DNA from: Nannochloropsis salina CCMP1776
Taxonomy: Eukaryota > Sar > Eustigmatophyceae > Eustigmatales > Monodopsidaceae
Direction: 5' to 3'
Assembly: GCA_004565275.1 (NCBI GenBank)
Contig: SDOX01000121.1
Coordinates: forward strand, 277,800 to 341,799
DNA length: 64,000 nucleotides
Position numbers and translations under genes: made by a program. This document shows positions 1 to 64,000 of the stretch, in pieces. Position 1 is the first letter of the stretch. Each line of letters begins with the position of its first letter. A model generated the notes under the pieces. The model made no database searches, had not been told where the DNA came from, and worked only from the letters and a program-made list of their open reading frames with translations.

Positions 1-2
1 AC

Positions 3-803
3 GAGCTGGAACAGAAACTGTACGAAGCAAACGAGGACGCCAGCGTGCACGGCATCCTCATCTACTACCCGGTTTTTGGCTTCTTCCCCTCGTTCTACGG
101 GGGCTCCATGGATGACTACCTACGCGACTCCGTTTCCTTCAAGAAAGACGTGGAAGGTCTGTCCTTCACATACCGATTCAATCTCTATCGGAATATTCGC
201 TTCATGGACGCCGCCACCTCCGCCCCTGCCCGCGGCCCTGAACTGAAATGCCTGCTCCCATGCACCGCCCTCAGCGTAGTGAAGATCCTGGAAAGCATCG
301 GTGGGTACGACCTGAGCCTTCCGGTCGGTGAGAGGATGACAGGTAAGACGGTCAGCATCATCAACCGGAGCGAGATCGTGGGCCGGCCGTTGGGCGCCCT
401 CTTAGCCAACGACGGCGCCGACATCTACAGCGTGGACATCGACTCCATCTACCACTTCCGCCGGGGGCAGCTCCTGCAAACGTCCGAGACCCCCGAAAGC
501 GCGGTGCGTCGGTCGGACGTGATCGTCTGCGGCGTTCCAGTCAAGGACTACAAGCTCCCGACGGCCTGGGTGAAGCCGGGGGCCATCGTGGTCAACGTGG
601 CGAGCTACAAGAATGTGGACGAGGAGGCTCTGTTGCAGGTCCCGGGCGTAAAATTCGTGCCCTTGGTGGGGAAAGTGACGATTGCCATGTTGGAGCGGAA
701 TTTGATGCGGCTGTTCGCGCAATATCACGCCGAGGCCGCGCCGGGGAAGGACTTTCGGTACTACTTGGAAAACCGACCACCCGCTCAGGAGGGACCAAAG
801 TAG
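3..803 (+). CDS. MTD1: NAD-dependent methylenetetrahydrofolate dehydrogenase, MTD1 type (5' end outside window)
   Basis: The frame is open from base 3 to the TAG at 801-803 (266 residues), so the start lies left of the window. The protein oxidises 5,10-methylene-THF to methenyl-THF in cytosolic one-carbon metabolism. The substrate-side motif YYPVFG is followed by a Rossmann domain with INRSEIVGRPLGALLANDGA and, near the C-terminus, GKVTIAMLERN. These match the yeast Mtd1 NAD-specific subfamily better than FolD/MTHFD, where the second motif reads GRSxxVGxP. Yeast Mtd1 is 320 residues, so roughly 50 residues are probably missing. No intron is seen in this part. The gene converges on the coiled-coil gene at 1550-3901, and a (GGGA)n tract begins directly at the stop codon. 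Confidence 0.9.
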   Translation, partial: ELEQKLYEANEDASVHGILIYYPVFGFFPSFYGGSMDDYLRDSVSFKKDVEGLSFTYRFNLYRNIRFMDAATSAPARGPELKCLLPCTALSVVKILESIGGYDLSLPVGERMTGKTVSIINRSEIVGRPLGALLANDGADIYSVDIDSIYHFRRGQLLQTSETPESAVRRSDVIVCGVPVKDYKLPTAWVKPGAIVVNVASYKNVDEEALLQVPGVKFVPLVGKVTIAMLERNLMRLFAQYHAEAAPGKDFRYYLENRPPAQEGPK

Positions 804-1549
804 GGAGGGAGGGAGGGGGAGAGGGAGGGAGGGAGGGAGGGTCTTGACGAAGCCCCGCACAATTTTGAAGACATGGGATCAGGCACTCTGGACACGTGAG
901 GTCAGCTATTTTCGAGAGTCGCGTACCTAAACCGTTGAGGGGCATGAGAAAAGCGACACCGGCTTTTCAAAGCAATAAAAAAGTGCAGTGGACTCAAGGA
1001 AAAGGGTCAAGCGGTAGTGATGTAGCGCGCTTTCGCGTTGCGATTTGGATTTCTGGCTGCCAGTGTATGGAGCCGAGCATGACCCGCGAGACGGGTCTCT
1101 AGATGATTTCTGGCTGCCAGTGTATGGAGCCGAGCATGACCCGCGAGACGGGTCTCTAGATGATTTCTGGCTGCCAGTGTATGGAGCCGAGCATGACCCG
1201 CGAGACGGGTCTCTAGATGGTACGGCGTTGCTACCACCTTTGCTTTACTTTTTACATGCATCCCGCCGCACATGCTGTGCAAGAGCATACCTCACCATTT
1301 AAAGCGCAATCTGGCTCCCATTTACAATTTCTATCCACATAGCTTTGCACATGTGTACATCATCGCGAGCATGACCTCCTTCTCTCATCTTGCTGCCGAG
1401 TACATCATCCGCGCCGCCGGCCCCAAGGGCTTATCCGCCCGTGGGAGCCGTGCCACTAGGCCTCCTCCGCAGCCTTCTCGCGCGCCGCATCCCCTTTCTC
1501 CTCCCCTTCCCTTCCACGTCCCCTGCCACGCCATTTCCCCTCCCCACGG
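804..1549. other. Convergent intergenic region with (GGGA)n tract and 57-bp tandem repeats
   Basis: This is the space between two converging genes. It starts with a (GGGA)n tract at about 804-842 and holds three identical 57-bp units at 1048-1218. No reading frame here begins with ATG and resembles a known protein. The frames crossing the repeat are open only because 57 is a multiple of three. Confidence 0.6.
1048..1218. repeat. Three perfect 57-bp tandem repeats with an internal hairpin
   Basis: Units span 1048-1104, 1105-1161 and 1162-1218 and are identical base for base. Each begins GATTTCTGGCTGCCAG and ends GGGTCTCTAGAT. Within each unit GACCCG-cgaga-CGGGTC forms a six-pair hairpin with a five-base loop, and CTGGC-t-GCCAG forms a second short inverted repeat. 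Perfect identity suggests recent tandem duplication. The repeat lies in the shared 3' flank of two convergent genes. Function is unknown. Confidence 0.9.
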
Positions 1550-3901
1550 TTACCGAGTCCGCTCCTGGCTCTGCCCCTCGCGGGCCTCCCCACTCAACCG
1601 CGCCAACGCCACCCGCAACTTTTTCACCTCCTTTTCCCTCCGCGCGGTTTCCAAGCGGCTTTGCATCAACGCCTGCGTCAGCCCCTCCATCTCCTCCTTC
1701 CCTGTCTGCCCCTCCCGCACCCGCAGCTCCTCGGCCGCCGCCCGCAAGGCAGCGTGCCGGGCCCCCAACTCCTCCATCTCCTCCCGCATGCGGCCCATGG
1801 CCGTGACTATCCGTGCCTCCGCGGCTGCTTCCACGTCCCGGCGAAATTCTTGCGCAAAGGCCTCCAGCGCTCGGCGGGCGACTTCCCCTTCCTGAATGCG
1901 CACCTGGGCGTCTTCCACCGCCTGCTCCCAGTGCCGACAGTCCGCCCGCGCGGTCCTCAGCATGGCCTCCAGCGCATCTTTCTCCTCCGCGCGTCGGCCC
2001 ATTTCGGCCCCTGCTTCCGACAAAGCCGCGTCCCGTTCGCGCAATTCTTCGCGCAGCGCTTCGCGTTCGCACTGCAGGGTAACCACGCGTCCATGCAGGT
2101 CTTGATTCCGGCCGTGGAGGGCCGAGCAGGCTTGTTCCAGCTCCTGCCCAAGCCGCCGGGCGGCCTCAAGTTCCAATCGGGTGGCTTTGAACGAGGTCTC
2201 GATCGCGCTTTCTCTCCCCGTTGCCTCCGGCGTCCCACCCCTGCCAGTGTCAAGAAAGGGACCACATGGTTCCCCCCCTCCCGTCTGCCCCTTCTCCCCC
2301 CGCCGACTCGAACTCATCGCCCCGTCCACAGCCTCGCACACGCCCTGAGGCTCCCCCACTCCCCCCCCCCGACCTTCCTCAGACCCCTCGCTCAACTCAC
2401 TCCAGGACGGTGGTGGCGCTGAGGGTAGCTGGGGAGGCCTTCCTAAGGTGGCTGGAGACTCTCCTCCTTCCCCTCCTGCCGTCAACACAGCCTCTGGCAG
2501 CTCCGGTCGTTCAATGTCTTCCTCCATAAGCTTGCCCGTGGCCGGAAGAGGCGGGATGTGGACGCGGCGCTCGCCCATGAAGGACTGGACTTGACTTTGC
2601 AGGATACGCTGCAAACCGACGGCCTCCCGCCACGCTGCCGTCGCCCGCGCTTCCCTCTCCACCAAGCTCGCAACCACCGCCTCCTTTTCGCGCAATTTTT
2701 CCTCCAAGCCAACCAACCGCGCGTGCGTTTCTTGAAGCCTCCCTTGACTGGCCCGGTCTTTGTCGAGGAGGGAGAGGAGGTTCCGCTGCCAGGAGTCGGC
2801 CTGATGGTCGCGATGGGCCACGTGCCTCCGGAGCGTGTGCAGCCTGGCGCTGAGCCGATGGTTCTCTTTCTGAAGAGCGTCGCGTTCGGCTTCGAGATCC
2901 GTCAGGCGCGACATGGGGTCGGTAGGTAGGGAGGGAAGGAGGGAGGGAGGGAGGGAGGGAGGGAGGGAGGGAGGGAGAGGGGTCGCTCCTGCCGCGCCCA
3001 CAGGGGTTGTGGCTTGGGAGTCGGCGGACGAAGGAGAGGGCAGAGGGGAGCCATGAGGGCCCCCCGCCATTTCTTGCCAGGAAGAGGGGATAGCAGAGGC
3101 CGGGGGGGACGGCAAGGAAGGAGATGAACCGTGGCGCGGTCGGCGGTTTGTCTGGGAATCGGAGGGCGAGGGCTCTTGGCGGACCTGGGAATGGGTCGAA
3201 TCCTTCTTTTTGAATGCCTGGAGCAGCAAGGCAGGCAAAGCTCCGACGTCAACGCTGCTGCTAGCGCTGTGATTGCCGCCTTTCGCTTTCACGGCGGATT
3301 TCGAATCCCCAGGAGCAAAAAAGGAAGACAACGCAGTGCTTTCCCTGCGGTTGCAGACGGCTGATGTGTCCGCCCTCGATTTATTTTCCTCAAGAACACT
3401 CACACATGCCTCTACGTCAACAGTATTGGGCATATAATCCGTGATATGTACCCCTCCGTCCTTGTATTTCGCTTGAACGTCGAGCAACAGCTGGGGCTCC
3501 CGACCTTGGTAGCGCTTCAAAAAAGCGTCGATTTTGTCTGCATTCTTGGGGTTGTGAGCCCGGTAGAAGTTTTCCAAGGTCTCACGGAGCTCCTCAGTGG
3601 TGAGAAAAGGCACGGAGGAAGGTAATGCGGGTTGGGAGGCCTCACTGGGCCGTGTTGCACCGTTGAGGGGGGTCGCATTATGATGATTGTCCTTGCCGGT
3701 AGAGGAAGGCAACAGGGCCGGTATCAGTGGGATGGACCGTCCCGGCGCATCCAATGGATGTCTTGAATCTACAAGGAGTATACTGCTTCCATCAGGGCCA
3801 CGCGGAACGTCCCCTGAATCAGAGGTCCCGGAGCCCTCGCTATTCATGTCTACATGCTGAAGATGCGATGGCAAAGGCTCGTCTCCATCCTTCCTCTCCA
3901 T
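1550..3901 (-). CDS. Large coiled-coil protein of unknown function
   Basis: The single-exon frame gives 783 residues and starts at an ATG at 3899-3901. Residues about 100-160 hold a compact motif (ELRETLENFYRAHNP, then KIDAFLKRYQGRE and LLLDVQAKY). It resembles a short helical module that recurs in many protist kinesin-like and cytoskeletal proteins. The rest is low-complexity Ser/Pro-rich sequence, a coiled coil at about 335-460, a Gly/Glu-rich linker, and a long coiled coil at about 575-775 rich in Arg, Glu and Ala. A run of PPSL repeats between the first parts is encoded by a (CCCT)n tract at about 2928-2979. This tract could instead mark an unrecognised intron, although the frame is open across it. 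No enzyme domain is visible. A cytoskeletal or scaffold role is only a guess. Confidence 0.6.
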   Translation of the reverse strand: MERKDGDEPLPSHLQHVDMNSEGSGTSDSGDVPRGPDGSSILLVDSRHPLDAPGRSIPLIPALLPSSTGKDNHHNATPLNGATRPSEASQPALPSSVPFLTTEELRETLENFYRAHNPKNADKIDAFLKRYQGREPQLLLDVQAKYKDGGVHITDYMPNTVDVEACVSVLEENKSRADTSAVCNRRESTALSSFFAPGDSKSAVKAKGGNHSASSSVDVGALPALLLQAFKKKDSTHSQVRQEPSPSDSQTNRRPRHGSSPSLPSPPASAIPSSWQEMAGGPHGSPLPSPSSADSQATTPVGAAGATPLPPSLPPSLPPSLLPSLPTDPMSRLTDLEAERDALQKENHRLSARLHTLRRHVAHRDHQADSWQRNLLSLLDKDRASQGRLQETHARLVGLEEKLREKEAVVASLVEREARATAAWREAVGLQRILQSQVQSFMGERRVHIPPLPATGKLMEEDIERPELPEAVLTAGGEGGESPATLGRPPQLPSAPPPSWSELSEGSEEGRGGGVGEPQGVCEAVDGAMSSSRRGEKGQTGGGEPCGPFLDTGRGGTPEATGRESAIETSFKATRLELEAARRLGQELEQACSALHGRNQDLHGRVVTLQCEREALREELRERDAALSEAGAEMGRRAEEKDALEAMLRTARADCRHWEQAVEDAQVRIQEGEVARRALEAFAQEFRRDVEAAAEARIVTAMGRMREEMEELGARHAALRAAAEELRVREGQTGKEEMEGLTQALMQSRLETARREKEVKKLRVALARLSGEAREGQSQERTR
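2928..2979. repeat. (GGGA)n/(CCCT)n microsatellite inside a reading frame
   Basis: About 13 near-perfect tetranucleotide units. Read on the minus strand they encode PPSL repeats in the coiled-coil protein. The G-rich strand has many closely spaced GGG runs and could fold into G-quadruplexes. Confidence 0.85.
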
Positions 3902-4511
3902 TTAATCCACTGCCGCGGTCAAAAGCGCGACCACCACATGCCCACATGCGACCTGTCTCAAATGTAGGGACGTCAGGGACGTCGTATGGTCCTTATCGAT
4001 CGGGGAGGGCGCTTTTACCCCCCGCGATACGGCTTCATAGCACTCGCTTGTCAGGCTATCGCCTCCTGTCGGTTGCGGGTCGGGGAGCTCTGGGCTTCTT
4101 TCTCTCTATGTTCCTACATACCCAAGCACTGCGCTCGCGAACGGCCGCGTCTGGCTGGGACGATTTACGAAGCACAATGAAAAGTATGGGCGGCCTGACC
4201 ATAACTAGGGCGGTTTCTAGTCGCGTGCTTCCGAGTTCGCAGTTATTTAGTCCCCAGACGAATCAGGCTCACACAAAACATGCTTCCCGTCCACACACAA
4301 TGAAACTCATTCGAAGGACAAACATTCCTCTTTGCACCATATATACGTCAAGGTGCAGGACAATACCGCATCACAATCGGCTTCTCCTGTAGCTCCAAAT
4401 TTGGCCGTCCCCAAGGTTCCTTCATACCAATACCAGGAACTCGCTGAAGGAGCTTCTTACCAGGGTCGACCCCACCCTTTGCGCGTTCAGCATTAGTTGG
4501 CTCCATTCACC
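3902..4511. promoter_or_regulatory. Divergent promoter region, coiled-coil gene / KDEL receptor
   Basis: This 610-bp stretch separates two divergent start codons and must hold both promoters and 5' UTRs. No reading frame resembles a known protein. A TATA-like ATATATA lies near 4340, but its role is not established. Confidence 0.45.
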
Positions 4512-5649
4512 ATGTCGATGAACATATTTCGATTTGCTGGGGACATGTCCCACGTCTTTTCTATCATTATCCTCCTCCTACGTTTGCACGTGGCGAAGAA
4601 CGCGAATGGTGTGTCTTTGAAGACCCAGGAGCTCTTCCTCATCGTGTTTTGCACGCGGTACCTGGATTTATTGATACGCTTTATATCACTGTACAACTCG
4701 GCGATGAAGATTTTGTACATAGGCTCCACGGCTGGTGAGTGGGGGTGTTAGTGCACACGGCAATGAGGGAGACGGGAGAAGGCAGGGGGTAGTGCCTGAC
4801 TTGGCACATACATTTGCATGTATGTATGTGCTATACACGACTTCTGACGTGGCGGACGGAATGAAAAATACGGCAATAATACGCTTTCTCATCCGTCCCC
4901 CCCCCTTCAGCCATCATCCACATGATTCGATACCGAGAGCCCTACCGGAGCACGTATGACAGGAGTCAAGATTCCTTCCGGTTGGAGTTCGCCTTGATCC
5001 CATGCTTGGTCCTCGCCATGATCACGAGCCTGATCCGGGGCTTCGGCTTCATTGAGGTGAGGGGCAAGGAAGGGGAACGGAAGGAGAAGGAAGAAGGAAA
5101 CAGGTGCCAGGACCCTGGTCTCGCCGCTCACCCTTCTCCCTGCCTCTGCCGCCCCCCCCTTCCAGTTGTTCTGGACCTTCAGCATCTATTTGGAAGCCGT
5201 GGCCATCCTGCCGCAGCTCATTGTCCTGCAACGGTACAGCGTGGTGGAGAATCTGACGGGGCATTACATCTTCTTCTTGGGCGCCTACCGGGGGCTATAC
5301 ATATTGAACTGGGTGGGTGGTTGATAGGGCGGGAGGGAGGGAGGGAGGGAGGTAGGGAGGAAGGGGCATGTGCGGGTCTTGCTTGGGGGCACGAGGGAGG
5401 GCGGGGGGCTTTGTGCCCGGTCCCGTGTCGTCTCGTCTCCCGACGGCCTTGACTTAATCCTGTTGATCCCACTCTCCCCCCCAGATCTATCGCGCCTACA
5501 CAGAAAAGCACTACCATCACGACTACGTGGTGTATGCCTGCGGGTTTGTGCAAACGGCGCTCTATGCCGACTTTTTTTACTACTATTTCCAGAGCAAGTA
5601 CTACGGAGGCACGTTCTCCTTGCCGACGTCCTCCGCCGGGTTCAAATAG
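4512..5649 (+). CDS. ERD2: ER lumen protein-retaining (KDEL) receptor
   Basis: This seven-helix membrane receptor returns HDEL/KDEL-tagged proteins from Golgi to ER. Four exons join in phase: 4512-4734, 4911-5056, 5166-5312 and 5485-5649 (226 residues; animal family members are about 212). All three introns are GT-AG. The start MSMNIFRFAGDMSH fits the family N-terminus MNIFRLxGDxxH, and its ATG has the context ACCATGT. Family signatures follow in order: TRYLDLLIRFISLYN, DSFRLEF, FWTFSIYLEAVAILPQL, FFLGAYRGLYILNW, and DFFYYYFQSKYY near the C-terminus. The upstream TTG in the same frame at 4497 is not a credible start. It diverges from the coiled-coil gene and converges on exportin-5. Confidence 0.95.
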
Positions 5650-6262
5650 GCAGGCCATGCCAGGGTGTGGAGGGGAGGGGATCGGGATGGAGGAAGCTGC
5701 GGGGGCACACGGGCGGGGCAAGGGACCGGGCACGTCCTGGGAGAGTATGGCGGAGGATGTAGCTATAGGGAAACAGGGGCTGTGTCGCTCCGGGTGGGAT
5801 CCTGGCGGGTCAGACGCGCCCTCTCAAGGACTTGCCAGACGCGGAAAGGGGGTGGGGAGGACGCGAGGAGGGGAGGGAGGGAGGGGGAGAGAGTGGAGGG
5901 GGGGGGGGTGCGGCGAAAGTACGCAAACTGTACAAGGGCGGCGGAAGGTGGCAGTGCCTCGCCGGCACCGGATCTGAGGATGACGAGGCATTCAGAGTAC
6001 TCGGACCGTGCGGGGGAAGGGAGGGAGCTGACGCGGAGGCCCTGGCCCCTCAGGCACATCAGACGATGGGCCACGTCGGGGGCCTTGGAGACACCTCAAA
6101 ACGCAATGCCGCATGAGGATGCTATCATGCATTCGTGCTTATTTACCTTTTTCTTGCCAATGTTCGGGTTGTCTAACGTCTATATCCACCTTCCACCACT
6201 CCATCTCCCTCCCTCCCTCCCTCCCTCCCTCCCTCCCACCCTCCCTGCCTTCCTTCCTCCCC
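5650..6262. other. Convergent intergenic region, KDEL receptor / exportin-5
   Basis: This is G-rich 3' flank of the receptor gene followed by a (CCCT)n tract at about 6205-6250, just past the exportin-5 stop. Open frames here are low-complexity and match nothing I know. Confidence 0.5.
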
Positions 6263-9200
6263 TCACTCCCCGAACAAGTTCGCCACGGAGGCCGCGCATA
6301 AATCCACTTCCTCCCGCTCCGCCTGCAACGCCTGGCCTCTCCGAATCAACCGGGCTTGCAATTCGTTCATCTCCACGCTCCCACTCCTGTTCCTGCCCCC
6401 GTCTTCCCCACCGTCGTCCTTCCCCTTCCCCCCTTTCTTTCCCTCCTTCTTTGCCTTCCTCGCCTCCCCGCCCCCCTTGTTGGCCCCCGTCACCATCCAC
6501 AGGGTTTCTTTCAAAATTTCTCGCTGCTCCTTGGACTGGTGCGTCCCTAGCATCTTCGCCTCCATCTCCCCCACCATCTCCGGGGTGAGGCCCGGGAGGC
6601 CCAAGAGCACTTGTCGGGGCAAGTCACACACCACTTGGGCCGTCCGACGCGGGGGGACACGAGACAGCTTCCCTGCACTTCCGGCACTGGCAGGGGAGGG
6701 AAGGAGGGCCGAGCCCGCCGAGGCCGACGTCGGGCGCTCCTCGCCGCCTCCCCCCGTCCCGTTCTCCCCGATCACCAGGGTCCGATAAATCTCGCAGGCT
6801 AGGGCGACCAGATCATTCTGCATGCCCAGCACCCAGGCTTGCTCCGCCAACACCGCCGTCACCAGTTCCCGGAAAAGCTCCCGGCCGAAAGCAGAGTGCA
6901 GCTTGGCTTCCTTTCCCCCGACCTCCATCATGCGTTGGCCCACGTGGACGGCCCGCCGGCACGAGTGCTGATCTTGCCAGCACAGGGCCCCCATCACGGA
7001 GAGGAAGAGGGGTACTGCGCACACGTCCGATTCCACCACCAAGAATCGGGTCAAGGCCTGCACAAAGTCCTTCACGGCCGTGCACGGCGGGGACACCGCC
7101 CGTCTTCCCCCGACCCCTCCCCCCCCGGGGCCCACGTTCCCCATGCTGCCATCCCCTCCCCCGCTTCCTCCTCCTCCTCCCGGCCCTGTCAAGAGAGAGG
7201 AGGACGAGGACGAGGACGAGGAGGGAAAAGGCACATCCTGCCCCCCGTCCGTGCCTGACCCTAGCCCCCCCCCCCCCGCCCTATTTTTTCATGTACATAC
7301 TTCCCTCCCCCCCCCTTCCCCTCCCTCCCCTCCGCCCCCATTCGTCTTCCCCGCCCAAGCATGGGCTGCCTTGGCGGTTTGCTGCTGATGGTGCACCGCC
7401 TTGTTGCTCTCGACCAACGCCTGGATCATCCCCCCCCGCAAGGCCAGTGCGGCCTGGAGGGCCTCCACGTAGGCCCGGGTCACCTCCCGCCGCAGCTTGT
7501 CCAAAATTGTCTCGTAATCCTCCACGCTCACCGCGTCCTCCGCCAAGACCAGCGTCCCGCCCTCCCGTAGGTGCTCCAACTCCCCGCCCCCCGCCCCTCC
7601 CCACGTCACGGAGCACCGGACCAGCATGTGGCTAAAAAATGGGCCGACGATGGGAGGCAGGTGCGTGGCGAACAAGGGACCAGGGCAATGCACGATGTAG
7701 GGTTCTAGAAAGTTCTTGATGAGCCAGGGCACGTGCCGGTGCTCCATCCAGACCAAGGGCCCCAGCACCGTTTCCCGCATGGCCAAGAGGGTCTCCGGAT
7801 GGTAGTAGATCACCTTGTGGTGGCAGGCCTTCTCCAAGAGCTGGTAGGCGGACTGTCGGACCTGGTTCAGCCAGGTCGGCCATTTCCGGCACTGGTTGCC
7901 CCCTGGGGCCACGTTTTGTTGGGGCGGTCGGGTACCCCCCGCCTTGACCCGGGCCAAGACCTCGTCGTCGTTCAAGGAGAGGAGATGCCGCAAGTCCGGA
8001 TGCGCCAGCAGGCCCCGACGGACGTCCGGCGCCCACATCCCGTGCAAGACGCGGAGGAGGGCCAGCAAATTGGGGAGAATCCGGGCCCAGACCGGGACGA
8101 AGGGGTTGATCTGCGCCAGTTCCTCCAGAGAGAGGGGGTCGCAGATCAAGACACGGGCAATTTCAGCCAACGCCGGATCTTTGCTGCTGATGTCGTCCTG
8201 CTGCGGGACCTTCAATCGGCGGGTCACCCCCAAGAACGTGTTGAGCACGCCGAGCAAGGCATGGGTCTGGTCGTAGGCCTTGTCCCAGTCCGCCGAGCTC
8301 TTCGGGATCTCGCTTACCCCCTGCGCCCCCGGACGGACGCCAAACAGCTCCAGGAAGGCTGGGACGGAGGACAGGGACATGCTGGTCGTCGGGCTCTCCC
8401 AGTAGGCCTCAGAATCCGACACCAGCTCGGCGATAAAGGTCATCCGTTGCTGGCTGTCCCCCAAGGCGTTGGCCACGACTACCAGCATCTCGACCACCAT
8501 CGGCCGCTGCGCATCGCTGACTTCTCCCTTCAGCAACAGGGCCCGACACCGGGTGCAGAGCTCCCCTAGGTAGGGAACCACGATGTCTGGCACTGTATTG
8601 CATATCTCTGTCAAGGTGTTGGAACCCCGCCGGCGGACTTGGATGGCTTCGGGCGAGAGATGCTTCATCAGCTGGGAGGGGCTGCTGAAGGTCTTCCCCA
8701 CCAACGCTGGATCCCGATACTCCATGTGCTGAAAGAGCAGCTCCAGCACCGCCCATAGCTGTTGGTCCAGGTAACGGTAAAACCGTTTGAATCCTTCCAA
8801 GAGCAGGCATTGGCAGTAGAGAAGCAATGGGTCAGTGACTTGCCAGCCCAAAAGCATCGACAACAACCAGCTCACGCTTTGGAGCAGGGCCACGTCCTCT
8901 TCTTTGCATTGCTGAGGCTCTGGGATGCCCCCCAAGATCCGGTCCAACGGGTTCGCGAGACCCTCAAACTGCCGGTAAGCCTCGCTCTGCACCGTGATCC
9001 CGCCACCCGCCGCTCCCCCCGCCCCCCCACCCCGCCCGTTGCCCCCCCCGTAGGCCCCACGCCTGTGGTTCCCACGCCCGTGCCGGCGCCCGCGGAACCC
9101 CCTGCTACGGTTTCCGGGGTGCCAAAACGCTGAAGCAACGACGAAAGACGCTCCTTCAAAAACACGACGGCTTGGGACGGGTACAGCTCTGCGACAGTGC

Positions 9201-10979
9201 GAACGAGCGTCATGGCGTTGGCCTTGAGGGTTGAAAGCAGGGCAAGGTACTCCTCCTGGTCGATGAATTCCTACAAGGAGAAAAAGAGGCGTGGCCAAGC
9301 GGAGCCCGTCAGTCCAGCGCCTCCGCGATCCCAGCCCCTGACCCCCTCCCTCCCTCCCTCCCTTCCTCCCTCCCTTCCTCCCTCCCTTCCTCACCTCATC
9401 CGCTACGGGGTTCTCGGGAAAGGCACCCGCCGCCTCGTCGTAGCAGAGCTTCACGGACTTGTCGCAATAGGCCGTCATCACCAACGGTAACCAAGGTTCG
9501 ACCAGGCCCAGCCCCTTCAATTTCTCCTGCTTGACTGCCACCGCCCACCCACCCATCAGGGCCACACTGGCCCGGTAGGAGGGCAGCCGCAAAAGCTCCG
9601 CCATGACCTCCAGGCACCGGGCCAGGAGTCGGAACTCCCCCGTCCCTACAGTCGTGACCGCCGTGTCCTCCCCCACCCATTTCTCCAGGTTGGCGTTGAC
9701 AAAAAGGGACCAGGTCTGACAGAGGGTCTCCCCGAAGACCAGGCATTGCCAGGCCTCGGCCTGAGGGATCAAGGCCCGGGTCGCCCCTTCCAATTTCTCC
9801 GCGTACGCCTTGATGTGCTCCATATTCTCGAACCTTCGACCGCCCAGGTCCCGGACACATTCCAAGGCCTCCAGGCGCGTGGCCGGTTCGGCCATCAAGC
9901 AGGCGAATACGTCCAAGAAATTCATCGAGGGCTGAAGCATCAACAAATCGGGCGGAGTCCAGACCACAAACCGCTTCAAAGTCTGCAGCGCTGCTCTCAG
10001 AACCTCGGTCGCCCCCCCACCCTCCCCGCCGTTCCCCCCCATCTGCTGCGTCCTTCCTTCGTAGGTCCGTGCCATGAGCGAGTACAGGCGGGGCAGCAAC
10101 ACCCCCAACTCCAGGTTCAAGGCGCGCAAGATCTCCGTCCGGCGTGCTGTCGGCAGCAAATTGTTAAAGTCGGAATCCACGCAATCTTCTGCCAAATTCT
10201 TCAGCGCCATCAAGGCAATGATTGGCGGAGCCCGGGAGCCCGCTCCCGCCCCCTCCCAGATATCCGCCAGCTCCCTTAAGAGCTCTGGCCAACGCACAGG
10301 GTACTCCTCCTCGCCGATTTTGCTCACCAGCAAGGCAATGCGTTCGCGCAAATACACCTCCTCGTTTCGTCCCGCCCCTGTGGAAGCCACCACCTCCATC
10401 ACCGCCACCCGAAACTGGCGTCGAACCTCCTCATTCCACGCTTTCCACCGAGACTGCAAGAGACTGGCCAGGCATTGCAATGCAAAGTGACGGGCTTCGC
10501 CGGGAGAGCCTGGTGTCCGAAGCGTGTTGAAAGCCCAGTCCCCGCTGTTGTCGCTGTGCTTGAATTCCTCCAGGTACTGAACAGGAGGGAGGAAGCATGG
10601 CAAAGGATCAGGAAAAGGACATGGCAGAGCGAGCATTGTAAATAGGAGAAAGCAGTGACATCACGCGACAGAGAGCAAAATGGAATGCTCGTACTACGAC
10701 AATGTGATGGTAAGGGCCGACGTGGACTTTAATGTAGACCCAAGCGGCCAAGCAAGCGACGTACAACCCGCAGGAGAACAGAGAGGACCATCACGACACC
10801 ATCACGACAGGTTCTGAACAGACAACAAATGGCACGGCTTATGCGGGACAAATTGACACATAAGCACGAGAAAGGGGCAAGAACAGGGTGGAAAAACTCA
10901 CCCGCAAGGCATAAGCCCGCACGGCCTCATCTGCGTTGGGGGAATGGGCTGTGCGCAGTGCCACTGTGAGGGCGTCCAT
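6263..10979 (-). CDS. XPO5: Exportin-5 (importin-beta family), with one apparent frame disruption
   Basis: This Ran-dependent karyopherin exports structured RNAs such as pre-miRNA and tRNA, and some proteins. Exons, in transcript order: 10902-10979, 9395-10576, 7301-9270 and 6263-7237, about 1400 residues. All three introns are GT-AG and phase 0. The first exon encodes MDALTVALRTAHS and joins to YLEEFK, as in the exportin-5 N-terminal HEAT repeats. Family-like blocks include RHFALQCLASLLQSRW, EYPVRWPELLREL and, near the end, HQSKEQREILKETLW. Human XPO5 has 1204 residues. The frame entering exon 3 at 9270 differs by one base from the frame after about 9000. The change falls in a Gly-rich linker (about 8995-9060) made of G/C homopolymers. 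A missing base in the assembly is the simplest reading; a tiny intron is less likely. Confidence 0.85.
9341..9393. repeat. (CCCT)n-type microsatellite inside an exportin-5 intron
   Basis: CCCT/CCTT units fill the 5' half of the 124-bp intron 9271-9394. In transcript orientation this is a GGGA-rich stretch beginning right at the donor site. Confidence 0.75.
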
Positions 10980-11708
10980 GCTTCCGCCGCGCTTCCCCCT
11001 GACGTGCTCGTCGACCTCCTACAATTGTGACGTCCTTCCCTGTGCGAATCTTTTCTGTTGGGATACCTTCACCACCGGCAGGTTGGAAAGACGACGATGT
11101 GGAAAAGTAGCCACGGTCTCCTCTTGTGCGCCTGTGACCGCCACCTCCCGGGCCGCCGGCACCCAAAAAAAACTTACGACGCCATTGTACAGCAACAATG
11201 GCAGCAAATGGAAGAAATACAAGGGCGACCCTGCGGATAACGAAAGGAAAATCGGATGACATGGTAACACGATTGAGTTGAGGTCTCCAAGGGGAGAGGA
11301 ATACGGAAGTTTGATGGTAGCCAGCGACCGCCGTGTCAGGTAAGTTTGAGGTTCTTGCACCTTCGCACGACACCTAAATGACACACTTCCGTGGCATCCC
11401 TCTTGATACAAGGGCCACGAGAAGCTTTGATGAGGCAGGACAGCGTACAATGCGTTAAGTACTTGGAAAAAAGAGGAAAGTGGAGCGTAGGAAGCCGACA
11501 CGTTGAGAGCGTTCCGAGCCGCACGGCCCGAAGGGAAGGAAAAAAATGCAAGAAGAACTTTAACTTCCGCCATTCGGAGTTCCAATTTCATTCAGTACTC
11601 TTGTCACTGCACAGTTCTTTATAGCCGTGTTCCAATGTGTACATTTTTGTGGGAGGAGGGAAAGTTACTAGGACGAAGCCTTACGCGTTCCTCCTTGACT
11701 CTAGCAAC
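10980..11708. other. Intergenic region between exportin-5 start and EIF1AD stop
   Basis: This 729-bp stretch holds the exportin-5 promoter and the EIF1AD 3' UTR. A 190-codon open frame crosses it on the minus strand (11019-11591) but resembles no family, so I leave it uncalled. Confidence 0.45.
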
Positions 11709-12625
11709 TTACTCCACCCCTTCATCGAATCCTCCCGCCTCCGTCTCTTCTTCCTCCTCCTCATCATCGACGTACAAATGTGCCTTCGCCAGGCGATTTG
11801 TGTTTACATGGAGATCGCTGTAATCCTCCTCATCGCTCTCGTACTGACTTCCAGTGCTATCTCCGTCCTCTACCTGAAATGCAGATACGTTGCCATCACC
11901 CTCCCGACCGACCCTCTCCTCAGTTGGGTTACCATTTTGACACTTTTCCTGTCCTCCCCCTTCCGGCTCTACTCCCTGATTTGCACCGTGCTCCAGTTCA
12001 CTCCTTCCCTCACCATTGTGAGCCGGTCCTTGCTCTGCAGGTTCCGAGAAAACGGCCGGCCACATCCCTTGGTCTTTTAGGTGCTTCACTTGCTCTTTGT
12101 ACAAAATGTGTTCGACCATGAATTTCACCTTCCCTTTCTCGCCGGCCGCCGTCTGGAAATCGTGGGACGTGCCAGAGACAATCACGAAGTCTCCCCGCTT
12201 GACCCAAATCAGCTTCCGAAATTTCGTGGGAAGCAAGGCCAGAGACCCGCCGTTCTCGTCCTCACCGCTTTTTGGATCAGGCGCGACGTTTACCTGTTAT
12301 CAGAGCATGGAAAGAAGGAATAATTATCGGCCAGGAAGGGCTCAGTGAGGCCATTGGCGCGACCCATTGCACTCTCCCTTCGTAAAACTTCCTTTCGACC
12401 TTTCTCTGCACGAGCACGGGACAAATTTCCCACTCCGGTCGATAGCACGGCTGATCCTCGGTCAGTGCTATATGCGCGTAGACAAACCTGCAAAATATTT
12501 CCCCCACGGGACTGGACAACACGGGCCACGCGCTCGCCGGCGGCCACATTGGGCTCAGGAAATGAGTGGAGGACTTCCTCCGTCACGCTTTTGCGGTAGG
12601 CACTTTTACGGCCAGCACCAGACAT
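11709..12625 (-). CDS. EIF1AD: eIF1A domain-containing protein (EIF1AD/haponin-like)
   Basis: A small nuclear OB-fold protein related to translation factor eIF1A. In humans it acts in late 40S ribosome maturation. Two exons, 12488-12625 and 11709-12293, join in phase 0 across a 194-bp GT-AG intron, giving 240 residues (human 165). Exon 1 encodes MSGAGRKSAYRK and the first OB strand (VARVVQSRGGNILQ). Exon 2 continues with LLPTKFRKLIWVKRGDFVIV, close to the human SMPSKYRKNIWIKRGDF. The acidic tail ends with DLHVNTNR and poly-Glu, as in the human protein (DLFVNTNR). It diverges from the ribonucleotide reductase gene. Confidence 0.92.
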
Positions 12626-13250
12626 GGGCCTGTAATGTGATCAATCCTCCTGTAAAGTGTGAATTTGGGTGTTCCGTGAAAGAATGAACATGTCAAATGA
12701 GAGAAAAACGCGAGAAGGCAAGCACATCAATGAGCAACGGGTTTAGACGTGGAGGACACGTCGATGCGAACGCGCAAAAGTGTAAGACGCAAAGCACTTC
12801 ACTGTTCTATCTTTCGACATTGAAACCCACTGAAGAAACGTGCATGTGGCAGACATTGTGCGTACGGATTGCAATCTTGGGTGCCCACTGGCTCTGGGTA
12901 TGTCAACTTTCGTCTTCGCCTGATGCTCGCTCTCCGCTCTAGTTGCGTGCTTCTTCAGCTTCAGTCCCCACTCCCACGCCCGTATATCTCCTCAACCAGG
13001 CGTTTTCCAGTTCACAAATGTGGAACTACACAGTCATTTTCTATGTGACACTGTGTGTCGTCATGTAAAGTTCGACCTCCACCCTGCCACTGCCGGGTAG
13101 AAAGACGGAAACCAAGGAGACTAAGTCTCGTTGAACACCACACTTGCACCGGGCAACATTCCTCCTTTGACCGTACACCTTATCATCGCAGGGTCCCTCA
13201 AAACAAACAGAGCCTAGGGTGGAAGCGGCCTCCTAGGAATCCAGTCTCGC
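12626..13250. promoter_or_regulatory. Divergent promoter region, EIF1AD / class II ribonucleotide reductase
   Basis: 625 bp between divergent starts. There is no credible coding sequence or RNA gene. It probably carries both promoters. Confidence 0.4.
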
Positions 13251-16200
13251 ATGCTGGGAAGCTCTGTCGGCGCGCGGAGACTGCTCCAAGTCCGGCCATC
13301 CCCTGCCATTACACCCGGGTGGTCATCCGCGTCTGCGTCTATAATACATCGACCGAAGCTTGCTTTGGCTTCGAACCTGTCTCGGCTTCTATACCCTGCC
13401 AGTTTCTGCACGTCCCCATCAATTTTGCGTCAGAAACAGGCCTGGGTAGCTTTTGCCCTAGACCTCGGGCCTCTGCCCCGTGCACGGAGACGGCATAGGC
13501 CACCGACACCCATCATGGAACGTTACTGCCGCCCGATCTCATCATCCTCCTCTCCGTCCGCCCCCTGCTCCACCTCCGTCGGCTCCATCCCGGAGGGAAG
13601 TGCCGGCGCACCTTCCCCTCCACCGTCCCCGGTGGGTCTTACTGCCAAGCAGCCTTCGTCCCGCACCAGTCAGCCGGGCCATACCTGCCACGCCCACAGC
13701 CGCCGCGTTGGCAACAATCGTACACTCAATGCTGCACATTGCTGGGAAAAGGATGTTGCCTCCACCAGCACCGCTGCCGCATTCTCTTCCTCCCCGCTCC
13801 CCGCGGACCCCCCCGCCGCACCCCCTGCTCACCCGCCCTCCCAAGCTGACGACACCGTCCCCCCCCACAAATTCCGGCTCGACCCAAGCTTTGTCCAGCA
13901 ATGGGAAGACGAGGATCCTCCTTTCGGGTTCAACGGTCTGGGCGAATTGGTGTACCACCGGACCTATTCCCGGATGAAGGCGGACGGGGAGCATCGGGAG
14001 AGATGGTTTGAAACGGTGGGGAGGGTCGTGAACGGGACCTTTAGCATGCAAAAAGAATGGCTGTTGCGGCAAAGTTTGGAGTGGGACGAAGAGCGCGCTC
14101 AAGGACTTGCCCAAGAAATGTACCGGCGCATCTTCGAGATGAAATTTTTGCCGCCCGGCCGGGGCCTGTGGGCGATGGGCACGACCCTGACGGAGGACCG
14201 CCGCTTGTACGCCGCGTTGAACAACTGCGGCTTTGTCTCCACCCAAGACATGGCCAACGATCCTTCCGCGCCTTTCGCCTTCCTGATGGACGCCTCGATG
14301 CTGGGCGTGGGTGTAGGTTTCGACACTTTGGGGGCGGGCCGGGTCACGGTTTGGGGCCCCAACCGGCGTCCAGAGGCCCGCAAGACCTTCGTCATCCCCG
14401 ATTCCCGGGAAGGCTGGGTGGAGAGTGTCAAGTACTTGATCGACGCCTATTTTTTGAACCTGCCGTTGCCGGCCTTCGATTATTCCTCGATCCGCCCGGC
14501 GGGGTCGCCCATCAAGGGGTTCGGGGGCGTGAGCCAGGGCGGGGAGATCCTGGAGGCCTTGCACGGGGAGATCCAGGGGGTCCTGGACCCGATCGTGGGG
14601 GAGCCGGTGAGCGTCACGGCCATTGTCGACATGATGAACCTGATTGGGAAATGCGTGGTGGCGGGGAATGTCCGGCGCACGGCGGAGATTGCCTTCGGGG
14701 CCCCGGAGGACGAGGAGTATGTGGACCTGAAGAACTACGAGAAGAACCCCCACCGGGCGGCCTACGGGTGGACGAGTAACAACAGCGTCTTTGCGAGTGT
14801 GGGCATGGACTACGAGAACGTGTGCGAACGCGTGCAACGGAACGGGGAGCCGGGCTTTGCCTGGTTGGAGAACATGCGGGCCTATGGGCGGATGGGGAGT
14901 CCCCCGGACTGGAGGGATGCTCGGGCGATGGGGGGCAACCCCTGCTTGGAACAGACGCTAGGTAGGCCAAGGCATTTGTGCGCAGAGAGTAGGACTGCAG
15001 TCATGCAATGAGACGAGCTTTGTGGCCTGCGCTTTCTTGTTCCTCTTTTTCATTCCCTCCCTCCCTCCCTCCCTCCCTCCCTCCCTCCCTCCCTCCCTCC
15101 CTCCCTCCCTCCCCCTCGCAGAATCCTTCGAGCTCTGCTGCCTGGTGGAAACCTTTCCGGACAAGCACGACAGCCTGGAGGACTTCCTGGCCACTTTGCA
15201 GTTCGCCTTCCTGTACGCAAAGACCGTTACCCTGGGCCCCACCCACTGGGCCAAGACCAACGCCGTCATGCTCCGGAATCGGCGGATCGGCTGCTCCATG
15301 TCCGGCCTGGCTCAGTTCGTGACGAGGAAGGGGATGGGGGAGCTGCACCGGTGGTGTGAGGTGAGGAGAGGGGAGAGAGGGGGAAGTCGTATCGTCCGCC
15401 GCGACTTACCCGAGGCCCGTGCCCCTTCCTCGCCCGTCCTCCCTCCCTCCCTCCCTCCCTTCCTCAGGAAGGATACCAGACCCTACAAGAGGCCGACCAG
15501 CGGTACAGTGAATGGCTGTCCATCCCCCGCTCCGTCAAAACCACGAGCATCAAGCCGTCGGGGACCGTCTCCCTCCTTGCCGGCGCCACGCCCGGCATGC
15601 ATTTTCCCGAATCCAGATTCTACCTTCGCCGCGTCCGGCTGGCCAAAAACAGCGAGCTCCTCCCTCCCTTGCTGGAGGTGGGCTACGTGGTGGAGCCGGC
15701 GGCGGGCGACCCGGAGAGGACGTGCGTGGTGGAGATTCCGGTGGACGTAGGGGAGGGAGTTCGGACCCTGAAGGAGGTGGGGCTTTGGGAACAGGTCGCA
15801 TTCGCGGCTTTTCTCCAACGGCATTGGGCGGACAACCAGGTGCGGAAGTAGGGAAGGGGGGGGAGCAGGGTGGGAGGGAGGGATGGGCGTGTCGAGAGCG
15901 CTGCTATATACATGTGTTGTGACGGACATGGTTTCTTCCCTCTTTCGCCCCTCCCCCCTCCCTCCCTCTCTACCCAATTCCGTGCGGCAGGTGAGCTGCA
16001 CCGTCACCTTCGACCCCGCCACGGAAGGCAAAGACTTGGCCCGCGCATTGGATGTCTTCCAATACCAACTCAAAGGCATCAGTTTCCTGCCCAAAATGGA
16101 GGCGGGGGCTTACCCGCAAATGCCCTACGAAGAGATCAGCGAGGAGGACTACCGGAAAAGGACCGAGAGGCTGCGCGGGCGGCGGCCAGATTTCTGGCGG

Positions 16201-16296
16201 GGCGGGGCGGCGGTTGAGGACAAGAAGGAGGAGCTCTTGGACAAGTTCTGTGAGAGCTGTTCCACCAATGTGGAGGACCGGAACGAGGAGAAGTGA
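13251..16296 (+). CDS. Adenosylcobalamin-dependent (class II) ribonucleoside-triphosphate reductase
   Basis: Makes deoxyribonucleotides using a cobalamin-derived thiyl radical, with no separate radical subunit and no need for oxygen. Exons 13251-14961, 15122-15360, 15468-15839 and 15991-16296 join in phase (875 residues); all introns are GT-AG. The sequence aligns with the monomeric Lactobacillus leichmannii reductase. C326 in NNCGF corresponds to its C119. N563, C565 and E567 in GNPCLE form the active-site triad, with C565 as thiyl residue, and C576 lies 11 residues on, as in C408/C419. A C-terminal CESC pair (861/864) probably re-reduces the active site. MLGVGVGF and SGTVSLLAGATPGMH are further signatures. 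The first ~200 residues are Ser/Pro/Ala-rich and may hold an organelle presequence. An internal ATG at 13515 is an alternative start. A (CCCT)n tract serves as the polypyrimidine tract of intron 1. Confidence 0.93.
15051..15116. repeat. (CCCT)n tract acting as an intronic polypyrimidine tract
   Basis: About 15 CCCT units end a few bases before the CGCAG acceptor of reductase intron 1 (14962-15121). They stand where a polypyrimidine tract is expected. Confidence 0.85.
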
Positions 16297-17811
16297 AGGG
16301 GGGGAGGGAAGGAGGAAGAGGCACAGGGAGGGAGGGAAGGAAGGAAGGGGAGAAGGGAGGAAGAGAGGAAAAGGGGTGTAAAGGGTCGGAGGACGTGAGT
16401 GGACAAGGAATGGAAGAGCAGAGACTAGCTGTCAATGGGTGGTAGAGACTGTCCAAGCCGCGACAGAAGACACGCTCGCGCGTCTATCTATCGGGGGGAT
16501 AGAGGAGAGAAGGAATGAAGGACAAGCGACAAGCATCCGGGATAGGCTAGGGGAGAGTCGACTTACATTGAAAAACGGAAGCGGGACCTAGCTTGTCTTG
16601 GGTCCAAAGTACTGCCCCTCCCTCCCGCCCGACCGCCAGTCCCCCGCCCTCTATCTGTGCATCTTCCCCTCTGCTTGCTTCTCACTACTTAACTTTAAGC
16701 ATGGGGTGAGTCTGGAAAAAAGAAAGCATTTGCGACAGCAGAAACGGCCAAAGTCGGATTCTGTGGGCGGATGGAAAATGCGAGTCGCCACGTGCTTTGT
16801 CAGGGACTCTTCAGGGTCGCCTCGGCCATTCACAGGGCATCATCTATGCTCCTCATTCATGTTTTTGACTCCCCTTTACACAACACTATCTTTCAAAATG
16901 TTCGATCCAACATATTAGCTTACTGCCATGCCACACTGCCCCTCACCCTAATCCTAATACGAACCCTACATTCTTTTTCCCTCCATCATGCGTTCCCATT
17001 CCTTCTGCCGCAGCCTCGGCCTTGCTCCGTCCCACCCTCTCATACTCACCATCCTGGCTCTTTCTGACTCAATAGCAGTTCCTCGAAAGTAACGCAGGTC
17101 ATTTGTTTCCCGTTGCCTGGTATTTTGTCGCTTTTCGCATCTTTTAAGACATAGAAAGAAGGAAACAACGCATTCGTTATCTACGCATCAATGGATTTTG
17201 GGGAAATTCTGATAAGTCTCTTCCTGTCTCACAAGCAATTTTCTCGGGGAAAGTGAAGGTCTTTGTAAGGAATAGCATGGGAGGGAGACCGCGGCAGAGA
17301 CAAAGAGCAGGATGACTCAGACACAGCATGTGAAGCTTTCATCGGCGGATCATCATAAAATTATTCTCCATCCCATGTCTCTGAGGAGTTCTCTGGCTAC
17401 CCGTGGCCCAAGGCGACATAATTTCAAAAGAATGACGTACAGGGGGTTGGAGGGAGGTTCAACCACAGTGGCAAGGCTGTCATTTACTTAAACTTCTGCA
17501 ACGAAGTCAGTAGAAATTGCGACACTTCAGATTTAATGATTACCGTCAAATAGGAGGATAGGAAGGCAAATGGCACAGACACATCCTCTTCTCGTCCCCT
17601 GTCGCAGTCGTACCATGGTTGTATTTGACCTAAGCTCGCTGGATCGGCACGGTCATCGCCACCTTCGCCGCCGCGAACTGTAGCCTGAATGCCAAAAGAG
17701 TGCCATGTTGACCGTCACTCCCATCGCGCCATCCCCGGTGCCTTCATACGTGAACAGACAGGAGGGAGTAGAGACCTACGGCCCGGGAGAAGTTTTCCAC
17801 TTGTCGTCTGG
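16297..17811. other. 1.5-kb intergenic region
   Basis: It begins with a GGGA/GGAA-rich 3' flank of the reductase gene (16297-16380) and then becomes ordinary mixed sequence. I see no protein similarity, tRNA-like structure or repeat. The last part must hold the phosphoesterase promoter. An in-frame extension of that gene could reach 17689. Confidence 0.45.
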
Positions 17812-19568
17812 ATGCACCATCGTGGGGCGATACGCTGGCATTTCCTCATTTACTTCCTCCTCCTTCGGACGAGGTCTTTTGTCGCGCTCTTATTCTTCTC
17901 TCTCACGACCTTTTGGTCGGGTAGCGCGGTCATAGCCTTCCAATCAGCGTCATCACGGTGGCCGTGTCTTTTTTTCGTTCGTCTGAATTCGTACCACCGC
18001 TATTCTTGGCAGCCCCGGATACCCGTAGTACCCATCTCCCCCCTCTTTTCCTCCTCATCTACCTCTTCTTCACCTCCACCCGTCATGACCTTCAAGCCAC
18101 CATCCCTCACCGAAATTGCCGTAACCCCCGATCTTTATGACGCCGTGCGCATTTATGCCATGTCGGACCTGCACGTGGACTATCGGAAGAATCTCGAGCT
18201 CTTTCAATATTGGTGTAGTCGTCCGGCCTCCGGAAATAGCTTATCATCCCTCGCTCTAGAGCAGGAAAGAAGCGATCGGATATATTCCATCCTTCTTATT
18301 CCAGGTACTGTGGATATAAATATATGAGACACAAGGGAAGAATAAGATCGTAAGGATAGCGGGAAGAAGCGTGGGTGCTCAGACGGCCCAAAACGGGTTC
18401 CCCCCTTCCCCCCCATCCTGCAGGCGACATCGCATCCAACCCAGCGAATTTCAAAGCCGTCTTGGCGGCCACTCGACGTCGATTTCATGCCACATTTATC
18501 GTCGCGGGCAACCACGACCTGTGGGTGAGCAACTCCTTGGCCGATCAGGGCGTGGTCACCTCCATCGACAAGCTCGCCTGGATCCACCAGGTCGCGGAGG
18601 GGGACGGGGACGAGCCAGAAGGGGAGGAGGATACAGGGGATGGGGTGGGGGGGAAGGAGGAGGAGGGGGGATGGAGCGAAGAAGGGAATGAGGGAGGCCC
18701 CGGGGTGCCTGGAAGAGGGGGCGAGGCCGAGGGAGATGGGAGCGGGACACCTGAACCGTCGGCGAATCCTGGCGGTTCTCGTGCCGCCCACCTTCCCATT
18801 TCTCCGTCCTCGTCGTCATCGCGACGGGGCAAAGTCTTCACAGGGCCCGTGCGGTTTCATACCCCCCGGGGAGAGCGCCTCCTGATCCTCCCCCTCCTCT
18901 CATGGTACCACGCGTCTTGGGACACTGAACCCGACCTCCCCGCCGAGGTCGTTGCCGACTTGTACGAAGGCCGACCCACCTTCGAGCAACGGTGGGCGGA
19001 TTTCCGGTGTTGCAAGTGGCCGGAGGAGGTGCTTCAAGACCGGGAAGACTTCGTGTCCCTGCAGACGGAGAAGAAGGAATTGGCGGTCTGGTTCGCGCGT
19101 CAAAACGAGATTTTTTTGGCCGATACGCGGGTGCGAGGGGAAGGTCCCCCGGCGGAGAAAACGACAGTGATCTCCTTCTCGCATTTTCTGCCGCGGGAGG
19201 AGCTCTGCCCCGAAAAACGCTTCCTCTTGGAGCCCATGTTGCCCAAGGTGATTGGATCGACCCCCCTGCGAAAACAGGTAGAGGCGTTGCGGCCAGATCT
19301 GCATGTGTTTGGGCACACCCACATCCCCATTGACTTGACGGTGCAAGGGATTCGATATTTACAATGGCCGTTGGGGTCGGTGGGAGAACAAAGTCGGCAG
19401 ACTTACGAAATGGGCCGCAGAGGGCCAGTGCTCGTGTTCGATGAGGAAAGGGGGGGCTTGGTCGGGACGATACCCACCCGGTGGGGCGCGCACTACCGAG
19501 AAGCGGCTCGGAACGTCCTGGAAACGGAGTTGGCGCCTTGGGTGAAGAAGTACTGGGAGCGAAAGTGA
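17812..19568 (+). CDS. Calcineurin-like metallophosphoesterase, possible plastid leader
   Basis: Exons 17812-18304 and 18424-19568 join within a Gly codon (545 residues). Metal-ligand motifs of the family appear in order: SDLHVDY, then GD directly after the splice (LIPGDIA), GNHDLW, HFLPRREE and FGHTHIP. An acidic low-complexity insert (about 18590-18830) interrupts the domain. The substrate cannot be told. The start is uncertain: ATGs at 17689, 17812 and 18085 share one frame, and the catalytic domain needs only the last (454 residues). From 17812 the N-terminus is a basic stub, a hydrophobic stretch of about 30 residues, then AVIA followed by FQ. That resembles the signal-peptide cleavage site with Phe at +1 seen in heterokont plastid leaders. 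It converges on the ABC transporter gene. Confidence 0.85.
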
Positions 19569-20815
19569 GGGGCGGTGGGAAGGGCGGGGTAGGACAGGGA
19601 GGGATGGGAGGAGGGTGGAAAGGGGGGGGCACTTAGGGATAAGGCTGCAGCGCGTCAGCGGGGCTAGGTGTGGAGGTTGGGGTGTATAGTGGGTGTACAT
19701 TGGGCACATGGAAATGTAGTCAAGAGCAAAGAGGCCGAGGGTACATGTGTATGTGACTTTCCCGGCCCTAACACATAGAGATTAGGCCATTGAAATCAAC
19801 CTCTCGTGGAGTTGCTAGCCATCCACGACCATAATAAATATCCAAAAACTATATATATTATTGCTCCGCTCCTACCCGTCTGTTACTGCGCGTTGACATG
19901 CACCCCTGCAACCCTCAATTATCCTGGCTTTGTTTTCCCAATTTTCCCATTTTTACCGAAAAAGATCGAGAGAGGCTTGTTTACTGCTAGTTTGGGCCTT
20001 TACGTCCGTTTAAATTTTCCCCACGGCAAATAGTCGACGCCTCTGTACAAAAATCAACTCACCTCCAAGAGTCCCCCATCTCCTCCGTCGCTGCCCTCTC
20101 AAAGTATCACTTACACTCATCACGCGCCCTCTTCAAGAAATTTGCACTCGGCAAAATAACATTACCAATAAGGCCGCACGCACACGACTTTTGTGCAAAG
20201 CTTACGAGATCGACTGTGCAGCCCCCTACTTCCACCGCTCTTCCTTACAGGAAATTTGGCCTCCACACCTCCTCCCACCTCGATTGCCACCGTGGAATTT
20301 TTTGAGAGCGTGTCGTGTATGAGACCATCTTGTCTTCATTGCACACCCGTCCATAAAGGATACAAGATATTCCTATCAATGTCCGGTCGGGTCGCCGGCG
20401 CCAACGATCAACGACGTCCCCGCTCGGTCCCATCGGCAAGGCCGTCTCCTCCCAGCACCTCCTCTCCTCTTTTCCCCGCGCTTTGCTCCATTTCCCCCTC
20501 TCAAATAAGGACTGTAATTCCCTTCTTTCGACGGGCGATCTCGGCTTCATAGCATCTCCTACTCTCCACATCCTCTCTGCACAAACCTCCGCCTCTGACC
20601 CCGCCCTTCCCCAGGTCTTTTTCCACCACTACACACGTGCCTGCGCCCGTTCCACACCCCCACCTCACACCCTCCCTCCCTCCCTGTCCTCCTCTTATAG
20701 ATTGGTTACACCAACTAGTTTGCTCCCTATGTCCCGTCCGCCCTCCCACCGCCCCTTCAAGCGATTCCACCCATATCATCCTCCCCCATTCCCCTATTTC
20801 CTCGCTCCGTCGCGC
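19569..20815. other. 1.25-kb convergent intergenic region
   Basis: The 3' flanks of the phosphoesterase and ABC transporter genes meet here. The part around 19750-20170 is AT-richer than its surroundings (ATATATATTA near 19850). Open frames at 20193-20779 on both strands lack similarity to anything I recognise. Confidence 0.45.
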
Positions 20816-23227
20816 CTATCGCACCTTGACCGTCATCGCCTGCCGCGCCAACACCAAATATCCCAAGAGCAACAAGCCTATGCCCAACCCCGCCAGCATT
20901 ATCAAATTCTCCTCCAACGTATGCTGGTCTGCTGAGCATCGTCGCAACACCGAGGGCGTGGAGGGATACACGCAACGGGCCCCGCCCGGTAACCCCCCCC
21001 CGTCTGAGCCTTCCCCTGGGTGGGAGAGCGAGGGGGGGCAATGGATGTCTTGGCCGGCAAAGGCCTCCAAGACCAGGGCGTGCAGCGTGTACTTGACGAT
21101 GGACAAATGCTGCAGCCAGGCCAAAAAAGACGGCACCGTGTTCAGTTCCACCAAAAAGCCGGCGAACAGGGCCATGGGCAGCGATATGGGAGGGACCAGT
21201 GCCAAGGCGACCGCCTCGTTCCGGGTGGAGATAGCCACCACGTAGCCCAACGCCGTGGAGGCAATGTTCGACAAGGTGACGGTCAAGAAGAAAACCGCGA
21301 GCTGCCGGAGCGTCAGGCCGTTCAGTGCCAAGGGGAAGGTGACCAGGCAGAAGGCCAAGGTCCAGACCAGGAGGAAGGCGAAGGACTGAACGACATGGGC
21401 AACGTAGTAGGTGCTGACCCGGTTCACGCCCGCGAGCCGCTCCCGGAAAAAGACTTGGAGCTCCCCCGGGAGGGTGAAAGCGACTTGGAAGAAATTCGTT
21501 ATGAGCAAGAAGATGGCCGACGTGAGCATCAAACCCAGCGTGTCCGTGATCCCGCCCTGCGCAAATTCCCGGCCCTTGGGCCCTCGAAACGCGAGGCCAA
21601 TCACCAAGCCCGTTCCCACCCCCACGAAGCACCGGGCCAGGGACATTTTCTTGTCCCGTTGCAGGGCCTGGAGCTGCCGGACCAGAGAGTACCCAAACTG
21701 GGTCGTCCACGACGCGTTGTACTCGCGGGCAAACACCTTCTCGTGCCCCCGCCCCCCCCGACCATCCCCCCGCTTCGGCGGCGGGTGGGGACCCTCCAGT
21801 GACTCCGCCGCATCCCGTTCCAGGACCGTCAAGGACTGCAAGGACGGGTGGCCTGCCGTCATGGCCATGATCGGATCCATCCTCCCTTCCTCCACCGAGT
21901 CCTCCTCTCCCACCCCCCCTGGGCCTAGGTGCTGGTATTTATGACTCCGATTCACTCCCCCGGCATGCGTGGGCGTGGCTTCGGGAGGCACCGGATGGAA
22001 ATTCGGCTTGAACTTCCAGGCCTGGTTTTGTTGCGCCAGCTCCGACTCTGTGTACGCTGTGCACAGCTTGACCACCCGGGCGGCGGCCTCCTCAGCTCCC
22101 TCTCCCGGCGGCACCGCGACGCACCGGACGGCAAAATCCGCCATGTTGTGGTACGGAGGACATTGGAGGCCGACGCTGGCCAGGTAGGCGAGCAGATTAG
22201 CCGTGGGCCCGTGGTAGGCAATGTGGCCATGGCCCGCCAGGAGCATCAGGTGGGTAAAAGTGGAGAAGGTCTGGGAGGACGGTTGGTGTATGGAGGCCAC
22301 CACCAGGCGCCCGCTGTCCGCCATGCCCCTCAGCACCCGGCAGACGCTCTTGGCCATGGAGGCGTCCAGGCCCGTGGTTGCCTCGTCGGCGATCACGATG
22401 GACGGGTTCGAAAGCATCTCCGTGGCAAACGACAAACGTCGGCGTTCCCCTCCCGACAGGCCACGTACGGCGCTCCGGCCGCCCCCAATGTACGTGTGGG
22501 ACACATGGCTAAGATTCAGCTCGATCAACACCTCTTGGATCCGGGCCATCTTGGCCGAGGTGCGTACCTGCGCCCCCAGCCGCACCATTGCGTGGAACTC
22601 TAAGTGCTCGCGCACAGTCTGGGTGGGATAAAAGAGGTCGTGCTGGTCCACAAAGCCCACCATCGACAGATACTGCTTCCTGGCCGGGGCCTCGTTCAAA
22701 TAGATTTGTCCGCGGAACGTTTGGTCGCGCAGGGCCAGACAACTCAGAAAGGTGGACTTCCCACAGCCGGACGGGCCCATGACCGCCAGCAAGTCTCCTG
22801 CCTCCGCCTGCCCAACAATGGAGTGGAGAATCACTTTTTTCTTCCGCTTTTTTCCTGACCGGCTCGGGCATGGGAACCATCGGCCCCCTGGCTGGCCTTT
22901 GGTCTCAGCGATGGAGTAGGTGACGTCCCAGGCCAAGGAAGTGACGAGGCAATGGTCGCGTCCGATCGCTTCTTCTTCCTCCCGTGTCCGCGAGGCCGCC
23001 GAGGTGGAGGCGGTGGATTCCACGCTGATCCCTTCCGAGCCATCCGAGCATTTACCAGGACTGGCGCTTTTGTGGCGGTGGTGATGATGAGAAGTGGATG
23101 GCTCCACTGGAAGGATGTGTCCTGGTGAGGGGGTACAGTCGGCGGAGGGCGAGGAGGAGCGGGGCTCAGACACGACGAGTAATGGCGGGGACGGCCGATC
23201 CTCCTCGTCTGCGGCATTTGGGGCCAT
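20816..23227 (-). CDS. ABC transporter, ABCG (white/WBC) half-transporter
   Basis: A single-exon gene of 803 residues from the ATG at 23225-23227. The frame stays open upstream to 23356 without another ATG. The nucleotide-binding domain comes first, as in all ABCG proteins. It has Walker A GPSGCGKST (151-159), signature LSGGERRR (257-264) and Walker B IVIADEATTGLD (277-288), followed by SIHQPSS. The second half (about residues 540-800) is a six-helix membrane domain (for example FLLVWTLAFCLVTFPLAL and IGLLLLGYLVLA). Half-transporters must dimerise and usually export lipids, sterols or xenobiotics at the plasma membrane. The substrate cannot be predicted. The N-terminal ~100 residues are Ser/His-rich and probably disordered. 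Confidence 0.93.
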   Translation of the reverse strand: MAPNAADEEDRPSPPLLVVSEPRSSSPSADCTPSPGHILPVEPSTSHHHHRHKSASPGKCSDGSEGISVESTASTSAASRTREEEEAIGRDHCLVTSLAWDVTYSIAETKGQPGGRWFPCPSRSGKKRKKKVILHSIVGQAEAGDLLAVMGPSGCGKSTFLSCLALRDQTFRGQIYLNEAPARKQYLSMVGFVDQHDLFYPTQTVREHLEFHAMVRLGAQVRTSAKMARIQEVLIELNLSHVSHTYIGGGRSAVRGLSGGERRRLSFATEMLSNPSIVIADEATTGLDASMAKSVCRVLRGMADSGRLVVASIHQPSSQTFSTFTHLMLLAGHGHIAYHGPTANLLAYLASVGLQCPPYHNMADFAVRCVAVPPGEGAEEAAARVVKLCTAYTESELAQQNQAWKFKPNFHPVPPEATPTHAGGVNRSHKYQHLGPGGVGEEDSVEEGRMDPIMAMTAGHPSLQSLTVLERDAAESLEGPHPPPKRGDGRGGRGHEKVFAREYNASWTTQFGYSLVRQLQALQRDKKMSLARCFVGVGTGLVIGLAFRGPKGREFAQGGITDTLGLMLTSAIFLLITNFFQVAFTLPGELQVFFRERLAGVNRVSTYYVAHVVQSFAFLLVWTLAFCLVTFPLALNGLTLRQLAVFFLTVTLSNIASTALGYVVAISTRNEAVALALVPPISLPMALFAGFLVELNTVPSFLAWLQHLSIVKYTLHALVLEAFAGQDIHCPPSLSHPGEGSDGGGLPGGARCVYPSTPSVLRRCSADQHTLEENLIMLAGLGIGLLLLGYLVLARQAMTVKVR

Positions 23228-24424
23228 GCGCTGAATAGTGTGAAAGACGCTTTCAGGTCGTGATTGGGCAACGGGCAGGTCGTGGTGAACTTGACAGGCA
23301 AGGTAGGGGGGTTTGACAGGGCAGAGACGAGCTAGGATACAATATCCCAAGAACAACCAGTCTCACACTCGCCTTTGGCCCCTACCGCAGCACCCTGCCA
23401 ACTGATTGTGATTCTTGCCTATGAAAATTTCGGTCGCACGAGTGCGGAGGGGAGGAAAGGCGGTAGTTTAGAAGGATGACACGGACCCAAACCTCTATCA
23501 GACTTTCCTTCCAAAGCCGATCCTGTGACCCTGTCGACACTTGCATTACAATCAAATACCATTGTACACGCGCCGTGGCATAAATATGTCAGCGTTCATA
23601 TCTGCATGCGCACACTGTGACAACGTTGGTGCTCAAGGCGCAGGGGTAGGTTGAGTTCCCTTGTTTGTACACGATCACGTGCTGCTCCGACCATCACGGA
23701 CCGGGCAGAGCAGAGAGGCCATCAGCACGTGAATATATGCAATCCTTTTCCTACAATGCACGCACGTGCCAACACGACACCTGCCACTGGCACATTCCCG
23801 CGCGCATGCTAGCTGGACTGGGTGGCAACCAGGCCATGTGTGGGGAAGAACATGGGAGAGCTCTGGACATAAAAAACAGCCTGGATCTCCGTCTCGAGAG
23901 AGCCTGGGGTTTATTTCCCCTTCCGCGCTCTTCTTCCTCCCTCCGCCACGTCAAAATTAAAAAGTCTGTGCACGCGCTGGCAGCCAAGCAAGGCTATTAC
24001 CATATACTTCCACACGTCCTCACGACATCGCGAGGCGACACGTGCGGCAGCCATGGCGAGGCGGCGGGGTCTGTCCCAGAGAGTTGGACGGGGTAATTAC
24101 CTTGCGGCGACGTGGAGGGGATCGAGCTTTGAAATATCTCCGGCCACCCACAGGAGGGGGGGAGGGTCGCGCTCTAAAACCATGTCTTTTTTACTAACGC
24201 GTGGAAAAGAAATGCGATGTGTATACAAGAGAAGATACACGTAAGCGTAAAATGCGCCCAAACTCCAATGTGGAGCTCATTCTCACAAAAGTGGACAAAT
24301 TATGCGTTCTTTTTTCTTTTTTTTTTCTTTTCCTGCCCGGGGGGGGAATGTCGGTGTCTGGTACCGTCAAGACACTCAATGAGAGTTGTTATGTACATGT
24401 TTTTATGACATGCAATGACTTTGA
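23228..24424. other. 1.2-kb intergenic region upstream of the ABCG gene
   Basis: It lies between the ABCG start and the THOC7 stop, both on the minus strand, so it holds the ABCG promoter and the THOC7 3' UTR. No gene or repeat was recognised. Small open frames near 23665-24244 are not supported. Confidence 0.45.
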
Positions 24425-25372
24425 TCAGTCCATTTGCATTTCTGATTCCTCGTCCTCTTCATCCTCGTCTCCCTCTCCCTCCATTTCCCCGCCCTCCTCC
24501 TTGCACTTGGCCACGGCAGCCGCCTGCTCAGCCAAAAACCTGTCCTTTTCCTCGTCTGTCCGCATGTCGTACTCCAAACCGTTCTTGAGATCCCTCACGG
24601 CATTGAGGACAAAAGACAACTGCCGTTTCCTCATGGCCACTGCCTTGCCAAGCCTTCCTTTCTCTTCCTCCAAAGCTGCTATCTCTGCCGCCACTTTGGT
24701 CTGTCCCACCGTCGTCTGTGCTTTGGCTGGAAATTTGTTCACAAGCTTTGCCAGCGCCTCGTATTCTTCACGTTGCAGACGAATGGCACGTTCCACGACC
24801 AATCTCTCCTTGAGAGCGACAATCTCTGCCTCCACGCGAGCTGTCTGTTGGGCTATCGTGTCAGAATAGACTTCGAATTCCTCCCGCTCCCGGGGCAGGG
24901 TGGCGAACATCGCTTCCGCTTTGTCAATCTGGATCCAACAGAAAATGATGACAGGGGTGTTAAGACTCGAGCGTACACAACAAATTGGGGAAAGAGGGAT
25001 GGGGTTGTCAGTGATGGACGCGTTAGCAGCGTCGCTTGGAGGGGACCTGTGACCAGGTTGGCGCTTCACTCCGCATATATCGTCGTTTGGAGCGCATCAA
25101 TTTTTAAAATACAACCTCTAAGACTAACTGAGCCTTACCTCAAGCCGCATCAATGTCAGCTCCTTGACCAAGGCGTCGTACTGCTCAAGCGCAGTCTCTC
25201 TCTCCCCACATCCGAGACCAACCGGGGTCTTCGCGTCGGATGCGCCGAGGGCGCTCACGGCCGCGTTGACAAAAGCATTAAACCGTGCCACGAGACGACT
25301 GACAGCAGTGTGGCCCGTGATTGTCGTCTCTTTGTACGTCAATCGGTCCTCAAATATCTTCCTGTCAATCAT
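24425..25372 (-). CDS. THOC7: THO complex subunit 7
   Basis: A subunit of the THO/TREX complex that couples transcription to mRNA export. Exons 25139-25372 and 24425-24928 join in phase 0 across a 210-bp GT-AG intron, giving 245 residues (human 204). The whole protein is predominantly coiled coil. The diagnostic segment RLQREEYEALAKLVNKFP aligns with human RKNRQEYDALAKVIQHHP. RKRQLSFVLNAVRDL then matches the family block RRKQFHVLLSTIHEL. The N-terminus IFEDRLTYKETTITG fits the start of the domain. The tail is acidic (EGDEDEEDEESEM). It diverges from CSE1, another nuclear export gene, across 606 bp. Confidence 0.9.
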
Positions 25373-25978
25373 GGCCTGATGCGGGCCGTATGAGCGAAAC
25401 CGACGCGTAAGAAGTGGAAGCCTAGAATAAGGAGAGCGTACACGTCAGCAGCAAAGAGAAGACGTGCTGATCACGAGATGTGTATGCCACCGTAGCAACT
25501 AAGCCACAAAAGGCTAAAACCAGGGGAAAGGGAAGGGAGGAGGCTATCAAAAGCTCTTGGCTTCAGCAGCTTCCTCTCCTGCCGCCGAAGGTGCAAAAAT
25601 ATCCCACAATGCCGTCCATCATACACGCGATAAGCTTGAATCTCGAATGTACCCATCCTTTGGGGCATTCCGGGACGCAAGGGAAGCACAGCGTGGGCAT
25701 GATAGTCTCTGCAGTGACAGACACCCCCGCATCGCTCGAGATGACGATACCATCAGCGACGGGCCAAAAGGCTTCCCACGCCCTTCACGCTTACCAAACG
25801 CACGGCGAGTTGCAGGCATTTGGAAGCTTCAGGCGGTGTGGCATGAATCAAAGACATGTCTTTCTTGGCCTGGCACATTTCTCTGACAGCGGAATACAAA
25901 GATCGCTTCGGTTGACAGCTTTCGTTCATCAGTTTGTCTTTCCCAATTCCTCCCCCGAACCCCTTTAAAATAGCAACC
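25373..25978. promoter_or_regulatory. Divergent promoter region, THOC7 / CSE1
   Basis: 606 bp between divergent start codons. No coding sequence is supported. A shared promoter is plausible, since both products act in nuclear export, but this is inference. Confidence 0.4.
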
Positions 25979-28900
25979 ATGCAGGGCAATGCTGAGGCCT
26001 TGGCTATGGTGCCTGGGGTACTTCTTAAGACACTTTCAGCAGATAAGACACAGGTAGGACCTTAAAGCAACAGTGTTTCCCGTCCCCTTGTACTGCTTCC
26101 TGTCCGATGCCCCTAGTGGGGGGCTATGGAACAATGCTCTCTCGTCATTAACGCATGGGCACATGTCCCTTGTAACGAGAAGAGAGACCCATGGAGTGCG
26201 CGACGGCTCTGCAGTGTGCTCAAATGCCTGATTCCTGGTGTTTCCTCCTCATGATTGCACTCCCGCATACCTCCAAACAGCGTCAAGAAGCCGAGCAATT
26301 CTTGAAGAAACTGTACGGTCAGCCGGGTTGCGCCATGCTCTTCTTTCAGATCATCGAAATGCACGCCACAGGCCCAGCGGAGCCTGACATCTCCATTCGA
26401 CAAGCGGCTGCCGTTTCTTTTAAAAACTTGGTTCGGACCCGGTGGGAGTCCAAAAAGGAGGAGGGCGAGGCGGTCGACGCGCCGTCCATGGCGCACGCGG
26501 ACAAGGACATGGTCAAGCAACACATACTCAACCTCATGTGCCTGGTCCCCAACGACGTGCAGAAACAACTCTCGGAGGCCTTGACCATCATCAGCAGCCA
26601 CGACTTCCCTGACAAATGGCCCGGTCTGCTCCCGGAAATGGTGGCAAAGTTCTCCTCCCAGGACTTCCACGTCATCAACGGCGTCTTGCGATCCGCCAAC
26701 GCGATTTTCAAACGGTTTCGGTACGCCTTCAAAAGCGACGCCCTCTTTGCCCAGCTCTTATTTTGTTTGCAAAACTTTGCCGCACCCTTGACGGAGCTTT
26801 TCACGTGGGCGGAGGCGCGTTTGGAGGAGGCGGCCAAGACCAACGACAAGCCGCGCTTGCTGGCGACGATGGAAACCCTGCGATTATGCTGCAGGATCTT
26901 CTTTTCGCTGAATTGGCAGGACCTGCCGGAGTTTTTCGAGGACAACATGGCACCCTGGATGAGCATCTTTGCCAAGCTCTTGCGCTTTCGCCACCCGCTG
27001 TTGGTGGATGAGAGCGAGGACGACAAACCCGGGCCGTTGGAAGCGGTGCGGGCCGCGGTGGTGGAGAACGTCAATCTGTACGCGACCAAGTACGAAGAAG
27101 AATTCCAGCCGCACCTGAACATCTTCGCCACGGCCGTGTGGGAGCTTTTGGAGACCTCAGGGACCACGGGGGCCCTCCCCAAGTACGACGCCTTGGTGAC
27201 GGTCTCCATGCGCTTCCTCGCCTCTTTGGCCGGTAAACAGATGCACTACGCCCTCTTCAACAATCCGACCTTGCTCCGGCAAATTCTCGAGGCGATCGTG
27301 GTTCCGAACGTGACGATGCGGGAGGACGAGGAGTACATGTTCGAGGACAACCCGACCGAGTACATCCAGCGGGACATGGAAGGTTCCGACCAGGATACCC
27401 GGAGGCGTTGCTCTTCCGACTTGGTTCGGGCCCTGTGCCAGCAGTTCGACTCAGACGTGACCCGCATCGGGCTCGAGTACATCGGGAATATGCTCAACCT
27501 CTACCAAAGGTGCGGGCAGGCTTCCCGACAAGCTGGGATGTGGCAGAGAGTCGGACCAGTTTGGGGGCAATTAGGGGAAGGCTGAGGGTACCTCGCCTGC
27601 GGACACTATCTATTCGGACCGTACAGTAAGCGCCGTCTTTTCATGGGCTACTCGCGTACACGTCAAATTCACCACTCTTTCCCTTCATTCCCCCCCCTTC
27701 CCTTCCTCCAGCAACCCCTCGAATTGGAAGAGCAAGGACGCGGCCATCCAGCTCATGCTCGCCATCACGGTCCGGGGAGAATCGGCGGCCAAGGGTGCCT
27801 CGATCATCAACGACAAGGTGGACGTGATGGGCTTCTACACCGCTCACATCCTCCCCGAGCTGGAGGACCCGGCCTTGGACGCCCGGCCCATCTTGAAAGC
27901 GGACGGTCTGAAATTTGTCACCGTCTTCCGGCAGCAATTTTCCGTGCAAGCCCTCCTGGCGGTCATGCCCCTCTTGATCAAACTCCTGGGCTCCGCGCAC
28001 GCCGTGGTCCAGACCTACGCCGCGCATTGCCTGGAGCGCATCTTGAACGTGAAGGATCGGAACGAGCGGGGGGGACCGACGTGGGTCCGTCGGCTGGGGA
28101 AGGAAGCGTTGCGTCCCTCTTTGAACGGCCTCTTCACGGGCTTGTTCGCGGTGGTGGACCGAGGGGGGGCAGACGGGCAGGAGAACGAGTATGTGATGAA
28201 GGCGATCATGCGCTTGCTCACGGTTGTCCAAGACGAGATCCTCCCCGTCACCGGCATCGTGCTCGAACGACTCACGGCCTCCCTGGTCCGGGTCTGCCGG
28301 AACCCTTCCAACCCCCTCTTCAACCATTTCCTTTTCGAATCCTTGGCCGCCACCGTCAAATTCATCTGCCAGGCCAACCCGCACGCCACGGCGGACTTTG
28401 AGGAGCGCCTGATGCCCCCTTTTGAAGGCGTGTTGAGTTTAGACGTGGCCGAGTTCACGCCCTACGTCTTCCAGATCCTGGCCCAACTTCTACTCTACCG
28501 ACCCGACGGCCTCTCCCCGGCCTTTGTCGGGCTTTTCCCACCCTTGCTCACTGCCTCGCTCTGGGAACGGAAAGCCAACATCCCCGGCCTCGTCCTCCTC
28601 TTGCAAGCCTACTTGAAGAAGGGACCGGAGACGTTGTCTCCGCACATTGAACCCCTCTTGGGCATTTTTTCCAACCTGCTCTCCTATCGTGTCTCCGAAA
28701 AATACGCCTTCGACCTTCTCCTTGCAGTCTTCACCAACATTTCTTCCTCGATCCTTTCCAAATACGAACGCCGGATTTTTGAGCTCATATTCACCCGTTT
28801 GCAGACCTCCAAGTCGCCTCGCACCGTCCGTTCCAGCCTCCTCTTCTTCGGATTCTACTCTGGAAAATTCTCGCCCGAGGCCTGGGTGCGCCTTCTCGAG

Positions 28901-29425
28901 TCCTTGCAGTCCGGCATGACCCGAATGGTTTTGACCCAGGTCTGGATCCCCAACGTGCAAATGGCGGCCATCGCGGGAGGAGTGGAGGCCAAAGCCTGTG
29001 TGGTGGGCCTGACCAGGGTTACGTGCGAGTACCGGGAATTGCTAGGCTCCGCGGAGGGGCTGGAGATATGGGGGGGGCTCTTGAAGGGGGTGGTGTGCAT
29101 GGCCACGCCAGAGGCGGACAAGGATGCGAACAGCGTGGTGGGGAAACGGGGGGGGGGGGATGAGGGCATTGACGAGGAGGACGCGTGGGAGAAGCAGCAG
29201 GCCGTTCAAGAGGTGAGTGGCGAGGCGGTGTTTAGTAAGCTTCATTTCGCCTCAGCAGGGGATGAGGATTACTTTCCCGAGGTAGGCAATCCGTTATCTT
29301 TTGTTGCGCAGCGACTGAATACACTTTTGGCAAGCAACCCTGGCGTGAACCTATGGCAAATTGTAGAAAAAAGCCTGAGTCAACAGCAGGTACAGACTCT
29401 ACAGGCGGCTGGCGTTCGCTTTTGA
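25979..29425 (+). CDS. CSE1L: Exportin-2 (CSE1/CAS), importin-alpha re-exporter
   Basis: A HEAT-repeat karyopherin that returns importin-alpha to the cytoplasm with Ran-GTP. Exons 25979-26053, 26281-27509 and 27712-29425 join in phase (1005 residues; human 971). Exon 1 encodes MQGNAEALAMVPGVLL and ends at KTQ. Exon 2 opens with RQEAEQFL, as in the family N-terminus (RRPAEKFL). Very close matches follow: DFHVINGVLRSANAIFKRFR, LNWQDLPEFFEDNM, EEYMFEDNPTEYIQRDMEGSD and TRRRCSSDLVRALC. The exon 2/3 junction rebuilds a Ser codon in YQSNPSNWKSKDAAI, a conserved block. The ATG at 26191 lies inside the first intron and is not the start. Confidence 0.96.
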
Positions 29426-30423
29426 TGACAGTCAGGCTAAAAGACTAGAAGGCAACACATGAAGGTGACGAGAACAGAGCGGAAAGAGGTCGAGTAACGC
29501 CAAGGAAGATGTATGCGCCCTTACTTCAATGGAAAAGATGATGTCGAGCCTTCCTGTCAAAGGCCAAATTATCAAAGAACGTAGCAATAGAATAAGACAA
29601 TCCATTCTAGCTTTCTTATGTTATTGGACCTGTTATTTAATGCTCACCCTACATTAGTTCACAGTATTTCTGATACCAATTTTCACGTGACAACGCCCAC
29701 CCGACACCTTCAAGTCGTCGATGCAAAATCTACGGCCGCTGGAGATTGATGGGTCCGTTCGCGGCGAATTAATGTCCTTTGGCGCCATTCAATTATCAAC
29801 GTCGGATTCAAACAGGTTTCTGGAGACAGTTAAGATCGCGGGCTCATCTCTTCTGGATGTACCATTGCTCTCTCAAACCCGGTTTATCCTCTGAATGCCC
29901 TGAAAGGATGGACCCTTTCGTTGACACACGGCACACTTGGCAAATTTTTTTAATACCAAATTACCTCAGGGTGAAGCAATGATGTCTGGAGAATTTGTCT
30001 TGCGATTGGTAGGAATGCACCTGTGTGGGTGTGCAATCGCCATTGTCCATATGATCATGTTGAGGGAGGCTCCTACGTACGTTCCTGAACCTCCCCTCTC
30101 CCCTTGTGCATAATATTGCTGCAAACAGGATCCTAGTGTAAAATTGATACGAGGCATGGGCGCTTTCAAATATAATTTCTTGATATAAAAGCAAAAATAG
30201 AGCTTAGAAAGCGTTTGAAATACCATTTTGGCCCACCCAGCTCCTCCACTTCGTAAGCTTACGCTCCTACTCCACCACGACGTCCTCTTCCCTCCCCATC
30301 ATGTTGAACATCAACATCGTTGATCCACGAAAAGAAGTAGACCTCGTATCAAATATGTAGACTTGCTACAACAAAAGGGCTTATGTTTCAATTTGCATTT
30401 TTCCGTTTCATTCGCAGTTTTTG
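29426..30423. other. 1-kb intergenic region, AT-richer
   Basis: The 3' flank of CSE1 and the promoter of the HORMA gene. Base composition shifts to AT-rich from about 29480 onward. No coding or RNA feature was recognised. Confidence 0.45.
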
Positions 30424-32793
30424 ATGGCATCTACAATACTTCACCGGACAACTACAGCTCAAACGAGTACAAGCGTCACGGCTGTGCAGGTAAAACTATG
30501 CACAGGAACAGAGCTAGATCTTTATGTAATTTGTATCTGCCAATTAAAGAGTACACCTCAAACTCCAACTTTTTCATAACAGAGCCTGGCATTGACTAAA
30601 AATTTGATGCGTGTGGGACTTAGTCAAATCGCATACGCTCGCTCTCTTTTTCCTGAACACTGCTTCATCGAGAAAAGCTACATCGATATGAAGGTAAGCA
30701 TATGTTTTAGATTTGTTTGTTTGTTTGTTTGTCTATCTTTTTTTTTCCTTTTTCAAGTTACCACTTCTGAGTTGCGACTTGTGATTGTGACCACATGTTG
30801 TGGACCTTTGCTTTCCGTTCCCCTTCCCTCTCCTCAAATATTTTAACAATAGATCAAGCACTTACAACCAAAATCTGAGAATGGCAATGTCCGGCACGAA
30901 GAAGCACATCTTCTCACCAACTGGTTGGAACAAGGAGTCTTCGATGCTCTATCCAAGCGTTACCTTCGTGCTGTTGTCTTTGCCATCTCCATCCCTACTC
31001 CACCTGCTTCACTGTCCTGCTCGGCCGCCACTGACAAGAGAGGGGGTGAGAATGCCCATGAGAAAGTGATTGAAACTTATCAGTGGAAAATAGGATATAC
31101 CGATGATGGGGAAGTGACCCTAAACGCTTCTCGCATAGCCCGGACAAAGGCGGATTTAAAAGCGCAAGCCATCTCCCTCATTCGTGCTCTGCTCATGTTC
31201 ACACACACCCTCGAGTCTCTTCCCTGCCACCGAACTCTGTCCTTGAAGCTCCTTTACTACGACGAACGGACTCCACCCGCCTACGAACCCCCGTTTTTCC
31301 AACGTGCGGCTCGAGGAGATTGTTTGGCTGTGGAAGATAAGGGAGCCTTGAAGGTGAAAATTGGGAACGTGGTCTCACCTCAATACGCTTTGGAGTTGAA
31401 ATTTGTGGGCGTGGATCTGTCTGCCGTCAATAGGGCGGAAGAGGCAGTAGAAGCAGAGGACGGGACGGAAAGCGCGGGACTACTGTTGATGAGACGGGAA
31501 GGGGAAGCAAATGGAATAGAAGATGAAGATACCAATAAAGACGAGGAGGAGGATGATGAGAAAACTGCCTTGAGCACTCCCATCTCTGGGGTCTCAGGCG
31601 CAAGAAAACGAAGGAACGATGTCAGGGGTAGGAAAAGCGAGGGGGTATCCGAGGGGGATAGCTCGAGGGATCCCGGTGACGAGGAGACTGTGGCGGACCA
31701 GAAAGAAGAGGAGAATAAGAAGCCGGTGGGAAAACAGATGGACATGGAGAAGGAGGCCAATGAGCGGACTCTGGGAGGGATCAGGACCAAAATGGATGGA
31801 CCGAGGCGGCGGGAGTTGGGGCGAGGGGTGACAGGGGCGATGAACTCACTTTCTCTTCAGGACAAGGTCGAACGGACAACCAGGAGTACAAGGAGGACTG
31901 GACTTTTGGAAAGCAACGCACAAGCGAAGGCGGAAGCTGACGGGGAATGTGCTGGAACTATCGTCGACTCCCCCCCAACCACGTCCCTTTTCCTCCCAAA
32001 ACATCAAAAAATAATTGTGGGCAGCGTCGGTTACGCGGAATTAGAAGCAGTACGGGAGCATATTCTTTCTACCTATCACCGGCACGGGAGCTGGATCTCC
32101 GTCAACAAAGCAGCGACCGCCTTAAGCCTGTCCCGCGAGCAGATCGAGGCTGCCTTAGCGTGCTTGGCTGGAGAGGCCACGCGGAAGAATGAAAAGGGGG
32201 GGAGGAAGCAGACGGTCATGGTAGAGGGCAGGGTTTGGGGCACGGGTACAAGGTTCCTGTTCAGAGAGGTTGCCAAGGGGGGACACAAAAAGCTCGTTGC
32301 TGGAGGAGAGGGAGTGCGACAAGAGGGACATGATGTAGCTCAAAAGGAAGAAGACACCATCAAATGTCATCGCACACCAATGTCTATGGACAAACGCGGT
32401 CCGGAAGAGGCAAGCGACAGTGACGAGACCTGCGCGGGCGATTGCGGTCCCGAGGAGGACAACGTAGAGCTTCCTTACTCCCACCCACCGGTTCCCCATG
32501 ACGGCCTTCGAACAACAGCTCAGCAGCACGCTCCTCCCAAGGCCCCACGGCCCTTCCGTCCGTCCGCGTCTGCCTTCCCGCCCTCTACCTCCCCCTCCCG
32601 TCCGTCCTCCTCCTCCTCCCTCCCTCCCCCGGAACGCCGAGGGCGGGCGAGACTCGCGTCGGAATACTTGCTGGAACAAGGCAATGGCTTCGAGATTTCT
32701 CTAACGCAGGAGTCTGTATCCACGCTTGCAAATTGCAAGGCGAGTGTAGTAAGTCGGCCCATTGTACAGCGTGCAAAACGGTCTCGACGTTGA
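30424..32793 (+). CDS. HOP1: HORMA domain protein, Hop1/HORMAD family (meiotic chromosome axis)
   Basis: Axis protein that promotes meiotic double-strand breaks and inter-homologue repair. Exons 30424-30489, 30583-30693 and 30853-32793 join in phase 0 (705 residues). The HORMA domain fills about residues 20-270. QSLALTKNLMRVGLSQIAY and LFPEHCF start it, the first also matching the HORMAD start (QSLVLVKRLLAVSVSCITYLRG). VFDALSKRYLRAVVFAIS, YQWKIGYTDDG and LKLLYYDERTPPAYEPPFF follow, each with a direct HORMAD1 counterpart. A long acidic, Lys-rich disordered stretch follows. Residues about 446-525 look like a winged helix (ELEAVREHILSTYHRHGSW, LSREQIEAALACL), as in the Hop1 chromatin-binding region. 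I see no PHD or zinc finger. Codon use is less GC-rich than in neighbouring housekeeping genes. Confidence 0.92.
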
Positions 32794-33511
32794 AGGGGGT
32801 CGACAGGGGCACGACGTGCGGACGCATGGAAGAGGGGCAAAGAAAGAAAAGAGAGCAAACAAAGACAAATATGGAGGAATATGCTGAGGACATCCATTAC
32901 ATGGGGGCATAAAGTAGAATCAAGTGTCCAAAGATATCGGAGACTGAGAAAGAACAGGTACTAGTCTGCTTTCATGTCACCGATACGTAATGATAGGTTG
33001 CTAACATAGACAAAGGCACAAGGTGAGGTCACATACAAGAAATGCGTATTCCATGCGAGGACTTGTCGAATCTTACAAGCGGATCAACTATTTTTTCCAG
33101 CCAAGAAAGAGAAGGCCCCAAAGTGAAGTTTGGGAACGCTGATGGGCCGGATAGGACAACCCACGGTCGACCCCCAAGGCATGCTCGAAACTGACAGGGC
33201 GACACGAAGTAGGTAGGCACAAAGTTGAATTTCAGACTGGCCATGGAACGTGGGCATATTGGGCCATGCGATAGTTTATGGGGAAAGCATGATGTTCCTG
33301 TTCTACGTCTTAACTTGCTTCGCAAATTGCCTCTCGTTGTTAGTCATCGCTGAATCCGCCTCAAGTGGAAGAAGCGGCCACAATCCAGTTTACTTTGATT
33401 GTTCGGACGAACAACCTTGTCACCACACGCATTTATGCTGCTGACCACAACATTTGATTTTGCGGTGATCTTGCTCGCGTTGTTTGCTTCATATTCTCGT
33501 CCTCAGTTGTC
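32794..33511. other. 0.7-kb intergenic region
   Basis: 3' flank of the HORMA gene and promoter of the kinase gene. Moderately AT-rich, with nothing else recognised. Confidence 0.45.
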
Positions 33512-35233
33512 ATGCATTCCACCTATTCTCACCATACCTATCAAACTGCCAAGATGCCGCCCCCGCGTCAAAAAGAGAAAAACGGACCGGTTCTGGAGGA
33601 GAAAAATAGCAGCACCGCCCGCCCGGGTCTTATTCTCCGTGGTCGTTGGAAGTTGGGCCGTCTTCTTGGAGAGGGTGCATGCGGGCAGGTGTTTGCTGTC
33701 GAGGACGTGACGGGGGCCCAAAATGAACAGGAATGGGTAATCAAACTAGCTCCCCTTCCCCCACCCGCTGCCGCAGGGGTGGCCAGAAAGAAGAACAAGA
33801 AAGACGAGAGCCTGAAACGAAACGCGGACACCTTGTACATGGAGCAGCTGGTCTATAAAAACTACTTGATGGGGGTCCCGCACGTGCCTGCGTTGCCCGC
33901 CCTCCTCTCATACGGTGAAGACAAAGGCTTCCGGTTCCTCGTAATGCAACGCTTAGGTCAAGACCTCAGTCAATTATTCGAGTCTCAAGGACGTTACTTC
34001 TCTCCTGCGACCCTTGCAGACTACGGGAAACAGATGTTGGATGGCATTCAACAGATGCACGAACGGCAGCTCTTGTTCATCGATGTGAAGCCCGAGAACT
34101 TCATGCTCGGCTTGCCCGGCACGCGCGCGTCGAATTGGGTCTTCCTCGTGGATTTGGGTCTGGTGGAAAAATACACCGGAAGCAACGGAGTCCATAAACC
34201 ACAGGAGGGGCAAGGTGCCGCGGGTGGGGGAGTAGGCACCCCCCTGTTTTCCAGTCTCGCCTGCCACGAGGGAAGGCCAGCAGGACGGCGCGATGATTTA
34301 GAGGCGCTGGGCTGGGTCTTGCTGTACTTTGCGCGGGGAGGTGTCTTGCCCTGGGCGAGTGCCACGAGCGACTCCGAGTGTTTGAAAATGAAACGGTCGG
34401 CACTGGTCAAGGACCTGAGCCGAGGGGTGGTGGGCGGAGACTTGCTGGCCCAGTTTCTGGAAATGGCGCGAAAGACCGCCTATGAGGCGGCTCCGAAATA
34501 TGCAGCGTTCGCGGGCTTGCTGGATAAATTGGGTGGAGTGAAAGAGGCTGGTGGGAAGGGAGGGGCTGACAGCAGCTGTGCCGGAGTGGAGGTGCAAGTA
34601 GCGGGAACGAAACGGAAAGGCGAGAGGGTGGTTGAAAGGGGCGAGAGGGGGCCAAAGAAAGGCGGTGGGGGGGAAGGCGAAAGGAAAGAAGGAAAATTGA
34701 CGGGTTCAAGTTCAGCTACGGTCAAGATGGGGCCGCGTGCTGGAGAAAATGACCGCGCGGGGTTGAAAAGCAGCGACAGCAACAACAGGCGCGAAAAAGG
34801 GAGCCGCAAAATGGCCCCCGACCACAGTTTAGAGACGGACGTAGTGCATCTGACGGCGGGAGAGGCGCCGGGCCAAGGTCCACGCGCAAGGAGCATGACG
34901 AATGGGCACCACCAGTCGTTGTGGTTGGAGGGCCTGGCCGGACCACATAAGGGCGAACGCTTCGAGTTGGGGACGCTGGAGAAGGCCATGTACCTGGGCC
35001 GAGAACAGGGAGGAGTAGCCCTGCTAGAGGACAAGAGAGTGGGGGGGAAACACGTGAAGCTGGAGGCCTCTGGGAGAAATTCCGTCCACTCGGTAAAGGT
35101 GACACCGATGACGGGAGCGGGACTGGGCCCGGTCTTGTGCAATAATGTGGCAATGGGCAAAAAGGGACGGGTGTTGTTCGCGGGCGACCTCCTCCAGGTC
35201 GGGGAGAGTACGCTGGCGTTGCGGCGGGCGTAG
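33512..35233 (+). CDS. CK1/VRK-group protein kinase with C-terminal FHA domain
   Basis: A single exon of 573 residues; an in-frame ATG at 33554 with better context may be the true start. The kinase domain (about residues 45-350) has LGEGACGQVFAVED as glycine loop and WVIKLAP with the ATP-binding Lys. LFIDVKPENFMLG is the catalytic loop, with Phe-Ile in place of the usual His-Arg. VDLGLVEKY stands in the DFG position. RRDDLEALGWVLLYFARGGVLPW is a CK1-group hallmark (compare RRDDLESLGYVLMYF). The catalytic Asp, Lys and Asn remain, so activity is possible. A basic, Ser/Gly-rich linker leads to a C-terminal FHA-like domain (GERFELGTLEKAMYLGRE, KRVGGKHVKLE), which would bind phosphothreonine peptides. 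The targets are unknown. Confidence 0.87.
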   Translation: MHSTYSHHTYQTAKMPPPRQKEKNGPVLEEKNSSTARPGLILRGRWKLGRLLGEGACGQVFAVEDVTGAQNEQEWVIKLAPLPPPAAAGVARKKNKKDESLKRNADTLYMEQLVYKNYLMGVPHVPALPALLSYGEDKGFRFLVMQRLGQDLSQLFESQGRYFSPATLADYGKQMLDGIQQMHERQLLFIDVKPENFMLGLPGTRASNWVFLVDLGLVEKYTGSNGVHKPQEGQGAAGGGVGTPLFSSLACHEGRPAGRRDDLEALGWVLLYFARGGVLPWASATSDSECLKMKRSALVKDLSRGVVGGDLLAQFLEMARKTAYEAAPKYAAFAGLLDKLGGVKEAGGKGGADSSCAGVEVQVAGTKRKGERVVERGERGPKKGGGGEGERKEGKLTGSSSATVKMGPRAGENDRAGLKSSDSNNRREKGSRKMAPDHSLETDVVHLTAGEAPGQGPRARSMTNGHHQSLWLEGLAGPHKGERFELGTLEKAMYLGREQGGVALLEDKRVGGKHVKLEASGRNSVHSVKVTPMTGAGLGPVLCNNVAMGKKGRVLFAGDLLQVGESTLALRRA

Positions 35234-35873
35234 GCATACAGGGGAGAGAGAACAAAAATACCTGTACCGGGAGGTGGAGGATGATGTCGATACGAAAGAC
35301 TTAGTATCGGTTCATTATTATCTCTATGTGCATCTGGAGGCTTTCAAGTCACGAAGATGATGAATTCGAGAACCGCAGTGCAGAAAAGAAAGTCCGCCGT
35401 AATGGCACGGCCTCTTGGATGTGTGTGAAGCAGTAGGATACAACATCGTCAGCCGTAAGGAACTATAGGTTCACGTTTTTTCATTTTGTCCGGGGAAAGA
35501 ACTACATCAAAGGACAAACCGATTCAAATTGGGGTATGTCGCCGGGGGGTATTCTGCTGACAGCGTTCCACAACCGTGACAAAATGCGCCCACAAAATCT
35601 CTTCCTCAAAGCATAGATGTAAATCTAGCATCCTTTGTCTGATAAGAAGCGTCAACGAGAGACTTAAGTCCATGACACGCTTCCAATATGAATAAACAGG
35701 GGGAAAAGGGTCGGGAGGTTACATGCTGGCAGTGAATTTGGGCGACACGTACCCCCTCCAGGGGCCACTCAGGAGGGATGCATATTGCCCGTGTCATTTT
35801 CAAGCCCCATGACCCATACACGTCCCTCATGTCATCCTGTGCAAATAAAACTGAACCACAGAGAAAGAGAGCG
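35234..35873. other. 0.64-kb intergenic region
   Basis: Between the kinase stop and the helicase start, both on the plus strand. No coding similarity or structured RNA was seen. Confidence 0.45.
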
Positions 35874-38597
35874 ATGTCCAAGCGACCGCGGGCGGGTGGT
35901 TCCCAGCATTATAGAAATGGGGGCGTTGCCACTCGGCAGGAATATCAACGAGAGGGGAAGGGTGGTGGTAGACAGCAAGGGCCAAACAAGACGGGCGCAG
36001 GAAAAAGAGCATCGATATCTGCGGCGGCGGAAGAAAAACGGCAGGGCTTGCGCGTGCAAGAAATGGAATTGCTTCGAAAACGGGTGGTAGCAGAAGCTCC
36101 TGCACCAGGTACACACACTCCCAACGGCCTGCGCCAAGATACTTTCCCATGATGACCTTTTCTCCAATGTGCGACGCATTTTTAACAAACCATCTCTCAA
36201 CCCGCTTCTCTGCTTTTACTGTGCATTCTCTATCTAGGCACCCAGCTTTTTGTGGAGGGTGGGGGGCCGGGAAAGGCCTTTCGCGATCTCCCCCTCTCGA
36301 GAATAACCCTACAAGGGTTAGATCGAAACAAGTTTTCTGCCATGACCGACATCCAACTGGCCGCAGTGCCTCATGCCTTGGCAGGACGCGATGTCCTGGG
36401 TGCCGCCAAAACTGGTTCGGGGAAAACGCTCGCGTTCGTGGTGCCGCTCCTCGAAAAATTATACCGGGAGGGATGGGCCCTCTCAGACGGCTTGGGAGCC
36501 TTGATCATCACACCCACGCGGGAGCTGGCGTTGCAAATATTTGAGGTCTTGCGGATTGTGGGGAAAGGGCACATGTTCTCGGCGGCCCTGTTGACGGGAG
36601 GGAAAAAAGAATTCCGGGAGGAACAAGTCCGGGTCCCGCGGATGAACATCATCGTCGCTACCCCCGGCAGGCTCTTGCAGCATTTGGAAGAAACGCCGGG
36701 TTTTGACGCCTCCCAACTGCAAGTTTTGGTCCTGGACGAGGCGGACCGGATCTTGGACATGGGCTTCAGCCGGCAGTTGAACGCGATCCTGGCCTACCTG
36801 CCTCCCGGGGCGGGGCGTCAGACCTTGCTTTTCTCGGCGACGCAGACCAAGTCTGTCAAGGACCTGGCCCGACTTTCGCTGGACAAGAATTCGGAGTATG
36901 TGGGCGTGCACGATACAGCCGCCCACGCCACCCCGGACCGGCTGGTGCAGAATTACCTGGTGGCTGCGTTGGCGGACAAGATGGACACACTCTGGGCATT
37001 CATCAAGAGCCACATGAAGCACAAACTCGTCGTGTTTTTCTCCTCCTGCTCCCAGGTCCGCTACGTGCACGCCTGCTTTCGGGCGCTCCAACCGGGCGTG
37101 CCCCTCCTCGCCCTGCACGGGAAGATCAAACAGGCGCGACGCACGCACATTTATTTCGAATTTGTCCGGCGGCCCGCCGCGGTGCTCTTTGCCACCGACA
37201 TTGCGGCCCGGGGCCTGGATTTTCCCGCCTGCGACTGGGTGGTCCAGGTGGATGCCCCAGAGGACACAGCCATGTACATCCATCGGGTGGGCCGGACGGC
37301 ACGCTACCGAAGCGGAGGCCGCTCTCTCCTCTTCCTTTTGCCCAGCGAAGAAGGAGGCATGCTGCGCCGGTTGGAAGCCGCGCATGTGCCCATCACACGG
37401 GTGACGGTGAACCCGAGCAAGACCACCAGCGTCCGTCAAAAGACAGCGGCGGTGGTCGCCTCCAACCCGGAGTGCAAGCGCTTGGCCCAGAAGGCCTTCG
37501 TGTCCTACCTCCGGTCCGTGGCCCTCATGCCGCTCAAGGACGTCTTCGACATCTCGGCGCTGGACGTGGAGGCCTTCGCCGATGCCCTGGGTCTGTCCAA
37601 GTGCCCATCCACCAAATTTCTCAAGGCGCTGAAGGAGGGCGAGGGGGGGGCGGAGGAAGGGAGGGAGGCGGTGAGGGAGAAGAAGAACCGAAGCCGGGCT
37701 TTGGAACGCCTAAAAGAGAAGATCAAGATGGAGCGGGCGGAGAAAGCCAGGGAGCGGAGGCGGGAGGAGGAGGGGGAGGGGGTGGGGCCGGCAGGGGAGC
37801 AGGGAGCCGGGGGGAGGAGGGAGGGTGGGAAGGACGGGTCAGAGGAGGAGGGAGAGGAGGTGGAGGAGGTTGGAGGTGAAGATGAATCAGAAAATGATGA
37901 GGATGAGGGGGGAGGAGGGTTGCTGCGGGTGAAGCGGAAGCATTCGTGGGACATGGAGGACGCGGAGGAGGCAGAGAGCTTGTTGGAGAAAGCCAAGAGA
38001 AAGAAGGCAAAGAAGGAGAAGATGAAAATTGCGGTCAACAGGACACCCAGTCAAAATAAGAAGATCGTGTTTGCAGAGGAAAGTGATGAGGAGGTAGTGG
38101 AGGAGGGAAAAGGGGCAAAAGGAATGAAGCAGCTCGATGGAGAGCCGAAGAGTGAGAGGAGGGACCGACTAACCAGGGAGGCTGAAAATGAGGAGTTGGT
38201 TTCGGATATGATGACCTTAAAGGCTCAAAACGAGGCGTACGTTCAGGCGGTACAACGACGGCTTCTGGTTAGTCGGGAAGAGGATCGGGCAAAAGAGCGC
38301 GAACGGGTTCGGGAGAAGCACAAGAAAAGGCGACTTCGTGAGAAAGGAGATAGGGAGGAGGAACAAGAAGAGGCTCAATTGGGGAATGGGGTGGTTCTTG
38401 GGAGTTTTGAGGAGGAAGAGGAATCAGGGGAGCAGGATGAGGAGGAAGGAGAGGTGGATGAGGAAGAGGAGGAGGGCGGGGAGGAGGAGGTGAACAACGA
38501 CAACGTCGTAAATGAGGGACGCCAGGACAGATTGGTTGAGGGCATGTCTTTGCGAGAACAAGAAGAGGCCGTGCTCCAGAGCTTGCGGGGCGGCTAG
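35874..38597 (+). CDS. DDX10: DEAD-box RNA helicase DDX10/Dbp4
   Basis: A nucleolar helicase needed for early 18S rRNA processing and U14 snoRNA release. Exons 35874-36108 and 36238-38597 join within a Gly codon (864 residues; human 875). All helicase motifs are present: MTDIQ (Q), AAKTGSGKT (I), PTRELA (Ia), TPGR (Ib), DEAD (II), SAT (III), RGLD (V) and HRVGRTAR (VI). Subfamily blocks such as LLFSATQTKSVKDLARLSL and KLVVFFSSCSQVRY are nearly identical to human DDX10, and AFVSYLRSVALM follows the core. The C-terminal third is highly charged, rich in Lys, Glu and Gly, as in Dbp4, and partly encoded by GGA/GAG-rich repeats. Confidence 0.96.
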
Positions 38598-39026
38598 AGT
38601 GCTCATCGCGTTAAAAAAGTGGAAAACAATACATATCCAATCAGGTGATCGTTGTCAAGCGCGGAGCTCGAGACATGACGTGTACACTGTCTATAGACGG
38701 AGACTTTCACTACACTCTGCTTCCTTTCAGGCTTTATTTCTAACATAGCATCCAGAGTGGAACCCCAGTACGTTGGCACATGGTGGCGACGCGTGACGTT
38801 TTTGAGCGACGCTGTTTTGAAGCCATCAAGGCTCACGATAGGGTCCGCCTCGGAAAACCTCCTGCCAGAGGATCCCGGAATCTTGATCCCATCTTTCCTC
38901 TTCCTACAGCCTGTGCCATGCGTCACTAAGCATTCACTCACGTGTATCCTCGTGCATGCATGCGCAACTCTTTTCGCACGTATCACAGGTCGGTCCCGTG
39001 CTTCCTTTCGCCCCGGGTTTTCCGAG
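38598..39026. other. 0.43-kb intergenic region
   Basis: 3' flank of the helicase and promoter of the methyltransferase. An upstream methyltransferase exon cannot be ruled out, but none is evident. Confidence 0.4.
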
Positions 39027-40324
39027 ATGCCGCCAGTTTCTAACGGAAGGCCGAAGGGGGGCCACGAGGCAGAAAACGACGACATACAAGCGTCCAAGAA
39101 CCCATTCACACGCTATTGTACGTGAACGAATAAGCATTGACGGAAAATTCTGCTTTAAGGTTGTCCCGTCTTGTTCGTACGTTAAACTTACGCCCCAACC
39201 TCCCTTCCTCACCCCACCCAGACGCCCAACTCCTTCATCAACAAAACATGATGCAGGACAGCATTCGCACAGGCACCTACCGAAACGCTTTCCTAACACA
39301 CAAAGTTGATTTCCAAGACAAGGTTGTGCTTGACGTGGGAACGGGCACAGGGATATTGGCATTTTTCGCCATCCAGGCAGGCGCCCGCAAGGTGTATGCG
39401 GTGGAAGCCAGCGGGATGGCCAAGCATGCCGAAACGCTAGTGAAGGCAAACGGATTGCAGGGAAGGATCATAGTGGTGAAGAAAAGGGTGGAGGAGATGG
39501 AGCTACCGGAAATGGTGGACATTATTGTCTCCGAGCCGATTGGGTTCCTCTTGGTGCATGAACGAATGTTGGAGACGTACCTAACAGCACGTGATAAATG
39601 GCTCAAACAGGGGGGGCTAATGTTTCCAAATGCCGGGGACATCGTCATGGCCCCTTTCACAGACGAATTGCTTTACAACGAGCAGTTGGGAAAGACGGCT
39701 TTCTGGTCCACCTCGAAAGATTTCTACGGCGTCGACCTGACGAGCCTGCAGAAAGACGCCCAAGCCGAATATTTCGCGCAGCCTGTGGTCGGTTACTTTC
39801 ATCCCTCGTGCGTGCTTGCGCCCTCTGCGCCGGTGCGGCACCGGGTGGATTTCCTGTGCGTGACACACGCAAATTTGCAAAGCTTCCAGGTGCCTTTTAC
39901 GTTTCGGGCGGAACGCACTGCCCTCATGCATGGGATGGGTTGCTGGTTCGATATCGAGTTCGCAGGGTCTGGGGCTGGTGGTATTACGCCCGTAGTGCTG
40001 TCGACCAGTCCCGCGGCACCTGGGACGCACTGGTACCAATGTCGGTTGCTCTTACCGGAGCCCATCGCGGTAAACAGGGGACAGACAGTCAGTGGCTCGA
40101 TGCAGTTCATGGCAAACGAGCATTTTTCTTATGATTTGTTGCTCACAGTACGCTTGGACGGGACGAACATTCAATGTTCCACTACAATTTTTTTGCAGGA
40201 CCAAAGCTATCATTACTTGAATCATCCTGTGGTGACTCCCGTGGGGGATCCACAGGCAGCGGGAATTGGGGCTTTGGGTGGGGAGGGAGGAAACTGGGCA
40301 CCTGCCATGAACACAACTGCCTGA
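39027..40324 (+). CDS. PRMT4: Protein arginine methyltransferase, CARM1/PRMT4 type
   Basis: Transfers methyl groups from SAM to arginines of histones and RNA-binding proteins. Exons 39027-39117 and 39222-40324 join within a Tyr codon (397 residues). The junction rebuilds YYAQLLHQQNMMQD, matching the CARM1 start of the catalytic core (LSQQQNMMQDYVRTGTY). SAM motif I is VLDVGTGTGIL, post-I is YAVEAS, the double-E loop is SEPIGFLLVHERMLE, and the THW loop is THWYQ. QPVVGYF, VDLTSL and YDLLLTVRLDGT further support PRMT4 over PRMT1. Human CARM1 has 608 residues, with an N-terminal PH-like domain and a C-terminal activation domain. Both are missing here, unless unseen upstream exons exist. Confidence 0.93.
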
Positions 40325-41611
40325 CGTCATTCAGTATCAAGTTTGTATTGGTCAACGTATTGAAAAGCATGGTCATGAAGAGTAGGTCGTCGAATCTAAA
40401 ATTGAAAATGATCAAAAATGAGAAAGAAATGGAAGGAGGCGAATATGAGGGAAGAATACGAGACACCGGGAGGAATTCAATGCTTTCTAAATAACGCATA
40501 GTAAATTCAGTAAAGAAATCTAAGTCAGAGGAAATACAATATCTTGGTTGTGGTATGCACCTCTTAAAGCATATCAGGCTGAATTTCCGTCACGTTGAAG
40601 GGATCGTCTCTTCCGTACATGTTAGACAGTGTTGATGATATAAGTACCATCAATAGTCTTCCACCCTGAGAATTACTTGAATCGCTTTCCCATCCCAAGT
40701 AGAGGTCCATGCATATTTTCCCGCGAATGGGCATTGGAGTAAAAGGAAGAAAGGTGACAGGTAATTAAACACCTTTCACCTTCACTGATATGCCATTGTA
40801 ATCTCACACATTCATTTCTACCAGGGCCGACACAATTAGCGAGTAATTTCTAGTTTTAAAGCTTCTTACACAAGGGCTTAAAACGATCGGGTACACGCTG
40901 CTCCACGAAGATGCATGGAATGAGGCTTGAGGAAGTTACGCGCTATCAATGATACATTTTCGTGAAATATGAGCATCATTCCCGCGTCTCCGACACGAAA
41001 GTCACGACCAGCCCCTCAATACTACAAGCGTCCCTATCCTCTCCTAGGCCTATTTCGGATCCGACAAACATAATTGTGCTCACGAGTCTAATCCTTTTAA
41101 AGCTTTACAACATATGATAACCTCAGTCCTCGAACTAGTTTTGCTGATACCTAGGTATTGACCCACCAGACCCACCAAAATGGTGGTTCAGAGGGGAGAA
41201 GCGGCTGACGGAGAAGATTCAAAAAGAAAAAGACCTGAAGGACGTACGTCACAATGCGAAGCACTAGGAAATGAGCACAGAATGGCACCATGCCTACTAC
41301 CTTTATGATACTCCGCGCTGCTAACATGATTATTTTTATCAACGGTCATCTTTGACATGACGCATTTGGAAATATTTCTATCACTGGAAATGTAAGCTGA
41401 CAAAGCAAACGAGCTTAAATCAAAGTGAGGGCTCAACGGTCGGTGGTAACGGCTCGCTCGAAGCTAAATGCCATTTTGGCCAAAAGCCGTAGTTTTGATA
41501 AGTTAAGTACATGCATATAAGCTACGTGTGATGGCATTGTAAAAGTTCTTTTTGTAAACCATGCCGTCACTGTTTGACCCTCTAATCATCCTCACATCGA
41601 TATAGTTGACA
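40325..41611. other. 1.3-kb AT-rich intergenic region
   Basis: 3' flank of the methyltransferase and promoter of CFAP52, clearly AT-richer than most of the window. No protein, tRNA or repeat was recognised. Confidence 0.5.
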
Positions 41612-43729
41612 ATGGCATCAATTGCTTCGACTGCTGACTTTTCATCAGTTTCTGGTACAAAAGATAAGGACTTGGCCTTAGAGGGCATGCTTGGATTCAA
41701 TGGTCGTGTCTCTGATGGCCTTCAATATACACCGGATGGCAATTATATTGCCTATCCCTTGGGCTCAATGGTCATCGTCCAAAATTTAGCAACTGAGCAT
41801 CAATGTTTCTTGCAAGGGCATACAGGAATATCAGTCAGTGCTTTAGCAATATCGAGGGATGGCTCGCGCTTAGCGACAGGTCACGAGGGAATAACACCGA
41901 GCAGCAAAGCAGACATATGTATCTGGGACCTGGACACAGCAAAAAGCCTCGCAGATAATACCTCAGCTACATCCAATTCTGTAACAAAAAATCATTTTCA
42001 GATGGACCGCTTGATAATTTACCGCCTCAACCAGCACCTTGGCAAAATTCAGAGCCTTGACTTTTCTCACGACGGAAACTTTTTGGCAAGTGCAGGCGGC
42101 CAAGACGACAACACCGTGATAGTTTGGGATTTACGATCACAGTCATCCGACCACGAGGAAGAAACCCATACCTCATTCACCACCGGCGCAAAGCCATCCT
42201 TGCGCAATTCATCACGAATTGTATGTGGTGATAGAATTTCTGAGAAAGGAACACTTTGCCTACGGTGGCTGCATGGTCGCAATGATCGTTTCGTAACGGG
42301 GGGATACTATTCCTTGCGTGTGTGGCAAGTTGATGCGCCGGCCCTCAAGATGCATTACATGGAAACAGCCACGGGTAGCCTACGTCGAGTTTATACCACC
42401 TTTTCCATAGCCCCGAATGACGAAATCTGCTATTGCGGTACCCACACCGGAGACTTAGTTCGTGTCCGCATCGATCGTGACCCCATGCCACGCTCAAATA
42501 ATGAACCCGATAAGATCCGGCCAATTTTGGACGCTGTCTCCACAATAAAATTTCACAAAGGGATTCGAAGCCTAGCGTGCTTCACAAACATCATGACGGG
42601 CAACAATAATTTGCTCGTGGGTGCTGGAGACGGAAAAGTTGCCGTGGTCTTACCCACAACCCTCAAATTCGTCGCTGGTAAAGCGACCAGCCTTCTCGGC
42701 TCTGTCACATCTTTGGCCATTGCACCGGACAGCATGGGTTTCTTAGCGGCGACAGATCAATCGAATCGATACTACCTCAACTTTCAAAAATTTGTGCCGG
42801 GACTGCGTGGCACCTGCCACTACGCACCTATAAATGGGTTGGTCTTTCCAGCGCACTGCTCTGATCTAATTATAACATGTTCACTGAATGATGTCCGTGT
42901 CTGGAATGTGACATTGCGCCAGGAATTACTCCGAATACAGGTTCCTAATTTGGAGGCCAAAGCTGTGACGATTACGCCCACGGGCAATACGATTATAAGC
43001 GGCTGGAGTGATGGCAAGGTCCGCGGCTTTCTACCAGAAAGTGGGAAGCTTAAATTTGTGATTAGCAACGCCCACACAGAGGGTGCCGTAACGGCATTGG
43101 CCGTTTGCCACGACGCAAAAGAGAGCTCCCCCCCTTGGAGACTTTTGACGGGAGGGGAGGATGGGAGGATTCGTCTGTGGCACGTTGCCTCGGCATGGCA
43201 GTCCATGGTATTTTCCGCCAAAGAGCACCGGGCGGCTGTGACGTCTTTGTGTATTACTGGAGATAATGAAAGGTGCGTGAGTGCGTCCGCTGATGGTTCC
43301 TGCATTGTCTGGGATCTTCAAGCCCACACTCGACTGCTAGCCGTCATGGAACCTGCGCTCTATGAAGCTGCCCTCTTTCATCCCGACGGTTCCCAGCTTT
43401 TGACGTGTGGAAGCAATCACCACATCACATACTATGACGCTTACGACGGATCGCTGATTCGCGTGTTAAAAGGCGGGGAAAATGCTGTGCGAGCCCTGGA
43501 CGTCGTGGTAGGCGGTGAAATGTTTGTCTCGGGCGGGGCAGACAACCTCGTGAGAGTATGGGCGTACGTAGAAGGGGTGGTGTTGAGTGTAGGGCATGGC
43601 CACAGCGGACCCATTCAGGACGTCAAAGTCAGTCCCGATGAACGTCGAATCGTATCCGTAGGGGAAGAGGGAGGAATATTCATCTGGCGAATGCCAGAGG
43701 ACCAGAAAGAGACGCCGAGTGCGAGCTAG
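41612..43729 (+). CDS. CFAP52: Cilia- and flagella-associated protein 52 (WD40, CFAP52/WDR16)
   Basis: An inner-junction protein of motile-cilium doublet microtubules, built of two WD40 propellers. A single exon of 705 residues (human 620). The similarity runs end to end. It includes the N-terminal LEGMLGFNGRVSDGL and YPLGSMVIVQNLAT, then FLQGHTGISVSALAISRDG and SLDFSHDGNFLASAGGQDD. ELLRIQVPNL, GRIRLWHVA and CVSASADGSCIVWDL follow, and the end is GGADNLVRVWAY and VGHGHSGPIQDV. The start ATG at 41612 is the first in frame. Its codons are markedly less GC-rich than those of DDX10 or CLASP. It converges on ARL2, a gene of tubulin folding, with 213 bp between stops. Confidence 0.94.
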   Translation: MASIASTADFSSVSGTKDKDLALEGMLGFNGRVSDGLQYTPDGNYIAYPLGSMVIVQNLATEHQCFLQGHTGISVSALAISRDGSRLATGHEGITPSSKADICIWDLDTAKSLADNTSATSNSVTKNHFQMDRLIIYRLNQHLGKIQSLDFSHDGNFLASAGGQDDNTVIVWDLRSQSSDHEEETHTSFTTGAKPSLRNSSRIVCGDRISEKGTLCLRWLHGRNDRFVTGGYYSLRVWQVDAPALKMHYMETATGSLRRVYTTFSIAPNDEICYCGTHTGDLVRVRIDRDPMPRSNNEPDKIRPILDAVSTIKFHKGIRSLACFTNIMTGNNNLLVGAGDGKVAVVLPTTLKFVAGKATSLLGSVTSLAIAPDSMGFLAATDQSNRYYLNFQKFVPGLRGTCHYAPINGLVFPAHCSDLIITCSLNDVRVWNVTLRQELLRIQVPNLEAKAVTITPTGNTIISGWSDGKVRGFLPESGKLKFVISNAHTEGAVTALAVCHDAKESSPPWRLLTGGEDGRIRLWHVASAWQSMVFSAKEHRAAVTSLCITGDNERCVSASADGSCIVWDLQAHTRLLAVMEPALYEAALFHPDGSQLLTCGSNHHITYYDAYDGSLIRVLKGGENAVRALDVVVGGEMFVSGGADNLVRVWAYVEGVVLSVGHGHSGPIQDVKVSPDERRIVSVGEEGGIFIWRMPEDQKETPSAS

Positions 43730-43942
43730 AAAAGGAATGCCGACCGACGTAGGCCTTATGAGCAGTATTTGGTGCGAAAATTTACGCGAGGTAAAGAATT
43801 ATGGGGCCAGGTACCGGAAATTCCAGGAAAACGACTATGAAAATCACTTCCGCATAGATGCTTTACATGGCGAGTCTATGCTTTGTTTCTTGCCCGGTTG
43901 GACATGTTGTACAGGTCATTTTCTTCACACATTTCCTCTCAC

Positions 43943-45016
43943 TTAATTTAACATGAATATCCGGCTGGCAATGTCCCTGACCATCCATCCAACTCCGTGC
44001 TCGAGCCCGTCGCCCGTCATCGCACTGCAGCCTACGATCGTCCAATGCCGTCCTTTCGCAAACGCCTCGTCCTCCAATCCCAATGTTAGTGCGATCTCGC
44101 CGGGGGAAGGTGCTCCTTGTAAGTCCTGTTTGTTCGCAAATACCAGTAAGGAGGCCCCCGCCAGCTTTTCCTGCTGGAGCAACGCGTGAAGTTCCTGTCT
44201 GCACACTTCTAGCCGTCGCCTGTCTGCGCTATCCACGACCCATATCAAACCGTCCGTCGCTTCAAAGTAGTTCCGCCAGTAGGAACGGATAGTCTGCTGC
44301 CCCCCTACGTCCCACACGTTCAAAAGGTATCCTTGATATTCGAGGGTCTTGATGTTGAAGCCGAGGGTGGGCTCAATGGTGCTTGTCTCCTCGCCGTTGA
44401 ATTTCTTCGAGGAAAAAGTAGACCGGGGAAGAGAATCTTCTATGAACTTAAATGGTCTTGCCCATCTTACACCCCATTGCCTTGTTTCATAATCCACTCA
44501 AAGCTCACCGTATTTAACTTGCTCGAAAGACATGAAATTTTCACCTTTTCTACCTCATCTTTCAACATCCAAAGGATGCCATTCTATCCCATATCGATAT
44601 CCAACAATTGTACCATGCACAAGGTCACTATGTCTTCATACGATCACTATTCAAAGTGGCCCGATGGCCCCAGTTTTCTGACATCATGTATCCATATTGT
44701 TTCATTAATCCTGTTGCGCCGTTTGATATGTATTCACAATTCTTACCTTCAAAATTGTCGTTTTACCGGCATTGTCTAGCCCAAGAATCAGAAGACGCAT
44801 CTCTTTCTCTTTTCGCTTGACTTTCTGCACACGTTATAACGCGATTCAGGCATCCAAAAGCGGGAATGGCGAGAACGGAAAGAAGATTGAAAGAGCCAGG
44901 AAGTACGTAATATGAGAAGCCGCGTTTCCAACAAAAAATAATTGCATTTATATAACGACTGTCGCTGCAATATCCATCAAGCCTCCACGTACCTTGAGTA
45001 TAGAAAGCAAACCCAT
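43943..45016 (-). CDS. ARL2: ADP-ribosylation factor-like GTPase 2
   Basis: A small GTPase that regulates tubulin-folding cofactor D and release of lipidated cargo. Exons in transcript order 44993-45016, 44747-44824 and 43943-44404 join in phase 0 (187 residues; human 184). Exon 1 encodes just MGLLSILK (human MGLLTILK). Exon 2 supplies [20 protein letters not shown] with the P-loop. Exon 3 starts [21 protein letters not shown] and holds [32 protein letters not shown] (G4) and GCSAMTG (G5), ending near the family-typical SRIF. The tiny first exon is easily missed by gene finders. The switch residues favour ARL2 over ARF1 or ARL3. Confidence 0.95.
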
Positions 45017-45715
45017 GGCTAATTGCAAAGACTGAACAGATGGGGTGGAATAGGCAGGTGGATCAGACTCGAGAGTAAAAATATTATCATGATTCAAATG
45101 CATGTGCTTCGCAAGTCTACGTGTCGTCACCATCTTTATACAAGCTTCGTGTCATCGTGTATGGGATGATCGGACGTTCAATAAGGCAATGGTTTGAAAA
45201 CTAAAATTAAGAGTTTTCAGCGGGGGGCTGATGCAGAGCAGCCATGTTTAATCACCGTGTAACAAACAACAAGCTTTTTGAAACTATACATTGCACGATG
45301 ATGCTTAAGAACTTCCACCGCCTTCCTAACGTATTTTTTTGGGTTCGGGACAAGGTGTTGCCTTTTCGTTTAACAAAATGCTCATCATCGAGGCGTGGTA
45401 GGCGAACAAAGTCATGTCGATGACGCAATTGATGTTCGTTGGGGTTGGAACCACACCATTCTTGAAAAATGCGCTTGTTCACTCATTGGAGAAGCACACG
45501 TGTGCGCATGCGGCAAACGCGTACATAAGATACTCGTACAAATGGACACTTCAGTTACGATGGCCCGCCCGTTCACAAAATTTATTGGACTGTGGAGATC
45601 TCAGGCGCGTGTCGAGTTCAGCCGTTAGCTACTTCTATTCCCATTTACTTGAACAAAATGTTGCGCCACACACTGATCAGAGAGCCTCTGTGAGAAATTC
45701 GAGGGGGAGATCTTA
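45017..45715. promoter_or_regulatory. Divergent promoter region, ARL2 / UFD1-UBX gene
   Basis: About 700 bp between divergent starts, AT-rich, with no coding similarity. Confidence 0.4.
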
Positions 45716-47257
45716 ATGGATTTCGACCGCAGCGTCTCCAAGCTCAAAAAAGAGCAGGAAAAACGACGAGCAGAGGCCTTGCGGAAGGCTGAGCGGTGAG
45801 TACCGATACGAGGGTTGGTCTTTAGTCCTTTTTTTGCAACACTCACGGATAAAAGAAGCATAAACTTTGTATGAGGTAGATCAGATGCACTTAAAGCATT
45901 GTTTTGCGATTGATAAGCCTTTACGCATTTTGGAGAGCTCATCCTTTGGGCCTGTCGATACAGGGAGCGCAAGGCTCAAGAGGAGGCCAAGCGTCAGCAT
46001 CAGCTCATCCAGGATGCCGTCGAAAAACGGCGACAGGCACAGCTGGACAGAATAGAACAAGATCGACTGGCTGCAGAAGAAGAAAAGAGACTGACGGCAG
46101 GGATCACGTACTCGTGTGATTTGTGGCCGTATACGGTTTCAGGGGAGGGGGATAAGATCATCCTACCACCAAGCGCGCTGGAAACATTGACTCAACAAGA
46201 TGCCCTGGCGCTGGGACCCATGCTGTTCCAATTGAGTCTCCTACCTGCCGAAGGCAACAAAAGCAAACAACTACCTGCGGGGGCGCGTGTGACGCACGCA
46301 GGCGTCTTGGAATTCTCGGCCGAAGACGGTCGCATCGGCTTGCCTTTAAAAGTCCGAAAGAGCCTCGTGGCGGAGCCGGAGGAGACAAGAGAGGACGGAA
46401 GTCGGGGCATGAAAGAAAGGGTGGAAGGTCCTGGCGGCGAAGAGGGGGATTCGAGAGCGTCCCCGGCGTGGGGCTCGGGATGGAAGGTCCGAGTAAAATA
46501 TGTCCGCCTCGAGAAAGGCACCTACGCCAAGGTCCAGCCCCGTACAGGCAACCTCTGGCACGTCCCAGAGCTCAAAGGCATGCTGGAGATGAATTTACAG
46601 AACCACGCGACGCTGTCAGAGGGAGACGTGCTTCAAGTGTGGTACCGAGGGAGGTGCTTCGATCTGCGGGTGACGGGATTGGAGCCCACTCAAGCGGTGA
46701 CTGTGATTGACACGGATTTGACCGTGGACGTGGAGGTGCCAGAGGAGCAGACGGAGAGGGAAAGGGAGGAGAGTAGGTTGTCAGCGGATGCGGGTGGCGT
46801 GAAGGGGCAAGTTGTAGGCGGCGGAGGACCTCCACCGCACGTGTCCCAATCGTGCGAGAGCCGCGGGCAGGAAGCGGGCATGGAGGAGCCGTCGGTGAAC
46901 AGTGGGGCAAAAGAGGAAGAGAGACGAAAGAGAATGATGGCCACACAATTATCAAAGTTGGCACCCGAACCGGATGAAGGGAACGGCGATTGGATCGCTC
47001 TGGTGGTGCGGAAGCCGGACGGGTCGATGATTTCCCGCAGATTTTTGAGATCTCAACCGTTTCAGGATGTTTTTCGGTTCGTTGAAGCCACCTCAGTCAG
47101 TAGTGATCATGACCCCTTAGATATGACGTATCGTCTGGTCACGCGTTTTCCACGGCGGGTTTTCACAGTGGGGGAGACTGCGGCGCAGAGTGTCGGAGAA
47201 GTTTTGGGCTCAGAGGCGGGGAAAAGGGAAACCCTCATGTATGAAGCGTGTGCTTGA
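45716..47257 (+). CDS. UFD1-UBX fusion protein (predicted p97/Cdc48 cofactor)
   Basis: Exons 45716-45795 and 45964-47257 join within an Arg codon (457 residues). Residues 1-75 are a charged helix (MDFDRSVSKLKKEQEKRRAE onward) like the start of plant UFD1-family proteins such as Arabidopsis At4g15420. About 85-290 is a UFD1 N-domain: GDKIILPPSALETL, HAGVLEFSAEDG, then VKYVRLEKGTYAKVQP and LEMNLQNHATLSEGDVL, the last very close to canonical Ufd1. About 368-457 is a UBX domain: ALVVRKPDGSMISRRFLRSQ and the p97-binding FPRR loop (TRFPRRVF). Both halves suggest recruitment of ubiquitylated clients to the Cdc48/p97 unfoldase. It carries no Npl4-binding or SHP motif that I can identify. Confidence 0.88.
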
Positions 47258-47553
47258 GTGGCGAAAAGCCGACCATGCAACATCAAAAAGCATAAACATA
47301 TGTACATTTTTATAGTATTATACGGGCGAAATGCTCTAAGTTGCGCTCCATCAGGCTGGATAGCATCTTTCTCCTGAACCTCTCACCTGGTCAAAGACGC
47401 CATCACTACCTTTATCCATCTCCCGAAGATCCTTCGTGGCAGAGCACCACTTCCTTTCACATAAGTCACATTGTTGGTAACCAGGCCGTTATATATGCCC
47501 TCGAAGCGAGAAAGAGCTCAGGTGGCAGTCCCCCTTTCTGTTGAGAGAACGTG
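47258..47553. other. Short intergenic region after the UFD1-UBX gene
   Basis: An AT-rich 3' flank with no gene recognised. Confidence 0.4.
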
Positions 47554-48046
47554 TTAGCAAGCCGCTCGCCCACCATACCCGGCGAAACCAAGGCGAAGGG
47601 CCCTCCAAGCATTGTCAAAAATCATGACCACCACGTCCTCATCTTGCGGTGTGACTGTGGCGTGGGATGTAAGGCGATTAAAATCCAATGCTACCTGTGC
47701 CCGAGATAAGATTTTGAAGGCAGGGTCGAAAAACCTTGGAGGATGTCTCTGTTCCTGTCGGCGAGGGTCTCCGAGGCCCATCGCGCCTCGCCTACGCGTC
47801 GCAAAAAACTTACATCTATGCTTCCCTTTTTCGAGGTTTCCAAGCGAGTTTTCGATAAGTATGGAAGCATTTCGATAGTAACTTTCAATAGATTCTTGTC
47901 GTGGATGGGTGCACATCAGGATCAGGGTTTTGGCAACCTGGTCGCTTCCACAGGTTACATCACCGAGTTCCCGCCTCGTCTGGCGGAATGAAAAGCTGAG
48001 GGTAAAGCACCTCCAGACGCACAAAATTGTCGTCGTAGGGGCTCAT
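47554..48046 (-). CDS. Possible short spliced gene of unknown function, divergent from the CLASP-like gene
   Basis: Start and exon structure are uncertain. An ATG at 48044-48046 opens a 28-codon frame (MSPYDDNFVRLEVLYPQ) with a usable GT donor near its end. A second frame runs uninterrupted through 47554-48024 and ends in a protein-like stretch with LSRAQVALDFNRL and VTPQDEDVVVMIFD. A good GTAAGT donor lies between these blocks near 47810. The last stretch faintly recalls the C-terminal helical segments of MCM or MoxR AAA+ proteins (VTPED), but no ATPase motif is present. Sequence on this strand looks more coding than the surrounding spacers, yet I cannot build one confident model. Confidence 0.25.
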
Positions 48047-48159
48047 AGACGGAAAATGGATCCTCCTGTTTGATAAATGTATCTGTCTTTGCATTTTGAG
48101 ACGTAACCCTTCCCTCTCTCTGACGTCCTCCCCTCGAAACGCTCTACTAGGGCTTTCCC

Positions 48160-51100
48160 ATGGACGACAGCCTGGCCACCAAATTGGAGGATGCCTTGGA
48201 CCACTCTGCTGTCGTAGAAGCTCCAAGCTCCCCATCCAGTGGTGCTGTTGCGAAATCCTTGTCCATGGCTTCGCTAGACCGTGTTCTGGACCAGTACCAG
48301 CAACAACAGAGCCCCAAAACCTGTCTAGCCGAGCTCTCCTTCCTAAAATCTACGTTGCAGCATGAGGCCTGGTTTCTGCCGGATGACTGGCAAGAGAGCG
48401 TGCTTGGACAGATTGAGGGGGGTCTGCGGTGCGATAACTCGCAAGTGCGTTTGCAAGCATTGGAATGCCTGGTCGCCCTGACCCCTCAACTCACGTATTA
48501 CGAACTCACGCCGTACGCCACGGAAGTGTCCACCGCAGTTGCTGAAGTGCTGGGCGATTCCCGCCCCTCAGTGCGCAGTCGAGCCCGCGAAGTGCTGGCA
48601 TTGTTCATGGAGAAAGTGGGCGAGGGATCGTCATCTGTCCTGAAAGGTCTTCGACCCGTGGTGGGACATCGCAACCCTCGTTTGCGGCAAGAAATGGCCA
48701 GCTTTTTGGTCGAATATGTGCTCCCCCTGCTTTCCGAATTTAGTAAAGAGGAACGACAGCTGCTACTCGAGATCCTGGTTGCTTTGGTGGCCGATACCAA
48801 CGCTCAAGTGCGCACTCACGCCCGGCAGGGGCTGGAGCAGGTGGTAACGGGGACAAGGGAGGGAGGGAGGGAGGGCGGGGAGCCCGAGGTCTTGGCGGAG
48901 TTGAAGAAGGTGGGTTTGAAAGGACCTCACCTCAAGCAGCTGCAGCAAATGTTTACAGAGGTGGCGGAAGGAAAAGAGGAGGGCGCTGCAGACAACAGCA
49001 GCAGCAGCAGCAGCGACGACGATTTCCTGCCCAGCGTTATGCCGTCGGTGGAACTCCTCCCGCCGTTGGCTTCGTCCATGGCCCCCGTCGACCTGTCACA
49101 AGCACCGGTCTCCCGATCTGTCGGAGCCATTCCTCCCCCCCCTCCCCCAGGGGTCCGGCTCGTGGGGGAGAAGGAGTGCAAGGTCTCGGAGCACGTTGAC
49201 GCGCCCACCGAGGTCGTCTCCGTCGCCGTCCGCTCCGACAAGGAGCTGGCTCAGGAAATGCAGAGCATCGCCGTGGGCCTGGCCGCTTCGGAAGATGACT
49301 GGCAAGTACGCACGGCGGCGTTGCACCGGGTCCAAGGCCTGGCCGTGGGGGGGGGCGGGCGGCTCCCGACCTTCGTGCCCGGGCTCCGCGCCATCCAACA
49401 GCTCTTCACCCAGCAGATCCTCAGCCTCCGCTCCACGCTTTCCAGGGAAGGCTGTTTGACCGTGGCCATTCTCGCGCAGGTCTTGGGGGACGATATGCTG
49501 CCCCTCGCCGATCTCTGGGCCCCGGCTGTGCTCAAGACGACCCAAGTCAACATCTCCGTCATGGCCCTCTCGGCGGATCAATGCCTCCGGTGCCTCGTGT
49601 CTTGCACACGCCAGGGCTTTCCCCGCTTGCTCCCCATTCTGCTCGAGGGAACGACCTCCAAGAACGACACGGAGCGGCTTCGGTGCGTCACGGCCATCAC
49701 GCTGGCTCTCTGGCATTGGGACGCCGTCTCCTTCGACAGGGCGGTGGACGCGGTGGGGGCGATGCTCAAGGCTGCCGTGGCGGATAAGAAGGAACCTGTC
49801 CGTGCGGCTGCCAGGCAATGTTTCTGGGCTTTCCGTCGAAAATTTCCAGGGGAAGCGGACGAGGTTTTGGAAAGCTTGGACCCGAACCGGCAGAAAGCCG
49901 TGCGGAAAGAGCAGCACCTGGCGACGTCCACGACCGTGGCCTCCTTGGTCCCTACCACGCGCTACACCGTCGTCAGCCAGTACTCCTCCAGCGAGCTTGC
50001 GGCTACGCCTGCTGCTCTTGCAGAACAGGACCCCGCAGGTCAAAATGCCCGCCCCGCCGGTCCGGGCCTTTCCCGGGCCGCGGAGACCACCTCCAGCCAT
50101 CCCACGGCCTCCACGACCGTCTTGGAGGCCCATTCCACCACATCTTCGGCGCCGACCCTCGGGGGCACCGTTTTTCATCGAGGGCCGCGCAGACAGAGTC
50201 TGTCGGGAGGTGGGGCGCTTCGAGTCGTTGCTCCGGCCAAGCCCCAGCCCCCCGGGCCCTTGGCGGCGGGGCTTGCAGGCTCCACAGGCATGGGGGCCGG
50301 AGGGGAAAAGACAGCGGCGTTGGGAGGGCCGAAGAGAGGCGGACGCAGTGGCGCGGTTCCTCCGTCAGGCCCGCCCCATCAGCGCGGGAACGGTCCTAAG
50401 CCTCCCAAGGCCCCTTCGCATCCAGCCCCCGGTGGTCCTCCCCCGGTCCCCACCGGCCTGGAAGCTCCGGAGGGTCCAAGATCTTCCTCCCTTTCGGCGT
50501 CGGCACCCTCGGAGGAAGCGACCCGCCCCGCCCCCGGCCGTCGCCTCAGTATCACGGGCCCTTTGCGGGTAGTGCGTCCTACTGGCCCGCAGGCCTCCGT
50601 CCGGACAGAGGGGAAAACCCCAGCCCATATTCCGGCCAACAAGCCCGCGGAGACAGGCACCGGCTCTCTCAAGGCATCCGGGGGGGGGACAGGGCCCAAT
50701 ACCCGGACATGGGAGGAAATCCTTCAAGACGCAGACTCCACCGTCTGGAACCTGCGGGCTCGAGGTCTGGAGGACGCCGCAGCCAAACTCCACCTCCTGA
50801 CCGAATCCAATCTCCCTGCCTCGGATTCTTCCTCCTCGTCTTCCTCCTCCTCCTCCTTCCCCGCCCTGATCCTCGACCCGCCCGAGACGGCCCTCCTCGT
50901 CCGCCTCTTCACCCTGGTCACCCACCGGCTCCAGGATGCTAATCAGCGCGTGGCCCACGCCGCCTTAGAGGTCGCTGCCGAGTTCCTCCTCATCCCCAGC
51001 CCCGCCTTCCTGGCCGAAGCCGTCCCGCCCGCCCTGGACCCCTTCCTCGCCCGCGTCCTCCACAAGACCGGGGACCCCAAGGAGCAAGTTCGGACCTTGA

Positions 51101-52914
51101 CGCACACCATCATCCGGCGGTGCCAAGCCGTGCTCGAGCCCTCCCTCCTGGCTGCGTCCTTAGCGCGGACCTGCCACGACCAACCGGCCGAGCGCGCCAA
51201 AGCCGTTGGCTTGGAGCTGCTGGAGACCCTTGTGCCTGCGGCTGCCTCGTTTTTCGCCCACGGCCCTGCCCTGCGGAGTCTCATGAACAAACTCTCGACC
51301 CTGATACTGGCCCATCCTCGCCCCCTCCCGGCGGTGGAACGAGCGGCGTCCTCCTGTCTTGTTGCTCTCTGGAAAACGCAGCACGGGGCTTTCATGGAGC
51401 ATCTGGGAAATCTGCCCGCCGAGCCTCAAATGGCGGTGCGACGGGTCCTGCAACAGCAGCAGCAGCAACTGCATCCAAACCGACAGCAACCGCGGCAAAT
51501 CCAGCACGGGACGCGGCAGGAGCCCCCTCCCAAGGCGCCACAGACCAAAACGACGCCAGGGGAGGCCACCGGCTGGGACACGGTCCCCGACCTCGCGCAG
51601 GAACACCCTTCTCGTGGACGGGCCGAGCCCGCGCACGCCCCACCCCACCCTGGGCGGCGCTCTCCCTCCTCCACGACGGGAGTCGCCACCACCGGTAGCG
51701 TCAGTAGCAGCCCACACCCTGCCTCGGCGCCCCCGCACCCACCCCGCAGCCGGTTGCCGGACTCAGTGGACGGCGATGATGGCGCGAACGCTGCCAAAGA
51801 AAACGTCGAAACCCAGCCTGAGGGGGGCTACGGCCTGGCACCTTTCGAAAATGCTCCGACATCCACCCCGGGAAGCGAACCAGGCGGGCGGGTAGAAAGC
51901 AGGAAGAAAGCGCATCCTCGGGCACCGGGCGTGGGCCAGGACAGGGCCGGGCACGTCCGGAGCGAAAAGGCGGAGGAGAGCGAAGTCCGTGCAGCCTGGG
52001 CATTGCGAACGCTGGTGGACGAGCTGGCCCCGCCAGGCGGGAAACACCAAGCCTTGGAGGAGCTGATGGCACTCATGGGCGAAGGCGGGCCGGACATGTG
52101 GGATCGGCACTTCCAGGCAACCATGGCGGCCTTCATGACCGGATTGCAGCAGGTACCTGGGGCCGCCGCCCCTCCGCCCACCACCGACAACTGCCCCTTG
52201 CTGCAGGGGGCGGGCGAGCGCGGCCTCGGGAACCTGGATATGGACGTATGGGGTACGGTCGTAAAACCAGCCCAAGGCAGCAAAGCCTTTCCCACGCCCG
52301 TCTACCTTTCCCTGCGTGGCCTCCGCCACCTCCTGCGCGTCGCCCGCTCCGACCCCCCCAAAGCCCGCTCCTTCCTTCCCTACCTGCCCTCCCTCCTTCC
52401 CTCCCTCCTGGCGTGCGCCTCCACGTCCTCCCTCGAACTCTTCCAGCACGCGGAGAAAGTCTTGACCTACCTCTTCCTCCTGCTCCCCGACCCTGACCAC
52501 CTCTACCGTTCCCTTTCCGCCCTTCTCACGCCGGCAACCCGCCACCCCCTTCCCCGCCCGCATCTCCTCCTGGCCCTACGGACGTTGCCCAAGCTCCTCG
52601 CTCGCCTGCCATCCAGGCCAGGCCCCATCTCCTCTACCCTCCCTGCCCTCCTCCCCGTCCTCGTCCACCACCTGAACGACCCCGACATCGTCATGCGCAT
52701 GGCGACCGTCTCCTTCCTAGCGGCCCTGTACCCGGTCCTGGGCGACGACCTCTTCCCTCTCCTCCATCCCCAGCTTCGACCGGCGCAGTTGAAACTCGTG
52801 TCGATATACGTTGACAAAACAGTCACCCAACAGGGGGAAGGCAGGGGGCATGAGGGAGGGAGGGAGGGAGGGAGGGACGCGCGGGAACCATTGGCGGCCG
52901 TGCATGTGCAATAG
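48160..52914 (+). CDS. CLASP: CLASP-like TOG-domain microtubule-associated protein
   Basis: An intronless frame of 1584 residues. TOG/HEAT-like arrays lie at about 30-230 (VRLQALECLVAL, VRSRAREVLALFMEK, VRTHARQGLEQVV) and 365-590 (WQVRTAALHRVQGLAV, then FPRLLPILLEGTTSKNDTERL and VRAAARQCFWAFRRKFP). Two more fall near 860-1100 and 1290-1560. The second is typical of CLASP N-terminal domains, including the end of the array around the Arg/Phe-rich helix. Pro/Gly/Ser-rich disordered linkers separate them, as in CLASPs, which rescue microtubules at plus ends. Single-residue runs (Ser near 280, Gln near 1098) and REGG repeats from (GGGA)n tracts at about 48855-48880 and 52855-52875 are present. It could also be another TOG protein (TOGARAM or XMAP215 kin). 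The family is clear, the member less so. Confidence 0.8.
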   Translation: MDDSLATKLEDALDHSAVVEAPSSPSSGAVAKSLSMASLDRVLDQYQQQQSPKTCLAELSFLKSTLQHEAWFLPDDWQESVLGQIEGGLRCDNSQVRLQALECLVALTPQLTYYELTPYATEVSTAVAEVLGDSRPSVRSRAREVLALFMEKVGEGSSSVLKGLRPVVGHRNPRLRQEMASFLVEYVLPLLSEFSKEERQLLLEILVALVADTNAQVRTHARQGLEQVVTGTREGGREGGEPEVLAELKKVGLKGPHLKQLQQMFTEVAEGKEEGAADNSSSSSSDDDFLPSVMPSVELLPPLASSMAPVDLSQAPVSRSVGAIPPPPPPGVRLVGEKECKVSEHVDAPTEVVSVAVRSDKELAQEMQSIAVGLAASEDDWQVRTAALHRVQGLAVGGGGRLPTFVPGLRAIQQLFTQQILSLRSTLSREGCLTVAILAQVLGDDMLPLADLWAPAVLKTTQVNISVMALSADQCLRCLVSCTRQGFPRLLPILLEGTTSKNDTERLRCVTAITLALWHWDAVSFDRAVDAVGAMLKAAVADKKEPVRAAARQCFWAFRRKFPGEADEVLESLDPNRQKAVRKEQHLATSTTVASLVPTTRYTVVSQYSSSELAATPAALAEQDPAGQNARPAGPGLSRAAETTSSHPTASTTVLEAHSTTSSAPTLGGTVFHRGPRRQSLSGGGALRVVAPAKPQPPGPLAAGLAGSTGMGAGGEKTAALGGPKRGGRSGAVPPSGPPHQRGNGPKPPKAPSHPAPGGPPPVPTGLEAPEGPRSSSLSASAPSEEATRPAPGRRLSITGPLRVVRPTGPQASVRTEGKTPAHIPANKPAETGTGSLKASGGGTGPNTRTWEEILQDADSTVWNLRARGLEDAAAKLHLLTESNLPASDSSSSSSSSSSFPALILDPPETALLVRLFTLVTHRLQDANQRVAHAALEVAAEFLLIPSPAFLAEAVPPALDPFLARVLHKTGDPKEQVRTLTHTIIRRCQAVLEPSLLAASLARTCHDQPAERAKAVGLELLETLVPAAASFFAHGPALRSLMNKLSTLILAHPRPLPAVERAASSCLVALWKTQHGAFMEHLGNLPAEPQMAVRRVLQQQQQQLHPNRQQPRQIQHGTRQEPPPKAPQTKTTPGEATGWDTVPDLAQEHPSRGRAEPAHAPPHPGRRSPSSTTGVATTGSVSSSPHPASAPPHPPRSRLPDSVDGDDGANAAKENVETQPEGGYGLAPFENAPTSTPGSEPGGRVESRKKAHPRAPGVGQDRAGHVRSEKAEESEVRAAWALRTLVDELAPPGGKHQALEELMALMGEGGPDMWDRHFQATMAAFMTGLQQVPGAAAPPPTTDNCPLLQGAGERGLGNLDMDVWGTVVKPAQGSKAFPTPVYLSLRGLRHLLRVARSDPPKARSFLPYLPSLLPSLLACASTSSLELFQHAEKVLTYLFLLLPDPDHLYRSLSALLTPATRHPLPRPHLLLALRTLPKLLARLPSRPGPISSTLPALLPVLVHHLNDPDIVMRMATVSFLAALYPVLGDDLFPLLHPQLRPAQLKLVSIYVDKTVTQQGEGRGHEGGREGGRDAREPLAAVHVQ

Positions 52915-53567
52915 GATGAGGCAAGGAGCACGACCGACACGAGTAATAGGACATGTTTCTGCAGTGAGTGAGAACAGAGCCCTGATAGTTTGTGCAGTAA
53001 GGTAAAGGGAGGAGCGATAAAGGACCAAGACGGACATGTGTTTATTGGTGTGGCGAGAGCAGTTCGCGAGATAATGCTTCCAAGTAATATATTGACAAAG
53101 AAGAATGCAACAGCCAAGACTGAGAGCACGGTCGTGCAGACAATGGACATGATTTCATGATTGTCAATCGGTGAGCCACGCCTCTCACACGTGAGTGTCT
53201 TCGAGGTAGACAAGCACCAGGCGGAATGGCCGCAACAGTTGGCCTCGGGCCTCCGTTATACAAGACATCGGCACCACTTTCAACGCTTCAACCCAGATAA
53301 TCCCGCGCCAATGCAAGGTGAACGCCAGTTTCCCTTCCAACATCCAGCTACCTAGGCGTCTCGCCTCGGCGGCGGCTTCTCTCGTCCAGTCCATCTCATG
53401 TTTCCACCAACCATACACATACGTCACGCAAGAACATCGACGACAATTCCCATCCATCCACGCACCCTTTCTCGTATCACGCGAGCCGCACCCTCCCCCT
53501 CAGACCCTCCTGAGTCGCCACTATATTATCACCTCCCATCAATTTCTCCCCGGGCGCGTCACTCGAC
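52915..53567. other. 0.65-kb convergent intergenic region
   Basis: 3' flanks of the CLASP-like gene and NDUFS4. No feature was recognised. Confidence 0.45.
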
Positions 53568-54317
53568 CTATTTCTTCTTCGCTCCCTCCCGTGGCGGGCC
53601 GTGCTGCTCGCATTCTCCGTCACCGTGATACTTGAGCGGTTGAAACCAATTCGAAGCCGTGTAGCCAGGGTTTGTGAACTGCTTTGTTTTGGTGCCCTCT
53701 CGCTTCAATTTGTTCTCCACATCCTCCGCCAAAAAATTGAAGGCGTACTTCTTGGTCCCCAAGACTTGTTCCCGAGAAATTGGAGGCTCAATTGAGACCG
53801 CCCAGCCTTGACGCTTAGCGAAACGAGCCGCTTCCTCTGCCGTGTCGAAAGCCAGCTGTTGATTGCTCAGGGGATCAGCAGTCGACGTCCAACCCATCAA
53901 GGGGTTAGACCAACGTTCCTGGGAACCCCAAGAGATGTACCAAGGGTAGCTCTTGTTTGCTGCTGATTGCATGGCCGTTTGTGCCTTTTGACGGATGGTA
54001 ACTTTGCGAGCCCGCTGGTTTGCGGGTTGCTCGTTCAAGACAGCCATCTCTTCTTCCTTCTGCGGCAGGTAAGTAGGCAAATCAGGCACGTCCGCGACGA
54101 GGAAAGGCTGAACTTTCTTCATAGTCCCCGCGCGAATCTCCTCCACGTGGCTTTCGGAAGCGCTGACCATTTTCTCTAGTTCCTCTGGTGATGGGGGAGG
54201 AGGGGGCTTTTGCGGAGGGGCAGAGAGGCATCTGTACCAAAGGTGATGGGTTGCTGGTGCTGTGACCTGAAGTCGAGAGGTACCCAGCCGACCGCATGCC
54301 CTCAGGGCGCTCTGCAT
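53568..54317 (-). CDS. NDUFS4: NADH:ubiquinone oxidoreductase subunit S4 (18 kDa), mitochondrial complex I
   Basis: An accessory subunit on the N-module side of complex I, needed for assembly and stability. A single exon of 249 residues. The N-terminus (MQSALRACGRLGTSRL) is Arg-rich and free of acidic residues, fitting a mitochondrial presequence. The conserved domain at about 115-235 reads QERWSNPLMGWTSTADPLSNQQLAF, then AARFAKRQGWAVSIEPP and KKYAFNFL. It parallels human ERWENPLMGWASTGDPLSN, with the central Tyr-Asn-Phe block. The C-terminal WFQPLKYHGDGECEQHGPP recurs in plant and algal NDUFS4 proteins and is absent from animals. Confidence 0.95.
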   Translation of the reverse strand: MQSALRACGRLGTSRLQVTAPATHHLWYRCLSAPPQKPPPPPSPEELEKMVSASESHVEEIRAGTMKKVQPFLVADVPDLPTYLPQKEEEMAVLNEQPANQRARKVTIRQKAQTAMQSAANKSYPWYISWGSQERWSNPLMGWTSTADPLSNQQLAFDTAEEAARFAKRQGWAVSIEPPISREQVLGTKKYAFNFLAEDVENKLKREGTKTKQFTNPGYTASNWFQPLKYHGDGECEQHGPPREGAKKK

Positions 54318-55183
54318 GCTTCAAATGCCCTATGTGTGTGAGGAGTGCAAAGAGAACGGAGTGAACCAAAGTATTCAGCGCGAGATGGAGACGACCCCAC
54401 GGAGCAGGAGCACGGTCTCAGCTCAACGTAACCACCTCGCGTCCAATTTCACGCCCAGCCCGCCCTCGATATCCATGTGAAACACTCAGGAATTTCTGTC
54501 CGTAAATATAGGAGAACGTAGCTACCACCACCCGAGAAGAGGTGCGTTCAATGCACTGATCCGTTCCCGCATCTGCCTGGCTTGGAGGTGGGAGACATCC
54601 GGGTAGTATAGTTCGCCGCCTCGCGTGCCTTCCGGGGCATGTACACTGCCTTGCCCAACCTAGCGCAGCTATCCCCAAGGATTCCAATTTACGGCCCTAC
54701 GTCTGACTGGATTATAACTATGCCTTGTCAAAAAAGCTGCATTATAAAGGGCGAGCGCATGAGTACCCCGTGGTGTACAACGTCATGTGCTCAACGATAG
54801 GATACGAAAGCCGACTGGTCGGGCGCCAAGCCTCGTGTTCTAGTTAAATGTCATATCCTTTCGGATGTGCTTCATCGTGCTATTGAAATGTTTAGTGTGG
54901 ATTTGTGTGCCCTCCTGCGAGCCCCCCAAATTGAACAAGAGAAAAGCCATGTGCCTACCTCGCTGTAGGTCACCAAAAAGCATGGAAATACTGCCCATGT
55001 CCGGCGATCGTACAAACATGTATCGTGCACAACAACATACAAAAGACTTTTGGAATTCTTTCGGTTCTACCTTTCGTCCTCCACATAGTTGCTTTTTCAC
55101 CACGCTTTGCTACAAATATGATGTGCCTTCCACTCCGCCTCTCACACACACCGTCGCTTCCTCCCCATCCCAACATGGCATGA
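54318..55183. other. 0.87-kb intergenic region
   Basis: Between the NDUFS4 start and the GCP3 stop, both on the minus strand. No coding sequence, RNA or repeat was recognised. NDUFS4 regulatory DNA is expected here. Confidence 0.45.
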
Positions 55184-58100
55184 TCATAGCACCGGAATCG
55201 ATCCCTCGACAGGTACAGCAGGTTTATCAAAGGACGCCCGCCTCCCTCGCGCCAGACGTTGGTGGGTATAAAAGAGGTTGAAATCGAGGCGGAAGACCAG
55301 GAAGCGGACCGCGTCCGCCTCGGCCACGGCCGCTTGTGTCCCTCGGTCCTGGGCGTGCAAGAGATCGATCAACTCCTCACAGGCACGCTCAAATCTGGCA
55401 GTCGTCGCCTCGACCCTCTCCTCGTAAGGCCCTACCTTAATCCCTCCTTCCCTTTTCACGCCAGTTCCCGCCGCCTCCGCTCTCTCTTCCCCCACCACGC
55501 CCCTCCTCCCCACGGCTTTCTCCGACGCCCTGTCCAATTCCTTTGCCCTCAAAACTTCTCGACACAAGTCTGCGTGCAGGGCACAGAAGCCGAGGATGGA
55601 GGAAAGCACGTCTTGCAATGCCGTGAGGAAAGGTGCCTTGTCGGGAGACAGGAAAGACGTCTGGGTGACCCGCAACAGGTAGGCGTCATGGGCAGCGATC
55701 ACAGCGTCCAGGTCGCTGGCCGCCCCGATGTCCGCCTCCAGTTGCGTCCAAGAAGCTTCTAGAACTTCGAACCACATGAAGGAGGACAAGTTGGCGACAA
55801 AATGGACCATCTCGCGCCGCGTCAGATTGCAGCGTTGCAAGATGCAGGCCATTCTGCTTTCCTCTTCTCTCCCGCCCCCGCCCCTTCTGGGAAGTTGACC
55901 CACCATCATGTGCTCTTTCCAGGACGTGCCCAGGGCCCATTCCACCCGCTTGACGCGGAACAAGAGCTGGAAGATACGCCCGTATGTCTCCAAAGCTTTT
56001 CGGTGCACGACCGCCGACACGGGCGCGTGCACGTGGTAATCCAACACGAACACTTCCCAGCCTTCCTTTCCCCCCGAAGCAGGCAAGAGCCGGACGCCCA
56101 CTCGGTTCAAAATGTCAGTGTCTTCGTACTGCGCGTTGCTGGTGCGCAAGGCAGCTTCCAATTTTCCTGTCAAGTCGTGCCGATAGAGTTGGTCGGCGCT
56201 CTTGCTCAACTCAGGACCGACCGCATCCAAGAGACAAGTGACGAAATCGCCCTGGGCAAGAGTGATGAACTTCTTCAGTGCCCGGAGGTGGGTCATGAGC
56301 TGGTAGCGAGGGCCCATCAGAAGGGAGAGAAGGCGGGCGTTCACGACCGCGGCGACTCCGTCCACCACCCCCTGGAGACCGTCCATCTTGTCGTGGGAGA
56401 TCTCGTAGAGCTCCGCGGCATGTCGAGCGTGCCGAGCCTCCGCGGTAGGGAGCAGGGTGGAGGCAGAGGAAGGATTCCCACGAGGTTCCGAGTCAGACCA
56501 TCCCTGATCACAGCAGCACCGGCGCATAAAATTGATGGATTTCCCCAACACAAGAATCTTGTGGGCCAAGGCCTCGGGGAGAAAGCGCGGAATCATACCC
56601 GGACGCAAGGCATACCGATGGTGCCAGAGCGACTCGTCGCTGTCCTGAGCATGTGGGGCTCCGAGCCCGGGGGCTCTTTCCCTCCGACTTTCCCTCCCTT
56701 GGGGATCGGCGACCACCACCACAAAAAATTCTCCATGAGCATCGGAGAGCTCCCCTTCCAGAATCCAACGCCGAAGCATCTCAAACAGGGGCAGCGAGAC
56801 CCGAGCAAGCATGCGGTGGATGAGCGACCGGGCGACAGAATCGCCCTGCTGACTGTGTAGGTGCAGCACCGAGATCAAGGCGCCCCCACGGACGTGGTGC
56901 ATGCTGTCGCACATGGTGCCCAAGAGGCGGAGGCGCTGCAGGGGTTCCTCCACCCACACGGCCAGTCGGCGAAGGGTCAAACCTCCGGGCCGCGCCGCGG
57001 CAGCGGTGAAAGTGCTGTAGAGACTGGTGTCGTGGGCGCAGGGGGCGGTGGGGGGGGGGGACGCCGGGCCAGGCGGTGGTCTTGTTGCTCTTGCTCGTTC
57101 AACTGGGTCTCCAACACCGCCATCAGCCGGTAGTACTCCGTGATCTCGTCCTCCAAGACGTGCCCCAAAGCCTGTCCCACCACGCCCATCTCCCGCGGGG
57201 AGCGACGGGCCCGGCCCGCAAACTCCGAGATCTTCCGAAACAACCAGCCCATCTCGGTCACGTGCAGCACCACGTCCAGGGCCCCCGGGCCGTAGGAGAG
57301 AGAGAGGGACGGGTGGAGGATGTGTGCTTCTGCCACAGGGTCGAATTTGATCAGGCGGCCCTCGATGCCTTGGAAAGCGTAGAGACAGTCGCGGAGGAGG
57401 GCGAGCTCAAGGGCGTCTCCGTCGGTGGCTTCCACCCAGGAATGACTCTGCCGGGCCATGGCCAAGGCATTGGGCGATGGAGGGAGGAAGTTGGCGGCGT
57501 CTGGAGGGCACTGCATACTGTCAGGGCCTCGATTTCGATAGGATATGGGGAGGGCGTGCGTAATGGGGTGCCCGGGGGGAGCTCTTCCCCCCGGGCGGCT
57601 GCCTAGACTGCCAGCAACGGTCAGACTCCCCATGCTCAAGATAGAGTCGTTGCACGTAAAGGAAGGTGCCGCCGCAGGCATTGTGGGAAGAGGAGCGGGT
57701 GCGCGCAAGGCGTCAGGCAGGTCGGCGGAGACGAAAGAGTCCAGCATGGCCGGGTCCCGACGGCCCATGCCCTCCCCCTTCCCTCTCCACGCCCCGGGCC
57801 TGCCTCGGCTCAAAAGGTTCAGCAAGTGCAATCCTGCCCACCCATGCTTGAGTTGGTCTTTTAGTGCCAGCTTTCCTAATTTCTGGAAGAGCTCTTGCAA
57901 CCTTGCGGCGTCGGCGCGGCCTCCATCGTCTTCCCCGTTTAGGTCGGCCCAACGCCGTACTTTGCGCTGGGCTTGTTGCAGCGTAAAAAAGTCGTCCAAC
58001 GCCGCGTCTGGTGGACGCCGACACGTCCCTAGCTTATACAAACAGGAGCGGAGGAGACTTTCTTCTTCATGCACTCGAGAGGCCACGGCCGTGGAGATGG

Positions 58101-58314
58101 CAGCCGCGTCGTCGGAGCAGTTGTCGGGCGCGGGAGGTACCATGTGACGACAAAGCTGCTCCATAAGTTGAACGACTTCCACGTCCCGGTTTCCCGATGG
58201 TGTTGGTACGACATGCGTGGAAGACGGCGGAGGTGAATTCGTTTGATGTCCGTTCGATTTCACGAAAGAAGAAGTCGTCGTCGCGGCGGAGGAGGAAGAG
58301 GACACGTCCATCAT
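55184..58314 (-). CDS. TUBGCP3: Gamma-tubulin complex component 3 (GCP3/Spc98), with one frame break in a C11 run
   Basis: Core subunit of the gamma-tubulin small complex that nucleates microtubules. The gene is intronless, about 1043 residues (human 907). The upstream part (56977-58314) gives the N-terminus and GRIP1 start (GRLIKFDP, EMGWLFRKI, EITEYYRLMAVLETQL). The downstream part, in another frame, continues with LTLRRLAVWVEEPLQRLR and RWILEGELSDAHGEFFVV. RPGMIPRFLPEALAHKILVL, then LAQGDFVTCLLD and RLDFNLFY at the end, complete it; all match GCP3. The two frames meet around an 11-base C run (57050-57060, G on the plus strand) inside a Pro-rich linker. A one-base indel there would explain everything, so sequencing error or a slippage polymorphism is more likely than a pseudogene. 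Confidence 0.9.
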
Positions 58315-58819
58315 GGCGCCTCGGTTCGATGGCAGGAGTCTCCACGGACGACGAACGACACGCTATCCTAGCCCACCGTCGTCAGATGACCAAAATACAC
58401 AGTACTGTGCCAGGTAACGGGAAAAGAGGGCAGGATGGGGTGTAAATAGGGAGTCGGAAAACGGAGACTCGGCGAAGAGGAAGAACATAGTGCCTCACGC
58501 TCTCCCTTTCGCTTGAACCGGCTGTGCCGCCCTAGTCCTCAAATTCCGCCCCCTGTGCGCCTTTCTCGTGGAAATGAGGTGCCTTGGGGTAGATTAGGCA
58601 TAATACATGATGATGCATGCATGGCATGCCTCACTTGTATTGTTGGTGCTGAGCGTGCGGTCATTGGCGGCCTTGCTTAGTACCTCCCTCTGCTGGTTTC
58701 AATCAACAGACTAAGCTCTTTCTGGCAGCATTTTTTCCCCACTATCTGTGTTGACGCTCATTAAATACCAGCTCACTCAAATCAATTACATAGTAGGCTT
58801 CTTAAATCGTTGGCGTGTC
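58315..58819. promoter_or_regulatory. Divergent promoter region, GCP3 / cystatin
   Basis: 505 bp between divergent start codons, with no coding similarity. Confidence 0.4.
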
Positions 58820-59726
58820 ATGAGCGGCGATGCACCCACTGCTGGATTGATCGGCGGCTTCGGATCGGCCAGTCCTGCAGCTGACCCCGAGGTGACGGCC
58901 CTCCTGACAAAGATGAAGCCCGAGGTGGAGAAGGTGAGATAGGGTATAAAATAAGGATTTGTGATGGACACATGTGACGTTACTAGAAGGAAGTTTTCCT
59001 GGATCATCCGAAAGTTGGCCATAATTGCATAATCATCCGCGGGCTGCAACGAATAAAGGGGATAAAAGGACCAGCTCCTGAGCTCGCATCGTTGACAACC
59101 GTAAGATCACCCCTCCACAGCATCTCGCTACCACATTCAAGATGTTTGCACCTCACACTCTCCGCACTCAAGTGGTAAGATGTGATGGTTGGGAGCGTAC
59201 GCGAGTGGGGTTATCTGGGAAGCCCAGGTCCCTGTCGTAGTTGACAATCCAGCCTCGCCTCCGCGGATTTTCTGCATTTTCTGTACATTCTATTCTGTCT
59301 TACGTCATGTCTATGTTACCAAATCGTCGTTCTCTCCCCGTCGACAGGTAGCGGGCACAAATTATCGGTGCAAGGTGGATGTGGGGGATGGGAACTTTGT
59401 CCATGTAGTGGTGCACCAACCTCTGCCTCACACCAAGGAGCCCGCCAAGGTAGGATGATCGACAGGGGAACAGTATGAGGGACGTGCGTACTGCATGTGA
59501 ACCACTTTTAGTGTGAGTGTTGACAAGAAGAGAGCGTTCACGAGTATAGGGCGATTGCGACGCCTCATGGAAAATAATTGAGAGAGAACGCATGGGGGCC
59601 GGGCGGCAATGAGCACATTGTGAGGCGACTCTTTCTCTCACATATGCGTGTGTTTTTCACTGTCTTCCCCTGGAAAATCAGCTCCTATCCGCGGAGGGGG
59701 GCAAGACACTGTCAGACGCCCTCTAG
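58820..59726 (+). CDS. Stefin-type cystatin (intracellular cysteine protease inhibitor)
   Basis: Blocks papain-like cathepsins by wedging into the active-site cleft. Four tiny exons, 58820-58933, 59121-59174, 59348-59449 and 59682-59726, join in phase 0 (104 residues; human stefins have 98). All three inhibitory contacts are present: an N-terminal Gly (LIGGFG), the QVVAG loop, and LP in the second hairpin (HQPLPH). The QVVAG motif is split exactly by an intron (QV/VAG), and VAGTNYRCKV matches human VAGTNYYIKV. There is no signal peptide or disulfide pattern, so it is probably cytosolic. Exon 2 (54 bp) is supported only by phase and by completing the motif, but the fit is exact. Confidence 0.88.
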
Positions 59727-60807
59727 GTATTTCCGAGGAGGGACCACGAGCAGGAAATTACGACACGTCTTCACAGGCGCAAATTACCCAGTGAAGGTCT
59801 ACAATATGGGGCAGGCAATTAGCAAAAGGTGGTGAGAGCGTGTTCGCGGGCAAGATGTGGAGTGCGCAAGCTTTGAATGTGCCTACCCACGAAATAAAAT
59901 TGAAAAATGACGAAGCATGAGAATGGATGTATATAAATGTTCTTGCGGTAAGAATGATGATGCAGAAATTATTTCTTGTCTTTAAGCATAACGTCGAGGG
60001 GATATGTATGGTGATGCTGTGGGGTAAAAGGTCAGTGGATGATAGTGTCTCGTTTCCACTGGAGGGTCAACGGAGAAAAGAAACTTCGAAAAGTTTGGAA
60101 TTGTGACGATGCCCAGGAATTTGCTTTTTTTGGCATTTTTAAAATCTACTCTTTGGTCTTATTCAGGAAAACCTTGTCGTTGACTTTTGAAGATTTGTTG
60201 GAAGATCTAGAGCCTAAGGGGCAGAATTTAAACAACCTCCTCATAAGAGAAGGGCTGAAAAGACCTGATATCTCGTAAACAAGACCAGCATTTGTGGTGT
60301 TGCCGGTATAAAGCTCATGCATGTGTGGAAGTCTACAATCTTTAATTTGTAAAGGAAACAAAAAAGGAACGCAAAGAACCCAACCCCTATCACGTTCATT
60401 CCATCTGGACTAGTACTGCCCACCCGCAAGATCGGATCTGAGCGATGTTCGTGTGACCGGGGGGGGATCGCCTCACATGCCTCCCAAATGACACGCCGAC
60501 TTAAACATGAGGGTCCCGTGACATGAGTCTGTACTTTGCTGAACCTCGTAAGCGGTATTCATAATGACCTGCTATCATTTTGGAGCAAGAACGATCGCCT
60601 TTATTATTTGCAGGCTGGCGCTTGTTCGTGCTCAGCCGAGCAAACGGGTGACGAATTGTTCCATCTTGTCACGAACTCCTGCAGGGTTCCAGGCAACCTT
60701 AGACGTAATTTAGAATAACACTTTCAGAAATTCAAAAATTAACCCCTCGATACATATACCTTCTCTTTTCTCCCGCTATTTGACGCCCGCGCTCAACCCT
60801 AGCAAGA
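59727..60807. other. 1.1-kb intergenic region
   Basis: 3' flank of the cystatin gene and promoter of the aldehyde dehydrogenase. AT-rich in 59880-60380, with nothing recognised. Confidence 0.45.
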
Positions 60808-62652
60808 ATGCCACCAGCAGCCTCAGGCATGCTACATCTCCATGACTCCCTTATGGCCTATCTGCCCGCCCAAACGAAAGGACTCCCGCCCTCTGTCGTG
60901 TTGCTCCTGCTCCCTTTGGTTACAATTGTCTTCGCGATCTTGGCCGGACGCGTCGTCTTCGCCCTTGCTTTGCCTGCCAGAAAACGCGTGCCGGTACTGG
61001 ACGTACCCCTCAGTCCCGCTCTCACTCAAGACGACGGGGTCAAAACGCGTGCCAGCAAAACCCAGGACCTGCTTGATCCCAAACGACCTGGATACCTGCA
61101 ATGTTACGATCCGGCCACCTCCCAACGCCTTGGCGAGGTGCCTATAATGACTGCAAAAGATGTGAACGCCCTGGTCGGCAAAGCCAAGAAAGCTCAAGCA
61201 GCGTGGGCAAAAACGTCCTTTGACGAACGCCGGCGTGTTTTGACTGCCATGCAACATTATATTGTTGCCCACATGGAGGAAATCGCTCGGGCCTGCTCGC
61301 GGGATTCAGGCAAGCCGAAGATCGAAGCCTTGCTGGGGGAGATCATGACCACATGCGAGAAGATCCGGACCGTCAACGCGCAGGGGGAAGCCTGGCTGAA
61401 GCCCCAATATCGCACCCCGGGCCCCATGATGATGCACAAAACCGCCTACGTGGACTTCCAGCCCTTGGGCGTGCTCGGGGTGATCGCGCCGTGGAACTAC
61501 CCATTCCACAACCTGTACAACCACGTCATCTCCGGGCTCTTTGCCGGCAACGCCGTCGTGTCCAAGGTCTCAGAATACACGTCCTGGTCCTCCTCCGGAT
61601 ACTTCTCCGACATAATCCGTTCCGCCCTGGTGCAATGCGGGCATTCGCCTGATTTGGTGGCGGTCGTGACCGGATTGGGGGAGGCGGGCACGGCCCTGGT
61701 GGCCTGCCCCGACGTGGACAAAATCATCTTCACAGGCAGCCCCGGGATAGGGAAGAAGGTCATGGAGGGGGCGGCGCCTCACTTGAAGCCCGTGATCTTG
61801 GAACTGGGCGGAAAGGACCCCATGGTCGTGATGGAAGACGCGGACATTGAGGGCCTGGTGCCCATGGCCATGAAGGGGGCCTTTTTTAATTGCGGTCAGA
61901 ATTGTTGCGGGGTGGAGAGGTTTTACGTGTACGAATCCGTGCACGACCGCTTCGTGGCCGAGGTGGTGAAACGCGTGGCTGCCCTTCGACAGGGACCTCC
62001 CTTGTCGGGGGCAGAAAGGGTGGATTGCGGCGCGCTGGTCATGCCCCGACAAGTCGAGATCATCCAGGGTCTGGTCGATCAGGCCGTGGACGAGGGGGCG
62101 AAGGTCGCGGTGGGGGGGAAACCCCACCCGGGGTACCCGCAAGGGAATTTCTTCCAACCCACTGTGCTCGTGAACGTGACGAACGAGATGGCGATCGCGC
62201 AAGAGGAAGTGTTCGGCCCCGTTATGACCATCATCAAGGTCCCCGACGACGACGACGCCACTTGCCTTCGCATGGTGAACGCCTGCAAGTACGGACTGGG
62301 CTCCTCCGTTTTCTCCAAAGACGCGGCTCGGGCGCTCCGCCTCGGTCAGCAGATTCGTGCCGGGATGACGACGATCAATGACTTCGGAGTCAACTACCTC
62401 GTCCAAGCCTTGCCCTTTGGAGGGACCAAGCACAGTGGATTCGACCGCTTCGCGGGTCCGGAGGGCTTGCAAGCCTGCTGTCTGATGAAAAGCGTGGTGA
62501 CGGACACCATCCCCTTTGTCAAAACCTCCATACCCGCCCAGCTCCAGTACCCGGTCTCGGAGAAGACCTTCGGCTTTGGGCAGGGCCTGCTCGGCCTTTT
62601 CTATGAGCCCACGTGGTCGGGTAAGCTCAAGGCCGTACGGAAGTTGATGTGA
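60808..62652 (+). CDS. Membrane-anchored aldehyde dehydrogenase, ALDH22/Msc7 type
   Basis: Oxidises aldehydes to acids with NAD(P). A single exon of 614 residues. Unlike most ALDHs it begins with an extra ~90 residues holding one transmembrane helix (VVLLLLPLVTIVFAILAG), as in plant ALDH22A1 and yeast Msc7, suggesting ER anchoring. The conserved core includes VIAPWNYPFHNL, the cofactor-loop FTGSPGIGKKV, the general base E332 in LELGGKDP, and the catalytic C366 in NCGQNCC. EEVFGPVM and PFGGTKHSGFDRFAG follow. The physiological substrate is unknown; plant ALDH22A1 has been linked to stress tolerance. It converges on ALG5 with 239 bp between stops. Confidence 0.92.
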   Translation: MPPAASGMLHLHDSLMAYLPAQTKGLPPSVVLLLLPLVTIVFAILAGRVVFALALPARKRVPVLDVPLSPALTQDDGVKTRASKTQDLLDPKRPGYLQCYDPATSQRLGEVPIMTAKDVNALVGKAKKAQAAWAKTSFDERRRVLTAMQHYIVAHMEEIARACSRDSGKPKIEALLGEIMTTCEKIRTVNAQGEAWLKPQYRTPGPMMMHKTAYVDFQPLGVLGVIAPWNYPFHNLYNHVISGLFAGNAVVSKVSEYTSWSSSGYFSDIIRSALVQCGHSPDLVAVVTGLGEAGTALVACPDVDKIIFTGSPGIGKKVMEGAAPHLKPVILELGGKDPMVVMEDADIEGLVPMAMKGAFFNCGQNCCGVERFYVYESVHDRFVAEVVKRVAALRQGPPLSGAERVDCGALVMPRQVEIIQGLVDQAVDEGAKVAVGGKPHPGYPQGNFFQPTVLVNVTNEMAIAQEEVFGPVMTIIKVPDDDDATCLRMVNACKYGLGSSVFSKDAARALRLGQQIRAGMTTINDFGVNYLVQALPFGGTKHSGFDRFAGPEGLQACCLMKSVVTDTIPFVKTSIPAQLQYPVSEKTFGFGQGLLGLFYEPTWSGKLKAVRKLM

Positions 62653-62891
62653 GTGTGGAGTAGGGTAGGAAAGGTGTTGGCCAGGGTGCTTTGTAAGCAC
62701 GGAAAGCAGAGAAGAAAGTTGCAGGCGCTCATGCTGAAAGCGTAGGTGCGATAGGCGAGAGAGTTGGATATGTGCAGCGAGGGAATAGAAAGAACCATAC
62801 TTTTTTTGGATGCATTAAACAAACAAAACAGTGTGCTTTTTGTGTTTCTTTCCTTTCTTTTACCAGTCTTCTATCTGCTACGCCTTCCGCT

Positions 62892-64000
62892 TTATTCGGC
62901 CTTGCGTCGTCTTTGGCCCTTTCCATGTCTTGCTGCTTGGCTGGTGTCTACGCCCTGATCCTTTATCCCAAACTTCCCACCCTCCGGCCAAAGCCCCGCA
63001 CGTGAGTAGGGTGCCGTCCGCCACAGCCCCAGCAAGTAGCAAATCCGGACGCAGAGCATGTCTCTGAATATCCCAATGGAGGCCAAGACCACGTCCAATT
63101 TGTTGGTGATCAGCTTCGAGCCCTCCACTTCCTGCCAGCGGACGGGCACTTCCGCCATCGGCACCCCCAGCCTGTCGCAGACATGCACGATCTCCAGGTC
63201 AAAGCCCCACCGTTCCAGGTGCAAAGTGGTGAAGCACACCTTGATGGCCCCCCGCGTAAAGAGTTTGAAGCCGCACTGGGTGTCGCGGATCCGCCCACTG
63301 ATCAAGACCGTGACGAGCAGGTGCAAGCCCTTCATCAATACGGTCCGATACCAGGCCCGCGTCGCCACCGAGTCCTTCTCGTAGTGCGCGCGGCTGCCCA
63401 CGCCCACGGCCATGCTGCCTTCCGAACTCCCTTGCTCTGCGGCTTGTGTGGCATCCAAGAGCCGCTCCAAACACGTGATATCTGTGGCTCCGTCTGCGTC
63501 CACCATCAGAGCGTACCGGCCTCGGGCGTGCAACATACCTTCTCGGATAGCACCGCCTTTCCCTCGGTTTTTCCGCAATCTTAAAACCCTCACCACGTCG
63601 GAACCCAAACGACGGCTGTACTCGGAAGCTACAACTACGGTGGCATCCGTGCTGCCATCGTCTACCACGATCAATTCGTAGGTCAAGCTGCTTCTTGGGT
63701 TCTGGGACCACGCCTCCAGGTATTCGAGTGTCGTGTCCAGCATCACTGGCAGTCGGACCTCTTCGTTGTAGGCGGGGATTACCAGCGACAGCAGCACCGC
63801 GGGCGCGTCCGCCAAGGTCGGAAACGACTCTTCTTTCATTTCTCCAATCGGAGCTTTCGCGGAGGCTCGAGTCCGTCTCCCCGGAGAGGATGCTGTGCCG
63901 GGCGCCAGGCCACTGCCTGGCGCATACCTGGTGAAAGTATACGGCTCATGGTCACGGGGTCGTCGCCAAGCTGCCAGGGCGGGTTGAAATACGTAGGCCA
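62892..64000 (-). CDS. ALG5: Dolichyl-phosphate beta-glucosyltransferase ALG5 (5' end outside window)
   Basis: Makes dolichyl-phosphate-glucose at the ER for the last steps of N-glycan donor assembly. The frame is open from the right edge to the TAA at 62892-62894 (368 residues seen). Its first in-frame ATG is at 63837-63839, but the frame continues upstream without a stop (EPYTFTRYAPG), so the true start and the expected N-terminal membrane helix lie beyond the window. The GT2 catalytic domain shows LVIPAYNEEVRLP, ELIVVDDGSTD and RLRKNRGKGGAI. The metal-binding VDADGA, GSRAH, RDTQCGFKLF and ERWGFDLEI follow. All these are typical of ALG5 rather than DPM1. Confidence 0.95.
   Translation of the reverse strand, partial: AYVFQPALAAWRRPRDHEPYTFTRYAPGSGLAPGTASSPGRRTRASAKAPIGEMKEESFPTLADAPAVLLSLVIPAYNEEVRLPVMLDTTLEYLEAWSQNPRSSLTYELIVVDDGSTDATVVVASEYSRRLGSDVVRVLRLRKNRGKGGAIREGMLHARGRYALMVDADGATDITCLERLLDATQAAEQGSSEGSMAVGVGSRAHYEKDSVATRAWYRTVLMKGLHLLVTVLISGRIRDTQCGFKLFTRGAIKVCFTTLHLERWGFDLEIVHVCDRLGVPMAEVPVRWQEVEGSKLITNKLDVVLASIGIFRDMLCVRICYLLGLWRTAPYSRAGLWPEGGKFGIKDQGVDTSQAARHGKGQRRRKAE

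Follow-up and report, generated by a model that had tools for sequence, protein, structure and literature searches.

A spliced nuclear gene predicted to encode a monomeric class II ribonucleotide reductase in a Nannochloropsis-type alga

The monomeric-type class II ribonucleotide reductases (RNRs) of Dictyostelium, Euglena, Monosiga and Phytophthora have been described as transfers from bacteria (Lundin et al. 2010, PMC3019208), and class II RNRs are also reported for non-Dikarya fungi (PMC8085122) and for haptophytes, chlorarachniophytes, Chlamydomonadales and Euglena (PMC11439496). For the haptophyte C. tobin class I only is reported (PMC4580454), and marine viruses are described as commonly encoding class II RTPR (PMC10547690). 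The occurrence of class II enzymes in Euglena and scattered protists, which the preliminary description of the present locus had mentioned, is in agreement with the first three of these sources. Among the papers listed in the literature searches none was seen to name a class II RNR for Nannochloropsis or another eustigmatophyte, though one may be tabulated in supplements, and the term “ribonucleotide reductase” is absent from the main texts of PMC3499364 and PMC8570151. The gene presented here is a further member of a kind already reported in eukaryotes.

The window, i.e. the whole stretch of 64,000 nucleotides that was analysed (C14:277800-341799), lies inside a contig of 620,624 bases in a 26.5-Mb genome of 103 contigs. 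A spliced frame of four exons and three introns was detected at positions 13251-16296 of its forward strand, on which all features of the gene given below are located, and the joined protein comprises 875 amino acids. According to the frame reading, exon 1 as a whole (13251-14961) consists of an open frame that precedes the catalytic domain (13251..13868, residues 1-206), which is putative as protein, and a catalytic part (13869..14961) encoding the RNR alpha domain, the shortened dimer-mimicking insertion domain and the first barrel half including N563, C565 and E567. It is followed by intron 1 (14962..15121, 160 nt), exon 2 (15122..15360), intron 2 (15361..15467, 107 nt), exon 3 (15468..15839), which carries the KPSGTVSL motif, intron 3 (15840..15990, 151 nt) and exon 4 including the stop codon (15991..16296). 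Retention of intron 1 or intron 3 would lead to an in-frame stop, and the length of intron 2 is not a multiple of three. The three splices are predicted from the sequence alone; with four exons and GT..AG borders in all three introns the earlier assumption of a spliced gene holds.

The joined protein was matched by the profile TIGR02505 (RTPR) with an E-value of 1.7e-100 and 337.3 bits, which is 2.7 bits below the curated cut-off of 340.05. Six of the eight relatives tested, four of which were supplied as the matched stretch only, pass this cut-off, the exceptions being L029 (339.4 bits, matched stretch only) and the phage L018 (319 bits). Due to its score below the cut-off, the protein is not filed as this bacterial RTPR equivalog but only as monomeric class II. 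The scores for PF17975 (RNR_Alpha; 135.4 bits, cut-off 26.4) and PF21995 (dimer-mimicking insertion domain; 41.5 bits, cut-off 27) are above the respective thresholds, the latter match covering profile positions 33-97 of 107 only. A partial loss of the insertion domain in the window protein was considered and dropped, since the aligned phage and archaeal relatives have an equally short insert. The Ribonuc_red_lgN and ATP-cone domains, both present in the two class I R1 genes of the genome, gave no match in the window protein in the profile search. The sole solved structure matched at an E-value of 0.001 or better was 1l1l (6e-91, using residue 89 onward), and the fold, for which the evidence covers the first half of the protein, is that of 1l1l and not that of dimeric class II or class I enzymes. 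The class II RNR signal is far beyond what chance could produce.

C326, N563, C565, E567 and C576 align to positions 119, 406, 408, 410 and 419 of 1l1l and are invariant in all 159 aligned rows, i.e. the window protein and 158 relatives. These relatives are the unsplit proteins among the 166 loci L018-L183, from which eight loci with split matches (L090, L094, L097-L101, L103) were dropped; the count leaves out the 80 loci of a second viral-contig search. By alignment, the active-site redox cysteine C326 is encoded at 14226..14228, N563, P564, the thiyl-radical cysteine C565, L566 and E567 at 14937..14951, and C576 in exon 2 at 15136-15138. Both the NxCxE radical/catalytic motif and the redox cysteine pair are present. 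The apical phosphate-binding loop P301-P-G-R304 (14151..14162) has its G and R conserved in 159/159 rows. P-x-G-R is described as the triphosphate-reductase motif of NrdJ (PMC8365446), and the PPGR loop at residues 301-304 predicts NTP substrates for the window enzyme.

The C-terminal redox pair C861-E-S-C864 (16249..16260) has the form CxxC in place of CxxxxC. Within the last 60 residues of the 159 rows, CxxxxC was found in 149, no such pair in nine, and CxxC solely in the window protein. The class I R1 on contig C6 of the same genome likewise ends in CxxC (CLTC). The class II active-site set noticed earlier was thus confirmed, with the five residues on their 1l1l counterparts and CESC at 861-864.

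The search for relatives yielded 348 pattern-matched stretches in the collection genome_contigs, of which 98 encode relatives and 80 were kept, and at least 588 relatives (600 matches listed) in viral_contigs, where the second search gave at least 585 (of 600); 80 were kept from each. Among the matches listed, the closest relatives (60-66% identity) are marine viral contigs, MAG contigs grouping with them and Woesearchaeota/Nanoarchaeota MAGs; the identity is 56-57% for Flammeovirga, 47-50% for most Lokiarchaeota and no higher than 47% for any named phage or plasmid among these matches. In a tree of 36 rows the window protein, 11 phage-type rows and seven DPANN/CPR rows form one clade (100/99), and within it each of the two sets of relatives makes up a group of its own (97/98 for the phage-type, 100/96 for the DPANN/CPR rows). 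When the doubtful rows L074 and L114 were left out, the window protein was placed outside both groups (87/79, unstarred). Topology tests rejected neither its union with the phage-type rows (p-AU 0.254) nor that with the DPANN/CPR rows (0.184), and rejected its union with Flammeovirga (0.0008) and with Lokiarchaeota (3e-53). Against the prokaryotic and viral NrdJ sampled in these trees, the window protein forms its own branch of 0.75 and does not fall inside a bacterial clade, in line with the preliminary description.

Several observations concern the relatives themselves. Three contigs from marine MAGs (L024, L026, L028; labels Euryarchaeota, archaeon and Rickettsiales) encode an RTPR that groups with those of the viral contigs, and they could be phage sequence assigned to the wrong bin; the neighbours were examined for L024 only, where 5'-3' exonuclease-like and DnaB-like frames were seen by eye alongside the RTPR gene. 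In the DPANN/CPR MAGs L029, L030 and L033 an NrdR-like zinc-ribbon frame (by eye) is located directly upstream of nrdJ. The NrdJ of Lokiarchaeota and of one Nitrosotalea MAG is interrupted in frame by intein-like insertions, which lie immediately ahead of the catalytic cysteine (NPC), at the later ELCC cysteines or at both sites, as read from the translation in L094, L097, L100 and L103 and from split matches only in L098, L099 and L101.

Class I R1 is also encoded in the genome, by one gene on C6 and another on C45, both with ATP cone and barrel. A class I R2 gene lies on C52, the exons of which cover profile positions 11-281 of 281 with the last exon below the cut-off. One match was found for MetH and two for PF01717, a figure that refers to the MetE catalytic domain alone and not to the N-terminal domain. 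Methylmalonyl-CoA mutase was detected in three pieces with the DxHxxG motif present; in two of the pieces the reading frame continues across a TGA, which can occur in unspliced frames. Class II RNR and methylmalonyl-CoA mutase both require AdoCbl. Cobalamin adenosyltransferase was not detected by profile searches of the whole genome with PF01923, TIGR00636 and PF02572. Of two motifs of this enzyme, YTxTGD gave no match in the genome (control 0) and CRRAER gave 15 matches compared with 14 in the reversed control, none of the 15 translations being enzyme-like by eye; these searches could miss a short gene split by introns. With no adenosyltransferase found by these searches, the window enzyme has no evident source of AdoCbl.

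As the genome encodes class I R1/R2 and MetE-type matches besides MetH, the supply of dNTPs does not have to rely on B12. The alga probably uses B12 in a replaceable manner, and its DNA synthesis is probably not dependent on it. The search for class I genes that the preliminary description had proposed thus returned two R1 genes and one R2 gene, and its suggestion that the dNTP supply is tied to cobalamin was not borne out. Vitamins are reported to have given no growth enhancement of N. oceanica in liquid culture (PMC3499364).

The second R1 (C45:112500-119000, L004; frame 2006-4750, reverse strand) has a signal-peptide-like start, MPRPVLLLALVALGLLHIPTHA, and its frame ends at 505 of 523 barrel-profile positions, so that a 3' exon may be missing. 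Furthermore, at C2:154000-160500 (L185; ~1728-2582, forward strand) a hydrophobic leader is followed by a lone first exon of an R2 (PF00268 positions 1-39), with no further R2 exons nearby by eye.

As regards the start codon of the window gene, the frame beginning at 13251 is a candidate. Its in-frame ATGs are restricted to 13251 (codon 1) and 13515 (codon 89), with an in-frame stop upstream at 13215; since the catalytic part has no ATG of its own, something upstream must be translated. A codon-usage score, for which 16 further frames of the window served as training set, was calculated for blocks of 35 residues. It ranged from -0.12 to -0.27 per codon in residues 1-175 and was positive, between 0.04 and 0.49, in all blocks after these; for comparison, a training gene scored 0.20, an antisense frame -0.02 and an intergenic stretch -0.20. 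The score blends codon and amino-acid make-up, and a genuine targeting peptide would score low, too. Each of the first five blocks has one or more other frames that equal or exceed the score of the 13251 frame; three later blocks (176-210, 351-385, 666-700) are also equalled or exceeded, there by a reverse-strand frame. GC3 is 0.51-0.69 in residues 1-175 and 0.69-1.00 after. Three AGs follow pyrimidine-rich stretches in the N-terminal region. Pyrimidines are most frequent ahead of the AG at 13844-13845 (20/25, compared with 18-25 at the three known introns), which represents a possible 3' splice site. The extension of about 200 residues had been taken as a sign of domestication; without a coding signal in residues 1-175 it provides no evidence of this.

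Based on these results, the gene presumably encodes a functional monomeric class II RNR that serves the alga as an oxygen- and iron-independent supplement to class I and was gained by horizontal transfer from a pool now found in marine phage-type contigs and DPANN; we assign this reading a probability of roughly 0.78. The enzyme would reduce ribonucleoside triphosphates directly to dNTPs, with homolysis of AdoCbl generating a thiyl radical on C565, C326 and C576 giving the reducing equivalents, and the tail pair C861/C864 re-reducing the active site. The thiyl radical, the redox cysteines and the reset by the tail are established chemistry of the family. Specificity effectors would bind to the dimer-mimicking insertion domain, and due to the lack of an ATP cone there is probably no overall shut-off by dATP. 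The enzyme would work when scavenged cobalamin is at hand, without a need for iron or oxygen, and the transfer of its gene would be old enough for the gain of three introns. Arguments against this reading are the TIGR02505 score slightly below the cut-off, the cobalamin adenosyltransferase not detected by the profile and motif searches, and the candidate status of the start codon.

The nearest sampled relatives being phage-type and archaeal, the gene could in principle stem from contaminating DNA of a bacterium or phage or from a chimeric assembly, but the probability of this is negligible in view of the three spliceosomal-type introns, the eukaryotic neighbours on both sides, the position within a 620-kb contig and a top identity of 66% to any sampled relative. 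Nine of the ten neighbouring frames scanned have Pfam matches including Exportin-5, CSE1, CLASP_N and both gamma-tubulin complex domains, and a genome search with the window protein at E 0.001 returned its four exons and nothing further. VCP is the name of the eustigmatophyte antenna, and among the products of the genome, which has 34 light-harvesting (PF00504) matches, one protein agrees with VCPI-2 of PDB 8zo9 in 205 of 223 positions; on this basis the genome is termed Nannochloropsis-like. The gene belongs to the alga's own nuclear genome, and its neighbours uphold the earlier view that it is not a bacterial contaminant. That the window enzyme is the main RNR of the alga, which would make DNA synthesis B12-dependent given the AdoCbl requirement of the enzyme class, seems highly improbable considering that both class I R1 genes carry the ATP cone and the barrel, that the R2 exons span profile positions 11-281 and that PF01717 is matched twice. 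The presence of class I R1 and R2 and the absence of PF01923, TIGR00636 and PF02572 matches from the genome would also fit an expressed but idle or decaying relic contributing little; however, the frame and the active site are intact after 0.75 substitutions per site and the codon-usage signal is strong, which makes a relic improbable.

Alternatively, the N-terminal frame might represent a mitochondrial presequence, and the enzyme would then supply dNTPs in the organelle where AdoCbl is made. Eight K/R and a lack of D/E give residues 1-70 the charge pattern of mitochondrial presequences, and a segment around residues 29-49 is amphipathic; the need for upstream translation and the low codon-usage score expected of a true presequence would fit as well, and the production of AdoCbl has been placed in mitochondria (PMC11439496). 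However, of the 537 open frames in the window that begin with ATG and span 70 codons, 11 show the same charge pattern, residues 1-175 lack a codon-usage signal while other frames score equal or higher, and RNR-II is stated to be cytosolic in the same source (PMC11439496), so that an organelle-targeted enzyme seems rather unlikely. A more elaborate and quite doubtful scenario would be that a eustigmatophyte ancestor took the class II RNR from the marine phage/DPANN pool, trimmed the tail from CxxxxC to CxxC so that host reductants serve the enzyme, and gave it a compartment of its own, the organellar class II RNR then coexisting in the cell with two R1 proteins, a plain one (C6) and one that starts like a signal peptide (C45).

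With the window gene, a photosynthetic Nannochloropsis-type alga joins the scattered eukaryotes with a predicted B12-dependent RNR. If the genome belongs to Nannochloropsis or close kin, the lineage has genetic tools, by which the purpose of a second, oxygen- and iron-independent RNR could be addressed where B12 is probably not needed. The CxxC tail would furthermore make it possible to test whether a transferred enzyme has adapted to the reductants of a eukaryote.

With the class II RNRs described in other eukaryotes, mostly credited to horizontal transfer, the window gene shares its class and its occurrence in a eukaryote, a likeness taken from published descriptions (PMC3019208, PMC8085122, PMC11439496). 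The class II RTPRs of marine viral contigs (IMG/VR L104-L112, L188-L267) are 61-66% identical over the catalytic part among the matches listed, and the four aligned have a similarly short insertion domain; in contrast to the spliced window gene they are unsplit single frames, and their tail, where examined, is CxxxxC instead of CxxC. In L189, L208, L220 and L251 the RTPR gene adjoins frames resembling, by eye, a phage replication module. The NrdJ of DPANN/CPR (L029-L031, L033-L035, L040; 54-62% identity) shares the clade with the window protein and the phage-type rows but is prokaryotic, unlike the window gene. Compared with the monomeric class II RTPR of Lactobacillus leichmannii (PDB 1l1l), the window protein is about 30 residues shorter in the insertion region, as are the phages L018 and L019, and its CxxC tail differs from the tail pair of the bacterial enzyme, C731/C736; moreover, the window gene is spliced and nuclear.
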